A stretch of 64,000 nt of DNA from an uncultured cyanobacterium (GTDB lineage Bacteria; Cyanobacteriota; Cyanobacteriia; PCC-6307; Cyanobiaceae). Positions within the stretch are counted from its first letter, which is position 1; each line of letters begins with the position of its first letter. Shown piece after piece: positions 1 through 64,000 of the stretch. Both the position numbers and the translations under genes were made by a program. The notes beneath the pieces are model-generated. The model made no database searches and was not told the DNA's origin. It was given only the letters and a program-made list of their open reading frames with translations. The DNA lies in contig CAIXBB010000038.1 of the NCBI GenBank assembly GCA_903917565.1, positions 124,001 to 188,000 of the forward strand, written 5' to 3'.

Positions 1-933
1 CTCGAGCAGATCGCCCGCACCGGCAAGCCCCTGCTGATCATCGCCGAGGACATCGAGAAGGAAGCCCTCGCCACCCTGGTGGTGAACCGTCTGCGTGGTG
101 TCCTGAACGTCGCCGCCGTCAAGGCGCCTGGCTTCGGTGACCGCCGCAAGGCCATGCTCGAGGACATCGCCGTTCTTACCAACGGTCAGCTGATCACCGA
201 GGACGCCGGCCTCAAGCTGGAGAACACCAAGCTGGAGATGCTGGGCACCGCCCGCCGCATCACCATCAACAAGGACACCACCACCATCGTCGCCGAAGGC
301 AACGAGGCGGCGGTGAAGGCCCGCTGCGAGCAGATCCGCAAGCAGATGGACGAAACCGACTCCTCCTACGACAAGGAGAAGCTGCAGGAGCGTCTGGCCA
401 AGCTGAGCGGCGGTGTGGCCGTGGTCAAGGTGGGTGCCGCCACCGAAACCGAGATGAAGGACAAGAAGCTGCGCCTGGAAGATGCCATCAACGCCACCAA
501 GGCGGCCGTTGAGGAAGGCATCGTCCCCGGCGGTGGCACCACCCTGGCCCACCTGGCCCCGGCCCTCGAGGAGTGGGCGGCCGCCAATCTCTCCGGCGAG
601 GAGCTGATCGGCGCCACCATCGTGGCCTCCTCCCTCACCGCCCCGCTCAAGCGGATCGCTGAGAACGCCGGCGTCAACGGCGCCGTCGTGGCCGAGCATG
701 TGAAGGGCATGCCCTTCAACGAGGGCTACAACGCCGCCACCGGCGAGTACGTCGACATGCTGGCCGCAGGCATCGTCGATCCCGCCAAGGTGACCCGCTC
801 CGGTCTGCAGAACGCCGCCTCGATCGCCGGCATGGTGCTCACCACCGAGTGCATCGTGGCCGACCTGCCCGAGAAGAAGGAAGCCGCACCCGCCGGTGGC
901 GGTGGCGGCATGGGCGGCGACTTCGACTACTGA
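1..933 (+). CDS. groL: Chaperonin GroEL, C-terminal part (5' end outside window)
   Basis: The frame is open from base 1, so the gene starts upstream of the window; 310 residues are visible, from within the apical domain to the C-terminus. GroEL is the ATP-driven cytosolic folding chamber that works with GroES. Family sequence includes [37 protein letters not shown] and the equatorial [12 protein letters not shown] segment. The tail is glycine-rich and ends GGMGGDFDY rather than in a long GGM repeat. Cyanobacteria usually carry two groEL genes; which one this is cannot be settled without the upstream side, where groES would lie for groEL1. A strong terminator follows the stop. Confidence 0.98.
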
Positions 934-981
934 TCGCCTCTGCGGTCAGCGTCGGATTCAGCCTCCTTCGCCTTCACGACC

Positions 982-1009
982 AAGCGCCCCTGCGGGGGCG
1001 CTTTTTTTT
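982..1009 (+). terminator. Rho-independent terminator of groEL
   Basis: A stem AAGCGCCCC / GGGGCGCTT around a short loop is followed by eight T residues, about 50 bases after the groEL stop. It ends transcription from the left. Confidence 0.93.
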
Positions 1010-1626
1010 GACGGCTTCTCAGCCCGGGTCGGGAACAAGCCCGAGACACAACTGCAGTCCAGCATCAACGGCCGCAAGCTCGCTCTCGCTTACCTGGCTA
1101 TGGCGGCGCCGGAGTGCCGGTGATGCTGCTTCAACTCGTGGCGCACGGCTTCGGCGACGACTTGCTGGGCGGGCGCCATGGCGGCTTCGATCCCTCCAGT
1201 CCATCAGGCCTGACTCCAGGCCAACCTCCCAGGAGCACCTGAGGCACTGCATCACCCTCCATCCAGAACGTCGAAGACTTCTCCTCTCGTCCTGGTCACG
1301 CCTGGATGCCTGCAGCCCCTGGCAAAGGAAGTGGCTCTCAGGGCCGTTGCTGCTTCATGACCATGGGAGGCGCCCACATTGAACACACAGAGTCGCCAGA
1401 AATGGATCAGAATCTCCCCACCATTTCTCGGCACTGCAGCAGCAAAATGCAGCAGAACTGCATCAGGGAAAGAGGGTGAACAGCCCTGAAGCCGCAGCAC
1501 TTCTCTTACTAAAAAGCCGCGGCGGCAAAGGTCTCCCCGCAGCTTGCACTTGCACCCGGTGCCTAAGTTGAACGGAAAGCCTCGGCGCCGCTGGCCGGAT
1601 GCCGTTACAGCCTGGCAGCCAAACAA
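1010..1626. other. Intergenic stretch, no gene recognised
   Basis: About 600 bases lie between the groEL terminator and the radical SAM gene. Open frames here are short and look like none of the neighbouring families. A small inverted repeat (GGCCTG/CAGGCC, 1207-1222) has no T tract. The last part, before 1627, must hold the promoter of the radical SAM gene, but no convincing -35/-10 pair stands out. Part of 1130-1190 read on the minus strand gives a short protein-like stretch (VVAEAVRHELKQHH) that might be gene debris; this is weak. Confidence 0.5.
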
Positions 1627-3225
1627 ATGAACGCACTCCTGCTTTATCCCCACTTCCCGAAAACGTTCTGGTCGTTCGACCGGTTCCTGGCGATGGCCGG
1701 CGTGAAGGCCTTCATCCCGCCGCTGGGAATCCTCACGGTGGCCTCCCTGCTGCCGCCGGCATGGAGCCTGCGCTTCCACGACAGGAACGTGGCCGAGGAG
1801 CCGGAGGACGACTGGCAGTGGTGCGACCTCGTCATTGTCTCGGCGATGATGGTGCAGCGGCAGGATTTCCACCAGCTGATCCGCAAGGCGGTGGCGATGG
1901 GCAAAAAGGTGGCGGTCGGGGGCCCCTATCCCACCTCCCTGCCGGAGCATGCGCTGGAATCCGGAGCCCACTACCTGATCCTTGATGAGGGCGAAATCAC
2001 GGTTCCCGCCTTCCTTGAGGCCCTTGACCGCGGCGAGCCTGCCGGACAGTTCCGTTCCCTGGAGAAGCCGGATGTCAGCCTCAGCCCCAGGCCCCGCTAC
2101 GACCTGCTGCAACGCGACGCCTACCTGATGATGGCGGTGCAGTTCTCCCGCGGTTGCCCCTTCAACTGCGAGTTCTGCGACATCATCAGCCTCTACGGCC
2201 GCAAGCCACGGACCAAGGAGAACCACCAGATCCTGGCGGAACTTCAGACCCTCTACGACCTGGGGTGGCGAGGATCCATCTTCATGGTGGATGACAACTT
2301 CATCGGCAATCAGCTCAACGTCAAGCGTCTTCTGAACGATCTGATTCCCTGGATGCGGGAGCATCATTACCCCTTCAACTTCCTCACCGAAGCCTCGGTG
2401 AATCTGGCCGAGCAGCCCGATCTTCTCGAACTGATGGCCCAGGCCGGCTTCTTCGGGGTCTTCCTGGGCATCGAGACACCCGACCAGGAGAGTCTCGAGA
2501 TCACCCGCAAGCAGCAGAACACCCGCCATCCGCTGGCGGAAGCCTGCCGCAAGATCAATACGGCGGGGCTGGTCATCTACGCCGGTTTCATCCTCGGCTT
2601 CGACGGGGAACGATCGGGAGCGGGGCAGCGCATTGAGGCGTTTGTCGCTGAGACGGCCATTCCCCAGCCAATGCTGGGCATCCTCCAGGCCCCGCCCAAC
2701 ACGGCGCTCTGGACCCGACTGGAGCGGGAGGGACGACTCCTGCCGGATGCCGATGGCGGCTGCGGCGATCAGAACACCCTGATGAACTTCGTGCCCTCCC
2801 GTCCGGCCGAGGACATCGGCCGCGAGTACGTGCAGGCCCTCTGGCGGATGTACGAACCGACCACCTATCTGGAGCGATGCCTGCGCCAGTGTCTCGCCAT
2901 CACCCCCAATCCCCACTGCTCCCAGCAGATGCACGTCCCACCAGCACGGGCGCTGCGGCTGCTGGCCCTGCTGATCTGGAAGCAGGGCCTGCGCCGCCCT
3001 GAACTCCGCGGCCTGTTCTGGCGGCAGCTGTGGCAGATGGCACGGCAGCAACCTCGCCTGCTGGCCCTCTACCTCAGTCTCTGCGCCGCCGGCGAACATT
3101 TCTTCGAGTACCGCCAGCTGGCCCGGGAGCGCATCGGAGACCAGCTGGGCCAGGATCCCTTGGTGCCAGCCCCGCCTGTGCCCAACGTCACTGCCAGCAC
3201 ACCCGTTCTGGCGGGTGCTGACTGA
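1627..3225 (+). CDS. B12-binding-domain radical SAM protein (DUF4070 type)
   Basis: 532 residues. The N-terminal part (about 1-140) has the fold pattern of a cobalamin-binding domain, with LGILTVASLLP and VAVGGPYPTSLP. It is followed by a radical SAM core whose cluster cysteines are C177, C181 and C184 in RGCPFNCEFCD. The C-terminal 150 residues fit the DUF4070 region found in this group, which includes the hopanoid methylase HpnP and several uncharacterised paralogues. Such enzymes cleave S-adenosylmethionine reductively and often methylate carbon centres. The substrate cannot be read from the sequence, and no hopanoid or pigment genes adjoin it. It is flanked by a long intergenic region and a convergent gene, so it is probably a single-gene unit. 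Confidence 0.88.
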   Translation: MNALLLYPHFPKTFWSFDRFLAMAGVKAFIPPLGILTVASLLPPAWSLRFHDRNVAEEPEDDWQWCDLVIVSAMMVQRQDFHQLIRKAVAMGKKVAVGGPYPTSLPEHALESGAHYLILDEGEITVPAFLEALDRGEPAGQFRSLEKPDVSLSPRPRYDLLQRDAYLMMAVQFSRGCPFNCEFCDIISLYGRKPRTKENHQILAELQTLYDLGWRGSIFMVDDNFIGNQLNVKRLLNDLIPWMREHHYPFNFLTEASVNLAEQPDLLELMAQAGFFGVFLGIETPDQESLEITRKQQNTRHPLAEACRKINTAGLVIYAGFILGFDGERSGAGQRIEAFVAETAIPQPMLGILQAPPNTALWTRLEREGRLLPDADGGCGDQNTLMNFVPSRPAEDIGREYVQALWRMYEPTTYLERCLRQCLAITPNPHCSQQMHVPPARALRLLALLIWKQGLRRPELRGLFWRQLWQMARQQPRLLALYLSLCAAGEHFFEYRQLARERIGDQLGQDPLVPAPPVPNVTASTPVLAGAD

Positions 3226-3241
3226 CCGTTCCGGCCGCGCC

Positions 3242-3442
3242 TCAGCGCCCCAGCAGGACCCGCAGCAGGCTCAGGCCGATCAGCAGACCCACGCCGATGT
3301 TCCAGAGCCTGGCGTCGCGGCTGGAGAGGGCGGCGAGCCAGACGGGCAGGCTGCCACGGCGCTGCTCCAGCAGCAGGGTGAAGCCCACCAACAGCAGCAG
3401 CGGGACCCCCAGGGCGATCAGCAGTGCAGGCAACAGGGCCAT
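3242..3442 (-). CDS. Small membrane protein, unknown function
   Basis: 66 residues with two hydrophobic segments (about 2-25 and 47-64) separated by a charged loop, QRRGSLPVW...SSRDARLWN, so probably a two-pass membrane protein. I do not recognise the family. It begins 14 bases after the msrB stop on the same strand and is the last gene of the leftward gpmI-secG-msrB run. It converges on the radical SAM gene with 16 bases between the stops. Confidence 0.7.
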   Translation of the reverse strand: MALLPALLIALGVPLLLLVGFTLLLEQRRGSLPVWLAALSSRDARLWNIGVGLLIGLSLLRVLLGR

Positions 3443-3456
3443 GGGGGCGGGGCGCC

Positions 3457-3960
3457 TCAGTTGCCTGGCACGAAGGCCAGGGCCACGCCGTTGTTGCAGT
3501 AGCGCTTGCCGGTGGGCTTGGGTCCGTCGTCGAAGACGTGGCCCTGGTGGCCGCCGCAGCGGCGGCAGTGGTATTCCGTCCGCGGCAGGATCAGCTTGAA
3601 GTCGGTTTTTGTGACCACCGCCTGGGGCAGGGGTTGCCAGAAGCTGGGCCAGCCGGTGCCGGAGTCGAACTTGGTGCTTGAGGGGAACAGGGGCAGGCGG
3701 CAGCCGGCGCAGACGTAGGTGCCGCTGCGCTTCTCCTTGTTGAGTGGGCTGCTGAAGGGACGCTCGGTGCCCTCATCGCGCAGCACGGCATAGGCCTCCG
3801 GACTGAGGCGTTTCTTCCATTCCGCCGAGCTCAGCTGCCAGGCGGGGTCGGTGGCCTTCGCCGCCGCCAGGGCCTTGGAGGCCGTCAGGAAGGGCAGCAA
3901 CCCCGCCAGAGGTGCCCAGACACGGGCCAGCAGCGTGGAAAGGAAACTGCGGCGTTCCAT
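3457..3960 (-). CDS. msrB: Peptide-methionine (R)-S-oxide reductase MsrB, exported form
   Basis: 167 residues. It reduces the R epimer of methionine sulfoxide in proteins. The SelR fold is complete: zinc ligands C84, C87, C132 and C135 (CAGC and CRRC pairs), the SGTGWPSFW motif, and catalytic C155 in RYCNNG. The first 35 residues begin MERRSFLS and continue into a hydrophobic stretch ending in an alanine-rich site, which looks like a twin-arginine export signal. That places the enzyme in the periplasm or thylakoid lumen. An in-frame extension upstream would overlap secG, so the ATG five bases after the secG stop is chosen. It is probably co-transcribed with gpmI and secG. Confidence 0.93.
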   Translation of the reverse strand: MERRSFLSTLLARVWAPLAGLLPFLTASKALAAAKATDPAWQLSSAEWKKRLSPEAYAVLRDEGTERPFSSPLNKEKRSGTYVCAGCRLPLFPSSTKFDSGTGWPSFWQPLPQAVVTKTDFKLILPRTEYHCRRCGGHQGHVFDDGPKPTGKRYCNNGVALAFVPGN

Positions 3961-3965
3961 CCGGT

Positions 3966-4196
3966 TCAGCCCAGCCAGCCGGCGCTGAGCACCACGGCCA
4001 GACCGAGGAACAGGGCCAGCAGGGTCCAGGTGATGCGGTTGAGGGTGTTCTCGGCGCTGCGGGCGCTGCTGAACATGGAGCCACCACTGGAGGCCAGGCC
4101 GCCCATGCCATCGCCCTTGGGGCTGTGGAGCAGCACGCTGACGATCAGCAGGGCGCCGCTGAGCATCCAGAGGGACGAGACGATGTTCTTGACCAT
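3966..4196 (-). CDS. secG: Preprotein translocase subunit SecG
   Basis: 76 residues with two transmembrane helices (about 4-23 and 54-74) joined by a glycine/serine-rich loop (GDGMGGLASSGGSMFSS), the typical SecG layout. SecG is the small accessory subunit of the SecYEG channel in the plasma and thylakoid membranes. It sits 31 bases downstream of gpmI and five bases before msrB, in the same leftward run. Confidence 0.93.
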   Translation of the reverse strand: MVKNIVSSLWMLSGALLIVSVLLHSPKGDGMGGLASSGGSMFSSARSAENTLNRITWTLLALFLGLAVVLSAGWLG

Positions 4197-4227
4197 GGCC
4201 CAAGACTAGCCGCCACCGAAACGGAAC

Positions 4228-5817
4228 TCAGGCGCCGAGGGTCTGGGGGATCCGGGCGGCGGGGGCGGAGGCGGGCACCACAAGGGAGGTGCCGGTCATG
4301 CGGGCCGGCTTGGGCAGACCCAGGATCTCCAGCAGGGTGGGCGCGATGTCGGCCAGGCCGCCGTGCTCACGCAGGCTGACGTCGTTGCCGTGGCCTTCCA
4401 GTTTGCGCTTCTCGCCCTCCACCAGGATCACCGGCACCGGATTGGTGGTGTGGGCGGTCCAGGGGAGACCATCAGGACCCTGCATCACTTCGGCATTGCC
4501 ATGGTCGGCCGTGATCAGCAGGGTGCCGCCCATGCGGGTGGCGGCCTCCACAAGCCGGCCCACGCAGTGGTCGACGGTGGCGATGGCTTCGGTGGCGGCC
4601 TCCATCTGGCCGGTGTGGCCGACCATGTCGGGATTGGCGTAATTGATCACCACCAGGGAGTAGATCCCCTTGGCGATGGCGGCGATGCAGCTGTCGGTGA
4701 GCTTCTCGGCCGACATGGCCGGGGCCATGTCGTAGGTGGCCACCCGGGGGGAAGGCACCAGGTGGCGGTCCTCACCGGGGAAAGCCTGCTCGATGCCACC
4801 ATTCATGAAATAGGTGACGTGGGGGTACTTCTCGGTTTCGGCGGTGCGGAACTGGCGCAGACCGTGTTCGGAGACCACCTGGCCCAGAAGGCCTTCGAGG
4901 GACTCGGGGGGGAAGGCCACCGCCACCGGCAGGCCCTGCTCGTACTGGGTGAAGGTGACCACATGCAGGGGGCCGATCCACTGGCGCTGGAAGCCATCGA
5001 AGTCCGGCAGCACCAGGGCGCGCATCAGCTGGCGCACCCGGTCGGGGCGGAAGTTGAAGCAGACCAGGCCGTCGCCGCTCTCCAGTAGTCCCTCGGCGAG
5101 GCGAACCGGCTCCAGGAACTCGTCGGTGATGCCCTCCGCATAGGAGCCCTGCAGCAACTCCGCCGGGCCCAAGGGGCAGATCTCGGCAGGTTCGGTGAGC
5201 AGCCGGTAGGCCTTCTCCGTGCGCTCCCAGCGCTGGTCGCGATCCATGGCCCAGTAGCGGCCGCAGAGGGTGGCGATCCGCCCCACGCCGGCCTCCTCGA
5301 TCATCGCCTGAATGCGGGCCAGGTAGCCGGGGCCGCCGTGGGGGGCCGAGTCGCGGCCATCGGTGATCACGTGCACCAGCACATCGCTGAGTCCGCGGCC
5401 GGCGGCCCAGCGCAGCAGGCCGCCGAGGTGGTCGACATGGCTGTGGACGCCGCCGTCGGAGCAGAGGCCGATCAGATGCAGGGGACGGCCGCTGGCCAAT
5501 AGCGTGTCGCCCAGGTCATTGAGGGCCTGATTACTGGCGATGGTGCCGCTGCGCACCGCCTGGCCGATCCGAACCAGCTCCTGGCGGATGATCCGGCCGG
5601 AGCCGATCGTGAGATGGCCCACCTCCGAATTGCCCATCTGGTGATCCGGCAAGCCGACAGCAGCCCCGCTGGCTTCGATCAGGGTGTGGGGATAGGCCGC
5701 CCAGAGAGCATCCATCACCGGCGTGTCGGCCTTTCTCACGGCGTTGTGGTCACTCTCCGGGCTGTAACCCCAGCCATCGAGGATGGCCAGAACCATTGGG
5801 GCTACAGGGGCGCCCAT
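4228..5817 (-). CDS. gpmI: 2,3-bisphosphoglycerate-independent phosphoglycerate mutase
   Basis: 529 residues. It interconverts 3- and 2-phosphoglycerate in glycolysis and carbon export from the Calvin cycle. The metal ligand D14 (LDGWG) and phospho-serine S64 (MGNSEVGH) are in place, as is the C-terminal metal site [10 protein letters not shown]. The frame runs open further upstream, but homology begins at [10 protein letters not shown]; the ATG at 5817 is the nearest sensible start (the ATG at 5796 is an alternative). It is divergent from pyrR, with about 175 bases between the starts for both promoters, and leads the run with secG and msrB. Confidence 0.96.
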
Positions 5818-5992
5818 CTCGCTGGAGACGTGTTCAGCTCTGCCGCTGGCGGAGTGCTTCTTGGAGGGAACTGTTTTCACCAGCGAGAAGAAAACCTGCA
5901 CGTTTCTACGCTCCGCCAACCTACAGCCCCCCTCCCAGAACACCTTCTCCAGACCTGGATGCGTCAGGCTTTGGTTACACGCCATACGCTTT

Positions 5993-6553
5993 GTGGCCAG
6001 AACTCAGGGTGGTACGGCCTCCGCCGACCGGCTGGAACTTCTCTCCGCCCAGGACCTGGGGCGCACCCTCGACAGGCTCGCCTCCCAGGTGCTCGAGGCC
6101 GTGGCCGACAGCCAGGACCTCGTGCTGCTGGGCATCCCCACCCGTGGCGTGGCCCTGGCGCGGGTGCTGGCCGGACGGCTGGAGGCGATCTGCGGCCATC
6201 CCATCGCCCACGGCAGCCTGGATCCCACCTTCCACCGCGACGACCTGGAGCGGGTGGGCACCCGGCTGGTGGAGCCCACCCAGCTGCCGGTTCCGGTGGA
6301 CGGCCGTCAGGTGGTGCTCGTCGATGACGTGATCTTCACCGGTCGCACCGTGCGGGCCGCCCTGGAGGCCCTGCAGGCCTGGGGACGGCCCCGCCGGGTC
6401 GGGCTGCTGGTGATGGTGGACCGGGGGCACCGGGAACTGCCGATCCAGCCGGATTACTGCGGAAGGGTGGTGCCCACCGCCCGCCACGAAACGATCCAGC
6501 TCTGCCTCCAGGCCATCGATGGGGAGGAGGGCGTCTACCTGCTGCGCGACTGA
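5993..6553 (+). CDS. pyrR: PyrR: uracil phosphoribosyltransferase / pyr regulator
   Basis: About 186 residues from a GTG start. It belongs to the PyrR family, with the phosphoribosyltransferase PRPP loop [18 protein letters not shown] and the opening helix [16 protein letters not shown]. It converts uracil plus PRPP to UMP and in some bacteria binds pyr mRNA; RNA control in cyanobacteria is inference. The frame stays open upstream into the gpmI promoter, but that part shows no family similarity; the GTG at 5993 gives the normal length. No strong ribosome binding site is visible, so the start is uncertain by a few codons. No other pyr gene adjoins it; pyrF is 46 kb away. Confidence 0.93.
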
Positions 6554-6590
6554 CGTCTGCCGGGCTGGTCTCCGCGGGAATGGAACGGCC

Positions 6591-6836
6591 TCAGACGGTG
6601 GCCAGTTCGTCCTCGCGGAAGTGGGCCCGGAATTTGCCGAAGGCCACCACCACCGGCAGGTTCGGACTGATGGGGCGTCCCTTCCAGTCGTTGAGGACGT
6701 TGAACACCTCCCCCTGCTGACCCTCCATGTCGAAGGCCTCGCCCCGGTGCTGGGGGTGGTTGTAGATGACCACGCTGCTGCTCACCTTGACCTGATCACC
6801 TGGCTGCATGTCCACCGGGACGCTCTTCGGGGTCAT
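6591..6836 (-). CDS. ftrV: Ferredoxin-thioredoxin reductase, variable chain
   Basis: 81 residues, an SH3-like beta barrel. Family marks include VKVSSSVVIYNHPQHRGEAF, LNDWKGRPISPNLPVVVAF and the HFREDEL end. The variable subunit pairs with the catalytic 4Fe-4S subunit (not in this window) so that electrons from photosystem I-reduced ferredoxin can reduce thioredoxins. It is the last gene of a leftward set after the Hsp70-like and membrane-anchored proteins, 12 bases downstream of the latter. Confidence 0.94.
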   Translation of the reverse strand: MTPKSVPVDMQPGDQVKVSSSVVIYNHPQHRGEAFDMEGQQGEVFNVLNDWKGRPISPNLPVVVAFGKFRAHFREDELATV

Positions 6837-6848
6837 CCTGTCATGGGC

Positions 6849-7763
6849 TCAGCGCTGGCAGGCGCTTTCCGGCCCGGCCTCGACCACCCGCCCGCCCAGC
6901 TCCTTGCAGGCCTCCTGGAACGCCTGCCACTCGTCCATGCCAGCGGCGATGCGTCGCTCCACCAGGCCATCCAGCTTCTCTGCGGACACCGTGTGGGGCA
7001 GGGAACCGTGGCTATCGTGCTCCCGGTCCTTGCCCTTGAGCTGGTCGAGGCCTTTCTTCACCTCTTGCCGCAGGGGCTCGCTCTGCTGGCGCCACCAGGG
7101 GTGGTCGATGCGGTTGAGGCTGTCGAGCGCCTCCCACCAGCGTTTCTGTTTGACCAGGAGCGTCGCCCGCTCCAGCTGGAAACGGTTGCGGTTCCAGATC
7201 GCCTGCAGATCGTCGCCCATGGCACTGCCGTCGTCCTTGTGCTCCTCCCCCAGGGGCGTGAGCGCCGCCAGGGCCCCCGGCAGATCACCGGCCTGGAAGC
7301 GGTTCAAGGCCAGGGCGCGCAGCTGGCGCTGCCAGCGGGCGAGCCGCTCCCGGTCGGCGGGGGTGCCGGCCCGGGAGTTGATCACCTGGCGCTGCAGGCG
7401 CAGGGCCTCGCTCCAGTTGTCCTGGCCCCAGAGCTGGTCGGCCTTGGCCCGCAGGCAACGCCCCCGGTCGAAGGGGGAGCGGCCGGGCAGCCAGCTGAGG
7501 GCGGCCAGCTGTTCGCTGTAGCGCAGGCAGTCGTCGAGACGGCCGCTGGAGGAGGCCTGCTCCAGGCGCACGGGCAGTTGGCGCTCCCACCAGTAACCCA
7601 GACCGATGGCCACGGCGACCGAACCCAGGGTGATGGCCAGCCAGAAGCGGGGCAGTCTGTGCCGGCGAAGGGCCAAGGGGGGAGAAGCGGTGCGGTTCTC
7701 CACCTTTGTATGCAACGGCGGCCAGTGGCGCCCGGTCGCGGGGGCAGCCTGGTCGGCGTCCAC
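6849..7763 (-). CDS. Membrane-anchored helical protein, cyanobacterial, unknown function
   Basis: 304 residues: a charged cytoplasmic N-terminus of about 40, one transmembrane helix (about 41-58, FWLAITLGSVAVAIGLGYWW), then a long alpha-helical soluble region with repeat-like helical pairs (FDRGRCLRAKADQLWGQDNW, SEALRLQRQVI) resembling TPR or solenoid proteins. I do not recognise a named family. It starts 12 bases downstream of the Hsp70-like gene on the same strand, so a joint role, for example as a membrane partner of that chaperone-like ATPase, is a reasonable guess but only that. Confidence 0.75.
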   Translation of the reverse strand: MDADQAAPATGRHWPPLHTKVENRTASPPLALRRHRLPRFWLAITLGSVAVAIGLGYWWERQLPVRLEQASSSGRLDDCLRYSEQLAALSWLPGRSPFDRGRCLRAKADQLWGQDNWSEALRLQRQVINSRAGTPADRERLARWQRQLRALALNRFQAGDLPGALAALTPLGEEHKDDGSAMGDDLQAIWNRNRFQLERATLLVKQKRWWEALDSLNRIDHPWWRQQSEPLRQEVKKGLDQLKGKDREHDSHGSLPHTVSAEKLDGLVERRIAAGMDEWQAFQEACKELGGRVVEAGPESACQR

Positions 7764-7775
7764 CGCCCCTGGCCG

Positions 7776-9329
7776 TCAATGCACCGGACCCAGACGCTGG
7801 GGCGCCCGACGGCTGCCTTCAGCGGGGGCTTCCAGGTCGTCGCACTCCACCAGGAGCTGGGCCTCGGCATCGATGGAGAACCGCAGCCGCAGCCGGTCGA
7901 CGCCGCGCTGACCGGGGGAGGCCAGGGGGATGGCCAGCGGCGGCGTGGACCAGGGCCGCACCGGGGCCGCCCCCGCCGGTCGCGCGCGCAGCACCGGCAG
8001 CCCCCCCTCGAAAACCACTTCGGCCCGCTCCTCGGGCAGGGGCTCCCCCAGCACCAGTTCCAACTGGTCCTGGCCATCCTTGCTGCAGGCCAGCACCAGC
8101 TCCAGGGGCTGCTCGGTGGGCCAGCTCTGGCCCGCCATGAACAGGGGATGCCAGCGATGGCAGGCGCTGCGCCGGTCCCAGCAGCGCAGGGACACGCCAC
8201 GGGCCAGCACATCCCGCACCCGCACCCCGGGCGTCAGGGCCAGGGCTCCCAGGGCCACGGCCTCCACGGGCCGCTCGCCGCGCAGGGGCACCCCCGGGCA
8301 GCGGCTGATAAGCCACTGACGGATCAGGGGAATCCGGCTGCTGCCCCCCACCGGCAGCACCGCGTCGATGGCCGCCAGCCCCAGTCCCTCCCGGCGAGCG
8401 GCCGCCAGCACCGCCTCCAGCAGACCATCAAGCAGCTGCAGCAGCCCCCGCTCCTCCAGCAGCCGCTCGAAGGCCGGCCGGCTCAGGGTCAGTTCGCGGA
8501 AGGAACCTTGCCCCGCCTGGATCTGCAGGGCCTCGGTGGCCTCGCTGAGCTGGCACTTGAGGCGCTCGGCAAGCTGCAGCAGGGCGCCGTCGACCTGGAC
8601 ATCCGGGCAGAGGTGGGCCGCGATCCAGCGATCGATGTCCCGCCCGCCGAGGGCCGCGCCTGCCTTGCCGATCACCCTGGCGCAGCGCAGGGTCTGGCTG
8701 CTGCGCGTCAGATCCCGGCCCGCGAAGCGCAGCAGCTGGGCGATCGGCGCGGCCCGCCCCTCGCCACCCTCCAGGGCCACCAGGGAGAGATCGATGGTGC
8801 CACCGCCCATGTCCACCACCAGCACCCGGCTGCCGGCGGGCAGCCCGGCGCCGATGGCGGCGGCGGTGGGCTCATCCACCAGCGCCAGCTCCGGCACCAC
8901 CAGATCGCGGCTGGCCTGCTGCAGCCAGGCCCGGTAGCCCCGGTAGCTCTCGATCGGGGCGGTGAGCACCAGCCGCTCCGGCACCAGCTCCGGCGGCAGG
9001 GCCCGCCAGAGCCCCTCCAGCAGCAGCACACCGGCCCGCTCGGCCGAGAGCCAGCCCACCGGCGGACCAGACGCCGAGGCGCCGATGTGACGCTTGAAAT
9101 CCCTGCAGAGGCCGGGATGGTCGCCATCGGCCAGGGCCGCCTCCAGCACCTGCCGGCCGATCAGGGGCCGCTCGGCGTCAGGGGTCTCCAGCCACAGCAG
9201 GCTGGGAACCACGCAGGGGTCGCCGCAGCTGTAGGGCGGCAGGGGCAGCAGTCCGGGGGGTCCCTGGCTGTCCTGCCAGGCCACCACGGTGGTGCTGCTC
9301 CCCAGGTCGATGGCGAGGGTTCCGGGCAT
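7776..9329 (-). CDS. Hsp70-family (DnaK-like) ATPase, divergent
   Basis: 517 residues. The actin/Hsp70 ATPase core is clear: phosphate-1 loop LAIDLGSSTTVVAW at the start, phosphate-2 loop VLVVDMGGGTIDLSLVALEG near residue 180, and the adenosine motif VLPVGGSSRIPLIRQWL near residue 340. The remaining 170 residues replace the usual substrate-binding domain and lid with a shorter, poorly conserved beta-rich part, so this is not DnaK. The start is the ATG before the ATPase domain; the frame runs open further upstream without similarity. It heads the set with the membrane-anchored protein and ftrV. Client proteins are unknown. Confidence 0.9.
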   Translation of the reverse strand: MPGTLAIDLGSSTTVVAWQDSQGPPGLLPLPPYSCGDPCVVPSLLWLETPDAERPLIGRQVLEAALADGDHPGLCRDFKRHIGASASGPPVGWLSAERAGVLLLEGLWRALPPELVPERLVLTAPIESYRGYRAWLQQASRDLVVPELALVDEPTAAAIGAGLPAGSRVLVVDMGGGTIDLSLVALEGGEGRAAPIAQLLRFAGRDLTRSSQTLRCARVIGKAGAALGGRDIDRWIAAHLCPDVQVDGALLQLAERLKCQLSEATEALQIQAGQGSFRELTLSRPAFERLLEERGLLQLLDGLLEAVLAAARREGLGLAAIDAVLPVGGSSRIPLIRQWLISRCPGVPLRGERPVEAVALGALALTPGVRVRDVLARGVSLRCWDRRSACHRWHPLFMAGQSWPTEQPLELVLACSKDGQDQLELVLGEPLPEERAEVVFEGGLPVLRARPAGAAPVRPWSTPPLAIPLASPGQRGVDRLRLRFSIDAEAQLLVECDDLEAPAEGSRRAPQRLGPVH

Positions 9330-9495
9330 GGGCGGGGGGACAGGGGCGGGGCAGAAGCGGCAGAAAACCTGGTATGCGCCCACCTTCTAGTGTCTCGTCC
9401 CGCCAACAACCTCCAGAGTCTTGGGTGTCTCCCGGGGTGCTCAGTGGCGCTCGCCAGGTCGGTGACGCCGCTGGTAAGCAGCCACGATGAGTTTC

Positions 9496-9517
9496 ATTCA
9501 CTGCAGATTCACTGCAG
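9496..9517. repeat. Tandem duplication of an 11-base unit
   Basis: ATTCACTGCAG occurs twice in direct succession between the Hsp70-like gene and the IS630 remnant. It may mark a past insertion or slippage event at the left border of the insertion-sequence island. Confidence 0.7.
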
Positions 9518-9553
9518 AGCATCGCCTGCTCGCCCTCACCCCCATCTTCGATC

Positions 9554-9928
9554 GTGCCGCGCGCCCAGATCGTCCTGACCTGTGGTGCCGGCGAAACCAA
9601 CACGTCAATCGCCAAGCCGATTGGCCTGAGCAACATAACTGGAGGCCGGTGGCGCAAAGGCCACCGGGACCTGGCCCTGGAGGGCTGGAAGGATGAACTG
9701 CGTCCGGGGGTCCTCGGACCTACGAGACTGCGACAAGCATTTCCAAAACGTCGGTTCATTGATGGCTGCCCAGCTTTCTGGTGCAGCCTCACCGGCAGAA
9801 GATGTACCGCTTCGCGGAAGCCTGACGGCAACAAGCTCTCCCCCAACCGCTGCTGCCCATGGGCCTCGGCTACGTCAAGGGCGTCACCCCTGACGACATC
9901 CGCCACGGCGCCAACACCCTGTTAGGGA
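9554..9928 (+). pseudogene. IS630-family transposase remnant
   Basis: Translated across frames it shows the IS630 N-terminal helix-turn-helix region (RAQIVLTCGAGETNTSIAK, WRKGHRDLALEGWKDELRPG), then LVQPHRQKMY, then the first part of the DDE domain (LLPMGLGYVKGVTPDDIRHG followed by ANTLL). Frameshifts separate these blocks. The segment expected between the PHRQK block and the PLLPMGLGY block is missing, and a small repeat sits at that junction. The gene stops abruptly after ANTLL, where the terminal sequence of the first IS5 element begins. Confidence 0.85.
9806..9832 (+). repeat. Small dispersed repeat, copy A (in IS630 remnant)
   Basis: The core ACCGCTTCGCGGAAGCCTG carries an inverted pair GCTTC/GAAGC around a GCG loop. 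It matches the inserts in the IS5 and IS481 remnants and lies where part of the transposase gene is missing. Confidence 0.7.
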
Positions 9929-9947
9929 GACTCTGGATAAGTCCCCC
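9925..9947 (+). repeat. Left terminal inverted repeat of the first IS5-type element
   Basis: GGGAGACTCTGGATAAGTCC lies at the point where IS630 homology ends and about 50 bases before the IS5 transposase start. A related sequence (TCTGAATAAATCC) stands at the same distance before the second IS5 copy. A matching right end was not found after 11046. Confidence 0.6.
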
Positions 9948-10013
9948 CATTCACGGGACAATGGCATTGTCATCTTTGGTAAGGACTGGGTTCATGGGTG
10001 GCAAGCAGCTCGG

Positions 10014-10041
10014 CCACCGCTTCGCGGAAGGCTTTGCCTAC
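10014..10041 (+). repeat. Small dispersed repeat, copy B
   Basis: Contains ACCGCTTCGCGGAAGGCTTT. The surrounding protein reads LG-HRFAEGFAYG-DYEH where the second IS5 copy has LG-FS-DFEK: a net gain of exactly 8 codons, in frame. Confidence 0.8.
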
Positions 10042-10685
10042 GGCGACTACGAGCATTCCACGGCCAAGAAGCGCACCAAGCGTGAGAAGTTTCTGGCCGA
10101 GATAGAGGCGGTTGTGCCTTGGCAAGCGCTCATCGATCTGATCGAGCCTCACCACCCCAAATCCAGCTCCAAGTCGGACGCCCGGCCTATCCGCTGGCCA
10201 ACATGCTGGGGATCCACTTGATGCAGCAGTGGTACTCGCTCAGAGATCCAGCGATGGAGGATGCGCTGATCGAAGCTCCCCTCATGCGCCGTTTCGCAGG
10301 GATCGACATGATCAGCGAGCGGATCCCCGATGAGACCACGATCCTTGCATTTCGGCACCTGCTGAAGAAGCACAACCTCGGCGAGAAGATCTTTCAGGCG
10401 GTGAAAGCCCATCTCAAGGACCGCGGCATGGCCATGAAGAAGGGCACGATTATTGATGCCAGCTTGATCGCCGCCCCCAGTTCGCCCAAAAACAAAGATT
10501 GGGAGAGAGATCCGGAGATGCACCAGACCAAGAAGGGCAACCAGTGGGACTACGGGATGAACGTCCACATCGGCGTCGACAAGGACTCAGGCCTCATCCA
10601 TTCGGTGGAGACCAACGCGGCCACTGTGCGCGACCTCACGCCAGCAGCCGCGCTGCTGCAAGGTGGGGAGGATGTGCGCTACGCC

Positions 10686-10715
10686 GTAGCCGCAGGCTTC
10701 TGCGAAGCAGTTGCC
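10686..10715 (-). repeat. Small dispersed repeat, copy C (reverse orientation)
   Basis: Plus-strand core GCCGCAGGCTTCTGCGAAGC; its complement, GCTTCGCAGAAGCCTG, matches copies A and B. It lies before GYQGIEK in the transposase and reads AVAAGFCEAVA where family members usually have three residues (from memory), again a gain of 8 codons. Confidence 0.75.
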
Positions 10716-10850
10716 GGCTACCAAGGCATCGAGAAACGCCCTGAAATGGAGGGCAAGACCACCACCTTTCGCATTGCCATGCGACCCGGGGAAAGGCGCG
10801 CCTTGCCCAATACAGCCGAGGGGCGACAGGATGACCTGGTCGAGACAGCC

Positions 10851-10877
10851 CTAGACGCAGGCTTCTGCTTGCAGTAG
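10851..10877 (-). repeat. Small dispersed repeat, copy D (reverse orientation, brings a stop codon)
   Basis: Contains GACGCAGGCTTCTGC, shared with copy C apart from its first base. The protein reads ETA-LDAGFCLQ-stop-AHIRAK where the second IS5 copy has ETA-K-GNVRAK: 9 codons for 1, a net gain of 24 bases. The inserted TAG truncates the frame. Confidence 0.8.
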
Positions 10878-11046
10878 GCTCATATCCGTGCCAAGGCTGA
10901 GCACCCATTCCCACGTGATCAAGCAGCAGTTCGGATTTCGGAAAACTCGCCTGCGGGGCATGGTCAAGAATCGCTGCCAGGTCAACGTGCTGGCTGCATT
11001 GACCAATCTTTTTCCTGTGCGTCATCAATTTCTATGCAGGACATGA

Positions 11047-11802
11047 TCGGACGAGTGGTGTGCCGTCAGGGCCAGAATGGAGCCATAAAACCAGGGTAAA
11101 ATTGCCCGAAAGTTCTGAAATCAGGCCGATTCTTACTGGATCTGCACCGAGAATGGCCACCGCAAACATTTGGGGACCCCAGATATCGCTCCCAGGCTTG
11201 TTGCCCAGAGCTTCCCTAGGTGTCTACTCTGCAAGGATTGGCGCGAGTGAAGTCGAGACTCAGCTGGGGATAGTCTGAGGGTTCAGGTCATTGATGAGAT
11301 CATTGGCGCCAAAAAGCGCATCGACAACATATAGCGTCTAACATTGCCATTCACCAGACATGCCACCTTCTGAGGCATAGAGCTCACAAGAAGGTGGGAT
11401 TGAGTGGATCGAGGGCCTGATCCGCCCCCTTCCCAAGCCTCCTGAGCGAATGGCTGGCAGGAATGCGCTCCTCGATCAGACACGCAGGAGAACCAAGAGA
11501 TGCTTCGCGCCTATTGACCTCGCATCACGATTGGGCAATTATTGCCCATTTTGGCAGAGGTGGTCTGGATTTTCAACGAACTCCTAAGCTGCTCCGATGA
11601 TGGGCAAAGACGGCCTCTGGTAGTCCCCAGTTGGCTTCTTGGTTGAAGTGAAATCACCAGGAACAAGGTCAATTCCCATGCACCGGAATGGGTCTTGAAT
11701 TCGTCCCACCCCCTGAACCGGTACCGTCTTGCACCACTGTTATAATTGGTGAAGGTGCGGATGCACCCTAAGGAACCATGACGACAACATTGCAGCGCAC
11801 GT
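11047..11802. other. Stretch without a recognisable gene inside the IS island
   Basis: About 750 bases between the first IS5 remnant and the 413-residue membrane protein. Only short open frames occur and none resembles a family I know. It may hold the lost right end of the IS5 element and the promoter of the downstream gene, but neither is visible with confidence. Confidence 0.5.
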
Positions 11803-13044
11803 ATGAAGATTCCAGCGATCAACCGGGGGCGGTCCGGCAGCAAAGCCGACCACCTCTTCCTTGCTGGATTGGCTGCTGCTTTGCTCATCTCTGCTGCGTA
11901 CATCCTCCTGGATTCGGGCACACCCCTGCCGCACCCGATGGACCAGGCATTCATCACATCCGCTGACCTCCGGATCAGAACAGAAAATGGGCATTGGATC
12001 TTTCGTTATCCAAATTTGATGTTCTCGGGGGGGATCTCCTCGAGTATGATCGTGGGACTCTACAAGCTTCTGGTTCCTACGAGTCTTGAGAATCTGAACT
12101 GGCATATCAGGATTTTTTCCATGGTTTGCTATCTCAGCAGCTCCTTCCTCCTAATCCAACAACTGATCAGCACTTCGGCACTACGCCTCCTGGCGCTGGC
12201 AATTTTAACCACCTCCGGATTTCAGTTCATCCAACCCAGCAGTGAGCTGATCGCTGGAAGCTTCCTGACGATGTTTCTGGTTGCAACCATCAATCGCTGG
12301 CCGCTGTTGCTGGCATCGTTTTTTCTGGCGATGTTTGGGCTTGCAAAAGTCGAAATGCTGGTTGCTTCGATCGTCATGGCAGGCTTCTGGTGGCTTTGGG
12401 AGCGACGGCGCGGCAATCCACAAGCACTGTTGACAATCCTGCTTACGGGAGCATGGCTAGGCCTATTGTTGCTGCCAGGCTTCTTCATCCAAGGTGCAAA
12501 CATCAACGAGATGGATCGAAGCATGGTGGCCTTTATTTTCACCTATGCGGAGTTATTTTCCCCACATCAGTTCATCTCCTCCACCCAATCAATCGATGAG
12601 GTCAGTGTTCAACTTCAAACAGGCAAGTTTCTAGGCGCTCACTCTGTACTCCAATTCATTGCTCAACATCCATCCCACTACGTCGATTATCTCGCACTCT
12701 CCTTCTTCAAGGGATTAGGGCAGCTCCTCTACTCCTTGAAATTCATGATACTCCCCATGACATTAATACTCGGATTCAGGGCGAAGCGTTTTCGCCCTCT
12801 GATGGTCCTCCTGCTCGTTGCGAGTGTGCTCACATTGCTGCCTGCATGGATGTTCTCCTATGTAAGAGTCCGCTATCTGGTGAAGCTCTTCCCTGCCTTC
12901 ATTGCCTTGACGATTTCAGGCTGCGAGGAACTGGAGCCATCTCTTCCCTGGATCGGGAAAATACTGTGGGCCAGTGGAATCGGCACAATCCTATGGCAAC
13001 TGAAATACTTCGATGATATGTGGATGTTTTCTCACTGGCACTGA
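11803..13044 (+). CDS. Polytopic membrane protein, possible GT-C-like transferase, unknown function
   Basis: 413 residues with about nine or ten hydrophobic segments (for example 18-38, 102-122, 126-150, 158-188, 207-228, 305-325, 334-358), so an integral membrane protein. The layout, with a first long outside loop containing LPHPMDQAF and ENGHWIFRYPNLMF, and basic residues on cytoplasmic sides (WERRRGN, RAKRFRP), recalls lipid-linked sugar transferases of the GT-C type, but no diagnostic motif is certain. The frame is uninterrupted although both neighbours are dead IS5 copies in direct orientation, so it may be cargo. Its codon use appears more AT-rich than the housekeeping genes. Confidence 0.72.
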   Translation: MKIPAINRGRSGSKADHLFLAGLAAALLISAAYILLDSGTPLPHPMDQAFITSADLRIRTENGHWIFRYPNLMFSGGISSSMIVGLYKLLVPTSLENLNWHIRIFSMVCYLSSSFLLIQQLISTSALRLLALAILTTSGFQFIQPSSELIAGSFLTMFLVATINRWPLLLASFFLAMFGLAKVEMLVASIVMAGFWWLWERRRGNPQALLTILLTGAWLGLLLLPGFFIQGANINEMDRSMVAFIFTYAELFSPHQFISSTQSIDEVSVQLQTGKFLGAHSVLQFIAQHPSHYVDYLALSFFKGLGQLLYSLKFMILPMTLILGFRAKRFRPLMVLLLVASVLTLLPAWMFSYVRVRYLVKLFPAFIALTISGCEELEPSLPWIGKILWASGIGTILWQLKYFDDMWMFSHWH

Positions 13045-13053
13045 AAACTGCTA

Positions 13054-13076
13054 AGAAATCTCTGAATAAATCCACT
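13054..13076 (+). repeat. Probable left end of the second IS5-type element
   Basis: TCTGAATAAATCCAC, about 50 bases before the second transposase start, parallels TCTGGATAAGTCCCC before the first. It is degenerate. Confidence 0.45.
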
Positions 13077-13539
13077 AAAATCCATCCAGATCCAAGACTG
13101 AGACTGGTCGCATGCCTGCCACTCTCCAGCTGGGTTTTTCAGACTTCGAGAAGACATACGCAAAGAACCGAACCCCTCGCCAGCGATTCCTGCAGAAGAT
13201 GGAAGCAACCATTCACCGGGAAGCGTTTCTGGCCCTGATCCAGCCCATCGATCACCAGCCAGCCGGCCACCAAGGGTGGGGTCGTCCTCCGTTTCCAATG
13301 GAGATCATGCTCCTGTTCCCCTGCTGGAGCAGTCGTTCACCCTCTCGGACCCACTGATTGAGGAGATGCTGATCGATTCGACCGGCTTCCGCCGTTTCGC
13401 CGGTATCGAAATAATCGAAGACCGGATCCCGGATGAAACCACGATCTTCAACTTCCGTCTGCTGCTGGAAGAGCACCGCATCGCCGAGCAGATCCTTCAG
13501 GGAATGAACCAGATGCTGAGCGAGAAAGGGGTGATGCTG

Positions 13540-13565
13540 TAGACGAAGTCGGCCGGAGGCCATGG
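13540..13565 (+). repeat. Hairpin-type insert, second kind, copy 1
   Basis: Relative to the first IS5 copy (MKKGTI), the frame ML-KGTI is split by about 26 bases beginning TAGACG and containing GGCCGGAGGCC. The insert brings a stop codon and shifts the frame. Confidence 0.6.
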
Positions 13566-13619
13566 AAAGGCACGATCCTCGATGCCACGATCATTGCCGC
13601 CCCCAGCTCCACCCTTACC

Positions 13620-13650
13620 GAGGCCGGAGGCCGAGCGTGGCGGAGCCACT
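13620..13650 (+). repeat. Hairpin-type insert, second kind, copy 2
   Basis: The insert between the PSST and NKRKER blocks contains GGCCGGAGGCC and then a perfect small hairpin, GTGGC-GGA-GCCAC (13637-13649). It shares the first motif with the insert at 13540. Confidence 0.6.
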
Positions 13651-13711
13651 AGAACAAGCGCAAGGAGAGGGGTCAGGAAATGCACTCGGTGGCCAAGGGC
13701 AAGCAGTGGTT

Positions 13712-13739
13712 CCACTGCTGCGCAGAAGGCTTCGCCGAT
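13712..13739 (+). repeat. Small dispersed repeat, copy E
   Basis: Contains CACTGCTGCGCAGAAGGC. The protein reads QW-FHCCAEGFADG-MRCHIG where the first IS5 copy has QW-DYG-MNVHIG: a net gain of 8 codons, in frame. Confidence 0.8.
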
Positions 13740-14309
13740 GGGATGCGCTGCCATATCGGCGTTGACGCCGCATCTGGCTTGGTCCACTCCGTGGTTAGCA
13801 GCGCAGCCGACGTCCATGAGCTCAACACAGCAGCTAACCGGCTCCATGGGGCATCGAGAAACAAAACCAGTTCCAGGACTGCGAAGCAGAGCTCAGGATT
13901 GCCATGAAGCCAGGCCAACGCATAGTGCTTCCAGAGACACCAGAGGGCAGTCTTCTGGATCTGATTGAGACGGCGAAGGGCAACGTCCGCGCCAAAGTGG
14001 AGCCTCGCTTCCGGATCGCCAAATGTCGGTTTGGCTTCCGGAAGGTCTTCTATCGAGGCATCCGTAAGAAAGACCTCAAACTGAAGTTGCTCTTTGCCCT
14101 GGCTAACCTCTCGATGGCACGGCAACGACTACCTGAGCCAGCGTGACAGGTGAGCTTATTGTGTCAGAAAATCGATAAACATCCAGAAATCAAGCAAAAC
14201 GCCTGGTGGAAACTGCCTGAACGTCTTTGCTGGGACTGCTGGGAGCGAAAACAGGGCAAAAGCGTTCAGTATCGTCTCATTGGCGACAATGAGACAAGAT
14301 TTTTTTGAT

Positions 14310-14945
14310 CAAGCCGTCTTGATCTGAGTTGCCTTAGGTGTAGTTCCCCCACCAGGTTGATGATGCCTGTAGCTGATCGAGCCGCTGAGTTGCCGTAGGG
14401 GATCACGTAGGCCCATTCCTCCAGCAAAGTCCACTGCTTCTCGGAGGCCTGCGGTCAGATGAACCGCTCGGCTCGCGAAGCCGACCGTGGTCGGCCCCGG
14501 GTGAGGAAGCCTTGCGCGGATCTCCGGTGATCCGGTGGCTAACACGGTTGAACCGGGCCGCTCCCACCGTTACCGGTGCACCGGCGGTCGCTGTTTCGCG
14601 CCAGGGGGTCGCGGATCCGCAGCCGTTTCAGCCCCAGGCACCGCTTTCGCCTGGACCAGGGTGCTGATCGGTACCAGCAGCAGCGGGGCGATCCTCCGGC
14701 GGGTGCAGCGCTGGCGCCTGAGGTCCAGGGGCTGCTGCCGCTGCTGCGGTTCGACGCAGTGTCCGTCAGCGCCGCTGGGCCGCCTGTACGGAAGCGATCC
14801 AGCCACTTGCGGGCCGAGCGCCCACTGATGCCGTGCTCAGAAGCCAGCTCAGCAAGGCTCCTGCTCTGGTCAAGGTGTTGCCGGATCAGGTGTTCCCGAC
14901 CGATCGGTGTCAGGCGGGCATTGGGATGTACAGGCGTTGGGGGGG
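14310..14945 (-). pseudogene. IS481-family transposase remnant
   Basis: Read on the minus strand: [17 protein letters not shown], then a helix-turn-helix block [20 protein letters not shown], then in another frame [19 protein letters not shown] and [20 protein letters not shown] jump follows to the C-terminal blocks RAVHL (native family about AERFI) and LLEEWAYVIPYGNSAARSA. The central DDE core is missing and several frames are used. It is the opposite orientation to the IS5 copies and sits just upstream of rpoZ. Confidence 0.82.
14431..14458 (+). repeat. Small dispersed repeat, copy F (in IS481 remnant)
   Basis: CCACTGCTTCTCGGAGGCCT matches the IS5 inserts. It lies between the ERFI-like and LLEEWAY blocks of the transposase, which are normally two codons apart in this family (from memory), so it too is an insert of about 24 bases. 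Confidence 0.68.
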
Positions 14946-15067
14946 TGAGGTCCTGGGCTGTTGGGTCGCACCACAACCCTGCCGAGCTCGGACCCCAACG
15001 CCTGCCGGAACAACCTGATGCCACTACACACCTAATCTATAGTCCTTCAATTGATCGTCAGGTCCGT

Positions 15068-15295
15068 ATGCCGAGCAGCGAACTCAACGCCAAGGAGCTG
15101 GCCCAGAGGGGGGAGAGCCTGATTCGCCACTCCAGCAACCGCTACCTGACCACCGTTCGCATCGCTTTTCGGGCCAAGCAACGCCGCTTCGACGATTTCG
15201 ACGGCCTGCTCGACGACTCGATGATCAAGCCCGTGCAGCGGGCCATCGTCGAACTCAGCGACGAGCAGGACCAGCCCGACCTGCTGCCCGGCTGA
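15068..15295 (+). CDS. rpoZ: RNA polymerase omega subunit
   Basis: 75 residues, cyanobacterial omega type: [56 protein letters not shown]. It helps assemble RNA polymerase by holding the beta' subunit and in cyanobacteria supports primary sigma factor recruitment. The ATG at 15068 is chosen; the frame is open further upstream but runs into the IS481 remnant. The IS481 debris ends within about 60 bases of the start, so the native promoter may have been altered or replaced. The DUF1818 gene follows 21 bases downstream. Confidence 0.93.
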
Positions 15296-15316
15296 GGCGG
15301 GCCCGTTCCGCTCGGC

Positions 15317-15742
15317 GTGGAGATCTGCGAGGGCCAGGGCTGGCGGCTGGTGGTCGATCCGGGCCGTACTCCCTATACCGCCCTGATCGGGGGCGAGGGC
15401 TGGGCCAGCGAACTGACCGGCGCCGAACTGCTCACCCTGCAGGAGGCCGCCGCACGACTCACCGCCCAGCACCGGGCCATCGCAGACAGCCTGATGGCGG
15501 AAGAGTCGGTGGAGATGGAGATGGAGCTGCCGATCGGCGATTCTCCGGCCGGCGTCCCAGGATCCCTCTGGCTGGGAATGAGCGGCGATCGGGAAGGCTG
15601 GTCACTTCAGCTGGTGCTCACCCCAGAGCCGGGGTTGCGGGGCTTTGAAGGGGGCTGGAGTGCCACCGCCAGCGCGGCGTTCGCCGCGGCGCTGGAGCGC
15701 CTGAGACCCGCCGAGCAGGGTGGCGGGGATCAGGATTGTTGA
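15317..15742 (+). CDS. DUF1818 family protein
   Basis: 141 residues from a GTG start. The pattern (GWRLVVDPGRTPYTALIGGE, WASELTGAELLTLQEAAARL, a later acidic segment and a C-terminal AALERLR helix) fits the cyanobacteria-specific DUF1818 family, whose function is unknown. It is soluble with no signal peptide. It follows rpoZ by 21 bases on the same strand and is probably co-transcribed with it. Confidence 0.85.
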   Translation: MEICEGQGWRLVVDPGRTPYTALIGGEGWASELTGAELLTLQEAAARLTAQHRAIADSLMAEESVEMEMELPIGDSPAGVPGSLWLGMSGDREGWSLQLVLTPEPGLRGFEGGWSATASAAFAAALERLRPAEQGGGDQDC

Positions 15743-16036
15743 TCGTTGGCGGATTCCGCAACCACCACCCCTGTTTTTCCCCGTTTCTCCCCAGGCGGGC
15801 CTCCTCTGCCGCTGCTCCCCGGCCCCGGATGGGGAGAACCTCCGCCGGCCGCCCCCCTGGCTTGACAGATCGAGGACGCCGCTCCGGGTCGAGGGTTGCG
15901 GCGCAGGAGACACCTTGAAGCCCTTGCTACGGCTCGTGTCTCAAGCTGGGACTGGAGACCGGCCTCTGGAGCCGGCGCCGTTTGACGTTGCCCCTTCGGT
16001 GTGGAGAACTGGCTGACGCGCTGCTTGGAGTCGACG

Positions 16037-16291
16037 ATGGCCCGCCCGAGAACCCTGCCGTTGGAGGGGGCCGAATCGCTGGTGAGCCTGCGGGCAGAGG
16101 TGCCCGAACCGTTGCTGGAGGCCATGCGTCAGTTCATCGAGCGCCACCCCAACTGGGACCAGTACCGGCTCTTCCAGGCTGCCCTGGCAGGCTTTCTCGT
16201 GCAGAACGGCGTCCGCAACCGGGGGGTGACCCGCTGCTACCTGGCCAACCTGTTTCCGGGCCATCAGGCGTTCTCGGCGCCGGCAGCCTGA
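16037..16291 (+). CDS. DUF2811 family protein
   Basis: 84 residues from the ATG at 16037 (a GTG at 16001 would add 12). The central part SLRAEVPEPLLEAMRQFIER followed by HPNWDQYRLFQAALAGFLVQ, then GVTRCYLANLFPG, matches the small cyanobacterial DUF2811 family of unknown function. It stands 294 bases after the DUF1818 gene with no gene between them and converges on the EVE-domain gene, 16 bases apart. Confidence 0.82.
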   Translation: MARPRTLPLEGAESLVSLRAEVPEPLLEAMRQFIERHPNWDQYRLFQAALAGFLVQNGVRNRGVTRCYLANLFPGHQAFSAPAA

Positions 16292-16307
16292 ATCAGGGTG
16301 GGGCGCC

Positions 16308-16775
16308 TCAGGCGTCCGGCTCCACCCCCAGCAGGGTGAAGATCCGCGCGGCGCTGGCGTCACCCACCGGCAGGATCGAGAGGCGGTTGCCCCGCCGCAC
16401 CACCACCAGATCCTCCACGCTGAACGCTTCCCGCAGAGCATCGAGGCTGAGCAGCGTGGGGAAGGTGGCGCGATAGGCGAGACGGGCGCAGTCCCAGCGA
16501 GGGGCCTCGGGCTTGGACGCCGGATCGAAGTACTTGGAGCTGGGATCGAACTGGCTGGGATCCATCACCCCCGTTTCGATCACCTCCATCAGGCCGACGA
16601 TGCCGGGGGGGCTGACATTGGAGTGGTAAAAAAAGGCGCGGTCGCCGATCTGCATCGCGCGCATGAAGTTGCGGGCCTGGTAATTGCGGATCCCATCCCA
16701 GAGGGTGGTGCCCTCCGCCTGCAGATGCTGGATGCCGTAGACGTCCGGCTCGCTTTTCATCAACCACCAGGCCAT
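16308..16775 (-). CDS. EVE domain-containing protein
   Basis: 155 residues covering a whole EVE domain (PUA-like fold): WWLMKSEPDVYGIQHLQAEG at the start, LWDGIRNYQARNFMRAM, GDRAFFYHSN and GIVGLMEVI. EVE proteins bind modified bases in DNA or RNA; the bacterial housekeeping version is linked to modified RNA, which remains inference here. It is the last gene of a pair with murD, 12 bases downstream. Confidence 0.92.
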   Translation of the reverse strand: MAWWLMKSEPDVYGIQHLQAEGTTLWDGIRNYQARNFMRAMQIGDRAFFYHSNVSPPGIVGLMEVIETGVMDPSQFDPSSKYFDPASKPEAPRWDCARLAYRATFPTLLSLDALREAFSVEDLVVVRRGNRLSILPVGDASAARIFTLLGVEPDA

Positions 16776-16787
16776 GGTTCGTGGGTC

Positions 16788-18245
16788 TCAGAGGGCCAGC
16801 ACCAGCCGGCGGAAGTGGTCACCGCGGGCCTCGAAACTGGTGTACTGATCGAAGCTGGCACAGGCCGGGGACAGGAGCACCCCCTGGCAGCCAAGCCCCG
16901 GAGCCAACGTGGCGGCGCGGGCGACAGCCGTCTCCAGCCCCTCCTCCTGCTGCACCACGCCGCCATAACCGCTGGAGCCCAGCAGGGCGGCGAAGTCCTC
17001 CCGGGCGGCGCCGTAGAGCACCACCGCCGCCGCCCGCTCCTGGAGCCGCTCCAGCCAGGCCGTGGCGTCCCCCTGCTTCGACTGACCGCCGGCCAGCACC
17101 ACCAACGGACCCTCCAGGGCCCGCAGGGCTACTTCAGCGGCGTCGTAGTTGGTGGCCTTGCTGTCGTTGAACCAGGTGATGCCGTTCAGGTGGCGGAGGC
17201 GCTCCAGCCGGTGGGGCACCCCGGGGAAGCAGCGGCAGGCGGCCTCCATCGCCGCGGGCGCCAGCCCCGCCTGGAGCCCCACCGCCACTGCCAGCAGCAG
17301 GTTCTGGCGGTTGTGGGCCCCGGGCATCGCCAGGGCACTGGCGGGGAAGAGGGGTCCCTGGCGCCCCTGCACCAGGTCGTGCTCGTCGATCCAGAGCACC
17401 GGATCAAGGCCGGCCGGCAGGGCCTCCCGGGGCCCGGCGGTGATCCAGTCGGCGTGATCCCAGGTGTCCGCATGGCGGAGCAGGTCAGGGTCGTCGGCGT
17501 TGAGGATGCGAAGGCGGGAGTGCTCCAGCAGGCGCCGTTTGATGGCCCGGTAGGCGGCCATGGTGCCGTGACGCTCCAGGTGGTCGGGGGTGAGGGTGGT
17601 CCAGACGCCGATGGCGGGGGCGACCGCCGGGGCCGCCTCGAGCTGGTAGCTGCTCAGTTCCACCACCAGCCAGTCCGGGCGCGGCCCCTGCTCCAGGCGC
17701 CGCTGCAGCACCACCTCGGCGGCGGAGATGCCGACATTGCCGCAGAGCGGCGCGTCCTGGCCGCCCTGCTCCAGCAGGTGGTGCACCAGGCACGTGACCG
17801 TGGTCTTGCCGTTGGTGCCGGTGATGCCGATCCAGGGCACGTCCCGGCTGGCCTGCCAGGCGGGCACGATCTCCCCCTGCACCTGCACCCCTCGGGAGCG
17901 CAGCTCCTCCAACACCGGATGGTTCCAGGCAATGCCCGGGCTCACCACTACCACCGACGGCGGCAGCGGCAGGGCCTGGAACGCCGCAAGGCTGAGGGGC
18001 ACCCCTAGGTGCGCCCCGATGGCCTCGCTCTCCAGCTCTACCGCCCGGGCCCGGAGCTCAGGCGTGTCGTCACTCTCGATCACCTCCACCGTCTCGCCGC
18101 GGGCCTGAAGCAACCGGGCGGCCCCCAGTCCCGATCGGCCCAGGCCCACCACCACCGTGCAGGAAAGGGGTGGAACGGCCTCGGTGGGGCTCACGCTGGC
18201 TGGCTCAGATTCACGAACGGCCGAGGGTAGCAGCGAAAGGGACAT
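16788..18245 (-). CDS. murD: UDP-N-acetylmuramoyl-L-alanine:D-glutamate ligase
   Basis: 485 residues. It adds D-glutamate to the peptidoglycan precursor in the cytoplasm, using ATP. Seen are the N-terminal Rossmann-like domain (VVVGLGRSGLGAARLL), the ATP loop GITGTNGKTT (residues 140-149), the Mur ligase motif NVGISAAEVV, HLERHGTMAAYRAIK, and WFNDSKATNYDAA in the C-terminal domain. The length is a little above average because of a 28-residue N-terminal lead. It is the first gene of a leftward pair with the EVE-domain gene. A tRNA gene lies upstream on the same strand. Confidence 0.97.
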   Translation of the reverse strand: MSLSLLPSAVRESEPASVSPTEAVPPLSCTVVVGLGRSGLGAARLLQARGETVEVIESDDTPELRARAVELESEAIGAHLGVPLSLAAFQALPLPPSVVVVSPGIAWNHPVLEELRSRGVQVQGEIVPAWQASRDVPWIGITGTNGKTTVTCLVHHLLEQGGQDAPLCGNVGISAAEVVLQRRLEQGPRPDWLVVELSSYQLEAAPAVAPAIGVWTTLTPDHLERHGTMAAYRAIKRRLLEHSRLRILNADDPDLLRHADTWDHADWITAGPREALPAGLDPVLWIDEHDLVQGRQGPLFPASALAMPGAHNRQNLLLAVAVGLQAGLAPAAMEAACRCFPGVPHRLERLRHLNGITWFNDSKATNYDAAEVALRALEGPLVVLAGGQSKQGDATAWLERLQERAAAVVLYGAAREDFAALLGSSGYGGVVQQEEGLETAVARAATLAPGLGCQGVLLSPACASFDQYTSFEARGDHFRRLVLAL

Positions 18246-18293
18246 ACACCCTGAATCGGCGGTGATTCACGGGCTATGGATTGAACTGAAAAT

Positions 18294-18364
18294 GGGCGAT
18301 ACTGGAATCGAACCAGTGACTCCTACCGTGTCAAGGTAGTGCTCTACCTCTGAGCTAATCGCCC
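18294..18364 (-). tRNA. tRNA-Val (anticodon GAC)
   Basis: The minus-strand sequence folds as a 71-base tRNA: acceptor GGGCGAT/ATCGCCC, D arm GCTC-GAGC, anticodon arm CTACC-TTGACAC-GGTAG with anticodon GAC, and T arm ACTGG-TTCGATT-CCAGT. The CCA end is not encoded. Confidence 0.95.
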
Positions 18365-18531
18365 GTTACCGGGATCACCGACGTTCAGGGAAGTACGCAG
18401 CGCATCTCGAAGAATTTCGAAAGGAATTGTCGTTCGTAACATCACCCACGGGAACTCCGTCAGATCCGTGTCTTCCCAGGGCTTTTCCTACTCGCCGGCC
18501 TTCCCTCCTGTCAACTTGAGGCCCCGACACC

Positions 18532-19305
18532 TCAATGGCGCTCCATCCGGATCCGAAAGCGCTCCCGTTTGGTGGGATCGATCGCCAGCACCTCCAGCTC
18601 CCCCCGCCCCTCCAGCTGGATCCGCGATCCCACGGCCAGCAGCTGGCTGGGGCTGCTGACCACGCTCCAGTCGATGCGGACCGCCCCCTGCCGGATCAGG
18701 GTGGCCATGCGGTTGCGGGACAGGCCGAAACCGGCGGACGCCAGGGCATCCAGGCGCAAAGAGGCTTCCACCGTGGTCAGCTGACGGGGCAGGCGCCGGA
18801 CCGGCAGCTGCAGCGCCTCGATGGGTCGGGCCTCGAAGCGCACAGGCACCGTTCGCACCAGGCCCTCGCCACCATCCAGGCGCCCGGCCAGGGCCACCGT
18901 GACGATGGCCTGACCGCCCCGATCACCGCGCAGCCAGAGATCGCCCCACTCCGCCGCGCTGGCACCGGCCTGGGCCAGCCCCTCGACCATGTCGGTCGCG
19001 GAGGCGGGGTCGAACAGGAAATTGCCGCTGATCTCCAGCCCCATCAGGGCGGGGGGTGTGAGCTCCTGTCCCGCCCGTCCCAGCAGCAGGCAGCGGCGCT
19101 CGGCGCCGGGGTGGCCGCCGTCACTGGCCAGGCTCAGCTCGCTGAGGGCACCGAGCCTGGCCTCGGCCTCCTCCCGCAGCGCGGCGTCCAGAAAACCGCT
19201 GACCTTGGGCTCCCAGGTGCGCAGGGCCGATTCCGCCAGGCTGAACAGGCCCTCGAGGGCCTGCGGGTGGCGACTCCCCTCCAGCAGATCCCGTCGTGGA
19301 AGCAT
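18532..19305 (-). CDS. Photosystem II S4-domain RNA-binding protein
   Basis: 257 residues. The N-terminal half matches the cyanobacterial and plastid YlmH-like module (PRRDLLEGSRHPQALEGLFS, EISGNFLFDPASATDMVEGL, EWGDLWLRGDRGGQAIV). It is followed by an S4 domain near residues 180-240 (LRLDALASAGFGLSRNRMAT, LIRQGAVRIDW). It is known as the 'photosystem II S4 domain protein' from its distribution in oxygenic phototrophs; the exact RNA target is not established. It follows a hypothetical membrane protein by 12 bases. Confidence 0.9.
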   Translation of the reverse strand: MLPRRDLLEGSRHPQALEGLFSLAESALRTWEPKVSGFLDAALREEAEARLGALSELSLASDGGHPGAERRCLLLGRAGQELTPPALMGLEISGNFLFDPASATDMVEGLAQAGASAAEWGDLWLRGDRGGQAIVTVALAGRLDGGEGLVRTVPVRFEARPIEALQLPVRRLPRQLTTVEASLRLDALASAGFGLSRNRMATLIRQGAVRIDWSVVSSPSQLLAVGSRIQLEGRGELEVLAIDPTKRERFRIRMERH

Positions 19306-19317
19306 GGCGACAGGGGA

Positions 19318-19821
19318 TCAGATGTCGTCCAGCCGTACGACCGCCTTCGGTCGCGCCAGCTGGATGGTGGTCCAGGGGATCTCGCTCCCGGCAGGTACCT
19401 CCAGCAGCAGCAGCCAGCAGCCCTCGTCGAGCCGGTTGCGCAGGATGCGGATGCGGTCGTCCTCCTCGGAGCTGACGCTGGCGGCGGCGGCGAAGCTGCC
19501 CATCCAACCGGAGCCCATGCCCAGCAGGCCGCCGATCAGCGGCTCCCCATAGGCGCCGGCGAAGCTGAAGGTGTGCAGATCGGTGATCTGGGTGAAGGTG
19601 AGCCCGGCCAGGAAGCCGAAGGGCAGCAACCAGCGGACCATTGACTGCTGCCGCCGCCGTCGGGCCGTGGCCGGATCCAGCCGCTCGACCTCCGACATGG
19701 TCGCTTCGCCGCTGCCGATCGCCAGGACGCGGGTCGGGGCAGGCTGAAGCGCCAATAACCGATCCCGCAACGCCTGCAGGCGATCGCGGTCGTCCAGCAC
19801 GACCACCACACTCAAGGACAT
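19318..19821 (-). CDS. Cyanobacterial membrane protein with glycine-rich segment, unknown function
   Basis: 167 residues. The first 40 (MSLSVVVVLDDRDRLQALRD and on) look soluble. A hydrophobic helix follows (RWLLPFGFLAGLTF), then FAGAYGEPLIGGLLGMGSGW, a small-residue membrane segment like a glycine zipper. The soluble tail has SEEDDRIRILRNRLDEGCWL and EIPWTTIQLARPKAVV. I do not recognise a named family. The frame stays open far upstream antisense to serA, which is taken as a shadow. It lies divergent from serA (87 bases between starts) and upstream of the S4-domain gene. Confidence 0.78.
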   Translation of the reverse strand: MSLSVVVVLDDRDRLQALRDRLLALQPAPTRVLAIGSGEATMSEVERLDPATARRRRQQSMVRWLLPFGFLAGLTFTQITDLHTFSFAGAYGEPLIGGLLGMGSGWMGSFAAAASVSSEEDDRIRILRNRLDEGCWLLLLEVPAGSEIPWTTIQLARPKAVVRLDDI

Positions 19822-19908
19822 GGGCTCGTCTCCGCTCCGCTCTCTACACTGCACCTCCGGCCTGCCCCCCTGGGGGCGTACCCCCCGCCCTCCGCAACGC
19901 TGCCGGAT

Positions 19909-21495
19909 ATGACGAAGGTTCTGGTCTCCGATCCCATCGACCAGGCGGGGATCGACATCCTCTCCCAGGTTGCCCAGGTGGACGTGCGCACGGGCCTCAG
20001 CCCGGAGCAGCTGGTGGCCTGCATCGGCGACTACGACGGGCTGATGATCCGCTCCGGCACCCAGGTGACCGCCGAGGTGATCGAGGCCGCCGGACAGCTG
20101 CGGATCATCGGCCGGGCTGGCGTCGGGGTCGACAACGTCGATGTGCCCGCCGCCACCCGTCGCGGCGTGATCGTCGTGAATTCTCCTGAAGGCAACACGA
20201 TCGCCGCCGCCGAGCATGCCCTGGCGCTGATGCTCTCCCTCTCGCGGCACGTGCCCCACGCCCACGCCAGCACCATGGCCGGCGGCTGGGACCGCAAGAC
20301 CTACGTGGGCAACGAGCTCTACAAGAAAACCCTGGGCGTGGTGGGCCTCGGCAAAATCGGCTCCCACGTGGCCCGCGTCGCCCGGGCCCTGGGGATGGAC
20401 GTGGCCGCCTACGACCCGTTCATCTCCGCCGAGCGTGCCCAGCTGCTGCAGGTACGGCTGCTGCCCCTGCCCCAGCTGTTCGCCGAAGCCGACTACGTCA
20501 GCCTGCACCTGCCCCGCACGCCGGACACGGAGAACCTGGTCAACGCGGCGCTGCTGGCCTCGATGAAGCCCACCGCCCGGCTGGTGAACTGCGCCCGGGG
20601 CGGCATCATCGACGAACAGGCCCTGGCCGATGCGGTGGAAAACCGGGTGATCGCCGGCGCGGCGATCGACGTGTACGCCAAGGAACCGCTGGCGGCCGAT
20701 TCGCCGCTGCGCCTCGTCAAGGAACGCCTGATCCTCACCCCCCACCTGGGGGCCTCCACGGAGGAAGCCCAGGAAAACGTGGCCATCGACGTGGCCGAGC
20801 AGATCCGGGACGTGCTCCTGGGCCTGCCGGCCCGCAGCGCCGTGAACATCCCCGGCCTGACCGCCGAGGTGATGGAGCAGCTCAAGCCCCATCTGCAGCT
20901 GGCCGAAACCCTGGGCCTGCTGCTCAGCCAGCTGGCCGGTGGCCAGATCAGTGAGCTGGAGGTGCGGCTGCAGGGGGAATTCGCCTCCCATCCGGCCCAG
21001 CCCCTGGTGGTGGCGGCCCTCAAGGGGATCCTGTCGGCCGCCCTCGGGGACAGCATCAATTATGTCAACGCCAGCCTGGAGGCCAAGGAGCGCGGCATCC
21101 GCGTGCTCGAGGTGAAGGACGACACCAGCCGCGACTTCGCCGGCGGCTCGCTCCAGCTCAGCTCCCGCAGCCCCAAAGGGAACCACAGCGTCACCGGGGC
21201 GGTGTTCGCCGACGGTGAACTGCGCATCACCACCATCGACGAATTCCCGGTGAACGTGACCCCGAGCCGCCACATGCTGTTCACCCGCCACCGGGACATG
21301 CCCGGCATCATCGGCCAGCTGGGTTCCCTGCTCGGGGAGCACAACGTCAACATCGCCTCGATGCAGGTGGGGCGCCGCATCGTGCGGGGCGATGCCGTGA
21401 TGGTGCTGAGTCTCGACGACCCGATCCCCCCCAGCCTGCTGGCGGCGATCCACAGCATCAACGGCATCCAGGCCGCCCATCCGGTCACCCTCTGA
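19909..21495 (+). CDS. serA: D-3-phosphoglycerate dehydrogenase
   Basis: 528 residues, the long three-domain form. It oxidises 3-phosphoglycerate to 3-phosphohydroxypyruvate, the first step of serine synthesis. Seen are the NAD-binding motif [20 protein letters not shown], catalytic-region blocks [14 protein letters not shown] and [17 protein letters not shown], an intervening domain ([20 protein letters not shown]), and a C-terminal ACT domain ([28 protein letters not shown]). The ACT domain suggests control by serine, not shown here. It overlaps prmA by one base (TGATG), so the two are translationally coupled. Confidence 0.97.
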
Positions 21496-22421
21496 TGGGC
21501 CTGGTCTGGTGGCGGCTGGAGATGGCCGCCCCTGCCGAACTGGAGGAATCCCTGCTCTGGAAGCTGCCGCTTCTCGGGGTGCCGAGGGTGGCCCTGCAAC
21601 ATCCCCCCGAGGCGCCGGAGCGCCGCCAGCTGCTGGCCTGGCTACCCGAAAGCGACTGGCCCGCCGACCAGCGGCAGGAGCTGGAGCGGGCCCTCGCCCC
21701 CCTGGGGGTGCCCTTCGACCTGGGCCTACCGCCGATCCACTGGCAGCGGCAGGACGATGAGGACTGGAGCCTGAGCTGGAAGAGCCACTGGCGGCCCGAT
21801 CCGGTGGGCGAGCGGCTGCTGGTGCTGCCGGCCTGGCTGGAGGTGCCGCCGGAGCAGGCCGCTCGCCTCGTGATCCGCATCGACCCGGGCAGTGCTTTCG
21901 GCACCGGCAGCCATCCCACCACCCGCCTCTGCCTTGAGGCGCTGGAGGCCCTGGCCGGCCACGGGCCGGGCTTACGGGGGCTGCGGGTGGCCGATCTGGG
22001 CTGCGGCAGCGGCATCCTTGGCCTGGCCGCCCTGCGGCTGGGGGCGGCGACCGTGGCGGCCGCCGACACCGACCCCCTGGCGGAGCGGGCGACACGGGAG
22101 AATGCCGCCCTGAACGGCCTGGACGGCGCCCCGGCCCTGAACGTGACCACGGGGTCGGCGGAGGCCCTGGCGGCGCTGCTCGGGGGGCGCGGCGCCGATC
22201 TGTTGCTCTGCAACATCCTGGCGCCGGTGATCGAGGCCCTGATTCCCTGCTTCCCACGCCTGCTGGGCCCCGGGGGCGTGGGCCTGCTCAGCGGCCTGCT
22301 GGTGGATCAGGCCCCTGGCCTGGAGCGGGATCTGCTGGCCGCGGGCTGGCGGGTGGAGCAGCGGGTCGAACAGGACCGCTGGGCCCTCCTGCGGATCCAT
22401 TCGGCATCGGATGTTGCATAA
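21495..22421 (+). CDS. prmA: Ribosomal protein L11 methyltransferase
   Basis: 308 residues. It methylates ribosomal protein L11 using S-adenosylmethionine. The N-terminal substrate-recognition region is followed by RIDPGSAFGTGSHPTTRLCL, the family signature, then the SAM loop VADLGCGSGILGLAALRLGA and the catalytic-region motif LLLCNILAPVIEALIP. It begins on the last base of the serA stop. An inverted repeat lies about 80 bases downstream. Confidence 0.95.
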   Translation: MGLVWWRLEMAAPAELEESLLWKLPLLGVPRVALQHPPEAPERRQLLAWLPESDWPADQRQELERALAPLGVPFDLGLPPIHWQRQDDEDWSLSWKSHWRPDPVGERLLVLPAWLEVPPEQAARLVIRIDPGSAFGTGSHPTTRLCLEALEALAGHGPGLRGLRVADLGCGSGILGLAALRLGAATVAAADTDPLAERATRENAALNGLDGAPALNVTTGSAEALAALLGGRGADLLLCNILAPVIEALIPCFPRLLGPGGVGLLSGLLVDQAPGLERDLLAAGWRVEQRVEQDRWALLRIHSASDVA

Positions 22422-22501
22422 GACACGCTGATCTGTGTCCTGGCTTTGATTGGCCTTCCCGGCCTGCCAGCCCAAGTTCGCCGGGAAACCCCCCTGTCGG
22501 A

Positions 22502-22523
22502 TGTAGGAAGGGCTCGTCCTACA
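22502..22523. promoter_or_regulatory. Inverted repeat between prmA and petF
   Basis: TGTAGGA and TCCTACA form a perfect 7-base stem around an 8-base loop, 41 bases before the petF start. There is no T tract, so it is more likely a 5' leader structure or a protein site for petF than a terminator of prmA. Confidence 0.45.
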
Positions 22524-22563
22524 GGCCCTGGCTGCCGGGTGTCTGTGAGCTCCAATCTCTTCC

Positions 22564-22863
22564 ATGGCTTCCTACAAGGTCACCCTCGTCAATGAAAGCG
22601 AGGGGCTGAACAAGACCATCGAGGTTCCCGACGACCAGTACATCCTCGACGCCGCCGAAGAGCAGGGCATCGACCTGCCCTACTCCTGCCGCGCCGGCGC
22701 CTGTTCCACCTGCGCTGGCAAGCTCACCGCCGGCACCGTCGACCAGTCGGATCAGAGCTTCCTCGACGACGACCAGATCGAGGCCGGTTTCGTCCTCACC
22801 TGCGTGGCCTACCCCACCTCCGACGTCACCATCAAGACCCACACCGAAGAAGAGCTCTACTGA
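22564..22863 (+). CDS. petF: Plant-type [2Fe-2S] ferredoxin
   Basis: 99 residues. It accepts electrons from photosystem I and feeds NADP reduction, nitrogen assimilation and thioredoxin reduction. Cluster cysteines are C42, C47, C50 and C80 in the pattern C-x4-C-x2-C...C ([19 protein letters not shown]). The sequence has the strongly acidic surface and EEELY end typical of the main photosynthetic ferredoxin. It is set off by a 140-base leader with an inverted repeat and is followed by a strong terminator, so a single-gene transcript is likely. Confidence 0.96.
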
Positions 22864-22916
22864 GCTCCTCGCCGTGCGATTCACGCGGATCGCCCTTGAA
22901 CCCCGTGTTCTTCTCC

Positions 22917-22939
22917 GCCACCCTCAGGGGTGGCTTTTT
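22917..22939 (+). terminator. Terminator of petF
   Basis: A GCCACCCTC/GGGGTGGC hairpin is followed by five T residues, ending one base before the ATG of the next gene. Confidence 0.88.
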
Positions 22940-22940
22940 C

Positions 22941-23324
22941 ATGTCACTCCAGGTGGATACCGTGCTGACCTCCGGCAGCGAGCATCCCAGCCCCGGTGGC
23001 CAGTACAGCTACCGGGTCCTGGGACCCTGCTGTCGCCTTTTCGATCGGGAGGAACTCCCCTGGCCCTGCTGCCGCCTGGCCTGGCGCAGCAAGGAGCCCA
23101 GCTGGCGTCGCGTCGGCCGTCGCTTCGTGCCCGACCTGGCCGCCCGCCGCTGCCCCTCCTACGCCGTGGAACTGCTCCAGCCAGGGGCCAGGCCCACCCG
23201 CACCGTGATCACCCTGTTCCCCCAGCGGCTGACCCCCGGCCTGCAGGAGTGGTGGTACAGCAAGCTGCCGGGGTCCCTGGAGGCCGGCAACATGGCGCCG
23301 CCGGCGCCCGCCCCGGCGCCCTGA
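22941..23324 (+). CDS. Conserved cyanobacterial protein, cysteine-rich, unknown function
   Basis: 127 residues from the ATG at 22941; an upstream in-frame start would lie within the petF terminator. It has two CC pairs (GPCCRLFDRE, WPCCRLAWR), a further cysteine (ARRCPSYAVELLQPG) and a basic middle (WRRVGRRFVPDL). The tail is proline/alanine-rich. The cysteines hint at metal or cluster binding, but spacing fits no motif I know. It converges on psbV. Because the petF terminator abuts its start, expression must come from read-through or from a promoter inside the petF 3' region. Confidence 0.68.
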   Translation: MSLQVDTVLTSGSEHPSPGGQYSYRVLGPCCRLFDREELPWPCCRLAWRSKEPSWRRVGRRFVPDLAARRCPSYAVELLQPGARPTRTVITLFPQRLTPGLQEWWYSKLPGSLEAGNMAPPAPAPAP

Positions 23325-23344
23325 GCCGCTGTTGTCCGGCCATG

Positions 23345-23374
23345 AAAAAGCCGGCCAGCGCTGGGCTGCCGGCT
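23345..23374 (-). terminator. Terminator of psbV
   Basis: On the minus strand AGCCGGC...GCCGGCT forms a stem followed by a run of five T residues, 17 bases after the psbV stop. Confidence 0.82.
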
Positions 23375-23390
23375 GGAGATCGGTAAGGTC

Positions 23391-23948
23391 TCAGAAGTAG
23401 ATCTTGCCGCCGCCCCACTGGACGCCCTGGACCTTGGGGGCCACCAGGATGTAGCCGGCGATCAGGCGCAGGTCATCATCGTCCAGGTCGCGCATCTTCA
23501 CGAACACGTCGCTGCTGCGCAGGCTCGGATGCACATCGGAGATGCTGTACTCCCCGTCGTAGGAGGTGGGGTCCTTCATGTAATCGACCAGGGCCTCCAC
23601 CGAATCCCGGGGCGGGGTGGCCAGGGCGAGGGTTTCGGGATCCAGACCCACGTTCTGGTTGGTCTTGGTGATGCCGCCGGCATGGCAGGTGCCGCAGCTG
23701 TCATTGAAGAGCTTGCGGCCGCTCTTGACCTCCTTCTCGCTGAAGGTCACCAGGGACCCATCGGGGGAGACCGGCACGGTGAGGTCCTCGGTGCTCCACT
23801 GGGCCGCCGCCGCGGGACCCGCGAAGCAAACCAGAAGGGCCAGGGGAAGGATCAGCAGGGTCCGGGCGATGGCGCGGAGAACGGCGCGGGGGAGAGCGGT
23901 GCGGCGGACAGCTGAACAGGGGGCGGCTGAGAGAAGGAGGGGGGCCAT
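23391..23948 (-). CDS. psbV: Photosystem II cytochrome c550
   Basis: About 185 residues. It is a lumenal extrinsic subunit that stabilises the Mn cluster of photosystem II. A basic lead and hydrophobic helix end in AGPAAAA, a signal-peptidase site, giving a mature protein of about 137 residues starting QWSTEDLTVPV. Haem attachment is CGTCH (C85, C88, H89). The C-terminal IAGYILVAPKVQGVQWGGGK and final tyrosine-phenylalanine match the family. The start is uncertain: the ATG at 23948 gives a long signal region (49 residues), and an in-frame GTG lies further upstream at 23999. It has its own terminator. Confidence 0.95.
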   Translation of the reverse strand: MAPLLLSAAPCSAVRRTALPRAVLRAIARTLLILPLALLVCFAGPAAAAQWSTEDLTVPVSPDGSLVTFSEKEVKSGRKLFNDSCGTCHAGGITKTNQNVGLDPETLALATPPRDSVEALVDYMKDPTSYDGEYSISDVHPSLRSSDVFVKMRDLDDDDLRLIAGYILVAPKVQGVQWGGGKIYF

Positions 23949-24044
23949 GGAAGAAGCCGGCGAAATGGCGGTGGGACCGCAACTGAGACCTTGTATCACG
24001 GGCGACGGGTCCCCCGGAACCGAATCACGCGAACTGTTGCAGGC

Positions 24045-24992
24045 TCAGCCCGCCTCCCCCACCTCAAGGCTGAGGAAGTCCCTCGCCACGAGCGTTTCGG
24101 GAAAGATGGTCCTGGCCTCGGCCACCAGGTCGTCGGGGGTCATGGGGTTCCCCGCCACATAGCGGGGACTCAGGTGGGTGAGCACCAGCTGCTTCACACC
24201 AGCCTCCAGGGCGGTCTGGGCGGCCATGGTGCTGGTGGAGTGCTGGCGAGCGATGGCGAGCTCCGCCTCGCCGTGGGAAAAGGTGGATTCATGGATCAGC
24301 AGGTCGGCGCCCCTGGCCAGGGCCACCGCCGCCTCGCTGAACACCGTGTCGGTGCAGTAGACGACGCTGCTGCCTGGCCGGGGCGGCCCGCACAGGGCCG
24401 CCCCGCGGATCACCCGGCCGTCGTCGAGGGTGACGCTTCGACCGGCCTTGAGCTCCCCATAGACCGGCCCGGGGGGAATGCCCAGGGCCCTGGCCCGGTC
24501 CACGTCAAAGCGGCCGGGCCGCGGTTTCTGATCCACCCGGTAGGCGTAGGCCGGCACCCGGTGGGTGAGCGCCGTGCAACGCACCGTGATGTCGTCGTCA
24601 TCGAGCACCAGACAGCCCCGGGCCGCGGCCTCCTTCACCCGGTGCGTGCGCAGGGGATAGCCGATGCGGGTGGAGGAGGTGCGCATCACCCCCTCCAGGT
24701 AGTCCCGCAGCGGATCCGGTCCGTAGAGATCGATCCCGCCACAGCTGCCGGCCAGGCCCAGGCTGGCCAGCAGCCCCGGCAGACCGAAGACGTGGTCGCC
24801 GTGCATGTGGGTGACGAAGATCCGGCGCAGCTGCGACACCCGCAGCTCGCTGCGCAGGAACTGGTGCTGGGTTCCCTCACCGCAGTCGAACAGCCAGAGC
24901 TCAGCCCGCTGGGGCAGACGCAGGGCGACGGCGGAAACGTTGCGGGCGCGGGTGGGAACGCCGGAACTTGTTCCCAGGAAGGTGACCTGCAC
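24045..24992 (-). CDS. rnz: Ribonuclease Z
   Basis: 315 residues. This zinc endonuclease trims the 3' end of tRNA precursors, needed here because at least the tRNA-Val gene lacks an encoded CCA. It is a metallo-beta-lactamase fold: [18 protein letters not shown], then the zinc motif THMHGDH (H62, H64, D66, H67), YCTDT, HESTF and LTHLSPRY. It is divergent from the SpoIID-domain gene with 87 bases between starts. Confidence 0.96.
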
Positions 24993-25079
24993 ATCCGGGA
25001 AGCCTCAGGTGGCATGCTGCCACGCCGCCAGCCGGTGTGGTGGCCGGCGCAGTGGCCGCGGCCAGAGCACCCGTCCAAA

Positions 25080-26405
25080 ATGACCCGTTGTCGCTTGCCC
25101 ATCCCCGTGTCCTTCCTCCGCTTCGGATGGCACGCCGGCCTGCCGCTGGCGCTGCTCCCGGCCGCCGTGGCGGCGCCAGTTCCGATCGAGGCGAGGGCCC
25201 CGGCTCCCATGGTGCGGGTGCTGCTGCAGGAAGGCCCCAGCCTGGAGCTGGAGGCCGGCAGCTCCGCCCTGCGCCTCGGCGATGAAGCGGGCCGCACCCT
25301 GATGGAGCTGGCCCCGGGCGCCCGTCTGCAGTTGTTCCGCAGCGGCTCGGCCCTCGAAGCGAGGGTGGAGGGCCCGGTCGGCGCTCCGCGGAGGATGTCC
25401 CTGCCGTCAGGTCAGGCCTGGATCGATCCCGCCCCGGGTCAGGGCGGCAACAGCGAGGCCGTGCTGACCCTGCAGCAGCGCCGTTACCGCGGCCGGCTGC
25501 TGGTGCGCAGCGAGGGCGATCGGCTGCAGGCGATCAACCTGATCGACGTCGAAAGCTACCTGCCCAGCGTGGTGGGCAGTGAGATGCCGGCCAGCTGGCC
25601 GCTGGCGGCCCTGCGGGCCCAGGCGGTGGCGGCACGCACCTACGCCCTGCGCCAGCGTCGGCCGGAGGCCCCCTTCGACCTCAAGGCCACGGTGGCCAGC
25701 CAGGTCTACAAGGGGGTGGAGAGCGAAACCGACTCCACCCGTGAAGCGGTGCGCAGCACCCGCTCCCAGGTGCTGGTGCACGAGTCCGCCCTGATCAACG
25801 CGGTCTTCCACAGCAGCAGCGGCGGTCTGACGGAAAACAGCGGCGAGATCTGGCGCCAGCAGTTGCCCTACCTCGTGAGCGTGCCCGATTTCGACGAGGC
25901 CAGCCCGGTCCATGCCTGGCAGCTGCGCATCGATCCCGAACAACTGGCCAGGGCCTTCCGGGAGACCGACGGCGCCTTCCGCATCGAGGTGCTCTCGACC
26001 ACCAGCTCCGGCCGCATCCGCCAGGCCCGGGTGACGGGACCCGGCGGCTCGCTGCTGCTCACCGGCGCCGAACTGCGACAGCGGCTGGGCCTGCGCAGCA
26101 CCCTGGCCCGGTTTGACTTCGAAGCCCCCAGGGCCTACCCGTTCCCGCCCCCGCTCCCCTCCCTGCAAGGCGTGTTCACCCCCGAGGGGATCAGCTCCCC
26201 GGCCTCCGGAATGGTCAAGGCCCCCTGGCGTAGTCCCCGGCCACCGGCCGCGCCGACCCTGCTGGTCAGCGGTCGCGGCTACGGGCACGGGGTGGGCATG
26301 AGCCAGTGGGGCGCCTACGGCCTGGCCCTGCGCGGCGAGGATTACCGCCAGATCCTGCTTCACTACTACCAAGGAGTCAGGATCCTCCCCTATTCCTCAC
26401 TTTGA
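25080..26405 (+). CDS. SpoIID/LytB-domain protein, exported
   Basis: 441 residues. A hydrophobic signal-like segment (about 10-31, FGWHAGLPLALLPAAVAAPV) leads into a SpoIID/LytB domain: LINLIDVESYLPSVVGSEMP, LAALRAQAVAARTYAL, NAVFHSSSGGLTENSGEIW and a final GRGYGHGVGMSQWGAYGLAL. In Bacillus, SpoIID cuts denuded glycan strands; in cyanobacteria the role is probably peptidoglycan remodelling in the periplasm. The catalytic glutamate of the EMP motif is present. Only the ATG at 25080 precedes the signal sensibly. Its stop overlaps the TTG start of nagB. Confidence 0.9.
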   Translation: MTRCRLPIPVSFLRFGWHAGLPLALLPAAVAAPVPIEARAPAPMVRVLLQEGPSLELEAGSSALRLGDEAGRTLMELAPGARLQLFRSGSALEARVEGPVGAPRRMSLPSGQAWIDPAPGQGGNSEAVLTLQQRRYRGRLLVRSEGDRLQAINLIDVESYLPSVVGSEMPASWPLAALRAQAVAARTYALRQRRPEAPFDLKATVASQVYKGVESETDSTREAVRSTRSQVLVHESALINAVFHSSSGGLTENSGEIWRQQLPYLVSVPDFDEASPVHAWQLRIDPEQLARAFRETDGAFRIEVLSTTSSGRIRQARVTGPGGSLLLTGAELRQRLGLRSTLARFDFEAPRAYPFPPPLPSLQGVFTPEGISSPASGMVKAPWRSPRPPAAPTLLVSGRGYGHGVGMSQWGAYGLALRGEDYRQILLHYYQGVRILPYSSL

Positions 26406-27178
26406 GGCACGGCGCCCCCTCCACCACCCCCACCACCACCGTCGTCAAGCCCGTCGTTCTTGCCGACGCCGCGGCGGTGGCCGAGCGGGTGGCGGCCCTG
26501 CTGCTGGCGGATCGACTGCGCCCGGAAAGGCCCCTAGGCCTGGCCACCGGACGCACCATGGAACCGGTCTATGCCTCCTTGGCCCGCCGGCTCGGTCGGC
26601 TGGAGCCCGCCCTGGCCGCCAGGGTGCGCGACACCTGGTGCAGCTTCAACCTCGACGAATACGTGGGGCTGGCGCCGCAGGATCCCACCTCCTTCGCCGC
26701 CACCATGGCCCGCCAGCTGGTGGCGCCCCTCGGCCTGGACCCCGGGCGGGTGTGGCTCCCCGATGGGCGCGCTGACGATCCGGAGGCCGAAGCGCGTCGC
26801 TACGGCGCTGCCGTCGCTGGCGCCGGCGGCATCGGCCTGCAAGTGCTGGGCCTGGGCCTCAACGGCCATGTGGGCTTCAACGAACCCCCCTCGGACGCTG
26901 GGGTGGCCTGCCGCTGTGTGACACTCAGCGACCACACCCGCCGCCAGAACGCCGGCGCCTTCGGGGGCGACCCCGACGCCGTCCCCCGGCAGGCCATCAC
27001 CCTTGGGATGGCCGAGATCCTCTCGGCCCGCCGGGTGCTGCTGGTGGTCACCGGCGCCGAAAAGGCAGCTGTGCTGCGCCGCGCCCTGGCGGAGCCCCCC
27101 ACAGCGGAGCTGCCCGCCAGCTGGCTGCAGCACCATCCCGGGGTCACCGTGATCGCCGACACCGGCGCCATGGGCTGA
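26402..27178 (+). CDS. nagB: Glucosamine-6-phosphate deaminase
   Basis: 258 residues from a TTG start that overlaps the previous stop (TTGA). It converts glucosamine-6-phosphate to fructose-6-phosphate and ammonia, linking amino-sugar turnover to central metabolism. Seen are ATGRTMEPVYASL, FNLDEYVGL with the catalytic aspartate, LGLGLNGHVGFNEP with the catalytic histidine, and LGMAEILSARRVLLVVTGAE. No ATG lies in a suitable place, so TTG is inferred. Coupling with a peptidoglycan-acting SpoIID protein suggests a cell-wall recycling role. Confidence 0.9.
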   Translation: MRHGAPSTTPTTTVVKPVVLADAAAVAERVAALLLADRLRPERPLGLATGRTMEPVYASLARRLGRLEPALAARVRDTWCSFNLDEYVGLAPQDPTSFAATMARQLVAPLGLDPGRVWLPDGRADDPEAEARRYGAAVAGAGGIGLQVLGLGLNGHVGFNEPPSDAGVACRCVTLSDHTRRQNAGAFGGDPDAVPRQAITLGMAEILSARRVLLVVTGAEKAAVLRRALAEPPTAELPASWLQHHPGVTVIADTGAMG

Positions 27179-27215
27179 GGGGAAGCCTTCGCCTCGGCGC
27201 AGCGTCGCGGCAGCG

Positions 27216-27992
27216 TCAGCCGATCATGGCCGCTTCCATCAGGGCATCATCCGCTTCGAGATTGGTGGTGACGCTGCGGACGTCGTCGAGATCCTCGAGC
27301 ATGTCCAGCATGCGCAGACAGGCCGCCAGCACCGCCCCATCCTCGAGGCGGCAGGGGATGGAGGCGATCCAGCGGTGCTCCCACCCCGCCAGCGGCAGGT
27401 GCAGATCCCCCAGCCCCTCCTGGAGGGCTTGGAGATCGGCAAAGGCCCCGAACACATCGACCCCCTCAACGTCGATGGCGTAGGACGTCACCGCCGGGCC
27501 TCCCCGCTCCTCAAGGGCCAGCAGGCTCTCGAGCAGGGTCTCCTCGTCGACACCGGGCAGGGCCAGCCGCACCACGGCCCGCTGCTCGAACAGATAGCTG
27601 ACGCAGCCGGTTTCGCCGAGATTGCCGCCATGCTTGCCGAAGGCCAGACGCAGGTCTGCGGCGGTGCGGTTGCGATTGTCGGTGAGGGCCTCGACCAGCA
27701 CGGCCACCCCCCCGGCGCCATAGCCCTCGTAGCGCACCGCCTCAAACAGGTCGGCACCAGCACCGCCCTGGCCGCTCCCCTTGGCGACGGCCCGGTCGAT
27801 GTTGGCGTTGGGCAGTCCCGCCACCTTGGCCTTCTCGATGGCGGTGCGGAGCTGGAAGTTGCCGGCGGGATCGGCACCACCGCGAGCCGCCACGGTGATC
27901 TCCCGCCCCAGCCGGGTGAAGAGCGCCCCCCGCTTCGCATCCACCACCGCCTTGGTGCGCTTGATCTGGGCCCATTTGCTGTGGCCGGCCAT
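27216..27992 (-). CDS. YebC/PmpR-type protein
   Basis: 258 residues, full length: [20 protein letters not shown] at the start, [72 protein letters not shown]. The family was first described as a transcription regulator; recent work in other bacteria links it to translation of proline-rich stretches. Which applies here cannot be told. It lies 18 bases downstream of truB on the same strand and converges on nagB. Confidence 0.95.
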
Positions 27993-28010
27993 CGCGATGT
28001 CAGGAGAGGT

Positions 28011-28934
28011 TCAACCGGCGGCGTCGAACACCAGCCGGGGCAGGAGCTGACCCTTGCCGTCGGCTCGGGCGATGCCCGCCAGGCTGCCATCCGGCGTGAG
28101 CACGGCGACGGCCCCCTCGGGCAACTGCTCCACCGTACGGGGCAGCGAACGGCCGCAACGCCACGGTGACAACTGGGCCGGGTCGAGACGCTGGCGCGGC
28201 AGATCCACCAGCACGTCGAGGGGATCCAGCAGGGGGGGGAGGGGGCCGCTCGCCAGGAGCTGCATGGAAATGGCCTGGTGCAGGCCGAAACCGAGGGCGG
28301 CGGTGCGGCGCAGGCTGGCCAGGGCACCGCCGCAGCCGAGGGCCTCCCCCAGGTCCCTCGCCAGGGAGCGGACGTAGGTGCCTGCGGAACAACGCACCTC
28401 CAGTTCCAGGCGGCCGCTGGCCTGGTTCCAGCCGAGCAGGTCAAGGCCATGGATCACCACCGGCCGCGCCAGCAAGTCCAGCTGTTCCCCCGCCCGGACC
28501 CGGGCATAGGCCCGCTGGCCATCCACGTGCACGGCGGAGACCTGGGGAGGCACCTGCAGGATCTCCCCCCGGAAGGGGGCCAGGGCCCGCTCCAGATCCT
28601 CGGGGCCGAGGATCGGTACGACCGCCTGCTCCAGAACCTCTCCCTCAAGGTCGTCGGTGCCGGTGCGCAGCCCCAGCTGCACCGTGCCGCGGTAGGTCTT
28701 GTCGCCGGGAAGATAGGGCAGCAGCCGAGTGGCCGGACCAAGGGCGATCGGCAGCACCCCGGTGACCGCCGGATCCAGGGTGCCGCCATGGCCCACCCGC
28801 CGCAGGCCGGAGGCCCGCCGCACCCGGGCGACGACGTCGTGGGAGGTCAGGCCTGCGGGCTTGTCGAGCACCAGGAAGCCGCAGCCGTGGCGCGAGGGGG
28901 GCGAAGGCGGCAGCCTGGTGGGACCTTCCTTCAT
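28011..28934 (-). CDS. truB: tRNA pseudouridine(55) synthase
   Basis: 307 residues. It makes pseudouridine 55 in the T loop of tRNAs. Motifs: GFLVLDKPAGLTSHDVVARV, RVGHGGTLDPAVTGVLPIAL with catalytic D54, DKTYRGTVQLGLRTGTDDLE, and SAGTYVRSLARDLGEALGCG. The only nearby ATG gives an 18-residue lead before the family sequence. That start lies just 12 bases from the start of the divergent transporter gene, so each promoter must sit inside the other gene or the real start is later. It is followed by yebC. Confidence 0.95.
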   Translation of the reverse strand: MKEGPTRLPPSPPSRHGCGFLVLDKPAGLTSHDVVARVRRASGLRRVGHGGTLDPAVTGVLPIALGPATRLLPYLPGDKTYRGTVQLGLRTGTDDLEGEVLEQAVVPILGPEDLERALAPFRGEILQVPPQVSAVHVDGQRAYARVRAGEQLDLLARPVVIHGLDLLGWNQASGRLELEVRCSAGTYVRSLARDLGEALGCGGALASLRRTAALGFGLHQAISMQLLASGPLPPLLDPLDVLVDLPRQRLDPAQLSPWRCGRSLPRTVEQLPEGAVAVLTPDGSLAGIARADGKGQLLPRLVFDAAG

Positions 28935-28946
28935 GCCCAGGCGCCG

Positions 28947-29702
28947 ATGACGCTGCAGGACCGGCGCGAGGTGACCTTTCTGGTGCTGGCCGGCATCTTC
29001 CTGGGAACCATGGGCATGCTGAACATCCTGGGCCTGACCCGATTCCTGACGCTGGGCAGCATCGGCTCCTTCCCGATCATCGTGGCGATCGGGGCCTTGC
29101 CGTACCCGGTCACCTTCCTCTGCACCGACCTGATCAGCGAGATCTGGGGCGAACGGCGCGCCTCCCAGGTGGTGTGGGTGGGTCTGATGCTCAACGGCTG
29201 GATCGTGCTGGTGCTCTGGCTGGGGGGAATCCTGCCGGGTCTGGACGGGTTCGGTGGGTCTGCGGGTCTGCCACTCGACACCCGCGACGATGGGGTGCCG
29301 GTGTTCTTCGAGGTGCGCCGGCTGGCCTTCGGGGCCGTGGGGGCCTCCATGGCCGCCTACATGGCGGCCCAGTTCACCGACGTGCGCCTGTTCCATTTCT
29401 GGAAGCGCTTCAGCAACGGCAAGGCCCTCTGGCTGCGGAACAACGGCTCCACCTTGATCAGCCAGATCGTGGACACCTCGGCGGTGGTGCTGATCAGCCA
29501 CTACGCCGCCCATGTGCTTCCGATCAGGGCAGGAGAGCCGGTGCTGCCCCAATTGGTGGTCTTCATCGCCAGCGGCTATGTGTTCAAGCTGGTGGCAGCC
29601 CTGGCCGACACGCTGCCCTTTTACCTTCTGGTGGGCTGGCTGAGGCGCTACCTGGAGGTGCCGGGCGACGGGACCGAACTGGGTGAGTTGCCCCTGACCT
29701 AG
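28947..29702 (+). CDS. Queuosine precursor transporter (YhhQ/VUT family)
   Basis: 251 residues with about six hydrophobic segments (12-30, 37-60, 75-95, 125-145, 182-200, 212-235). The YhhQ/DUF165 pattern is clear in [40 protein letters not shown] and [16 protein letters not shown]. The family imports queuine or 7-deazaguanine precursors for tRNA queuosine. The stop codon overlaps that of convergent rpmA (shared CTAG), and the start lies 12 bases from truB; both divergent genes serve tRNA modification. Confidence 0.9.
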
Positions 29703-29965
29703 GCGGCGACAGCGACGTTGATGCGCTTGCGGTTGCGCAGGCCGCGCTTGATGGATTCGAAGTTGACAACGCCGTCCACCAGGGCGAACAGGGTGTCATC
29801 GGAACCACGACCGACATTGACGCCTGGAATCACCGAGGTGCCGCGCTGACGGATCAGGATCGAACCGGCGCTGACGGTTTCGCCGCCGTAGCGCTTGACG
29901 CCGAGGCGCTTGGAGTTGGAATCACGACCGTTGCGAGTCGAACCTGTGCCTTTCTTGTGGGCCAT
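29699..29965 (-). CDS. rpmA: 50S ribosomal protein L27
   Basis: 88 residues: [61 protein letters not shown]27 reaches into the peptidyl transferase centre with its N-terminus, which here starts directly MAHKKG with no cleavable extension. It lies 55 bases after rplU, the usual L21-L27 pair. The stop overlaps that of the convergent transporter gene by four bases. Confidence 0.98.
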
Positions 29966-30020
29966 GGGGAGAGCGGAGAGTGGAAAAAAGTGGAAGAGGT
30001 TTTGAAGTTAGGGAGCCCTA

Positions 30021-30422
30021 TCAGGCGATCGCCTTGCCGCCCACCTTGATCGACTGGACCATCACCCGGGTGAGCTCTTGGCGGTGGCCGTTCTTGCGAC
30101 GGGTTTTCTTCTTGGGGCGCATCTTGTAGACGATGATCTTCTGGCCGCGGCGATGGGCCATCACCTTGAGCTCGACGCTGGCCCCCTCCACGTAGGGCTG
30201 GCCAAGGGTCGTGCCGGAGGCGTCCTTCACCAGCAACACGTTCTCCAGGGTGACGATGCTGTCGACATCGGCGCTGAGCCGATCGAGATCAACGTAGCGA
30301 TCGGTCTGGAGCCAGAACTGCTGACCGGAGGCCTCGACGATGGCGTAGGCAGAGGTGGTGTCGCTGGTCGCAGCCCCTGTCGCTGATGGGGTTGGGAGGT
30401 CCTGCTGGGGGTCTTGGGTCAT
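30021..30422 (-). CDS. rplU: 50S ribosomal protein L21
   Basis: 133 residues. The L21 body begins at YAIVEASGQQFWLQTDRYVD and continues ENVLLVKDASGTTLGQPYVE, KVMAHRRGQKIIVYKMRPKK, KTRRKNGHRQELTRVMV. A 24-residue serine/threonine/alanine-rich lead (MTQDPQQDLPTPSATG...) precedes it and is longer than in many bacteria. It is divergent from kaiA, with 149 bases between starts, and co-transcribed with rpmA. Confidence 0.97.
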   Translation of the reverse strand: MTQDPQQDLPTPSATGAATSDTTSAYAIVEASGQQFWLQTDRYVDLDRLSADVDSIVTLENVLLVKDASGTTLGQPYVEGASVELKVMAHRRGQKIIVYKMRPKKKTRRKNGHRQELTRVMVQSIKVGGKAIA

Positions 30423-30571
30423 CACTTCAAGGGGCGTGGCCAGGCTGGCGGCAGGAAGCCACCATTGAGCCTGGCGCACGGAATCAAAAGACAGAACTAA
30501 GATCTTCCCGTCCTGCCCTACCTTCCGTCAAGAATCAGCCCGATCAGAGGAGCCCCCCGCCGCAGCGGTCG
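30423..30571. promoter_or_regulatory. Shared upstream region of rplU and kaiA
   Basis: A 149-base divergent intergenic region must hold the promoters for rplU-rpmA and kaiA. No clear -35/-10 pair can be defended by eye. An AGAGGAG stretch at about 30546 is too far from the kaiA ATG to be a normal ribosome binding site. Confidence 0.5.
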
Positions 30572-31420
30572 ATGCCCCAACCAGTTCTCAACATTCTCAC
30601 CCTCATCCAGACCCCTGCCCTGGCCGAGGCCTGCGACCAGTGGCTCAAGGGGGGACGGTACCAGCTGCTGCAGGGGGACCCTGCCAGCGAACCCCTCAAG
30701 CAACTGGAGCAGCTCCGGGAGGACGTGGACGGCCTGCTGCTCGAGGAGAGTGCCGTGGAGGGGAGCTTTTTCGGGACCCTGCACGAACGGGGCCTGCAAC
30801 TGCCGGCCGTGCTGATCGGACCCGTGAGTGGCGACGTGCGGTTCCATGGGGCCGAAGTCCGCCTGCCCCCCGACCAGCTGGAGCAGCTGAGCTACAGCCT
30901 GGATGCCGCCGTCTCCCGGTTCCTGCGCCACCACACCCCGCCAGCCAGCACCGAAGCCCAGGCGGCCACCCCCGACGGCTGGAAACTGTCGACCCGGCTG
31001 AACGGTCGCCTCGGGTACCTGAGCGTCTACTACAAGCGGGATCCCTCCCGCTTCCTGCGCAACCTGGAAGCCGAGGAACGCAGCGAACTGCTCGACTCCC
31101 TACGGCGCAGCTATCGCGATCTGCTGATCAGTTATTTCAAGGATCCGGCCACGGCCAACCAGGCGATTGAAAGCTTTGTGAACACGGCCTTTTTCGCCGA
31201 TCTGCCGATCACCAAAATGGTCGAGATCCACGTCAATCTGATCGAAGAGTTCTGGAAACAGCTCATGCTGAAAGGTCAGAAGAACGATTTTCTGCAGGAC
31301 TACCGTCTGGCCCTCCTCGACGTCATGGCCCACCTCTGCGAGATGTATCGGCGCTCCATCCCTGCGGACGTGCCTATCGTGCCTGTCCCGATAAATGTAG
31401 CGTCCATTCCCTCCGCCTAG
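30572..31420 (+). CDS. kaiA: Circadian clock protein KaiA
   Basis: 282 residues, the full-length form with both an N-terminal pseudo-receiver region (about 1-130, degenerate) and the C-terminal four-helix domain (about 170-270). The C-terminal part reads [80 protein letters not shown]. KaiA stimulates KaiC autophosphorylation by binding its C-terminal tail. Presence of full kaiA separates this strain from Prochlorococcus, which lacks it. kaiB starts eight bases after the stop, so kaiA and kaiB are probably on one transcript. Confidence 0.97.
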
Positions 31421-31428
31421 CCACTGAC

Positions 31429-31791
31429 ATGACTTTTCGCAAGACATACATCCTCAAGCTCTACGTGGCAGGCAACACGCCCAATTCCATGCGGGCTCTG
31501 AAAACACTCCGCGACATCCTTGAGTCCGAGTTCCGTGGGGTCTATGCCCTCAAGGTGATCGACGTGCTCAAGAATCCGCAACTGGCCGAGGAGGACAAGA
31601 TTCTGGCCACGCCCACCCTGGCAAAGATTCTTCCCCCACCCGTGCGTCGGATCATCGGCGATCTTTCCGATCGGGATCGGGTACTGATCGGCCTCGATCT
31701 GCTCTACGAAGAGCTTTCGGATGAGGACTTCAAGCTGGACATCGACGATCTCGAAGCAGGGGGTGAATCCTCCCCTCCCGAATCCTCCTGA
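31429..31791 (+). CDS. kaiB: Circadian clock protein KaiB
   Basis: 120 residues; thioredoxin-like, fold-switching. [80 protein letters not shown] are near-invariant in the family. It binds the KaiC CI ring during dephosphorylation and sequesters KaiA. An acidic, serine-rich tail ([20 protein letters not shown]) extends past the conserved fold. It lies between kaiA (8 bases) and kaiC (71 bases). Confidence 0.98.
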
Positions 31792-31862
31792 GGTCGTCCT
31801 GAGGCCGTCCTGGCCAGGCCATCCACGCAGCAACCCCAGCCCCTTCCCCTTCCATCCCTTCG

Positions 31863-33407
31863 ATGCCGGATCCCAACGACCACGACACCGCAGCCAACCG
31901 GATGCAGATGCAGAAGCTTCCCACGGGGATCGAAGGCTTCGATGACATCTGCCATGGCGGTCTGCCGATCGGCCGATCGACCTTGATCAGCGGCACCTCA
32001 GGGACCGGGAAAACGGTCTTTTCTTTGAATTTTCTCTGTAACGGGATTCGCCAGTTCAACGAGCACGGCATTTTTGTCACCTTCGAGGAATCTCCCCTCG
32101 ACATCCTTCGCAATGCCTCCAGCTTCGGATGGAATCTGCAGGAAATGGTGGAGCAGAACAAGCTGTTTGTCCTTGATGCGTCCCCGGATCCCGATGGCCA
32201 GGAGGTTTCCGGAAGTTTCGACCTCTCCGGCCTGATTGAACGGATCCACTACGCGATTCGTAAGTACAAAGCGAAGCGGGTCGCCATCGACTCCATCACC
32301 GCCGTCTTTCAGCAGTACGACGCCATCTCCGTGGTGCGCCGGGAGATCTTCCGTCTGATCGCCCGGCTGAAGGAGATCGGCGTCACCACGGTGATGACCA
32401 CCGAACGCGTCGATGAGTACGGCGCCATCGCCCGCTACGGCGTCGAGGAATTCGTCTCCGACAACGTGGTGATCCTGCGCAATGTGCTGGAGGGGGAACG
32501 GCGCCGCCGCACGGTGGAGGTGCTCAAGCTCCGAGGCACCACCCACATGAAGGGGGAGTTTCCTTTCACCATGGGAAGCCACGGCATCAGTGTGTTTCCG
32601 CTGGGGGCGATGCGCCTCACCCAGCGTTCCTCCAACGTACGCCTGAGCTCCGGCGTGCCCCGGCTGGATGAGATGTGTGGAGGCGGCTTCTTCAAGGATT
32701 CCATCATCCTGGCGACCGGCGCCACCGGCACCGGCAAGACCCTGCTGGTCAGCAAGTTCGTGGAGGATGCCTGCCGCAGCAAGGAGCGGGCGATTCTGTT
32801 CGCCTACGAGGAATCCCGCGCCCAGCTGCTGCGCAACGCCACCAGCTGGGGCATCGATTTCGAACAGATGGAACAGGACGGCCTGCTCAAGATCATCTGC
32901 GCCTATCCGGAGTCCACTGGCCTGGAGGATCACCTGCAGATCATCAAGACGGAGATCAGCCAGTTCAAGCCTTCCCGCATGGCGATCGATTCCCTCTCCG
33001 CCCTCGCCAGGGGGGTCAGCCACAACGCCTTCCGGCAGTTCGTGATCGGGGTGACGGGCTATGCGAAGCAGGAGGAGATCGCGGGCTTCTTCACCAACAC
33101 CTCCGAAGAATTCATGGGCAGCCACTCGATCACCGATTCCCACATCTCCACCATCACCGACACCATTCTGTTGCTGCAGTATGTGGAGATACGTGGCGAA
33201 ATGGCCCGGGCTCTGAACGTGTTCAAAATGCGCGGTTCCTGGCACGACAAAGGGATCCGGGAATTCGTGATCACAGGGAATGGTCCGGAGATCAAGGATT
33301 CGTTCACCAATTTCGAACGCATCATCAGCGGTGTGCCCCATCGCATCACCACCGATGAACGGGCCGACCTCGGGCGCATCATGCGCAACGTGGATGGGGA
33401 GAGCTGA
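31863..33407 (+). CDS. kaiC: Circadian clock ATPase/kinase KaiC
   Basis: 514 residues, two RecA-like domains. CI has Walker A GTSGTGKT (44-51) and the catalytic glutamates E75-E76 (FEESP); CII has GATGTGKT and FAYEESRAQLL. The phosphorylation loop TDSHIST spans 424-430, so the phospho-sites are S429 and T430 (S431/T432 in Synechococcus elongatus). The C-terminal tail ends RADLGRIMRNVDGES, the KaiA-binding segment. The 71-base gap after kaiB may hold a processing site but shows no terminator. The stop lies 16 bases from that of convergent nblS. Confidence 0.98.
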   Translation: MPDPNDHDTAANRMQMQKLPTGIEGFDDICHGGLPIGRSTLISGTSGTGKTVFSLNFLCNGIRQFNEHGIFVTFEESPLDILRNASSFGWNLQEMVEQNKLFVLDASPDPDGQEVSGSFDLSGLIERIHYAIRKYKAKRVAIDSITAVFQQYDAISVVRREIFRLIARLKEIGVTTVMTTERVDEYGAIARYGVEEFVSDNVVILRNVLEGERRRRTVEVLKLRGTTHMKGEFPFTMGSHGISVFPLGAMRLTQRSSNVRLSSGVPRLDEMCGGGFFKDSIILATGATGTGKTLLVSKFVEDACRSKERAILFAYEESRAQLLRNATSWGIDFEQMEQDGLLKIICAYPESTGLEDHLQIIKTEISQFKPSRMAIDSLSALARGVSHNAFRQFVIGVTGYAKQEEIAGFFTNTSEEFMGSHSITDSHISTITDTILLLQYVEIRGEMARALNVFKMRGSWHDKGIREFVITGNGPEIKDSFTNFERIISGVPHRITTDERADLGRIMRNVDGES

Positions 33408-33423
33408 TCAGGCGGGTCCTCAT

Positions 33424-35475
33424 TCAGGTCACGGGGATTGGCCGTACTTTGTCCACCTCGGCCATGGTGGAGCGCTCCACCTGAACCTGCAGTTCATCGC
33501 CGTCGGCGTCCTCCAGGGGCAGGTCAAACCAGAAGGTGGTACCCACGCCAGGCTCACTGGCCATGTGGGCGTGGCTGCCGTGTTTCTCGAGGATGCCGCG
33601 CACAATCGAGAGTCCCAGACCGGTGCCTGCCTCGGTGTGCACGGCATTTTCCACCCGGAAGAACCGTTCGAAAATCCGCGCTTGGTCGACCTCGGAGATG
33701 CCGCAGCCGGTGTCGGCGATCTCGACCCGCAGCCGGGGCAGGGGCGAGGTGAGGGCGCAGGAAGGATGCTCGCCAGGGCTGGTGCCGGGATCCAGCAGGC
33801 AGTGGTCGGGCCAGGGGTAGGCCCGCAACAGCAGCTGACCGCCGCTGCGGGTGAACTTGAGGCCGTTGCCCACCAGGTTGTCGAACACCTGCAGCAGCAG
33901 GTCCCAGTTGCCACGGACCCGGGGCAGGTGCTGATCGGCGGCGAAGATCAGGCTGACCCCCTTCTCCTCCGCGTTCAGCCGGTAGGTCCGCAGGGTCTGC
34001 TCGATGGCCGGGGCGAGGTCCATGGGCTCCAGCTGCCAGACCCGGTCCGATTCCAGCCGCGACAGGTCGAGCACATCGGTGACCAGCCGCGAGAGCCGAT
34101 CGGTCTCGGCATTGGCGATGCTCAGGAATTCCTTCTGCTCATCAGGGCTGAGCAGGTCGCCCATGTCATGGAGCGTCTCCACGTAGCTCTTGATGTTGCA
34201 CAGGGGGGTGCGCAGCTCGTGGGAGACATTGCTGATGAAGCGGCTCTGGGCGGCGTTCAGTTCCACCTCCCGGGTCAGGTCCTGGATGGTCATGGCGATC
34301 CCCTTGAGGCTCTCGCCAGTGGCGTCCCGCACCGACTGGAGCACGATGCGCAGGGTCCGGGGCGGATCGCCGAAACTGCAGCGCACCTCGGTGTTGTCCC
34401 GCTCGCTGAGGATCAGGCTCTCCAGCGGATTGTGGAGCTCCATCGCCAGCCGGTCGGGCAGTTCGGCTGACAGCTGGCTGCCCTCCAGATTGCGACCCTC
34501 CCAGCGGAACAGGCGCCGGGCGGTGGGGTTGGCGAGCACGATGAGCCCGTCGGCGTCGAGCAGCACAGCCCCATCGGCCATGGTGGCGATCAGCGACTGC
34601 TGCTTCACCTGGGCGGCGGTGAGTTCCTCGATGTTGGCCGCCTTGTAGACCTCCAACTGGGAGGCCATGGTGTTGAAACCGTTGAGAAGTTCGCCCAGTT
34701 CACCCCCCACCGGCAAGGCGATGCGGGTCTCGAAGTTGCCGCCGGCGATCGAGCGCACCCCCCGCAGCAGCTCCTTCACCGGCTGGGTGATGGTGAGGGC
34801 GTTGAACACCGAGCCCAGGATCACCAGCACCCAGATGGAGACGAACACCGCCACGGTCACCTCCCGGGTGAGGGCGGCGCTGGCCAGGAGCGTTTCGTTG
34901 GGGTTGATGCCCAGGGCCACCACCCCCAGGTAGCGCCCGTCGCTCACCATCGGCACGAACACGTCGGTGACCTGGCCATCCGGGGTGAGGTGCTGGCGGA
35001 TCAGGGGGTTGTCGGGGCGGCGCTGGATGTCGGCAGGCAGCTCCAGGCGCCGGCTGAGCAGGCGCTCGCCCATGCCGGTGCTGCCACCCATGGGAATGCC
35101 CAGGTAGATCACACCGTCGGGATCGGCGAAAAAGATGTAGCGAAGGCTGCGGCTGGACTGCCAGAAGCGTTCGGCCACCGACGCCAGTTCGCGGTCGTTG
35201 CCCTCCGCCACCAGGGGGGCGACATTGGCCGACAGCAGCAGTCCGAGGTCCCTGGCAAAGCGGGTGTCGCTCATCCGGGCATCCCGCTGGATGCCGTTGA
35301 GCGCCAGGAAGGTGATGCCCGTCATCAACAGGCTCACCACGAGGGTGGCGACCGCCAGGAGTTTCGTCTGGAGGCTGAACTCGGCCCACCAGCGCCGCAG
35401 GCGCGCCCGCCAGAGGTTCAGGGAATCGGCAGGCTCGTTGCTGCTGCGGGCGAGCCCTGGTTCGCTGAGCGTCAT
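33424..35475 (-). CDS. nblS: Sensor histidine kinase NblS (Hik33/DspA/Ycf26 type)
   Basis: 683 residues. Order: cytoplasmic lead, TM1 (about 38-60), an extracytoplasmic sensor region, TM2 (about 207-227), HAMP (about 228-280), PAS (about 290-400), DHp domain with H419 in ISNVSHELRTPL, and ATPase domain with VFDNLVGNGLKFTRSGGQLL, DTGCGISEVDQARIFERFF and EAGTGLGLSIVRGIL. NblS is the essential kinase controlling responses to high light, nutrient and cold stress and phycobilisome turnover. It overlaps the purD stop by four bases, so it is coupled to purD, and it faces kaiC tail to tail. Confidence 0.95.
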   Translation of the reverse strand: MTLSEPGLARSSNEPADSLNLWRARLRRWWAEFSLQTKLLAVATLVVSLLMTGITFLALNGIQRDARMSDTRFARDLGLLLSANVAPLVAEGNDRELASVAERFWQSSRSLRYIFFADPDGVIYLGIPMGGSTGMGERLLSRRLELPADIQRRPDNPLIRQHLTPDGQVTDVFVPMVSDGRYLGVVALGINPNETLLASAALTREVTVAVFVSIWVLVILGSVFNALTITQPVKELLRGVRSIAGGNFETRIALPVGGELGELLNGFNTMASQLEVYKAANIEELTAAQVKQQSLIATMADGAVLLDADGLIVLANPTARRLFRWEGRNLEGSQLSAELPDRLAMELHNPLESLILSERDNTEVRCSFGDPPRTLRIVLQSVRDATGESLKGIAMTIQDLTREVELNAAQSRFISNVSHELRTPLCNIKSYVETLHDMGDLLSPDEQKEFLSIANAETDRLSRLVTDVLDLSRLESDRVWQLEPMDLAPAIEQTLRTYRLNAEEKGVSLIFAADQHLPRVRGNWDLLLQVFDNLVGNGLKFTRSGGQLLLRAYPWPDHCLLDPGTSPGEHPSCALTSPLPRLRVEIADTGCGISEVDQARIFERFFRVENAVHTEAGTGLGLSIVRGILEKHGSHAHMASEPGVGTTFWFDLPLEDADGDELQVQVERSTMAEVDKVRPIPVT

Positions 35476-36830
35476 GGCCGCACCGGCGGACGCGTCCGCA
35501 CCTGGTGGCCGATGTCGCGGCGGTAGACCATGCCCTCGAAGCCCACCTGTCCCAGGCCGGCGTAGGCCCGCTCGAACGCCGCATCGAAATCTTCTGCCTG
35601 GGCCACCACGGCCAGCACCCTCCCTCCGGCCGTGACCACGTGGCCGTCCTCGCCCCGGCGACTGCCTGCGTGAAACAACTGCAGATCGGGGGCGTCCACC
35701 AGGTCACCGTGGATCGGATCACCGCGACGCACCTCGCCGGGGTAGCCCTCGGCGGCGGCGATCACGCAGGCGCTGCAGCGGGCCTCGATCGTCAGGGGAG
35801 GGGCCCCCTCCAGGTTGCCGGTGGCACAGGCCAGCAACACCCGGGCCAGCTCAGGGCCGAGCAGCGGCATCAGGGTCTCGCACTCCGGGTCGCCGAAACG
35901 GCAGTTGAACTCGATCACCCGCAGACCATCCGCCGTGAGCATCAACCCGGCGAAGATCACCCCCCGATAGTCGATGCCCCGGGCCCGCAGAGCCGCCAGA
36001 ATCGGCTCCAGCACCAGCTGACGCACCTGCTCCATCCCTGCCCCATCGAGCAGCCGGGCGGGGGCGTAGGCCCCCATGCCGCCGGTGTTGGGACCCGTGT
36101 CCCCCTCGCCGATGCGCTTGTGGTCCTGGGCCGGGGGCAACAGCACCATGGTGCGGCCATCCGTGAGCGCGAACACCGACACCTCCGGTCCATGCAGCCG
36201 CTCCTCCAGCACCAGGGAAGGGGCGGTGCCGGCTTCACCAGGAGCGGCGGACTGGAAACGGCCGGCGAACACCTCATCGATGGCCTGGCGGCACTGTTCG
36301 AGGCTGTCGGCCACCGTCACGCCCTTGCCGGCGGCCAGCCCATCGGCCTTCACCACCAGGGGGCGGCCATGCCGCTCGAGGGCGTCCAGGGCCTGCCGCC
36401 GATCCGTTGCCGCCCAGTACCCCGCCGTGGGCACGCCCGCTTCCTGCATCAGGTCCTTGGCCCAGCGCTTGCTGGCCTCCAGCAGGGCTCCATCGGCCCC
36501 GGGGCCGAAGACCGCAAGCCCCGCCGCCCGAAGTCGATCCGCCAGACCCGCCGCCAGGGGCGCTTCCGGCCCCACCACCACCAGGTCGATGGCCCGCTCG
36601 CGGCAGGCCGCAGCCAGGGCCTCCTGGTCGCTTTCGGCGATGGCCAGCTGGCCGCAGCCCGCCAAAGCGGCGGTGCCACCGTTGCCGGGGGCCACCAGCA
36701 CCTGCTCGACCCCAGGACAGCGCGCCAGGGCCCAGCCCAGGGCGTTCTCACGGCCACCGCCGCCCACCACCAGGATCCTGGCCGGCACGGGGCAGGCCGG
36801 GGGAGCATCAGCGGTGGTGGGCGGAACCAT
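35472..36830 (-). CDS. purD: Phosphoribosylamine-glycine ligase
   Basis: 452 residues, an ATP-grasp enzyme for the second step of purine synthesis. Seen: RILVVGGGGRENALGWALAR, VLVAPGNGGTA, RPLVVKADGLAAGKGVTVAD, GPEVSVFALTDGRTMVLLPP, AQDHKRIGEGDTGPNTGGMG, GVIFAGLMLTADGLRVIEFN with CRFGDPE. The ATG at 36830 gives a 16-residue lead; upstream open frame is antisense shadow. It is divergent from the 36.9 kb gene and overlaps nblS by four bases. Confidence 0.97.
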   Translation of the reverse strand: MVPPTTADAPPACPVPARILVVGGGGRENALGWALARCPGVEQVLVAPGNGGTAALAGCGQLAIAESDQEALAAACRERAIDLVVVGPEAPLAAGLADRLRAAGLAVFGPGADGALLEASKRWAKDLMQEAGVPTAGYWAATDRRQALDALERHGRPLVVKADGLAAGKGVTVADSLEQCRQAIDEVFAGRFQSAAPGEAGTAPSLVLEERLHGPEVSVFALTDGRTMVLLPPAQDHKRIGEGDTGPNTGGMGAYAPARLLDGAGMEQVRQLVLEPILAALRARGIDYRGVIFAGLMLTADGLRVIEFNCRFGDPECETLMPLLGPELARVLLACATGNLEGAPPLTIEARCSACVIAAAEGYPGEVRRGDPIHGDLVDAPDLQLFHAGSRRGEDGHVVTAGGRVLAVVAQAEDFDAAFERAYAGLGQVGFEGMVYRRDIGHQVRTRPPVRP

Positions 36831-36948
36831 GGGCACGAAAAACGGAGCAGAACGGGGGGGGTGGATCGGGGAGAAGAGCTCCCCTAGGTTGAGCGCCGGC
36901 ACGGGTGCTGCACCAGTTGCCCTCAACGGCCTTGCTTCCCACTCCCCT

Positions 36949-38091
36949 TTGCCATTCTCTCCGACCGCCGCCTCAAGTACCGGCCCGCCCACCGGCCAAC
37001 CCCAGCGCTGGCGGCAGTGGCAAAGGGAGTGGCGATGGACGCTCCTGAGGGCCCTAGGAGCCCTGGCCGTCCTGGGCGTATTGACGCCGCTGGAGCACGC
37101 GGCGGCCGCACCTGGGCTGGCACCAGAGCCGGCATCGAAGCTGGTCCCTGCCGCAGAAGTGACGGAGACGGGTCGCTCCGGGGGGCCACCCGGGTCTGAG
37201 GAGCCGCCTCCGCTCCTCAGCGACGCGGCGTTCGCCGACCTGCTGCGCGACGGGGACCTGGAGCAGCTCGACGCGGCCTGTCGCCAGAGCGCCGAGGCCG
37301 ATCTGGGCGAGCGCCTGAGGCAGCTGCAGCAGCGGCTGCTGACGCTCCATCCCGCCCCCCAGCCCCTGGAGGTGGTACTGGCCAACGCCGACGTGCTGCT
37401 CAGCTGCCGGGCGCCCAGCGAGGCCATGGTCGTGCTCAACCGCTTCGGACCGGCCGCCGGAGCCGAACGGGTGCAATGGTTGCAACTGCAGTGGCGGGCC
37501 GCCTCGGCAGGACTGGACCACCGCCGAGCGGCCCTGGCCCTGGAGCGGCTGCGGCAGGAGAGAGGGACGTCCCTTGATGCCATTGACCTGCCACTGCTGC
37601 GACGGGAGGATGGCACCGTGATCAGCCGCTCGGCCCTGGAGCTGCTGGCCCTGCATCTCGAATCGCGGGGCTTTCCCCGGGTCGGCGGCGAACTGCTGGT
37701 CCGGGCCCGCCAGAGCGGCCTGGCGGGAGCCATAAGGCTGCAGCAGGCGGTGGGGCTCCTGGCGGAACTGCCGGCTCCGCAGCGGGAGGCCCTGCTGGAG
37801 GCGGCCCTCGACCAGGCAGCGGCGGCGGGGGCCTGGGGCCTGGTGGCGGAGTTGCTGGACACCCAGGCCGCCCTGCCCTCCGGGCGGGCCTTGGAGCGAC
37901 GCCTGCGGCTCAGCGGCCGCATCGACGACGCCTATGGCGAATGGCGCTGGCGACGTGAGGATCCAGCCTCCGCCCAGCGCACCCGCCAGCTGGACATCCG
38001 GCTGCGCTCCCCCCGTGACCCCGGCGGCCACGCCGCCGATCTTCCGGTACCGGCGACCGAACCCGCCCCGACCACGTCACCCGCCCCATGA
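36949..38091 (+). CDS. Hypothetical helical protein with membrane anchor, upstream of purC
   Basis: About 380 residues if the TTG at 36949 is the start; no ATG lies in this part of the frame. A hydrophobic stretch ([20 protein letters not shown]) near residue 40 looks like a signal or anchor. The rest is alanine/leucine-rich helices ([40 protein letters not shown]), possibly TPR-like, ending in a proline-rich tail. I do not recognise the family. Its stop overlaps the purC start by four bases (ATGA), which supports that this frame is translated. Confidence 0.66.
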
Positions 38092-38846
38092 CCCTGACCC
38101 CCATCACCGGCCCCCTCCTCTACGAAGGCAAGGCGAAGCGGGTGTACGCCACCGACCAGGACGACCTGGTGGCCGTGGAATACAAGGACGACGCCACGGC
38201 GTTCAATGCCCTCAAGAAGGCCCAGCTCCTCGGCAAGGGGGCCCTCAACTGCCGCATCTCCGCCCTGCTGTTCGAACATCTGGAGCGGCTGGGGGTACCC
38301 ACTCACTACCTGGGCCTGCAGGGGGACCACTGGATGCTGGTGCGACCGGTGCGGGTGGTGCCCGTGGAAGTGGTGGTGCGGAACGTGGCCGCCGGCTCCC
38401 TCTGCCGCCAGATGCCGATCCCAGCCGGCACTCCCCTGGATCCGCCCCTGCTCGATCTCTACTACAAGGACGATGCCCTGGGCGATCCCCTGCTCAGCGA
38501 AGCGCGGCTGGAGCGCCTCCAGCTGGTGACGCCTGCCCAGATGGAGGCGATCCGGGACCTGGCCTTCCGCGTCAACGATGCCCTGGGTCAGCTTTTCGCC
38601 CACGTGGGGCTCCAACTGGTGGATTTCAAGATCGAACTGGGGTTCACCGCCGGCGGCGAACTGGTGGTGGCGGACGAGATCAGCCCCGACACCTGCCGCC
38701 TCTGGGACCGTGCAGTGGACGATGCCGAGGCGAGGATTATGGACAAGGACCGTTTCCGCCAGGACCTGGGCGGCGTTGTCGAGGCCTACGGGGAGGTCCT
38801 CAAACGGGTCCAAGGGGTCTGTCCCGAACCGCGGGTCTACCGGTAA
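38088..38846 (+). CDS. purC: SAICAR synthase (phosphoribosylaminoimidazole-succinocarboxamide synthase)
   Basis: 252 residues. It joins CAIR and aspartate in purine synthesis. Motifs: [98 protein letters not shown]. It is coupled to the gene upstream by a four-base overlap and lies 43 bases before bamA. Together with purD it puts two purine genes on opposite strands about 1.3 kb apart. Confidence 0.97.
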
Positions 38847-38889
38847 GGTCAGCGCACTTTGCGGCCCGTCCGCTCTGCAGACGACATCC

Positions 38890-41286
38890 ATGATTGGCGT
38901 TCGCCTCGGCAGGCCCCCCATCCTTCGAAGCGTCACGCCCCGAGCGGCGACCGGCTCCTTGCCACTGCTCGTGGCCCTGCTGCTGGCTGGGGGCCATGCC
39001 CGGGCCGCCGAGAGTCCCCCCCCCAAGCGGGAGGGGCAGGCCCCCGTGCCTTCGCTGACCCAGGCCGGCGCCGACCCCTTCGCCGCACCGGCCGACGTGG
39101 CCCCTGTGCCCTCCAGCACCCCGGCCACCCCCGCCAGCCCGGCCGTTCCCGACAAACCAGCGCCCTCTACCCCGGCCACCCCCGCACCCCCTGCCGCCAG
39201 AGACGACCGGCCCGGCAAACCCTCCCTGGGACCTGCCCCCTCGCCCACGGCAACGTCCGAGCCCCGGGTGCTGATCAGCGAGGTGGTGATCGAAGGACTG
39301 GGGGATCATCCGGAACGCGAGCGACTGGAGCTGGCGGCCTTTGCCGCCATGACGGTGACCCCCGGCAATGCGATCACCCGCAGCGAACTGGAAACCGATC
39401 TGAAGGCCATCTACGCCACGGGCTGGTTCTCCGACGTCCGGATCCAGCCCCAGGACGGCCCCCTTGGGGTGAGGTTGGTGGTCTCGGTGGTGCCCAACCC
39501 TGTGCTCACGAAGGTGAGCCTCGATCCCGCTGACGCCAAGCTGCCGGAAACGGTGCTGCAGGACACCTTCGCCAGTGATTACGGCAAAACCCTCAACCTG
39601 GTGTCCCTGCAGGGCCGCATGCAGGAACTGCAGAAGTGGTATGCCGACCAGGGCTTCTCCCTGGCCCGGGTCACCGGGCCCTCCCGGGTGGGCCCTGATG
39701 GCAACGTCCAGTTGCTGGTGCGCCAGGGCACGGTGAAGGGCGTGGAGGTCCAGTTCCTCAACAAGGAGGGATCAGCCACCAACGACAAGGGCCAGCCGAT
39801 CAAGGGCAAGACGAAGACATGGGTGATCACCCGTGAGATCTCCATCAAGACCGGCGAAGTCTTCAACCGCCGCAACCTCGAGGACGACCTCAAGCGCCTC
39901 TACGGCACCGGCCTGTTCAGCGACGTCAAGGTGACCCTGCGTCCCGAACCGGAGGATCCCGGTTCGGTGGTGATCGTGCTGGGGGTCGTGGAGCAGTCGA
40001 CCGGTTCCCTCTCCGGTGGTCTGGGCTACAGCCAGAGCCAGGGGGTCTTCGGCCAGATCCAGCTGCAGGACAGCAACCTGTTCGGCCGTGCCTGGGATCT
40101 CTCCACCAGCTTCACCTACGGCCAGTTTGGCGGCCTGGCTGACATCTCCTTCACCGATCCCTGGATCAAGGGGGACCCGTACCGGACCGCCTTCCGCTTC
40201 AAGGCCTTCATCAGCCGGGACGCCCCCCAGGTGTTCCAGAGCCAGAACAACGGCAACATCTTCACCGTTTCCGACTTCTACCAGGCCCCTGGTACCCAGG
40301 TCGCATACAACATTTTCTCGCCGTACAACCCGCTGCTGGACGTCTTCCCTTCGGTGACGGCGGCCCGCATCGCCGCCGAGACCAACGGCCAGAACCTCAG
40401 CTGGTTCCAGTTCGATGGCAACAGCGTTCTGATCCAGCGCGTCGGCGCCAACGTCCAGTTCGTGCGGCCCCTCAATGGGGGCAACCCCTTCAAGCGGGCT
40501 CCCTGGAACGTGCTGGTGGGTCTCACCGGCCAGGTGGCCACGCCGATGGACTTCTCCGGCACCTCCCGCCGCTTCGGTCTGGCCACCCCGAACCAGTCCA
40601 CCCCGCTCTTCGCCGCTCCCACCAACTCGATCATCTGTCTGGCCTACAACTGCGCCTCCCGCAACCAACTGCTGGGGCTGAGGCTGGCGGCGACGATGAG
40701 CACCCTCAACGATCCCCGCAACCCCACCAAGGGCAACTTCCTCAGCCTCGGCACCGAACAGTTCATCTCGGTGGGACCCGATTCCCCCACCTTCAACCGG
40801 CTGCGGGGCAGCTTCACCCACTACATCCCAGTCCGCTGGCTGAAGTTCTACAAAGGTTGCCGTCCCAAGGCCGGCGAGACCGAGGACTGCAAGCAGGCCC
40901 TGGCCTTCCAGGTGTCCGCCGGCACGGTGATCGGCGATCTGCCGCCCTATGAGGCCTTCTGTCTGGGCGGCGGTAATTCCGTGCGGGGCTACTTCGACTG
41001 CGATCTCGGCGTGGGCCGCAGCTTTGGCGAGGCCACGATCGAATACCGGTTCCCCCTGTTCAGCATCGTCAGCGGCGAGCTGTTCGTCGATGGCGGCACC
41101 ACCTTCGGCAGCCAGTCGAAAGTGCCGGGCAACCTGGGCGGTCTGCTCAACAAACCGGGCTCCGGTTTCTCGATCGGCACCGGCCTGATCGTCACCACCC
41201 CCGTCGGCCCCCTGCGCCTGGAGGTGGCCAGCCAGGACTTCACCGGCGAATGGCGCTTCAACCTCGGCGTGGGCTGGAAGTTCTAG
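38890..41286 (+). CDS. bamA: Outer membrane assembly protein BamA (Omp85/Toc75 family)
   Basis: 798 residues. A signal-like segment (GSLPLLVALLLAGGHARA) is followed by about 90 residues rich in proline, alanine and threonine, then three POTRA domains (from LISEVVIEGL; LRPEPEDPGSVVIVLGVVEQ closes the third), and a C-terminal beta barrel starting at SLSGGLGYSQSQGVFGQIQL and ending in GEWRFNLGVGWKF. The barrel motif GGGNSVRGYFDCDLG corresponds to the VRGF-type lid-lock loop. It inserts beta-barrel proteins in the outer membrane. Three POTRAs are normal for cyanobacteria. The lpxC start overlaps its stop. Confidence 0.95.
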   Translation: MIGVRLGRPPILRSVTPRAATGSLPLLVALLLAGGHARAAESPPPKREGQAPVPSLTQAGADPFAAPADVAPVPSSTPATPASPAVPDKPAPSTPATPAPPAARDDRPGKPSLGPAPSPTATSEPRVLISEVVIEGLGDHPERERLELAAFAAMTVTPGNAITRSELETDLKAIYATGWFSDVRIQPQDGPLGVRLVVSVVPNPVLTKVSLDPADAKLPETVLQDTFASDYGKTLNLVSLQGRMQELQKWYADQGFSLARVTGPSRVGPDGNVQLLVRQGTVKGVEVQFLNKEGSATNDKGQPIKGKTKTWVITREISIKTGEVFNRRNLEDDLKRLYGTGLFSDVKVTLRPEPEDPGSVVIVLGVVEQSTGSLSGGLGYSQSQGVFGQIQLQDSNLFGRAWDLSTSFTYGQFGGLADISFTDPWIKGDPYRTAFRFKAFISRDAPQVFQSQNNGNIFTVSDFYQAPGTQVAYNIFSPYNPLLDVFPSVTAARIAAETNGQNLSWFQFDGNSVLIQRVGANVQFVRPLNGGNPFKRAPWNVLVGLTGQVATPMDFSGTSRRFGLATPNQSTPLFAAPTNSIICLAYNCASRNQLLGLRLAATMSTLNDPRNPTKGNFLSLGTEQFISVGPDSPTFNRLRGSFTHYIPVRWLKFYKGCRPKAGETEDCKQALAFQVSAGTVIGDLPPYEAFCLGGGNSVRGYFDCDLGVGRSFGEATIEYRFPLFSIVSGELFVDGGTTFGSQSKVPGNLGGLLNKPGSGFSIGTGLIVTTPVGPLRLEVASQDFTGEWRFNLGVGWKF

Positions 41287-42158
41287 TGACCAGCTGGCCC
41301 AGCGACTACCGCCAGGCCTGGACCCTCAGCTCCTGCGTGGAGCGCACCGGGGTCGGGCTGCACAGCGGCGCCGTCTCCCGCGTCCGCCTCGGCCCCTCGG
41401 AGCGGGCCGGCTACTGGCTGGGCTGGCTGGATGCCCCGCAGCGGCCCCTGCAGCGGCTTGGCCCCGAGCAGGTGAGCGACACCCGCCTCTGCACCTGTCT
41501 GCAGCTGGGGGATCGCCGCCTGGCGACGGTGGAGCACCTGCTCGCGGCCCTCGCCGGCACCGGGGTGAGCCAGGCGGAGCTGCTGGTGGAGGGGGGGGAG
41601 ATCCCCCTGCTGGACGGCTCGGGCCTTCCCTGGGTGGAGGCGATCGGCGAGGCGGGGCTCAGCAACCGGGGTGAGCGACCCGACCCCCCCCTGCCGCCTC
41701 TGCCCCTCACCCTCCAGCAGGGCCAGGGGTTCGTGGTGGTCCTGCCGAGCGACCGGCTGCGCCTGGCGGCGGCGATCGACTTTCCCCAACCGGCCATCGG
41801 CCGCCAGCTCTACTCCCTTGATCTCACCCCGGAGAGCTTCGTGGCGGAGATCGCCCCGGCCCGCACCTTCGGCTTCCGGGAGCAGGTGGAGCAGCTGTTG
41901 GCTGCGGGCCTGATCCGGGGCGGTGCCCTCGACAATGCCCTGGTCTGTGACGGCGACGGCTGGGTCAATCCACCGCTGCGCTTCAGCGACGAACCGGTGC
42001 GCCATAAGCTGCTTGACCTGCTGGGGGATCTGGCGTTGGTGGGGCTGCCAAAGGCCCACGTCTTCGCCTACCGCGGATCCCATGGCCTGCACACCGCCAT
42101 GGCCGCGGCCCTTGCGGCCCAGGCGACCCGCCTGCCCGTACCCGTACCGACCCATTGA
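41286..42158 (+). CDS. lpxC: UDP-3-O-acyl-N-acetylglucosamine deacetylase
   Basis: 290 residues from a GTG that shares its first base with the bamA stop. This zinc enzyme commits precursors to lipid A. Seen: [36 protein letters not shown] with [10 protein letters not shown] (zinc histidine), [32 protein letters not shown] and [15 protein letters not shown] (second metal/catalytic region). It is translationally coupled to bamA and followed four bases later by fabZ. Confidence 0.95.
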
Positions 42159-42162
42159 TTCC

Positions 42163-42666
42163 TTGACCGTTCTACCTTCCACTGCTCCCCAGGCCGTCAC
42201 GGCCGCCTGCCCCGTCGCCGATGCGGCGAGCGCCGTGGTGATCAGCAGCGAACAGATCCTCAACCTGCTCCCCCATCGCTATCCGTTCGCGCTGGTGGAT
42301 CGAGTCGTGGAATACGTCCCCGGCAAGCGGGCGGTGGCGCTCAAGAACGTCACCATCAACGAACCGCAGTTCCAGGGACATTTCCCAGGCCGCCCCCTGA
42401 TGCCCGGCGTCCTGATCGTCGAGGCCATGGCCCAGGTGGGGGGGTTGATCGTCACCCAGATGCCCGATCTGCCCAAGGGCCTGTTCGTCTTCGCGGGCAT
42501 CGACGGCGTGCGCTTCCGGCGGCCGGTGGTGCCCGGCGATCAGCTCCTGATCACCTGCGAACTGCTCAGCCTGAAGCGCAGACGCTTCGGCAAGGTGCAC
42601 GCCACCGCCACGGTGGAAGGCGAGCGGGTCTGCTCGGGCGAGCTGATGTTCTCGCTCGTGGACTGA
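42163..42666 (+). CDS. fabZ: 3-hydroxyacyl-ACP dehydratase FabZ
   Basis: About 167 residues from a TTG four bases after lpxC; GTG codons at 42235 or 42238 are alternatives that would remove a poorly conserved lead. The hot-dog fold motifs are complete: [20 protein letters not shown] with the catalytic histidine, [20 protein letters not shown] with the catalytic glutamate, and [19 protein letters not shown]. It dehydrates hydroxyacyl chains in fatty acid synthesis; here it is embedded between lpxC and lpxA, which use hydroxyacyl-ACP. Confidence 0.95.
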
Positions 42667-42670
42667 CGCG

Positions 42671-43492
42671 ATGTCGAGTGCAGCCATGACGACATCGGTG
42701 CATCCCACGGCCCTGGTCGATCCCCGGGCCCGATTGGCCTCCGGCGTGGAGATCGGCCCCTATGCCGTGATCGGTCCGGAGGTGGAAATCGGCGAAGGCA
42801 GTCGCATCGGACCCCATGTCGTGATCGACGGGCGGGTCCGGATGGGAAAGGGCAACCGGATCTTTCCGGGGGCCTGCATCGGCCTCGAGCCCCAGGACCT
42901 CAAGTACGGCGGTGCCCCCACCGAAGTGCTGATGGGGGACGAGAACACGATCCGGGAGTGCGTCACCATCAACCGCGCCACCGCCGAAGGGGAGCGGACC
43001 GTTCTCGGCAACGGCAACCTGCTGATGGCCTACAGCCACATCGGCCATAACTGCCAGCTCTCCGACCGCATCGTGATCGCCAACGGGGTGGCGGTGGCGG
43101 GCCACGTGGTGATCGGGGACCGTGCCGTGATCGGCGGCGTGCTCGGCATCCACCAGTTCGTCCACATCGGCAGTCTGGCGATGGTGGGTGGGATGAGCCG
43201 GATCGACCGGGACGTGCCCCCCTTCATGACGGTGGAGGGCCACCCCGGCCGTATCAGGGGGCTGAACCGCGTCGGGCTGCGCCGCAGCGGCGTGGCCCAG
43301 CTCGACGACGGCGACCAGTTCCGCCAGTTGCAGGATCTCTGGACCCTCATCTATCGCAGCGATCTGGTGCTGGCCGCCGCCCTGCGGCAGGCGCGGGAGC
43401 GGCCCCTGCTGGCCGCGGCCGATGAGCTGTGCAGCTTTCTGGAGGCCTCCGTGGGGCCGGGCCGGCGCGGACCGCTCCCGGCCCAGCGCTGA
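42671..43492 (+). CDS. lpxA: Acyl-ACP:UDP-N-acetylglucosamine O-acyltransferase
   Basis: 273 residues. It is a left-handed beta-helix of hexapeptide repeats ([40 protein letters not shown]), with the active-site block [20 protein letters not shown], followed by a helical C-terminus. It transfers the first acyl chain to UDP-GlcNAc in lipid A synthesis. The second ATG (MTTSVHP) is an equally possible start. It overlaps lpxB by one base. Confidence 0.96.
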
Positions 43493-44691
43493 TGGTGCGA
43501 CTGCTGGTCAGCACCGGAGAGGTCTCCGGTGATTTGCAGGGATCCCTGCTGGTCAAGGCCCTGCACGAGGAGGCCGCCCGCCGGGACCTGCCCCTTGATG
43601 TGGTGGCCCTCGGGGGGAGCCGGATGGAGCGGGCCGGCGCCCAGCTCCTGGCGGACACCACCAAGCTGGGGGCCATCGGCCTGTGGGAACCGATCCCCCT
43701 GGTCATCCCCACCCTCAGGCTGCAGGCCCAGGTGCGCCGCTGGCTGCGCCTGCACCCCCCGGATGCGGTGGTGCTGATCGACTACATGGGGGCCAACGTG
43801 AACCTCGGTCTGCGCCTGCGCCGGCTCTACCCCGATGTGCCCATCACCTATTACATCGCCCCCCAGGAGTGGGCCTTCAGCCTCGGCGACGGCGGCACCA
43901 CCCGGCTGATCGGTTTCACCGATCGCATCCTGGCGATCTTCCCCGAGGAGGCCAGCTTCTACGCCGCACGGGGAGCCCAGGTCACCTGGGTGGGCCATCC
44001 CCTGATCGACACCCTCCAGCAGCGACCCTCGCGCCGTGAAGCCCGCCAGCAGCTGGGCCTGCCGGAAGAGGTGCCTGTGCTGCTGATGCTGCCCGCCTCG
44101 CGGCGGCAGGAGCTGCGCTACGTGCTGCCGCCGATGGCTGAGGCGGTGGCCCTGCTGCAGCGGCAGCGTCCAGATCTGCAGGTGCTGCTGCCCGCCGGCC
44201 TGCCCGGGTTCGAGGCGGTCCTGGGCGAGACCATGCGGGCGGCCGGGGCCACGGCCGTGCGGGTGATCCCGGCGGGTGAGGCCGATGGGCTGCGGCCCCT
44301 GCTCTGTGCCGCCGCCGATGCCGCCCTCACCAAGTCCGGCACCGCCAACCTGGAACTGGCCCTGAGGGGGGTGCCCCAGGTGACCGGTTACCGGGTGAGC
44401 CGGCCCACAGCGTTCCTGGCCAAACATGTGATCCACTTCAACGTGGCCCACATTTCTCCGGTGAACCTGGTGCTCGGTGAACGGCTGGTGATGGAACTGC
44501 TCCAGGATGACTTCACCCCGGACGCCATCCTCGCGGCCCTGCTGCCCCTGTTCGATCCCACCTCCGGGGCACGGGAGCGGGTGCAGGAGGGCTACGTTCG
44601 GCTAAGGCAAAAGCTGGGGGAGCCGGGCGTGACCCGCCGGGCTGCCGCGGCGATTCTGGAACCGTTCTCGGGACACACCCCATGCGACTGA
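43492..44691 (+). CDS. lpxB: Lipid-A-disaccharide synthase
   Basis: 399 residues, a GT19 glycosyltransferase: [20 protein letters not shown] at the start, [68 protein letters not shown], and [20 protein letters not shown]. It joins UDP-diacylglucosamine with lipid X. The start shares a base with the lpxA stop; the end overlaps msrA by ten bases. The run bamA-lpxC-fabZ-lpxA-lpxB is thus one coupled unit. Confidence 0.97.
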
Positions 44692-45308
44692 TTGCGCTGT
44701 TGCTGGGTCTGCTGCTCGCCCTGGCGGCCCCGGTGGCTCCCGCCCTGGCAGCCACCGAGGAGGCGGTTCTTGCAGGAGGCTGCTTCTGGTGCCTGGAGCA
44801 CGATCTGGAGGTGCTCCCAGGCGTCCTGGACGTGGAGAGCGGCTACAGCGGCGGCAAGGGGGCCAACCCCACCTACAGGCAGGTCTCGGCCGGGGGGAGC
44901 GGCCACCAGGAGGTGGTCAGGGTGCGCTTCGACAACACCGAGATCCGCTACGACACCCTTCTGCGGGCCTACTGGCGCAACATCGATCCCCTCGACGGTG
45001 ACGGCCAGTTCTGCGACCGCGGCGATTCCTACCGTCCTGTGATCTTCACCACGAGCGCCAACCAGGCCGTGGAGGCCCGCAACAGCCTGGTGACGGCCGC
45101 CAGGGAGCTGGGCAAGCCGGCGGCCGCCATCAAGGTGGCCATCCGCCCCCTGGCCAAGTTCTGGCCGGCTGAGGGCTATCACCAGAACTACGCCAAGCGC
45201 AATGGCATCCAGTACAACTATTACCGCTGGTCCTGCGGTCGCGATCGGCGTCTGGATGCGGTCTGGGGTCGGCGGGCCCGCAGCAGCCAGCGCTGGCAGG
45301 GCAGCTGA
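44682..45308 (+). CDS. msrA: Peptide-methionine (S)-S-oxide reductase MsrA, exported form
   Basis: 208 residues. An N-terminal hydrophobic stretch ending PVAPALAA is a clear Sec-type signal peptide. The enzyme follows with catalytic C34 in AGGCFWCLE, then [35 protein letters not shown], and [20 protein letters not shown]. It repairs the S epimer of methionine sulfoxide, here probably in the periplasm. It overlaps lpxB by ten bases, so it is made with the outer-membrane biogenesis set. Confidence 0.94.
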
Positions 45309-45448
45309 GGCGATACCGAGGAAGCCGGCGGCGCGATGGTGCGGGCCGTGCTGCCGATCACGCGCGGGGGAAACGGAACGTGCTTTTCCACCCTGTCACG
45401 ACCCCGAAGAATGCCCTAGCGTTTGATGCACGACGGGAGGGCCTCTGT

Positions 45449-45652
45449 ATGTATCTGCTCACCATCCGTGACGGTCTGCAGACCCGCCACATCGGGCCCT
45501 ACGCGAGCCCCAGGCAGGCGTCTGACGACCTCGACAAGCTGCAGTCCAGCTTCGGTGAGAAAGCAACCTGGCAGATCCACCGCCTCGAATCTCCCGCCGA
45601 ACTGCACACCCAAATCCCCGGCAGGGGAGACACCGAGCCGGTGGCAGTCTGA
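45449..45652 (+). CDS. Small cyanobacterial protein, unknown function
   Basis: 67 residues starting MYLLTIRDGLQTRHIGPYAS; an upstream in-frame start would add 23 residues with no obvious relation. The rest, RQASDDLDKLQSSFGEKATW followed by QIHRLESPAELH, looks like a compact alpha/beta fold. I do not recognise a named family. It stands alone between msrA and a convergent membrane protein gene, four bases from its stop. Confidence 0.65.
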   Translation: MYLLTIRDGLQTRHIGPYASPRQASDDLDKLQSSFGEKATWQIHRLESPAELHTQIPGRGDTEPVAV

Positions 45653-45655
45653 GCC

Positions 45656-45931
45656 TCAGACCCTGGGCGGGGTGCGGGGATAGCCGCGCAGTAGCCCACT
45701 CTCGATCATCAGACCCACCCCCGCATTGATCAGGATCAATCCCAGGGTGCCGTACCAGACCCAGGGCCCGGCCTCGGGCAACGTCTGCCCCTGATCGGCC
45801 GAGGCTGCCAGGGCAGACCAGGTCTGGATGCCCTTGCGGATCACCCCCTCACCGAAGAGGCAGAGTCCAGCTGGCAGCAGGAGCACACCGAGCTGGGCCT
45901 TCACGTACCAGCGGATCTTGTGAACGGCCAT
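45656..45931 (-). CDS. Small two-pass membrane protein, unknown function
   Basis: 91 residues from the ATG at 45931. It has two hydrophobic segments, QLGVLLLPAGLCLFGEGVI and WYGTLGLILINAGVGLMIES, separated by a soluble loop of about 27 residues, with a basic N-terminus (MAVHKIRWYVKA) placing both ends in the cytoplasm. The family is not recognised. It lies downstream of pepA on the same strand, 83 bases away. Confidence 0.7.
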   Translation of the reverse strand: MAVHKIRWYVKAQLGVLLLPAGLCLFGEGVIRKGIQTWSALAASADQGQTLPEAGPWVWYGTLGLILINAGVGLMIESGLLRGYPRTPPRV

Positions 45932-46014
45932 GGGGCGATGCGTTGTCTGGTCTGGGAGCAAACCTAGGCCGCAACCTTCAGCCGCCAGGGCCGGCGGGGC
46001 CGGTGGCGGTGGGG

Positions 46015-47505
46015 TCAGCTGGCGGCACCCGCCACCAGCCAGGCCACCAGGGTGCGCACCCCGAAGCCGGTGGCCCCCGCCGGATCCATCCCCCTGGACT
46101 TCTCGCTCCAGACGGTTCCAGCAATGTCGAGATGGGCCCAGGGCAGCCCCTTGGTGACGAAGTCCTGCAGGAAGAGGGCTGCGGTGATGGAGCCTGCCGG
46201 CCGCGGTCCGGTGTTCTTCAGGTCGGCGATGTGGCTCTTGAGCCCCTTCTTGTAGGAGCCGCGCAGGGGCATGCGCCAGAGGGCCTCACCGCCGGCGTTG
46301 CCGGCACTGAGCAGGGCTTCGGCCAGGCCGTCACTGTGGGACCAGAGCCCGGCGATCTCTTCGCCGAGGGCGATCACGCAGGCCCCGGTGAGGGTGGCGA
46401 GATCGACGATGGCATCCGGCTCCAGCCCGCAGGCATAGACAAGGGCATCGGCCAGGGTGAGCCGCCCCTCCGCATCGGTGTTGTTGATCTCGATGGTCTT
46501 GCCGTTGGAGGCGGTGAGCACATCTCCCGGACGGATGGCGCCGCCACTGATCATGTTTTCGCAGCTGGCCACGATCATGTGCACCTCCAGACCGGCAGGC
46601 CGGATCTCGGCGATGGCGCGGGCGGCCCCCAGCACCGCGGCGCTGCCGCCCATGTCGTACTTCATCATCTCGATCTGGGAGCCGGCCGTCTTGAGGTTGT
46701 AGCCGCCGGAATCGAAGGTGAGTCCCTTGCCCACCAGCACCACCCGCCGGCTCACCTCCCCGGCGGGCCGGTAGGTGAGATGGATGAATTTGGGGGGCAG
46801 ATCCGACCCCTGGGCCACCCCCAGGTAGGCCCCCATGCCCAGGGCCTCGCAGTCGTCCCGCTCCAGCACCTTGAGATCAAGGCCGAAGGCGTCGGCAATG
46901 GCGGCGGCCTCGTCGGCCAGGGACTGGGGGGTCGCCTTGTTGGGCGGCGCCGCCACCAGCCGGCGGGCCAGTTCCACACCGCTGCAGGTGGCCGCCACGT
47001 GGGCCAGGCCCGCCTCTGCCCCTGCCGCCAGCCCGAGCAGGGTGAGCCGTGAAGGCAGGGAGTGGGGTTCGGCCTCGCTCTTGAACCGCTGATCGGCGTA
47101 GAGCCCGAGCCGCACCGCTTCGGCCATGGCGGCCGCGGCCGCCGCCGGCTCGAGGCCCTCGACCGGGAACCACAGGCCAAGCTCCTGGGCACCGGCGGTG
47201 GCCGCCGTGCGGGCCGCTCCGGCACTGGCCTGCCGCAAAGCATCGAGGCCGAACTCCGCCGGATCCCCCAGACCCACCAGGATCAGGCTGGCCGGTGAGC
47301 CGCCCGGCCGCTCCAGGGCGATGGTCTGTCCGGACTTGCCCTCGAAGTGGCGGCGCTGCAGCAACCCCTCAAACCCCTCACCCACCAGCTCCTCGGCCAG
47401 GCCCAGGCCGCTGCCCCCGACGGGGGCGAACAGGCCCACCACAAGGGTGTCACCCGCCCAGGCCTCCTTCAGAGCACCAGGGACGGCAAGACAGCGAAAC
47501 TCCAT
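46015..47505 (-). CDS. pepA: Leucyl aminopeptidase
   Basis: 496 residues, M17 family. It removes N-terminal residues from peptides using two metal ions and is often hexameric. The metal and active-site blocks are present: VVLVGKGLTFDSGGYNLKTA, MKYDMGGSAAVLGAARAIAE, and the signature NTDAEGRLTLADAL. The N-terminal macro-like domain is also full length. It is probably transcribed with the GIY-YIG and HhH genes upstream (48 bases). Confidence 0.96.
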   Translation of the reverse strand: MEFRCLAVPGALKEAWAGDTLVVGLFAPVGGSGLGLAEELVGEGFEGLLQRRHFEGKSGQTIALERPGGSPASLILVGLGDPAEFGLDALRQASAGAARTAATAGAQELGLWFPVEGLEPAAAAAAMAEAVRLGLYADQRFKSEAEPHSLPSRLTLLGLAAGAEAGLAHVAATCSGVELARRLVAAPPNKATPQSLADEAAAIADAFGLDLKVLERDDCEALGMGAYLGVAQGSDLPPKFIHLTYRPAGEVSRRVVLVGKGLTFDSGGYNLKTAGSQIEMMKYDMGGSAAVLGAARAIAEIRPAGLEVHMIVASCENMISGGAIRPGDVLTASNGKTIEINNTDAEGRLTLADALVYACGLEPDAIVDLATLTGACVIALGEEIAGLWSHSDGLAEALLSAGNAGGEALWRMPLRGSYKKGLKSHIADLKNTGPRPAGSITAALFLQDFVTKGLPWAHLDIAGTVWSEKSRGMDPAGATGFGVRTLVAWLVAGAAS

Positions 47506-47553
47506 GGACCCAGTTCAGGCGACCCATGATCGTAGCCATCCTGGCCCTGGGGC

Positions 47554-48162
47554 TCAGCCGGGATCGGCCGTGAACGGGGTGGCCCAGCGTTCCCGGGTCT
47601 CCTTGTTGAACGGGGGCAGCCAGCGCCGGATCAGGGCCTGCTCCAGGGCCCGGCGCTGGGAAACCGCCGCGGGCACGTCGCCCCAGAAGCGGATGCTCGC
47701 TCGCGCCTCCAGACCCACCCGCGCCAGGGCCTCGCCATAGGCCGCCAGGTAACCCTTGCAGTCGTGGTCACCCTTCCAGCGCTGGTCGGCCCGCCCCGTC
47801 TCGCCCACGTAGAGCAGCAACGGAACAGGCAGCTGGGGAGGACGGTCCATCACCAGGTAGAGCGCCGCCCCCCGCTGGGGAAACCGGGGCCAGCGCCAGA
47901 AGGAGAGGCTCTGGGGGCTGAGGCTGAGGGGATCGAAGAGGCGCGCCAGCTCAAGGGGATCGCCCGGGTCGTCGGCAACGGGGAAGAGCTGTCCCTGCAG
48001 AAGCGCGGCGGCGTTGCCCCCGGCGGCGTAGAGCGGCCCCTGGTGCTCGGCCAGCCGGCCCTGCCAGAGGAGCAGTTGCTCCCGCAACAGGGGGAGCTCC
48101 CGGGACGGCGAGGCGCCGGCCGCTCCGGCCGCGCCCGTGAACAGCTCCCCCTGGCGGCTCAT
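47554..48162 (-). CDS. GIY-YIG nuclease-family protein
   Basis: 202 residues. The C-terminal half has a GIY-YIG-like core, LLLYVGETGRADQRWKGDHD, followed by KGYLAAYGEALARVGLEAR and ALEQALIRRWLPPFNKETRE. The first half is helical and leucine-rich with no known domain (LPLLREQLLLWQGRLAEHQG). The conserved glycine-glutamate-threonine after the YVG motif, the following arginine and the late glutamate fit a nuclease site. A repair or recombination role is inference. It overlaps the HhH gene upstream by four bases. Confidence 0.8.
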   Translation of the reverse strand: MSRQGELFTGAAGAAGASPSRELPLLREQLLLWQGRLAEHQGPLYAAGGNAAALLQGQLFPVADDPGDPLELARLFDPLSLSPQSLSFWRWPRFPQRGAALYLVMDRPPQLPVPLLLYVGETGRADQRWKGDHDCKGYLAAYGEALARVGLEARASIRFWGDVPAAVSQRRALEQALIRRWLPPFNKETRERWATPFTADPG

Positions 48163-48827
48163 GGGGCCGGCCTCGGGGCCGGCGGCAGCACGGGCCCCGG
48201 GGCGGCCCCGTAGTGGAACCTGCCGATCCAGCGTTCGGCCAGATCGGGCGGCAGCTGCACCCGCTGCTGCAGATCGGCCAGGTCCCGGAAGGGCTCCCTT
48301 GCCCGCTCCATCAGCAGCAGCCGGCAGCGCTCCGGCCCCAGGCCGAGACGTTCCCGCAGCAGCCCTTCGGAGGCCTGGTTGATCGCCAGGGGCGCCGGCA
48401 CCTGGGCAGGCCTGGGCTCCCGCCGATCAAAACGAAGCACCGGCAGCCAGATTCGGACCTGCTCGGGGGGGACCTGCAGCGCCCCGGCCAGGGATTCCGG
48501 GCCATGCCACTGGACGCCGTCGTGCTGAAGATGGATCAGCCGATCCACCAGATCGGGCCGACAGCCCGGCAGCCGCAGCCAGTCGCCGGCGGCGGCAAGG
48601 TTGACGTCGAGCGTCCAACCCAGGGCGGCCGCCTGACGCACTTCAGCGGCATCCCGGAGCCGCAAGCCAGGGTTCTGGGCCAGCTTGAGGGCGAGCAGCT
48701 CCCGCTCCACCGCCTCGTCGGCCTCACCGGCCAGGTCGGTGGGGGCTGCCGGGGGGAGCGGCGGCAGCTGCCCGGTGGCCACCAGCAGACGGCGGGCCAG
48801 GGGATCCAGCCAGTGGCGCCCAGCCAT
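48159..48827 (-). CDS. Helix-hairpin-helix (ComEA-like) protein
   Basis: 222 residues. Three stretches resemble helix-hairpin-helix DNA-binding units: LDVNLAAAGDWLRLPGCRPD, APLAINQASEGLLRERLGLG and RDLADLQQRVQLPPDLAERW. The INQAS and VNLA starts recall ComEA. There is no signal peptide, so it is cytoplasmic, unlike true ComEA. The GIY-YIG gene overlaps its stop by four bases, which suggests a DNA-binding partner plus a nuclease. Confidence 0.78.
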   Translation of the reverse strand: MAGRHWLDPLARRLLVATGQLPPLPPAAPTDLAGEADEAVERELLALKLAQNPGLRLRDAAEVRQAAALGWTLDVNLAAAGDWLRLPGCRPDLVDRLIHLQHDGVQWHGPESLAGALQVPPEQVRIWLPVLRFDRREPRPAQVPAPLAINQASEGLLRERLGLGPERCRLLLMERAREPFRDLADLQQRVQLPPDLAERWIGRFHYGAAPGPVLPPAPRPAP

Positions 48828-48872
48828 GGAGGCCCACCTGCAAGCACATCGGACCTGAAGCTAGCGGGTGCC

Positions 48873-49613
48873 TCAGGGTCGGGGCCAGTCGACCAGGCCC
48901 AGCTGCAGGCCGGTGACCACCGCCTGGATGCGACCGCGGACCCGCAGCTTGAGGAGCACATTGCGCACGTGGGTCTTGACCGTGTCGACCGAAACCATCA
49001 GTTCCCCGGCGATCTCGGGATTGCTCAGGCCCCGCACCACCCGGTCCAGCACCTGCCGCTCCCGGGCACTGAGCCGCTCATGGCCGCCACCACTCTCCTG
49101 CCCGGCGCGGAAGGCGCCGACCAGGGAACGATCCAGGTACATTCCGCCTCCGAGAACGGTGTGCAGGGCCTGCAGACCGGAGCCGTGCAGCAGTCGGGAT
49201 TCCGGCACGATGCCGTCGCAGCCTGCGCGCAGGGCCGCGTGAATCAGGGCAAGCCGGTGCTCCTGGGACACCACCAGCAGGGTGCGGACCTCGGGATGGC
49301 CTCGCTTGACCTGCACCACCAGGTCGACGCCACAGCCCCCTTCCAGCCGGTCGCTGACCAGGAGCAGGGAGGGTCGCTGCTGGCGCACCAGGGCCAGCCC
49401 CTCGGCGGCGGTGGTGGCGGCACCCAGGATCCGGGCGGGGGTCCCCACCAGCAGGGCGACCTGGGCCCGGCTGCCCAGGCAAAGCACCAGCCGGACCCCT
49501 TTCAGCAGCACCAGTCCCTGGGTGACATCGTCACGCACCTGAGGCAGCAGGGGGGTGAGGTCCACGGGAACAGAGGGCGCTGCCGCCCCGCTGATTTCTG
49601 GGCCTATTCTCAC
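48873..49613 (-). CDS. LuxR/NarL-type response regulator with atypical receiver
   Basis: 246 residues. The C-terminal helix-turn-helix is textbook LuxR: LSARERQVLDRVVRGLSNPE, IAGELMVSVDTVKTHVRNVL. The N-terminal part follows the receiver fold, with a possible phospho-acceptor in LLLVSDRLEGG and a conserved serine/lysine side (HPEVRTLLVVSQEHR), but the usual acidic pair after strand 1 is absent (LVLCLGSRAQ). It may therefore act without phosphorylation. No kinase gene is adjacent. It is divergent from the DUF1825 gene, 128 bases between starts. Confidence 0.85.
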   Translation of the reverse strand: MRIGPEISGAAAPSVPVDLTPLLPQVRDDVTQGLVLLKGVRLVLCLGSRAQVALLVGTPARILGAATTAAEGLALVRQQRPSLLLVSDRLEGGCGVDLVVQVKRGHPEVRTLLVVSQEHRLALIHAALRAGCDGIVPESRLLHGSGLQALHTVLGGGMYLDRSLVGAFRAGQESGGGHERLSARERQVLDRVVRGLSNPEIAGELMVSVDTVKTHVRNVLLKLRVRGRIQAVVTGLQLGLVDWPRP

Positions 49614-49741
49614 CAGAAGCTCATTGCGATTTCAGTAGCCTTCAATGCGGGCCGTGGCCACCGATACGTGGATCCGCACTCCCCAGGCGCCCCTGGGCTC
49701 TGCAGAATCGATCTCTCAAGCAGCCAGGAACCGACGTCCCC

Positions 49742-50065
49742 ATGACTTTCTTCGACTCCGAGATCGTCCAGGACGAGGCGAAGCGGCTGTTCACCGATTA
49801 CCAGCAGCTGATGCAGTTGGGCAGCGAGTATGGCAAGTTCGACCGCGAGGGCAAAAAGCTGTACATCGAACGGATGGAGGAGATGATGGAGCGCTATCAG
49901 GTGTTCATGAAGCGCTTCGAACTCTCCGAGGACTTCCAGGCCAAGCTCACCGTCGAACAGCTGCGCACCCAGCTCGGCCAGTTCGGCCTCACCCCGGAAA
50001 CGATGTTCGAGCAGATGACTCTCACCCTTGAACGCATGAAGAGCCAATTGGAAGCCGCCAGCTGA
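49742..50065 (+). CDS. DUF1825 family protein
   Basis: 107 residues, highly charged and helical: MTFFDSEIVQDEAKRLFTDY, QQLMQLGSEYGKFDREGKKL, YIERMEEMMERYQVFMKRFE, TPETMFEQMTLTLERMKSQL. This matches the cyanobacteria-only DUF1825 family, without known function. It probably forms a coiled coil. It is followed six bases later by the amine oxidase-like gene. Confidence 0.88.
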   Translation: MTFFDSEIVQDEAKRLFTDYQQLMQLGSEYGKFDREGKKLYIERMEEMMERYQVFMKRFELSEDFQAKLTVEQLRTQLGQFGLTPETMFEQMTLTLERMKSQLEAAS

Positions 50066-50071
50066 ATCCCC

Positions 50072-51448
50072 GTGAAGGATGTGGTTGTTGTCGGAGCGGG
50101 GCTGGCTGGGCTGGTGGCGGCGCGGCAGCTGCGGCGGTCTGGCCTGTCGGTGGGGGTGATCGAGGCGGCGCCGGCCGTGGGGGGCCGCATGGTGCGCTCC
50201 CCCCTGCCGCTGGAGCAGGCCGGGATGCCGGCGTGGGTGGATCTGGGCGGCCAGTGGGTGGGACCCAGTCACTCCCGTTTCCTGGCCCTGCTCGAGGCCC
50301 ATGGCCTGCGCCGTTTCCCCTCGCCCCACGGCGGTGAGACCGTCCTCTGCTTCGGGACGCACCGCTGCACCTTCAGCGGCTTCTTCCAGGGGTTCCCGGA
50401 AGGGCAACCGCCGGCGGTTGCCAGGGGCGACTGGGACGATGCGATGGAGGCCCTCAAGGAGTTCCACGCGCTGGTGGCCTCCCTGCCTGAAGGCCATCCC
50501 CATCACCATCCCGACGCCGTCGCCCTCGACCGGCTCAGCTTCCAGGACTGGATCGATGCGCACACCCACACCCCCTTCGCCGCCTGGTACTTCGCCTATT
50601 TCTGCAGGGCCGTCGGTTTTCTCGGGCCGGCAGAACCGGACCAGGTGTCGCTGTTGCACGTGGCCTGGGGGCAACGCACGGCGCCCCAGGGGGACCACCC
50701 CGAGGAGGAGCTGATCCACGGCGGTGCCGGCCAGCTGCCGGCGTTGCTGGCCGAAGGCCTGGGGGACGCCCTGGTGCTGGGAGAACCCGTGCGAGCCATC
50801 CATCAGCTCGACACTGAGGCGGCTGTTGAGGTGATCACCGATCGCTCCAGCCACCGCTGCAGGGCCGTGATCGTGGCCATGCCACCGGCGCTGGCGGGCG
50901 CCATCCGCTTCACACCGGAGTTGCCCCCCGACCGGCTCGCCCTGCAGGAGGGGATGGCCATGGGGAACTGCACCAAGGTGCTGATCGCCTACGGGCGGCC
51001 CTGGTGGCGGGAGGCGGGGCTGTCAGGCATCGGCATCGGTGATCGCCCCTGGGTGGAGCTGTGCGCCGACAGCTCCGATCCGGAAACGGGCCTGGGGGTG
51101 CTCGCCGCCTTTGTGGTGGGTCGCCGCCGGGAGCGGTGGGCGGCCCTGGGAGCGGAGCAACGCCGGGCCGCGGTCCTGGAGGATCTGGCCGCTTACTTCG
51201 GCCCCTTGGCGCTGGAGCCGCTGGAGTACGTGGAGAAGAACTGGCCCCAGGAACCCTTCGTCGGTGGTGCCTTCGCCGCCTGGATGCCCCCCGACCTGTG
51301 GACCCGCAGCGGCGACGCCATGCTCCGGCCCCACGGCCGGGTCTTCTGGGCCGGCACGGAGGTGGCGGAGCGCTGGCCGGGCTTTTTCGAGGGTGCCGTG
51401 GACAGTGGCGAGAGGGCCGCGGTCGCCGTGGCGGCCCTGCTGGGCTGA
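50072..51448 (+). CDS. FAD-dependent amine oxidase-like protein
   Basis: 458 residues from a GTG start. The FAD-binding dinucleotide motif VVVVGAGLAGLVAARQLRRS is at the very N-terminus, with VIEAAPAVGGRMV after it; the C-terminal FAD site is RVFWAGTEVAERWPGFFEGA followed by VDSGERAA. Overall it resembles monoamine oxidase/L-amino acid oxidase flavoproteins. The tryptophan-rich C-terminal region (KNWPQEPFVGGAFAAWMPPD) fits the MAO group. The substrate is unknown. No signal peptide is seen, so it is cytoplasmic. Confidence 0.88.
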   Translation: MKDVVVVGAGLAGLVAARQLRRSGLSVGVIEAAPAVGGRMVRSPLPLEQAGMPAWVDLGGQWVGPSHSRFLALLEAHGLRRFPSPHGGETVLCFGTHRCTFSGFFQGFPEGQPPAVARGDWDDAMEALKEFHALVASLPEGHPHHHPDAVALDRLSFQDWIDAHTHTPFAAWYFAYFCRAVGFLGPAEPDQVSLLHVAWGQRTAPQGDHPEEELIHGGAGQLPALLAEGLGDALVLGEPVRAIHQLDTEAAVEVITDRSSHRCRAVIVAMPPALAGAIRFTPELPPDRLALQEGMAMGNCTKVLIAYGRPWWREAGLSGIGIGDRPWVELCADSSDPETGLGVLAAFVVGRRRERWAALGAEQRRAAVLEDLAAYFGPLALEPLEYVEKNWPQEPFVGGAFAAWMPPDLWTRSGDAMLRPHGRVFWAGTEVAERWPGFFEGAVDSGERAAVAVAALLG

Positions 51449-51502
51449 TCAACCGCAGCACCACGGCTGCCTACCATCGCCCCAGAAGGTCGGCTGGCGT
51501 TG

Positions 51503-52789
51503 ATGGGCGAAGCACTCCAGGCGAAGCAGGCCGACGCACCCACGTTGCCGGCCCTGCCCGAAGCCCTGGCCAGGGGCATGGCCGACCTCTTCCCCACCGG
51601 CCGGGATGCCGACCCCGACCAGCGCCTGGAGGCCAGGCTGGCGGAGTCGGCGCGCCAGGGACATCCCCTGCGGGTGAAGCTGGGCATCGACCCCACCGGC
51701 AGTGACATCCACCTGGGTCACAGCCTCCTGTTCCGCAAGCTGCGGGCCTTCCAGAACGCCGGCCATACGGCGGTGCTGATCATCGGCGACTTCACCGCCC
51801 GCATCGGCGATCCCACCGGCAAGAGCACCACCCGGGTGCAACTCGATGCGGCGGCGGTGGAGGCCAATGCCGCCACCTACCTGGCCCAGCTGGGCCAGGG
51901 TCAGCCCCCCGAGCGCGCCCTGCTTGATTTCGAGACGCCCGGCCGGCTGGAGGTGCGGCGCAACTCCGAGTGGCTCACCGGCCTTGATCTGCCGCAGGTG
52001 ATCGAGCTGCTGGGAATCAGCACCGTGGGGCAGATGCTGGCCAAGGAGGACTTCGCCAACCGCTACGGCTCGGGCACCCCCATCAGCCTGCACGAGTTCC
52101 TCTACCCCCTGCTGCAGGGCTACGACTCGGTGGCGGTGAAGGCCGACCTCGAACTGGGCGGCACCGACCAGAAGTTCAACGTGGCGATGGGGCGCGACAT
52201 GCAGCGCCACTTCGGCCAGCGGCCCCAGTTCGGCCTGCTGCTGCCGATCCTGCCGGGCCTCGATGGGGTGCAGAAGATGAGCAAGAGTCTGGGCAACACG
52301 GTGGGCCTGATCGAAGACCCCCTCTCGATGTACTCCAAGCTCGAGAAGGTGCCGGACGTGGTGGTGGAGCACTACCTCACCCTGCTCACCGACCTGGACA
52401 AGGCGTCGCTGCCCAGCGAGCCCCGGGAGCGGCAGAAGGCGATGGCGCTCGAGGTGACCGCCACGCGCCATGGGCGCGAGGCGGCCGTGCAGGCCAAGGC
52501 CGATGCCGCCCTGCTGGTGGGGGGAGGTTCCAACGGCACCTCGGACGAAGCGGAGGTGCCGGAGGCCTCCCTGGCGGGTCTGGCCTTCCCTCTGAAGGCC
52601 TTCTACCTGCTCAGGGCCCTGCAGGTCTGCGCCAGCAGCAGCGAAGGGCGGCGCCAGATCCAGGGGGGCGGCGTGAAGCTGGATGGCGAGAAGCTCAGCG
52701 ACCCCAACCAGGAATTCAATAGCCCGGAGGAACTGGCCGGCAAGGTGCTGCAGCTCGGCAGGAAGACCTTCCGGCGGCTGGTGGCCTGA
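51503..52789 (+). CDS. tyrS: Tyrosyl-tRNA synthetase
   Basis: 428 residues, class I. The HIGH-type motif is HLGH at residues 70-73 (in [12 protein letters not shown]), and the KMSKS motif is intact in [14 protein letters not shown]. The C-terminal S4 domain reads [24 protein letters not shown] directly before the ATG could also be read as the start. It shares its stop with the pyrF start (TGATG), so the two are coupled. Confidence 0.96.
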
Positions 52790-53541
52790 TGGCAGCGGCT
52801 GACCTCCCCGCGGTGGTGACTGATCCTGCCGATCGGATCATCCTGGCCCTCGACCGCGGCCGTGCCGAGGAGGCGCTGGCACTGGCGGCGGCGGTTCCGA
52901 AGCTGCGCTGGGTGAAGGTGGGCCTGGAGCTGTTCACCGCCGCCGGGCCAGCTGTGGTGCGAGAGCTGCGGCAGCGGGGTCTGCGGGTGTTCCTGGACCT
53001 GAAGTTCCACGACATTCCCGCCACCATGGCCGGCGCCTGCCGCAGTGCCGCCCGCCTGGGGGCCGAGCTGATCACGGTGCACGCCTGCGCCGGGGGCGAG
53101 GCGCTCGCCGCCGCCCAGGCCGCGGCCGTGGATGGGGCCGCCAGTGAGGGCCTCGGCGCCCCCACCCTGCTGGCGGTGACGGTGCTGACCAGCTGGGATC
53201 CCGACCGCTTCCGGCAGGAGCTGGCCATCACGACGCCGCTGGCCGCCTACGCGGCCCAATTGGCTGCGATGGCGGCGACGGCGGGCCTCACCGGAGCGGT
53301 GTGCTCCCCCTGGGAGGTGGCCGGCCTGCGGGCCGCCCATCCCCAGCCCTTCACCCTGGTGACCCCCGGCATCCGCCCCGCCGGCAGCGCAGCGGGCGAT
53401 CAGAAGCGGGTGATGACACCGGCGGCGGCCGTGGCGGCCGGAGCCAGCCACCTGGTGATCGGCCGGCCCATCAGCGGCGCGGCTGATCCTGGGGCGGCCT
53501 TTGCGGCCTGCTGCGCGGAAGTCTGCGCCGCACCGGGCTGA
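52789..53541 (+). CDS. pyrF: Orotidine 5'-phosphate decarboxylase
   Basis: 250 residues. It makes UMP, the last step of pyrimidine synthesis. Active-site blocks: [80 protein letters not shown] and [17 protein letters not shown]. It starts on the last base of the tyrS stop and converges on the GGDEF/EAL gene, six bases apart. Confidence 0.97.
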
Positions 53542-53547
53542 GCGGTT

Positions 53548-55731
53548 TCAGAGCGGAACCGGGGCGGAATCCAGCCGCAGCGGCGCCGCCTTGCCGTAGA
53601 GCCAGCCCTGACCACGCAGCCAGCCCTGGGAGGTGAGCAGATGGGCCTCCTCGATGGTTTCGACCCCCTCGGCCACGGTGTCCAGTTCCAGCCCCTCGGC
53701 CACCCCCACCAGCGCCTGGGCCAGCCGCAGGCTCTTGGTGTCCTTGGCGCGCATGGCGCAGGTGAAGGAGCGATCCAGCTTCAGCCCGGCGATGGGCAGA
53801 TCCCGCAGATGGCTGATCGAGGAATAGCCGGTGCCGAAATCATCCACATACCAGCGGACCCCGCTGGAGGCCAGTTGCTGGATCTGCTGGCCGATGCGGT
53901 TGGTCACGGTGAGCAGGGCCGTCTCGGTGACCTCCAGGTGCAACCGCTCCGGGCGAACCCCCGCGGCCCGCAGGGCTTCGCCCACCAACTGGGGGTATTC
54001 GGGCAGGGCGAGGGTGGCCGCTGACACGTTCACCGCCATGGTGAGCGATGGGGGCAGCCGGGAGAGGGCCGCCAGGGCCTGCCGCAGCACCAGCAGGTCG
54101 ATCCGGGCGATCAGGCCGCGGCACTCGGCGCAGGGCAGGAACTCGGCCGGAGCCACTTCGATGCCATCGGGCCGCACCCAGCGGGCCAGGGCCTCGTAGC
54201 CGGTGACCTGGCCGGTATCGAACGCCACGATCGGCATGAACCAGGCGGCGAACTCCCCCATCACCAGCCCCCGCTGGATCTCGGCCGCGAACAACAGAAG
54301 GGTGTGGGCTTCGGTGGCCAGGGCGTCGTCGAGCAGGGCCGAACAGTTGCGGCCCCGGCCCTTGGCCTGACGCATGGCGAGGCTGGCGTCACGCAGCAGT
54401 TCATCGGGGAGGACACCGGCCCGGGCGGTGGCGATGCCGATGCTCACCGTGGGGTCGATGGGCTGGCCGCCGATGCTGACCGGAGCACGGCAGGCCCTGA
54501 GGATCCTCTCGGCCGTGCGGGTGACATCGGCACCCGCATCCGGTTCGCTCAGCAGCACGATGAATTCGTCGCCGGTGCCCCGGCCCACCTGCTCGGGGTG
54601 GTCGATCGCCCTGACGATCCGCGCCGCCAGCAAAGCCATCAGCTTGTCGCCACCCGCATGGGTGAGGGCATCGTTCACCTGGGTGAGGCCATCGACTCCG
54701 ATGCTCAGCACCGCCAGCGTCGCCCCGGTGCCCTCCAGCGCATCGAGGGCGCATCGGATCCGATCCAGGGCAACACCACGCACAGCCAGGCCGGTGATGG
54801 GGTCGTGCTGAAGGCTTTGGTCCAGCTCGGTGCGGGTCCTTACATGGTCGTGGATGTCGCGGAAGGACAGCACCCCAGCTCCGGAGATCTCCTCTGGGAG
54901 TGGATGGGCGAGGCCCCCCATCCAGCGCCAGCCTCCATCGGCGCAGAGGATCCGCAGTTCCGCCTGCAACGATCCCGGGCCTGGAAGCCTGAGGCCCGCG
55001 CGCAGGGCCCGTGCCCGGTCGTCCCGGTGCACGAAGGAGATGGCGGGCTTGCCGAGCAGGGCGCCGGGCGGCCAGCCCAGCAGGGCTTCGATCGAATCGG
55101 AGGCCCAGGTGATCCGGTGATCGCGGTCCACTTCGACAACCACATCGCAGGCGTGACGGGCCAGCAGGCGATAGCGCCGTTCCGTCTCCACCAGCTGCTG
55201 CCGATCCTCCATCCGTTGGCTGGCCTCCCGCCAGAGGCAGCACAGAAGACCGTTAGCGAGGAACAGGCGGATGTCGGGCGGGTGGCTGGAGGGATGGTCC
55301 CCTTGGCGGGGACCGCCGAGGCCTTCGATCACAACAGCCTGCCCCTCCTCCATGACCCGGAGGCCGTGCTCGAACAGATCGATGGACGACTCGAAATCCA
55401 ACAGACGAGCGCCCAGCATCCTGCCCTGCGTGCGGCCGTGCAGGGCACTGGCAGGGCCGTTGGCATAGACGCAGAGGAAGTTGATGATGGCGCCGGAGGG
55501 GCTCTTCTCGGGCACCAGCAGAAGGAAAGGTTCCGGCAGTGACTCGAAGATCGACTGGCTGCTGGCCCAGGCCGGAGGACCCGTTACGGCAGGTCCCTTA
55601 CCAGCGAATCCTGACGAATCGCACGACTCAGGGAGAGGCTGGTGACATCCAACGGTATCGGTGATTACTTCTCTGCGGCGTCGCTGCCGGGAAACCGAAT
55701 GCAGGAAAGGAAACGTGTCTGAAAAACCCAT
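53548..55731 (-). CDS. PAS-GGDEF-EAL protein, probable c-di-GMP phosphodiesterase
   Basis: 727 residues: a 60-residue lead, two PAS-like regions (ESLPEPFLLLVPEKSPSGAI; RYRLLARHACDVVVEVDRDH), a GGDEF domain, then EAL. The GGDEF signature reads TGDEF (GRGTGDEFIVLL), so cyclase activity is doubtful. The EAL domain has its catalytic set: YEALARW, VNVSAAT, LHLEVTET, DDFGTGYSS, LKLDRSF, AEGVET and GQGWLYGK. It is therefore more likely to degrade c-di-GMP. Two strong palindromes lie 109-171 bases upstream of the start. Earlier in-frame starts inside the first 60 residues cannot be excluded. Confidence 0.92.
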   Translation of the reverse strand: MGFSDTFPFLHSVSRQRRRREVITDTVGCHQPLPESCDSSGFAGKGPAVTGPPAWASSQSIFESLPEPFLLLVPEKSPSGAIINFLCVYANGPASALHGRTQGRMLGARLLDFESSIDLFEHGLRVMEEGQAVVIEGLGGPRQGDHPSSHPPDIRLFLANGLLCCLWREASQRMEDRQQLVETERRYRLLARHACDVVVEVDRDHRITWASDSIEALLGWPPGALLGKPAISFVHRDDRARALRAGLRLPGPGSLQAELRILCADGGWRWMGGLAHPLPEEISGAGVLSFRDIHDHVRTRTELDQSLQHDPITGLAVRGVALDRIRCALDALEGTGATLAVLSIGVDGLTQVNDALTHAGGDKLMALLAARIVRAIDHPEQVGRGTGDEFIVLLSEPDAGADVTRTAERILRACRAPVSIGGQPIDPTVSIGIATARAGVLPDELLRDASLAMRQAKGRGRNCSALLDDALATEAHTLLLFAAEIQRGLVMGEFAAWFMPIVAFDTGQVTGYEALARWVRPDGIEVAPAEFLPCAECRGLIARIDLLVLRQALAALSRLPPSLTMAVNVSAATLALPEYPQLVGEALRAAGVRPERLHLEVTETALLTVTNRIGQQIQQLASSGVRWYVDDFGTGYSSISHLRDLPIAGLKLDRSFTCAMRAKDTKSLRLAQALVGVAEGLELDTVAEGVETIEEAHLLTSQGWLRGQGWLYGKAAPLRLDSAPVPL

Positions 55732-55839
55732 CGAACCCGTTCACCATTTCCATGGAGGGTAATGCTGATCTGTGGCAGAAGCGGGAAGGTGATCGAGCGC
55801 GTCTGCGGCAAATCTCCAGGAAGTTGTTACGAACGCTAC

Positions 55840-55861
55840 CTGGTTCTCTGCAGAGAACCAG
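55840..55861. repeat. Perfect 22-base palindrome
   Basis: Arms CTGGTTCTCTG and CAGAGAACCAG are exact complements with no spacer. It lies 109 bases upstream of the GGDEF/EAL start, with a second palindrome 22 bases further on. Confidence 0.85.
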
Positions 55862-55883
55862 CGCCTGTGGCCTCGCCTTTCGC

Positions 55884-55902
55884 GGAACGATCGGATCGTT
55901 CC
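55884..55902. repeat. Perfect 19-base palindrome
   Basis: GGAACGATC and GATCGTTCC flank a single G. It could be an operator site or a cruciform-forming element. Confidence 0.85.
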
Positions 55903-56200
55903 CAACGGGGATGGGGGCGGATGGTGAACGTTGGCCATCGAAACATCAAAGCGGCGCTGCAGCACCAGGACGCTCGGCTCCAGTCGCCATTCCCGGCGCC
56001 CGAAGACCAGCCACGCCTGGGCCCAGCCCCAGGCCATGGTCACCAGCGTCAGCGGACTTCCCATCACCCAGACCCCTGGCCGGGCGAAGCCGCCATCGCG
56101 CACCTTCCGCTCCAGGGTCCCCTTCACCGCGACGGGCAGCCGATCCTCAGAGGGGCCCATGCTGGCGGAGAGGGACCGGTGCGGCATCCCTTTGGGGCAC

Positions 56201-56231
56201 AAAAACCCCCGCTCCGCCATCGGAACGGGGG
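56201..56231 (-). terminator. Terminator of the peroxiredoxin gene
   Basis: On the minus strand CCCCCGTTCCG and CGGAGCGGGGG form a long stem with a 4-base loop and one mismatch, followed by five T residues. Confidence 0.92.
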
Positions 56232-56279
56232 TGAGGGAGGCGAGAACTGAAGCCTGATCGGCCCGGCCCTGCGGCAGGT

Positions 56280-56852
56280 TCAGCCGATGAACTCGCGGCT
56301 GGGGGCGGAGACGCCGGCCGAAGCGGTGCCCTTCAGATGGGCCAGCATGGTGTCGGCGTCGGAGACCTCAAAGGGGTCGGTGGGGCAGTTGTCCTCAAGC
56401 CCGGGCTCCATGAACAGCTTCTCGATCGTGCCGTCGTTGACGAGCATCGAGTAGCGCCAGGAGCGCGCACCAAAGCCCAGGTTGTCCTTCTCGACGAGCA
56501 TGCCCATCTTGCGGGTGAACTCACCGTTGCCGTCGGGGAGCAGGAACACCTTGTCGGCGCCCACCTGCTTGCCCCACTGGAACATCACGAAGGCGTCGTT
56601 GACCGACACGCAGACGATGCTGTCGACGCCCTGGGCCTTGAATTCCTCGAACAGGGCTTCGTAACGGGGCAGGTGGTTGGAGGAACAGGTGGGGGTGAAG
56701 GCACCGGGGAGGGAGAACACCACGACCTTCTTGCCCTTGAAGATGTCGTCGGTGGTGAGGTCCTGCCAGCGGAAGGGGTTGGGGCCTCCCACGGACTCAT
56801 CGCGCACACGGGTCTTGAAGACGACGCTGGGGACCTTTTCGAGGAAAGCCAT
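56280..56852 (-). CDS. Type 5-like peroxiredoxin
   Basis: 190 residues. It reduces peroxides through a reactive cysteine, C56, in [20 protein letters not shown], the Prx5 (AhpC/TSA-redoxin) signature. Other family blocks: [60 protein letters not shown]. It is close to the glutathione- or thioredoxin-linked Prx of Synechocystis (Sll1621 type). Flanked by its own terminator and a 185-base upstream region shared with the divergent DUF1993 gene, it is likely a single-gene unit. Confidence 0.94.
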
Positions 56853-57037
56853 GTGAATGTGTGAAGAACGACTTGACGACGCGCCGCCCGGAGGAGCGAT
56901 CGCAAGGAGTTTAACTCATAATCGATCCGCCTTAGGGTGGAAACCGGCTGAGTGTTTCTGCTCATCGTCTCCCCGAATCGGGCTGGACGACCGCCCTACA
57001 GTCCGCTTCGCCAGCTCCCAGGCCCGCAGCCCCAGCC

Positions 57038-57544
57038 ATGTCCCTCTCGATGTTCGAGGCGGCCGTTCCGCCCCTGGCCCGCAGCCTGAGCAATCTGGTG
57101 GGCATCCTCTCCAAGGCGGCCGCCCACGCCGAAGCCAAAGGAATTGATCCGACCGTGCTGCTGCAGGCGCGTCTCTACCCCGACATGTTCCCCCTGGTGC
57201 GCCAGGTGCAGATCGCCACCGACATCGCCCGCCGCGGCCTGGCACGGCTGGCCGGGGTGGAAAGCACGGCGATGGAGGACAACGAAGCCAGCTTCGAGGA
57301 GTTGATCAGCCGCATCGGGACGACCCTCGTCAGCCTCGAGGGCTTCTTGCCCGAGCAGATGGACGGCACCGAAACCAAGGCGATCGAGCTGACGATCCGC
57401 GGCGAGACCCTCCACTTCAGCGGCCAGAGCTTCCTGCTGCTCTTCGTGCTGCCCAACGTCTATTTCCATGTCACCACCGCCTACGCCATCCTGCGCCACA
57501 ACGGTGTCGAGCTCGGCAAGCGGGATTTTCTGGGCGAGCCCTGA
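57038..57544 (+). CDS. DUF1993 family protein
   Basis: 168 residues, all alpha: MSLSMFEAAVPPLARSLSNL, LQARLYPDMFPLVRQVQIAT, ARRGLARLAGVES, GTETKAIELTIRGETLHFSG, NVYFHVTTAYAILRHNGVEL, GKRDFLG. This is the full DUF1993 domain, a DinB-like four-helix bundle that may bind metal through its histidines; its function is not known. It converges on the DUF3326 gene, five bases apart. Confidence 0.92.
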   Translation: MSLSMFEAAVPPLARSLSNLVGILSKAAAHAEAKGIDPTVLLQARLYPDMFPLVRQVQIATDIARRGLARLAGVESTAMEDNEASFEELISRIGTTLVSLEGFLPEQMDGTETKAIELTIRGETLHFSGQSFLLLFVLPNVYFHVTTAYAILRHNGVELGKRDFLGEP

Positions 57545-57549
57545 GGCCC

Positions 57550-58590
57550 TCAGGCCAAGGGCCGCCGCAGTGCCGCCGGATCCAGGCCCTCCCGCAGGGC
57601 CAGCACCAGACCGGCCGCCTCCGCGTAGGTCGCGGCCGGGATCACCGGCAGCCCCAGGGCCTCGCCACTGACCTGCAGCAGGCAGGGATTGCCCTCCACG
57701 GCGATCACGGGCACGCCTCGCTCGGCGCAGGCCAGCACCGCCCCGCCGCCCAGGGCCCCGGCCGGGGCCACCACCGCCCCGAGATCGGCTCCGTGGAGCA
57801 ACCCGTCGCCGCTGGCCGGCTCGGGCCGCAGTGACGGAGCCCGGCTCAGCCCCACCAGCACACAGGGCAGGAAGGTATGGCCCAGCTCCTCGGCCGCCGC
57901 CCGCGGATCCAGCTGGGCATCCAGGGGCAGGGGCCCCAGGGCGGGGGCATGGGCACAGGGCACCCCCAGATGGCGAACCAGTAGGTGGCTGATCACCGCC
58001 TCCGCTCCAGCGAGGGCGTCCACCCCCGTGCCGTGGCGGTAAGCCGCCAGGGCCTCGCTGCCGGGCTCCTCGGGAAAACGGGCCACCACGGCGATGGCCG
58101 TGGCCCCGGCCGCCAGCAGCTTTTCGCCGGCCCGCAGCAAAACGTCGGGGCGGCCCAGGGTGCCCCAGCTGCTGCCGCTGGGGCCGATCGACAGGCTCAC
58201 CTCCAGGGGCACCTCGCTGCTCTGCACCGGGCCGATCGTCAGCCCCAGGCTGGCGCGGCAGGCCTCGATCACCTGGCGGTGGCGCAGCAGCAGCTCCGTT
58301 TCGATGCCCGCATCAAACAACACCCCCACCCGCTGGAAGGGCACCGGCGCCAGGGCCAGAACGCCGGCGGCGAAGCGGTCGAGACTCCAGCCCTCCACGT
58401 AGTGAATGCGCCGGTCACTCCAGTAGAGGGCGGCGGCGTTCATCACGTTGGGGTGGGTGATCAGGCAGTCACTGGCGGCGGCCAGCAGCCTGGCCGCTGG
58501 CAGGCCATCACCGGCGAAGCCACCCACGGCACAGCCGACGCCGGTGGGGATCACCAGCAGGGTGGGCAGGGGCAGGGCCGCCGCGCTCAA
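57550..58590 (-). CDS. DUF3326 family protein
   Basis: 346 residues. The sequence fits DUF3326: TLLVIPTGVGCAVGGFAGDG, ASDCLITHPNVMNAAALYWS, IHYVEGWSLDRFAAG, VGVLFDAGIE, SGSSWGTLGRP, AYRHGTGVDALAGAEAVISH, LPCVLVGLSRAPSLRP. The family is found in cyanobacteria and plants, with no proven activity; the many glycine loops suggest a nucleotide- or small-molecule-binding fold. It overlaps the 71-residue gene upstream by four bases and so belongs with the ferredoxin set. Confidence 0.88.
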   Translation of the reverse strand: MSAAALPLPTLLVIPTGVGCAVGGFAGDGLPAARLLAAASDCLITHPNVMNAAALYWSDRRIHYVEGWSLDRFAAGVLALAPVPFQRVGVLFDAGIETELLLRHRQVIEACRASLGLTIGPVQSSEVPLEVSLSIGPSGSSWGTLGRPDVLLRAGEKLLAAGATAIAVVARFPEEPGSEALAAYRHGTGVDALAGAEAVISHLLVRHLGVPCAHAPALGPLPLDAQLDPRAAAEELGHTFLPCVLVGLSRAPSLRPEPASGDGLLHGADLGAVVAPAGALGGGAVLACAERGVPVIAVEGNPCLLQVSGEALGLPVIPAATYAEAAGLVLALREGLDPAALRRPLA

Positions 58591-58802
58591 GAGCCGGGAG
58601 TCTGCGCCGGCCCCACCACAATCCCCTCGAGCCGCAGGCCGCGCTGGGGATCCACCGCCGTGATCGCCCAGCGCAGGGGCTCAGCGCCCGCACCGGCCAG
58701 GCGGCAGGCCTCCCGCACCAGCGCCTTCCGCAGCTGGGGCCGCAGGGGGCCGGGGGCGATCTGCAGCCACAGCTCCAGCGGCACCAGGGCCGGTGCGCTC
58801 AC
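58587..58802 (-). CDS. Small protein coupled to a ferredoxin gene, unknown function
   Basis: 71 residues from a GTG overlapping the ferredoxin stop (GTGA). Sequence: APALVPLELWLQIAPGPLRP, QLRKALVREACRLAGAGAEP, LRWAITAVDPQRGLRLEGIV. The pattern is strand-helix-strand, a small alpha/beta fold. I do not recognise the family. Four-base overlaps on both sides (with the ferredoxin and the DUF3326 gene) argue strongly that it is translated. Confidence 0.75.
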   Translation of the reverse strand: MSAPALVPLELWLQIAPGPLRPQLRKALVREACRLAGAGAEPLRWAITAVDPQRGLRLEGIVVGPAQTPGS

Positions 58803-59128
58803 TTCTGAAACTGACCGAACTGGGCCTCGTAGAGAGCGTCCTCCTGGCAGGCCAGAAGGCTCAGATCGCTGCGGGGATAGGACACGCACAGCAGGGCGTA
58901 TCCCTGGGCCTGCAGCTCAGCCTTCACCCCCATGGCATCGTGCTGATGCACCTGTCCGCTGCGCAACAGGGCGGCGCAGGTGGTGCACACCCCCGAACAG
59001 CAGGAACTGGGCAGGGGAACCCCGGCCGCCTCGGCGGCGTTGAGCACCGTCTGATCGCTGCGACAGGGAAATGTGTGGGTCGCGCCGTCGATCTCGGCGC
59101 TGATCTGGAAGGTGGTGGGCTCAGGCAC
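58799..59128 (-). CDS. [2Fe-2S] ferredoxin with C-terminal extension (FdC2-like)
   Basis: 109 residues. Cluster cysteines are C43, C48, C51 and C81 (SSCCSGVCTTCAA, LLCVSYP). Unlike petF at 22.6 kb, it has an extra cysteine next to C43, lacks the strong negative charge, and ends in LYEAQFGQFQK, an extension resembling plant and cyanobacterial FdC2. Such ferredoxins have a different redox range and are essential in some cyanobacteria; partners are unknown. It is the start of a coupled set with the 71-residue and DUF3326 genes, 38 bases after the dioxygenase-like gene. Confidence 0.9.
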   Translation of the reverse strand: MPEPTTFQISAEIDGATHTFPCRSDQTVLNAAEAAGVPLPSSCCSGVCTTCAALLRSGQVHQHDAMGVKAELQAQGYALLCVSYPRSDLSLLACQEDALYEAQFGQFQK

Positions 59129-59166
59129 AGGGAGAGGGCGCGCAGACGGGCCGGGTCAGGGGCGGG

Positions 59167-59901
59167 TCAACCGCCTGTCGAAGGCCCATCCTCCCCGATC
59201 GCCAGCCAACGGCAGGGATGGGGGGCGAGGTACTCCCCCGGATGGGGCGCCGCCGCTGGGGCGGTGAGCACGAAGTCGATGCTGAGCGAAAAGCGGGTGT
59301 CGTCGGGGTCTTCGTTGGGCAGCACCGCATGGTCGACCGAGGAGGGGAACAGCAACAGCAGGCCCGCCCTGGGCGCCACGTCGTGCCAGGGCTGGTTGAG
59401 AGCGGCAGCTTCGCCGATCGGCCCGTCCTGGCCCAACGCCAGGCCCGGCACCAGCTCGTTCACCTGCCGGGGGGCGAACAGACGCAGGCAACCGCAGCGG
59501 CCACTTCCGTCACCATTGAGGTAGTAGATGGCGCTCAGATGGGCGTTGGGGTGGTGATGGCGCCCCACCTGCTCGCCGGCGTCGCTGATCACCGGCCAGC
59601 TGCGCTGCACATGCAACGCAACCCGCCGGCGGTCAAACCCCAGCTCGATCAGAAAATCCCAGGCGTGGGCCGCCAGCCGGGCGATCAAGGGAGCGAAAAG
59701 GGGATCGCTGTGCAGCTCCCCGGCGCCACGCACGTCCCCGGTCCATGCCACGCCCTCCTCGCTGGGAGCCACCTCCCGCAGGGCCAGGGCCCGCTGCAGC
59801 AACAGGGCGGTGTCGAGGGGATCAGGCGCCAGCTGCACCCGTCCGAGGGCGAGCGGGAAGAGGGGCTGGATCGCCAGGCCGGCAGGGGCGACATCGGCCA
59901 T
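59167..59901 (-). CDS. 2-oxoglutarate/Fe(II)-type oxygenase-like protein (TIGR02466 type)
   Basis: 244 residues. The core shows RHHHPNAHLSAIYYLNGDGS, the HxHPN-type iron-binding region of this family, then LRLFAPRQ, and LLLLFPSSVDHAVLPNEDPD with the distal histidine, followed by FSLSIDFVL. It begins MADVAPAGLAIQPLFPLALG; the open frame further upstream is rejected for lack of similarity. The substrate is unknown. A position upstream of a ferredoxin fits an iron-dependent oxidation but that is inference. Confidence 0.86.
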   Translation of the reverse strand: MADVAPAGLAIQPLFPLALGRVQLAPDPLDTALLLQRALALREVAPSEEGVAWTGDVRGAGELHSDPLFAPLIARLAAHAWDFLIELGFDRRRVALHVQRSWPVISDAGEQVGRHHHPNAHLSAIYYLNGDGSGRCGCLRLFAPRQVNELVPGLALGQDGPIGEAAALNQPWHDVAPRAGLLLLFPSSVDHAVLPNEDPDDTRFSLSIDFVLTAPAAAPHPGEYLAPHPCRWLAIGEDGPSTGG

Positions 59902-59966
59902 GGTCAGCGGTGGCTTGGGGGGCTGGGAAAAGGAACGGGGTGTCCCTGTCTGGGAACTCTGGGGCC

Positions 59967-60251
59967 ATGCCCTCCCCATCCTGCCCATGGCCAGCGACAT
60001 CCGACCCTGGCCTGGTGCAGCGCTACCAGGAGGAACTGCAGCGGCTCCATGACGCCCGACGCACCGTGAAAAGCCCTGTGCTGTGGCTGAGGCGGTACCT
60101 GCGCTTCGATGGCCTGCGTCATCTCCGCAGGATGGGCTCGACCGAAGTGGAAGCGTTACGGCACCGTGTGAACGCAAAAAAGCTGGGCTTCGCACGGCGG
60201 GAATTGTTGGTTCAGGACGCAAAGCACCCTGTCAAAGCAACAGAAGAATGA
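59967..60251 (+). CDS. Small basic protein, unknown function
   Basis: 94 residues from the ATG at 59967, starting MPSPSCPWPATSDPGLVQRY and rich in arginine and lysine: QEELQRLHDARRTVKSPVLW, LRRYLRFDGLRHLRRMGSTE, VEALRHRVNAKKLGF. Its helical, positively charged character suggests nucleic-acid binding. The family is not recognised. It is divergent from the dioxygenase-like gene, 65 bases between starts, and is followed closely by the BrnA-like frame. Confidence 0.6.
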   Translation: MPSPSCPWPATSDPGLVQRYQEELQRLHDARRTVKSPVLWLRRYLRFDGLRHLRRMGSTEVEALRHRVNAKKLGFARRELLVQDAKHPVKATEE

Positions 60252-60255
60252 CTCG

Positions 60256-60459
60256 GTGGAGATTCCAACTCCTGAAGAAGATCTGGTGAATACCGCTGCC
60301 GCAAAGTCTGCAATCAAAATGCAGTTAGTCTCTATCAGGGGTAGCCCTGAAGTTCTTCACTTGATCAAGAGCTATGGCGCCGGCTGGGCGCCTCGGATGA
60401 ACGCGGCTCTAAACAAGTCTATTGAGAATCATTCACCAAGCCATGCCGAGGAGACCTGA
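60256..60459 (+). CDS. BrnA-like antitoxin, orphan
   Basis: 67 residues from a GTG start. The C-terminal part (SPEVLHLIKSYGAGWAPRMN followed by AALNKSIENH) matches the BrnA/DUF4415 antitoxin pattern, in which a ribbon-helix-helix end reads about P-E-V-L-x-W-F-(K)-x-x-G-x-G-W-Q-x-R-M-N-A-A-L. The aromatic pair after VL is replaced by HLIK. A brnT toxin would normally lie just upstream; the 94-residue neighbour does not look like BrnT. It may be a survivor of a decayed toxin-antitoxin pair. Confidence 0.6.
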   Translation: MEIPTPEEDLVNTAAAKSAIKMQLVSIRGSPEVLHLIKSYGAGWAPRMNAALNKSIENHSPSHAEET

Positions 60460-61020
60460 CATCCCAGAGAGGAAATCATTTGCTTCCCTGTATCCAACTC
60501 AAGGCCAGAAAATGAGAGGAAAAACGGCCATGAGTCATTGCCTCTGCCGATGTGCCTCATCGTCCAGTGGGAACGACCCTATTGCGCTATTGAGGACAGG
60601 AAGCCATCCCGATCCCATTGCGTATTCGTTGCAGATGTGATTGCAAGAGTGGTGATGTCGAGCCAAATCCGCTGCAAGCTGTTGATCACGAACACTCAGT
60701 GAGGACATTGGGAGTCCTTTCCGCACGAAACGCTGTCTCAAGAAACGCACATTCTGGAAAGGCCTGGCGGCCAGTACGGGGCTTGACCACCTGCTGATCG
60801 CCGTCCGGCAATTGCTTGCTGTCAATTCGGCTGATCCGGTTGAGCCCCCGGGACCTCAAAACCTTGGCGAGGTGAGCTCGCGGGCGCCACGGGATGACAA
60901 GCCCGGAGGTGGCGGCGCCTGGAACTCACCAAATGTTGACCGCATCCTTTAGATTGGGACACAAGTCCAATTCCAGTGACCCCGGTCTGGACCGCCATCA
61001 GACCTTCTGCTCAGAGAGCC
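60460..61020. other. Decayed stretch without a recognisable gene
   Basis: About 560 bases between the BrnA-like gene and the cNMP-binding protein. A minus-strand open frame (60535-60825) gives sequence such as RFVRKGLPMSSLSVRDQQLA, which could be transposase debris, but no family can be named. The region looks less GC-rich than its surroundings. The promoter of the next gene should lie near its right end. Confidence 0.45.
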
Positions 61021-61452
61021 ATGACCAGCGCGGCCACGCACGACAAAATGCAGCGGCTCAGGAGAGCCAGTCTGTTCGCCTCCACTCCCGCCAACGTGCT
61101 GGCCGCCCTGGCTGATGTCGTGGAAGAAGTGCAGCTCGCCCCCAACCAGCAGCTTTTTGCCAAGGGGGATCTCGGCACCTCGATGTACGTGATCGTGGCC
61201 GGCCTGGTACAGGTTCACATCGGCGACCGGACCGTGGTCGAACTCTCCGAAGGTGAAATTGTGGGCGAGTTGGCCGCTCTCGACCCGGAACCCCGCTCAG
61301 CATCGGTGAGCGCGATCAATCCGACCACGCTTTACCGGATCGAGCAGTCGACCCTGCATAGCCTGATGGCAGATCACCCCCAAATTGTGCAAGGGATCAT
61401 CAAGGAACTGGCCCACCGCCTGCGTGAATCCAACGCTTCCTACGGATTCTGA
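61021..61452 (+). CDS. Cyclic-nucleotide-binding-domain protein without DNA-binding domain
   Basis: 143 residues, essentially one cNMP-binding domain: LRRASLFASTPANVLAALAD, VVEEVQLAPNQQLFAKGDLG, TSMYVIVAGLVQVHIGDRTV, VELSEGEIVGELAALDPEPR. The phosphate-binding cassette (GEIVGELAALDPEPRSASV) has the FGE-A-L...R-type layout with GEL and R-S-A. There is no helix-turn-helix, so it is not a Crp-type regulator by itself. It could sense cAMP and act through a partner. Confidence 0.85.
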   Translation: MTSAATHDKMQRLRRASLFASTPANVLAALADVVEEVQLAPNQQLFAKGDLGTSMYVIVAGLVQVHIGDRTVVELSEGEIVGELAALDPEPRSASVSAINPTTLYRIEQSTLHSLMADHPQIVQGIIKELAHRLRESNASYGF

Positions 61453-61519
61453 GTCTAAATGTCCTCCATGCGCAGATGCCGTACGCAGGCTCCTCTCGCA
61501 TCTGGAGTGCGGGTCCGGC

Positions 61520-61688
61520 GACAAGTTCCTTGGCGGAACTGCGGTCGCAAGCTACCGCGCTGAATGGCAGGCGTTTCGACATTCGGTCCTGCTGGCTGAT
61601 GCGCTTCATAGACGAGAAGATCGTCAACGTCAGGGCTTACCTTGACTCGGCTCGTGTCCAAAAGCTCTTCATTGAGAATGAAACGTGA
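61520..61688 (+). pseudogene. 3' remnant of a SnoaL-like (NTF2-fold) gene
   Basis: The plus-strand frame ending at 61688 reads SQATALNGRRFDIRSCWLMR then FIDEKIVNVRAYLDSARVQK and a short tail, which matches the last strands of SnoaL-like proteins (pattern D-G-K-I-V-x-V-R-x-Y-L-D-S-A-x-V). The N-terminal two thirds are missing or scrambled and no good start exists. It is probably a truncated pseudogene. Confidence 0.65.
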
Positions 61689-61817
61689 GACAGGCTCATC
61701 ACGATGTCAAACATCTCTCCACCCGTGTCACTTGCGAGTGCCATCGTCGCTTCGTTTCTCGTAGGCCGGTCCACACGACCCTCAGACAGACTACCGAAGA
61801 ACGCTCTGATTTCGGCC

Positions 61818-62249
61818 GTGCCCTTTCGACCCCTCCGCCTGCCGCCAGGGGTGGATCTGCGGGAGCAACTCGAAGCCCTGGCCCAGGACGATCCGGAGTT
61901 CTGCGGCTTCATTCTCTGCGGCATCGGCAGCCTCGAGAGTCCCGTGCTTCGCTTCGCTGATCAAGCCGAGGGAGTGGTGCTGGCCGGTCCGCAGGAGGTG
62001 ATCTCGCTGGCGGGCAGCGTGACCAGGGATGGGGCCCATCTGCACCTGGTGGTGGCCGACGCCGAGGGACGCACCGTGGGAGGTCACCTCTGCCACGGCA
62101 GCCGGGTGCGCACCACGATGGAACTCCTGCTGGCCGGCCCGGAAGGCTGGCAGTTGGGCCGGGAGCGGGATGCCGCCACCGGCCACCTGGAACTGACGTT
62201 CAGCCCATGGCCGCCGCACCACCCACCACTTCCAGGATCTCCTGGGTGA
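61818..62249 (+). CDS. PPC/DUF296 domain protein
   Basis: 143 residues from the GTG at 61818; an ATG at 61704 would add 38 residues that lack family similarity and lie in decayed sequence. The PPC fold is clear: [88 protein letters not shown]. In plants the domain is joined to AT-hooks; stand-alone bacterial copies have no assigned function. Its last 50 bases overlap the end of atpG on the other strand, giving it a proline-rich tail. Confidence 0.83.
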
Positions 62250-63150
62250 TGGCCGCCTGGCGGGCCTTGTTGTAGTCGAGGGTGAGGGTCTTGGCGAGCG
62301 CCTTGGCGTTGTCGCTGGCGTTGTTCATGGCTGTCATGCGGCTGGCCAGTTCACTGGCGGCGGCTTCCTGGAGGGAGCGCAGCAACTGGTTGGCCAGATA
62401 GAGGGGCAGCAGAGCATTGAGCAGCTGCTCGGGGCTCTGCTCGAACACGAAGTCGGGCTGAAGGGCCGGCTCCACATTCTCCACCGTGCCGACCTCCACA
62501 CCGAGGCGACCGTCGCGGGTGATGAGACGGAAGATCTCGTCATCCGAGCTGGCGATGCCCTGGGGATCGAGGGGCAACAGGGTCTGAACCACCGGCTGGG
62601 AGCTCACCAGGTTGATGAAGCGGGTGAAGACGATCTCCACCCGGTCGGTGCTGGCCGAGAGAAACTCGGCCAGCACTTCGTTGGAGATCACATTGGCGTC
62701 CTGGGAGGTGGGCACCTGCTCCAGGCCGGTGAAGGTGGCCCGGATCGGATAGGAGCGGTTGGTGAAATAGGTGATGGCCTTGCGGCCCATCAACACCATG
62801 TCCACCGTGAAGCCCTGGCCCTTGAGTTCGGCGAAGCGCTGCTCGGCCCGGCGGATGACGTTGGCGTTGTAGCCGCCGCAGAGGCCCCGGTCGCCGGTGA
62901 CCACCAGCAGGGTGATGGTGCTCACGGGACGGCGCTCGGCCAGCAGGGGGGAATCTGCCCCCTCGAAGCCCATGCGGGACTCGAGGTTCTGCAGCACCCG
63001 CGCCAGGCGATCGGCGAAGGGGCGGGTGCGCAGCACCTGCTCCTGGGCCCGACGCACCTTCGCGGCGGCCACCAGCCGCATGGCTTCGGTGATCTTGCGT
63101 GTGTTCTTGACCGAACTGATCCGGTCACGGATTGCCTTGAGATTGGCCAT
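62200..63150 (-). CDS. atpG: ATP synthase gamma subunit
   Basis: 316 residues, the central rotor shaft of F1. [20 protein letters not shown] at the start, [20 protein letters not shown] in the middle, and [40 protein letters not shown] at the end. It has the cyanobacterial insertion (about 195-240, [20 protein letters not shown] region) but not the chloroplast redox cysteines. It follows atpA by 13 bases in the usual atp operon order. Confidence 0.98.
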
Positions 63151-63163
63151 GGGTGGAGACTCC

Positions 63164-64000
63164 TCAGGCGGCAGCCAGCATCGAGGAGGTGACCTCGCGG
63201 ATGGCCTCCTTGAGAATGGCTTCGGATTCGTCGCTCAGCACCTTGTCGGTCTGAACCTTGTTGATGAACTCGGGCTTGCTGCTCTTGAGGTACTCGCGCA
63301 GCTCGCGGGCGAACTGGGGCACCAGCTCCACGGGCACGTCATCGATCAGACCCTTGACACCTGCATAGACCACTGCCACCTGCTCGGCCAGGATCAGGGG
63401 GCTGAACTGGGGTTGCTTGAGCAGCTCACGCAGACGCTTGCCCCGGGCCAGCTGGGCCTGGGTGGCGGCATCCAGATCGGAGGCGAACTGGGAGAAGGCG
63501 GCCAGTTCGTCGAACTGGGCCAGTTCGAGCTTCAGGGTGCCGGCGATCTTCTTGATGGCCTTGGTCTGGGCGGCGCCTCCCACCCGGCTCACCGAGATGC
63601 CCACGTTGATGGCGGGACGCAGGCCGGAGTTGAACAGGTCGGAGCTGAGGAACACCTGGCCGTCAGTGATCGAGATCACGTTGGTGGGGATGTAGGCGGA
63701 GAGGTCACCGGCCTGGGTCTCGATGATCGGCAGGGCGGTCATGCTGCCCTTGCCCATGGCATCGGAAAGCTTGGCGGCACGCTCCAGCAGGCGACTGTGG
63801 CAGTAGAAGACGTCTCCGGGGTAGGCCTCACGGCCGGGGGGGCGGCGCAGCAGCAGGGACATCTGCCGGTAGGCCTGGGCCTGCTTGGTGAGGTCGTCGT
63901 ACACCACCAGGGTGGCCTTGCCCTTGTACATGAAGGACTCGGCGATGGCCGCGCCGGTGTAGGGGGCCAGGTACTGCAGGGCCGCCGCTTCGGAAGCGCT
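63164..64000 (-). CDS. atpA: ATP synthase alpha subunit, C-terminal part (5' end outside window)
   Basis: 279 residues to the stop, open to the window edge. Recognisable blocks: [80 protein letters not shown] and [20 protein letters not shown]. The alpha subunit carries the non-catalytic nucleotide site of F1. The N-terminal barrel and P-loop lie beyond base 64000. Confidence 0.98.

Follow-up and report, generated by a model that had tools for sequence, protein, structure and literature searches.

Why do decayed transposase genes in a picocyanobacterial genome carry short blocks of related sequence, and why does one transposase copy exceed another by exactly eight codons at such places? The question arises from a window of 64,000 nt, the whole stretch analysed here, from an uncultured Cyanobiaceae cyanobacterium (GCA_903917565.1, contig CAIXBB010000038.1, positions 124,001-188,000 of the forward strand). 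An earlier note had pointed out six such blocks, and all six are located in the window where it placed them. Their core pattern, with up to 2 mismatches, has 9 matches in the window against 2.57 expected, a number that none of 100 shuffles reaches. A covariance model (R1), trained on 37 rows from copies of this and other genomes, identifies five of the six as clear copies (E 1e-9 to 1e-3). The copies at 9805 and 10851 lie outside the training rows; the E-values of those at 10015, 10686 and 13713 are partly circular because their sequences are among these rows. The sixth, at 14432, we count as a decayed copy since well-preserved, clean copies occupy the identical site in two relatives (L170 and L173). 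From these sequence comparisons we consider each block to be, probably, a copy of a tiny mobile element that is non-coding, occurs in picocyanobacteria and replaces three bases at a C-NTB-R target.

Table. Element copies, sibling elements and IS5-type hosts in the window.
Feature	Position	Strand	Remarks
Element copy, 28-base form	9805..9832	+	replaces TTC in IS630-type transposase remnant
Dead IS5-type transposase copy 1	9994..11043	+	tblastn span; hosts three elements
Element copy, IS5 site A (LG|F|..DYE)	10015..10041	+	27 for TTC; E 1e-8
Element copy, IS5 site C	10686..10712	-	27 for GTC (element strand); E 9.8e-10
Degenerate copy, IS5 site D	10850..10876	-	codon AAG to 27 bases; model E 1.3e-3 (10851-10876)
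Dead IS5-type transposase copy 2	13124..14143	+	tblastn span; hosts the element of site B and two siblings
Sibling element, other stems	13540..13565	-	GGCC-TCC-GGCC + GAC-TTC-GTC + TA; tandem-hairpin scan
Longer sibling-like insert	13615..13652	-	GTGGC-TCC-GCCAC + GGCC-TCC-GGCC; gap vs L077
Element copy, IS5 site B (QW..GM)	13713..13739	+	27 for TTT; E 3.2e-7
Decayed copy	14432..14458	+	integrase-core (IS481-like) transposase remnant; model E only 2

The hosts are indeed dead transposases, as had been proposed, but not all of them are of the IS5 type. The 28-base copy interrupts an IS630-type remnant (a relative's version of the protein carries DDE_3) and the decayed copy an integrase-core remnant, the core being detected in a relative. 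IS5 copy 1 carries DUF772 and DDE_Tnp_1 and is 80% identical to L067; copy 2 is 82% identical to L077. Empty sites are found at related loci, and the gain of eight codons claimed for three filled/empty comparisons is borne out against relatives. The empty form of site A, LGF(S/G/T)DYE, occurs in at least 15 of the relatives listed; empty alleles of site C read VVYADAGYQG, the filled state being found additionally in L076 and L256. Relatives read ETAKAHIRAK at the empty site D, and the degenerate copy of this site, with only 2 bases in the loop of hairpin 1, recurs in identical form in L174. The copy at 9805 (E 1.7e-4 with R1), in which the loop of hairpin 2 has 4 bases, is matched by an empty allele with TTC in L131, with 42/48 flanking bases identical.

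The element replaces three bases at its C-NTB-R target, and the target sets its orientation. Compared with empty alleles, the best gap is 3 in 71/76 confident pairs, and 20 copies of the 28-base form likewise show a best gap of 3. The net gain of 24 bases thus stands, although the plain 24-base insert supposed earlier does not: 27 bases substitute for 3, and a 28-base copy such as that at 9805 adds 25. The net gain is firm while the exact 27/3 borders are a convention. Among 33 target sites a C precedes in 26, the middle base is T in 29 and a purine follows in 30. The element ends in TA plus a target-dependent base that is also present in an empty allele in 56/71 cases; in 55 pairs, agreement with the empty allele is 73% for the last of the replaced bases and 49% for the first. 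Filled/empty pairs contain no target-site duplication, the three bases being replaced instead, and hairpins at empty targets are no more frequent than expected (16/33 sites against 15.9).

The unit of about 27 bases (range 27-29) has the consensus NACYGC-TNC-GCRGA-AGSC-TNY-GSCT-A-B and consists of two hairpins in tandem, each with a 4-bp stem and a 3-base loop; both stems are maintained by the compensatory changes that the earlier note had proposed to look for. With the tested bases left free in the search pattern, stem 1 is paired in 203/207 copies and stem 2 at both tested positions in 154/161. Tested pairs of stem 1 are T-A in 102/207 and C-G in 101/207, and G-C in 193/207 and C-G in 13/207; the covariation score of 0.303 compares with 0.089 after shuffling and is reached by 0/500 shuffles. 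The loop is TNC in 193/199 copies for loop 1 and in 124/148 for loop 2. Its middle base varies (TTC 94, TGC 74, TAC 15 and TCC 10 among 199 copies), so the GCTTC/GAAGC stem originally suggested, which is broken in copies with TGC, TAC or TCC loops, is not the conserved one. Read on one strand, the loops almost all have the form GNA with a closing C-G pair, and d(GC-GNA-GC) is a very stable DNA mini-hairpin. Of two variants submitted to DNA folding prediction, only one adopts the two-hairpin fold.

The family is not private to its source genome. The suggestion that this genome has a repeat family of its own, of the Nostoc kind, holds for dispersal and for filled and empty sites but not for ownership: 83/251 genomes of the family, in 18/59 genera, have a match, and a reversed-pattern control gave 1 match in each of 2 genomes. 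The profile search proposed earlier extends the set beyond the six blocks of the window, with 13 copies in the source genome at E <= 0.06 (the model had been trained on five of these); they lie on five contigs and are mostly clustered, a distribution that does not in itself show recent activity here. The element is inserted in many unrelated genes and in several transposase families (IS5, IS630, IS66, IS256, integrase-core and IS3, with IS1182 and ISAs1 below the cut-off). Rfam has no family at an intergenic site in five loci, and searches confined to open-licence papers listed no description of a picocyanobacterial family.

IS5 copy 2 also contains sibling elements of different sequence. The shorter one forms filled/empty gaps against L077 and L078, and related inserts occur in L084, L086, L106, L131 and L165; inserts related to the longer one are found in L073, L102 and L196. 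Siblings have entered loops of the element: in L145, L170 and L253 a sibling is nested within loop 1. When nested copies were searched for strictly, L145 alone of these three cases came up, together with spurious hits in L044 and L102. The window contains 19 generic tandem hairpins with two 4-bp stems, whereas ten shuffles average 9.6 and reach 13 at most; nearly all loops of the 19 belong to other classes. Two Nostoc-group loci show no excess (4 against 3.2 and 1 against 1.9). When the stems are allowed to be looser, the TNC/GNA loop classes stand out, occurring 3 times in the window against 0.35 in shuffles, and other loop classes are likewise above shuffles (63 against 43.8).

Site B is filled in 16/37 IS5 copies, and by parsimony it appears to have been filled several times independently. 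At least 8 changes are required, a number that recombination between IS copies could inflate. A single clade of filled copies is rejected with p 1.9e-5, the group for this AU test having been chosen after the states had been inspected, and weak branches are common in the tree (15/40 starred).

One might suppose that the transposases possess the extra residues natively, or that these are protein inserts selected for staying in frame, as with the palindromic elements of Rickettsia. Intact relatives carrying these residues do exist: five filled site B copies are open frames of 341 residues (L200, L270, L280, L179 and L204). These filled frames are, however, one allele beside empty ones of 333 residues, so the inserted residues are not native. 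The unit is also found antisense, as a frameshifting 28-base form, in other genes and at one intergenic site, which refutes this reading as a general account and leaves it very little probability. Selection for reading frame was likewise rejected as the source of the +24, since 28-base copies replace three bases too and the phase bias derives largely from the target motif. All 49 phaseable copies (of 78) have sense phase 0 or one of the antisense phases 0/2, where the C-NTB-R motif occurs in 80% of cases anyway; about 20% would be expected in other phases and 0/49 are found there, a weak indication since sites recur among the copies. As C-NTB-R often coincides with a codon in GC-rich genes and the exchange of 27 bases for 3 is frame-neutral, transposase copies would often gain eight codons without selection.

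How the element moves can be outlined only conditionally. The hairpins may be recognised as folded single-stranded DNA, and an enzyme acting in trans would then, probably while the DNA is replicated, insert a copy at the motif. A resident Y1/RAYT transposase or reverse transcriptase was considered as the mover in the source genome (G000) and rejected, as neither was matched there: Y1 (RAYT-type, PF01797) gave 0 matches, being found in 23/251 family genomes, and RVT_1, found in 15/251, was absent. A link with reverse transcriptase may exist in other genomes, because the high-copy genomes G023, G205 and G235 do have such enzymes. We regard it as improbable that these are REP/REPIN sequences which a resident RAYT (Y1 HUH) transposase mobilises. 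Read in reverse, the element begins with (G/C)TAG and a hairpin, resembling the GTAG-tagged REPs of an excerpt from PMC3733652, and Y1 subclass 2.4, which according to part of PMC6006769 is abundant in Cyanobacteria and Bacteroidetes, has REPs within its own genes; some element-bearing genomes (e.g. G205, G187 and G198) also have a Y1 match. Y1 is nevertheless far less widespread than the element, no Y1 match is listed for the high-copy genomes G235, G148 and G132, many copies are intragenic, and GTAG takes its G mostly from the last base of the replaced target, so that this G is no element tag. Somewhat more plausible, though still unlikely, is that the element arises or spreads locally, either by template switching or through gene conversion among its copies; the hairpin-forming strand would be copied at short microhomologies, and no dedicated enzyme would take part. 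The lack of matches to either enzyme family in the source genome would fit, as would the compact, palindromic unit and the many copies located in multi-copy IS genes that can readily recombine. Against it, the copies at 33 distinct sites, in genes unrelated to one another, all show a unit of about 27 bases whose ends and replacement are constant, and sibling families keep an identical build despite different stems.

A very small mobile element whose borders, target rule and replacement signature are defined can be checked on any pair of genomes, and the long-standing question of how micro-repeats of about 25 bases move in cyanobacteria becomes directly testable. It also offers a simple, non-selective reason why such repeats show up as in-frame protein inserts. 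More tentatively, and with the balance rather against it, there may be a phylum-wide superfamily of mobile elements of 25-30 bases, defined by architecture and not by sequence (two tandem single-strand hairpins with GNA triloops, plus TA), that substitutes three bases at C-NTB-R without a known transposase; if true, it would form a transposition class apart from those of known transposases.

Among known systems, MITEs are likewise small, palindromic, non-autonomous DNA, but the present element has 27 bases, no target duplication and no apparent terminal inverted repeats. With REP/REPIN-RAYT systems it shares the small hairpin repeats and (G/C)TAG at one end; it differs in the missing Y1 match, the intragenic copies and the three-base replacement, and does not bear their unpaired GTAG/CGTC tag, this sequence being partly target-derived with the AG of GTAG in the stem. 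Rickettsia palindromic elements, also hairpin units that add in-frame codons to reading frames, are much longer (about 100-150 bases), and frame keeping in the picocyanobacterial element is a by-product of target and length. The closest parallel is with the small dispersed repeats (SDR) of Nostoc, SDR5 in particular, reportedly described by Elhai et al. in 2008, which measure about 21-27 bases and have hairpin potential. By analogy the element seems to work like these while forming a family of its own in picocyanobacteria. Both are dispersed in cyanobacterial hosts, belong to one size class, show filled and empty sites and insert in other mobile elements. A Nostoc repeat that also occurs in Nostoc-group plasmids, TCTC-TAC-GAGA GGC-TAC-GCC, possibly SDR5, has two tandem TNC-loop hairpins; its build is alike while its stems and ends differ. 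The picocyanobacterial pattern retrieved 120 stretches, and none of the 80 whose titles are listed comes from Nostoc. SDR5 itself, according to an excerpt of PMC4390886, inserts between bases 3 and 4 of HIP1 (GCG^ATCGC), where the ATC followed by G would be compatible with the NTB-R of the picocyanobacterial element.

The ~27-base repeat, with its two tandem 4-bp hairpins, forms a genuine family of mobile-like micro-repeats, whose insertion signature is precise. All six blocks described in the earlier note are present in the window, and the core that they were said to share has nine matches there at up to 2 mismatches, against 2.57 expected. Across the whole genome (3.02 Mb in 46 contigs, 99.94% complete), of which the window covers C38:124001-188000, the exact core occurs six times and its reversed-pattern control not at all, while a slightly tighter core with up to 2 mismatches gives 26 matches against 8 for the control. 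The genome-wide profile search that had been proposed, made with a covariance model of 37 copies, bore out the expectation of further copies: at E ≤ 0.06 it finds 13, of which the window has five, contig C43 four, C2 two, and C12 and C4 one each; six further matches begin only at E 1.09. For five of the 13 (10015, 10686, 13713, one on C2 and the C12 copy) the scores are partly circular, as these sequences are among the model rows. Two contig-end remnants, IS1182-like by reading, carry several elements in both orientations (L035, C43 42900-43600; L034, C12 37475-38355). With up to 1 mismatch, matches occur in 83 of 251 family genomes and 18 of 59 genera, while the reversed-pattern control gave one match each in two of the 251. 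An exact scan of named genomes matched at least 120 stretches; the 80 of them listed by title belong to Cyanobium, Synechococcus, Vulcanococcus, cyanobacteria without a name and one 'Microcystis elabens', and none of these 80 is from Nostoc.

Empty sites, as had been anticipated, exist: IS5 relatives, matched in 31 of 42 genomes in a genus search, have the sites of the window in their empty forms, LGF(S/G/T)DYE, QW..GM, VVYADAGYQG and ETAKAHIRAK. For 130 distinct copies we sought both flanks 0-8 bases apart in the retrieved loci. The gap was 3 in 90 of the 117 copies with any candidate empty allele: in 71 of 76 pairs with at least 38 of 48 flank bases equal (2 in the other five), in 11 of 12 with 35-37 equal, and in 8 of 29 with fewer than 35, the others being scattered. 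An independent pairwise-alignment gap scan gave family inserts of 24 bases in 75 of 123 cases and of 25 in 17, and 3 bases are also replaced by 28- and 29-base elements. The length gained is thus 24 or 25 bases net, and a replacement of 3 bases by 27 (or by 28) is the description fitting both. In 55 filled and empty pairs, agreement is 87% just left of the element and 98% just right of it; the last replaced base matches the empty allele in 73% and the first in 49%. The middle T is lost, the empty allele having T and the element A in 60 of 71 pairs.

With copies merged to 33 sites, which are not fully independent within a gene family, the target has T as its middle base at 29 (binomial P ~2e-17), is preceded by C at 26 (P ~2e-8) and followed by a purine at 30 (P ~7e-7), and its third base is never A. 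A target hairpin was looked for and none was found. In open coding stretches 80% of the occurrences of this motif are in sense phase 0 or in antisense phases 0 or 2, and the element copies whose phase could be assigned, 49 out of 78, all fall there (19, 15 and 15, respectively). Most of the in-frame look of the insertions is thus explained without selection, by the phase bias of the motif.

The compensatory stem changes that were to be looked for are plain in the retrieved loci, counted as one row per distinct flank with the tested bases left free. Stem-1 pair 4-12 of the 27 positions is T-A in 102, C-G in 101 and other in 4 (n = 207), and pair 5-11 is G-C in 193, C-G in 13 and other in 1. Stem 2 is Watson–Crick at both tested pairs in 154 of 161 (CC/GG 116, GC/GC 30, AC/GT 6, CG/CG 2). 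A covariation score of 0.303, compared with 0.089 after shuffling and no more than 0.081 after sliding, comes from 37 variants hand-chosen for variety, so that the free-base counts are the fairer measure. Most loops are TNC, with 193 of the 199 counted for loop 1 and 124 of the 148 for loop 2, and on the opposite strand they read GNA closed by C-G, which we take to be the very stable d(GC-GNA-GC) hairpin. A DNA folding program predicts two hairpins on both strands for one of two variants and a different fold for the other, and this output does not prove the two-hairpin fold.

Insertion in IS5 is recurrent by parsimony. At site B 16 of 37 copies are filled, which takes at least 8 changes on the tree; when three degenerate or long rows are removed the count is 13 of 34, again with 8 changes. 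A single clade of filled copies is rejected (p 1.9e-5). Pattern reading, which left rows such as L076 unread, gives 4 of 27 filled with 4 changes at site A and 2 of 25 with 2 changes at site C. The tree is moderately supported, 15 of its 40 branches being starred, and recombination between IS copies may contribute to the distribution of filled sites. At site B, the frame is open over 341 residues in five of the filled copies, and also in L074, which is probably one locus with L270, one of the five; intact empty copies have 333 or 346.

Grouped by longest frame, the 130 copies form 53 host clusters. Transposases make up the five largest, with 48 copies between them: Pfam assigns two to IS5 and IS630, NCBIfam points to IS1182-like and ISAs1-like ones with scores under its cut-offs for fragments, and one is IS3-like by reading, a related frame passing the IS3 cut-off. 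IS256, IS66 and integrase-core transposases come next. Other hosts are an HNH+HIT gene, a DUF3427 gene and, by reading, a UDP-glucose dehydrogenase-like gene. In a pseudogene region of the latter (L119, G023:C1:2741200-2744000, ~1100-1300) lie three elements, and two of these, separated by 75 bases, belong to an apparent tandem duplication. The HNH+HIT gene (L042, L053, L125, L136, L142, L145, L153, L154), apparently multi-copy per genome, has elements at several different sites, and some element-bearing frames are long and open. One intergenic site, adjoining a terminator-like inverted repeat, is filled by different variants in four genomes (L039, L124, L130, L159), and Rfam gave no family there.

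The gap scan also found inserts of the same build with other stems. Siblings are nested in loop 1 of another element in three loci (L145, L170, L253), where, in the reading that fits, they sit at C-TTC-G, a legal target. A Nostoc repeat used as query matched 43 plasmid records when hits up to a permissive E of 10 were accepted; by name, 38 are from Nostoc-group genera and five from Agrobacterium. In plasmid C of Trichormus variabilis (L300) it reads TCTC-TAC-GAGA GGC-TAC-GCC, and the covariance model matches close beside it (TACCCCTGCGGGGAAGC..GCTAC, E 8e-5). This stretch (19969-20026) holds two different two-hairpin repeats with ~10 bases between them; one of the two has a CCCC/GGGG stem and ends in TAC...GCTAC as the picocyanobacterial family does.

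Positions of group II intron starts and of sibling inserts
Feature	Locus	Position	Strand	Remark
Group II intron start	L121	1244		Rfam group-II-D1D4-2
Group II intron start	L164	1261	-	Rfam group-II-D1D4-2
Group II intron start	L165	921	-	
Group II intron start	L166	1233		Rfam group-II-D1D4-2
Group II intron start	L168	914		Rfam group-II-D1D4-2
Group II intron start	L224	5277	-	
Sibling two-hairpin insert, other stems	window, second IS5 copy	13540-13565		gap scan; related inserts in several other loci
Sibling two-hairpin insert, other stems	window, second IS5 copy	13615-13652		gap scan; related inserts in several other loci

Y1 transposases were found in 23 and reverse transcriptases in 15 of the 251 family genomes, and the genome of the window, 99.94% complete, has neither. 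The many-copy genomes G023, G205 and G235 do encode reverse transcriptases, and in G205 six of the 11 reverse-transcriptase matches are no more than 1 kb from a listed copy of the element. At each of the six distinct places where this intron start was found in the retrieved loci, a group II intron begins exactly two bases 3′ of a two-hairpin element, a sample that is biased because the loci had been chosen for their elements. The junction reads ...GGCTAC-TT, then GTGCCACGAG. It looks as if the introns use the element as a landing hairpin rather than the element using the intron. We therefore propose that a putative trans-acting enzyme would act on folded single strands of the element; template switching is the rival proposal. 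The element belongs to a known kind, the cyanobacterial small dispersed repeats, and as far as a search of the open-access literature shows it is new in its family, its target rule and its 3-base replacement. Class C introns land at terminators, and the group II introns at these elements can be likened to them.
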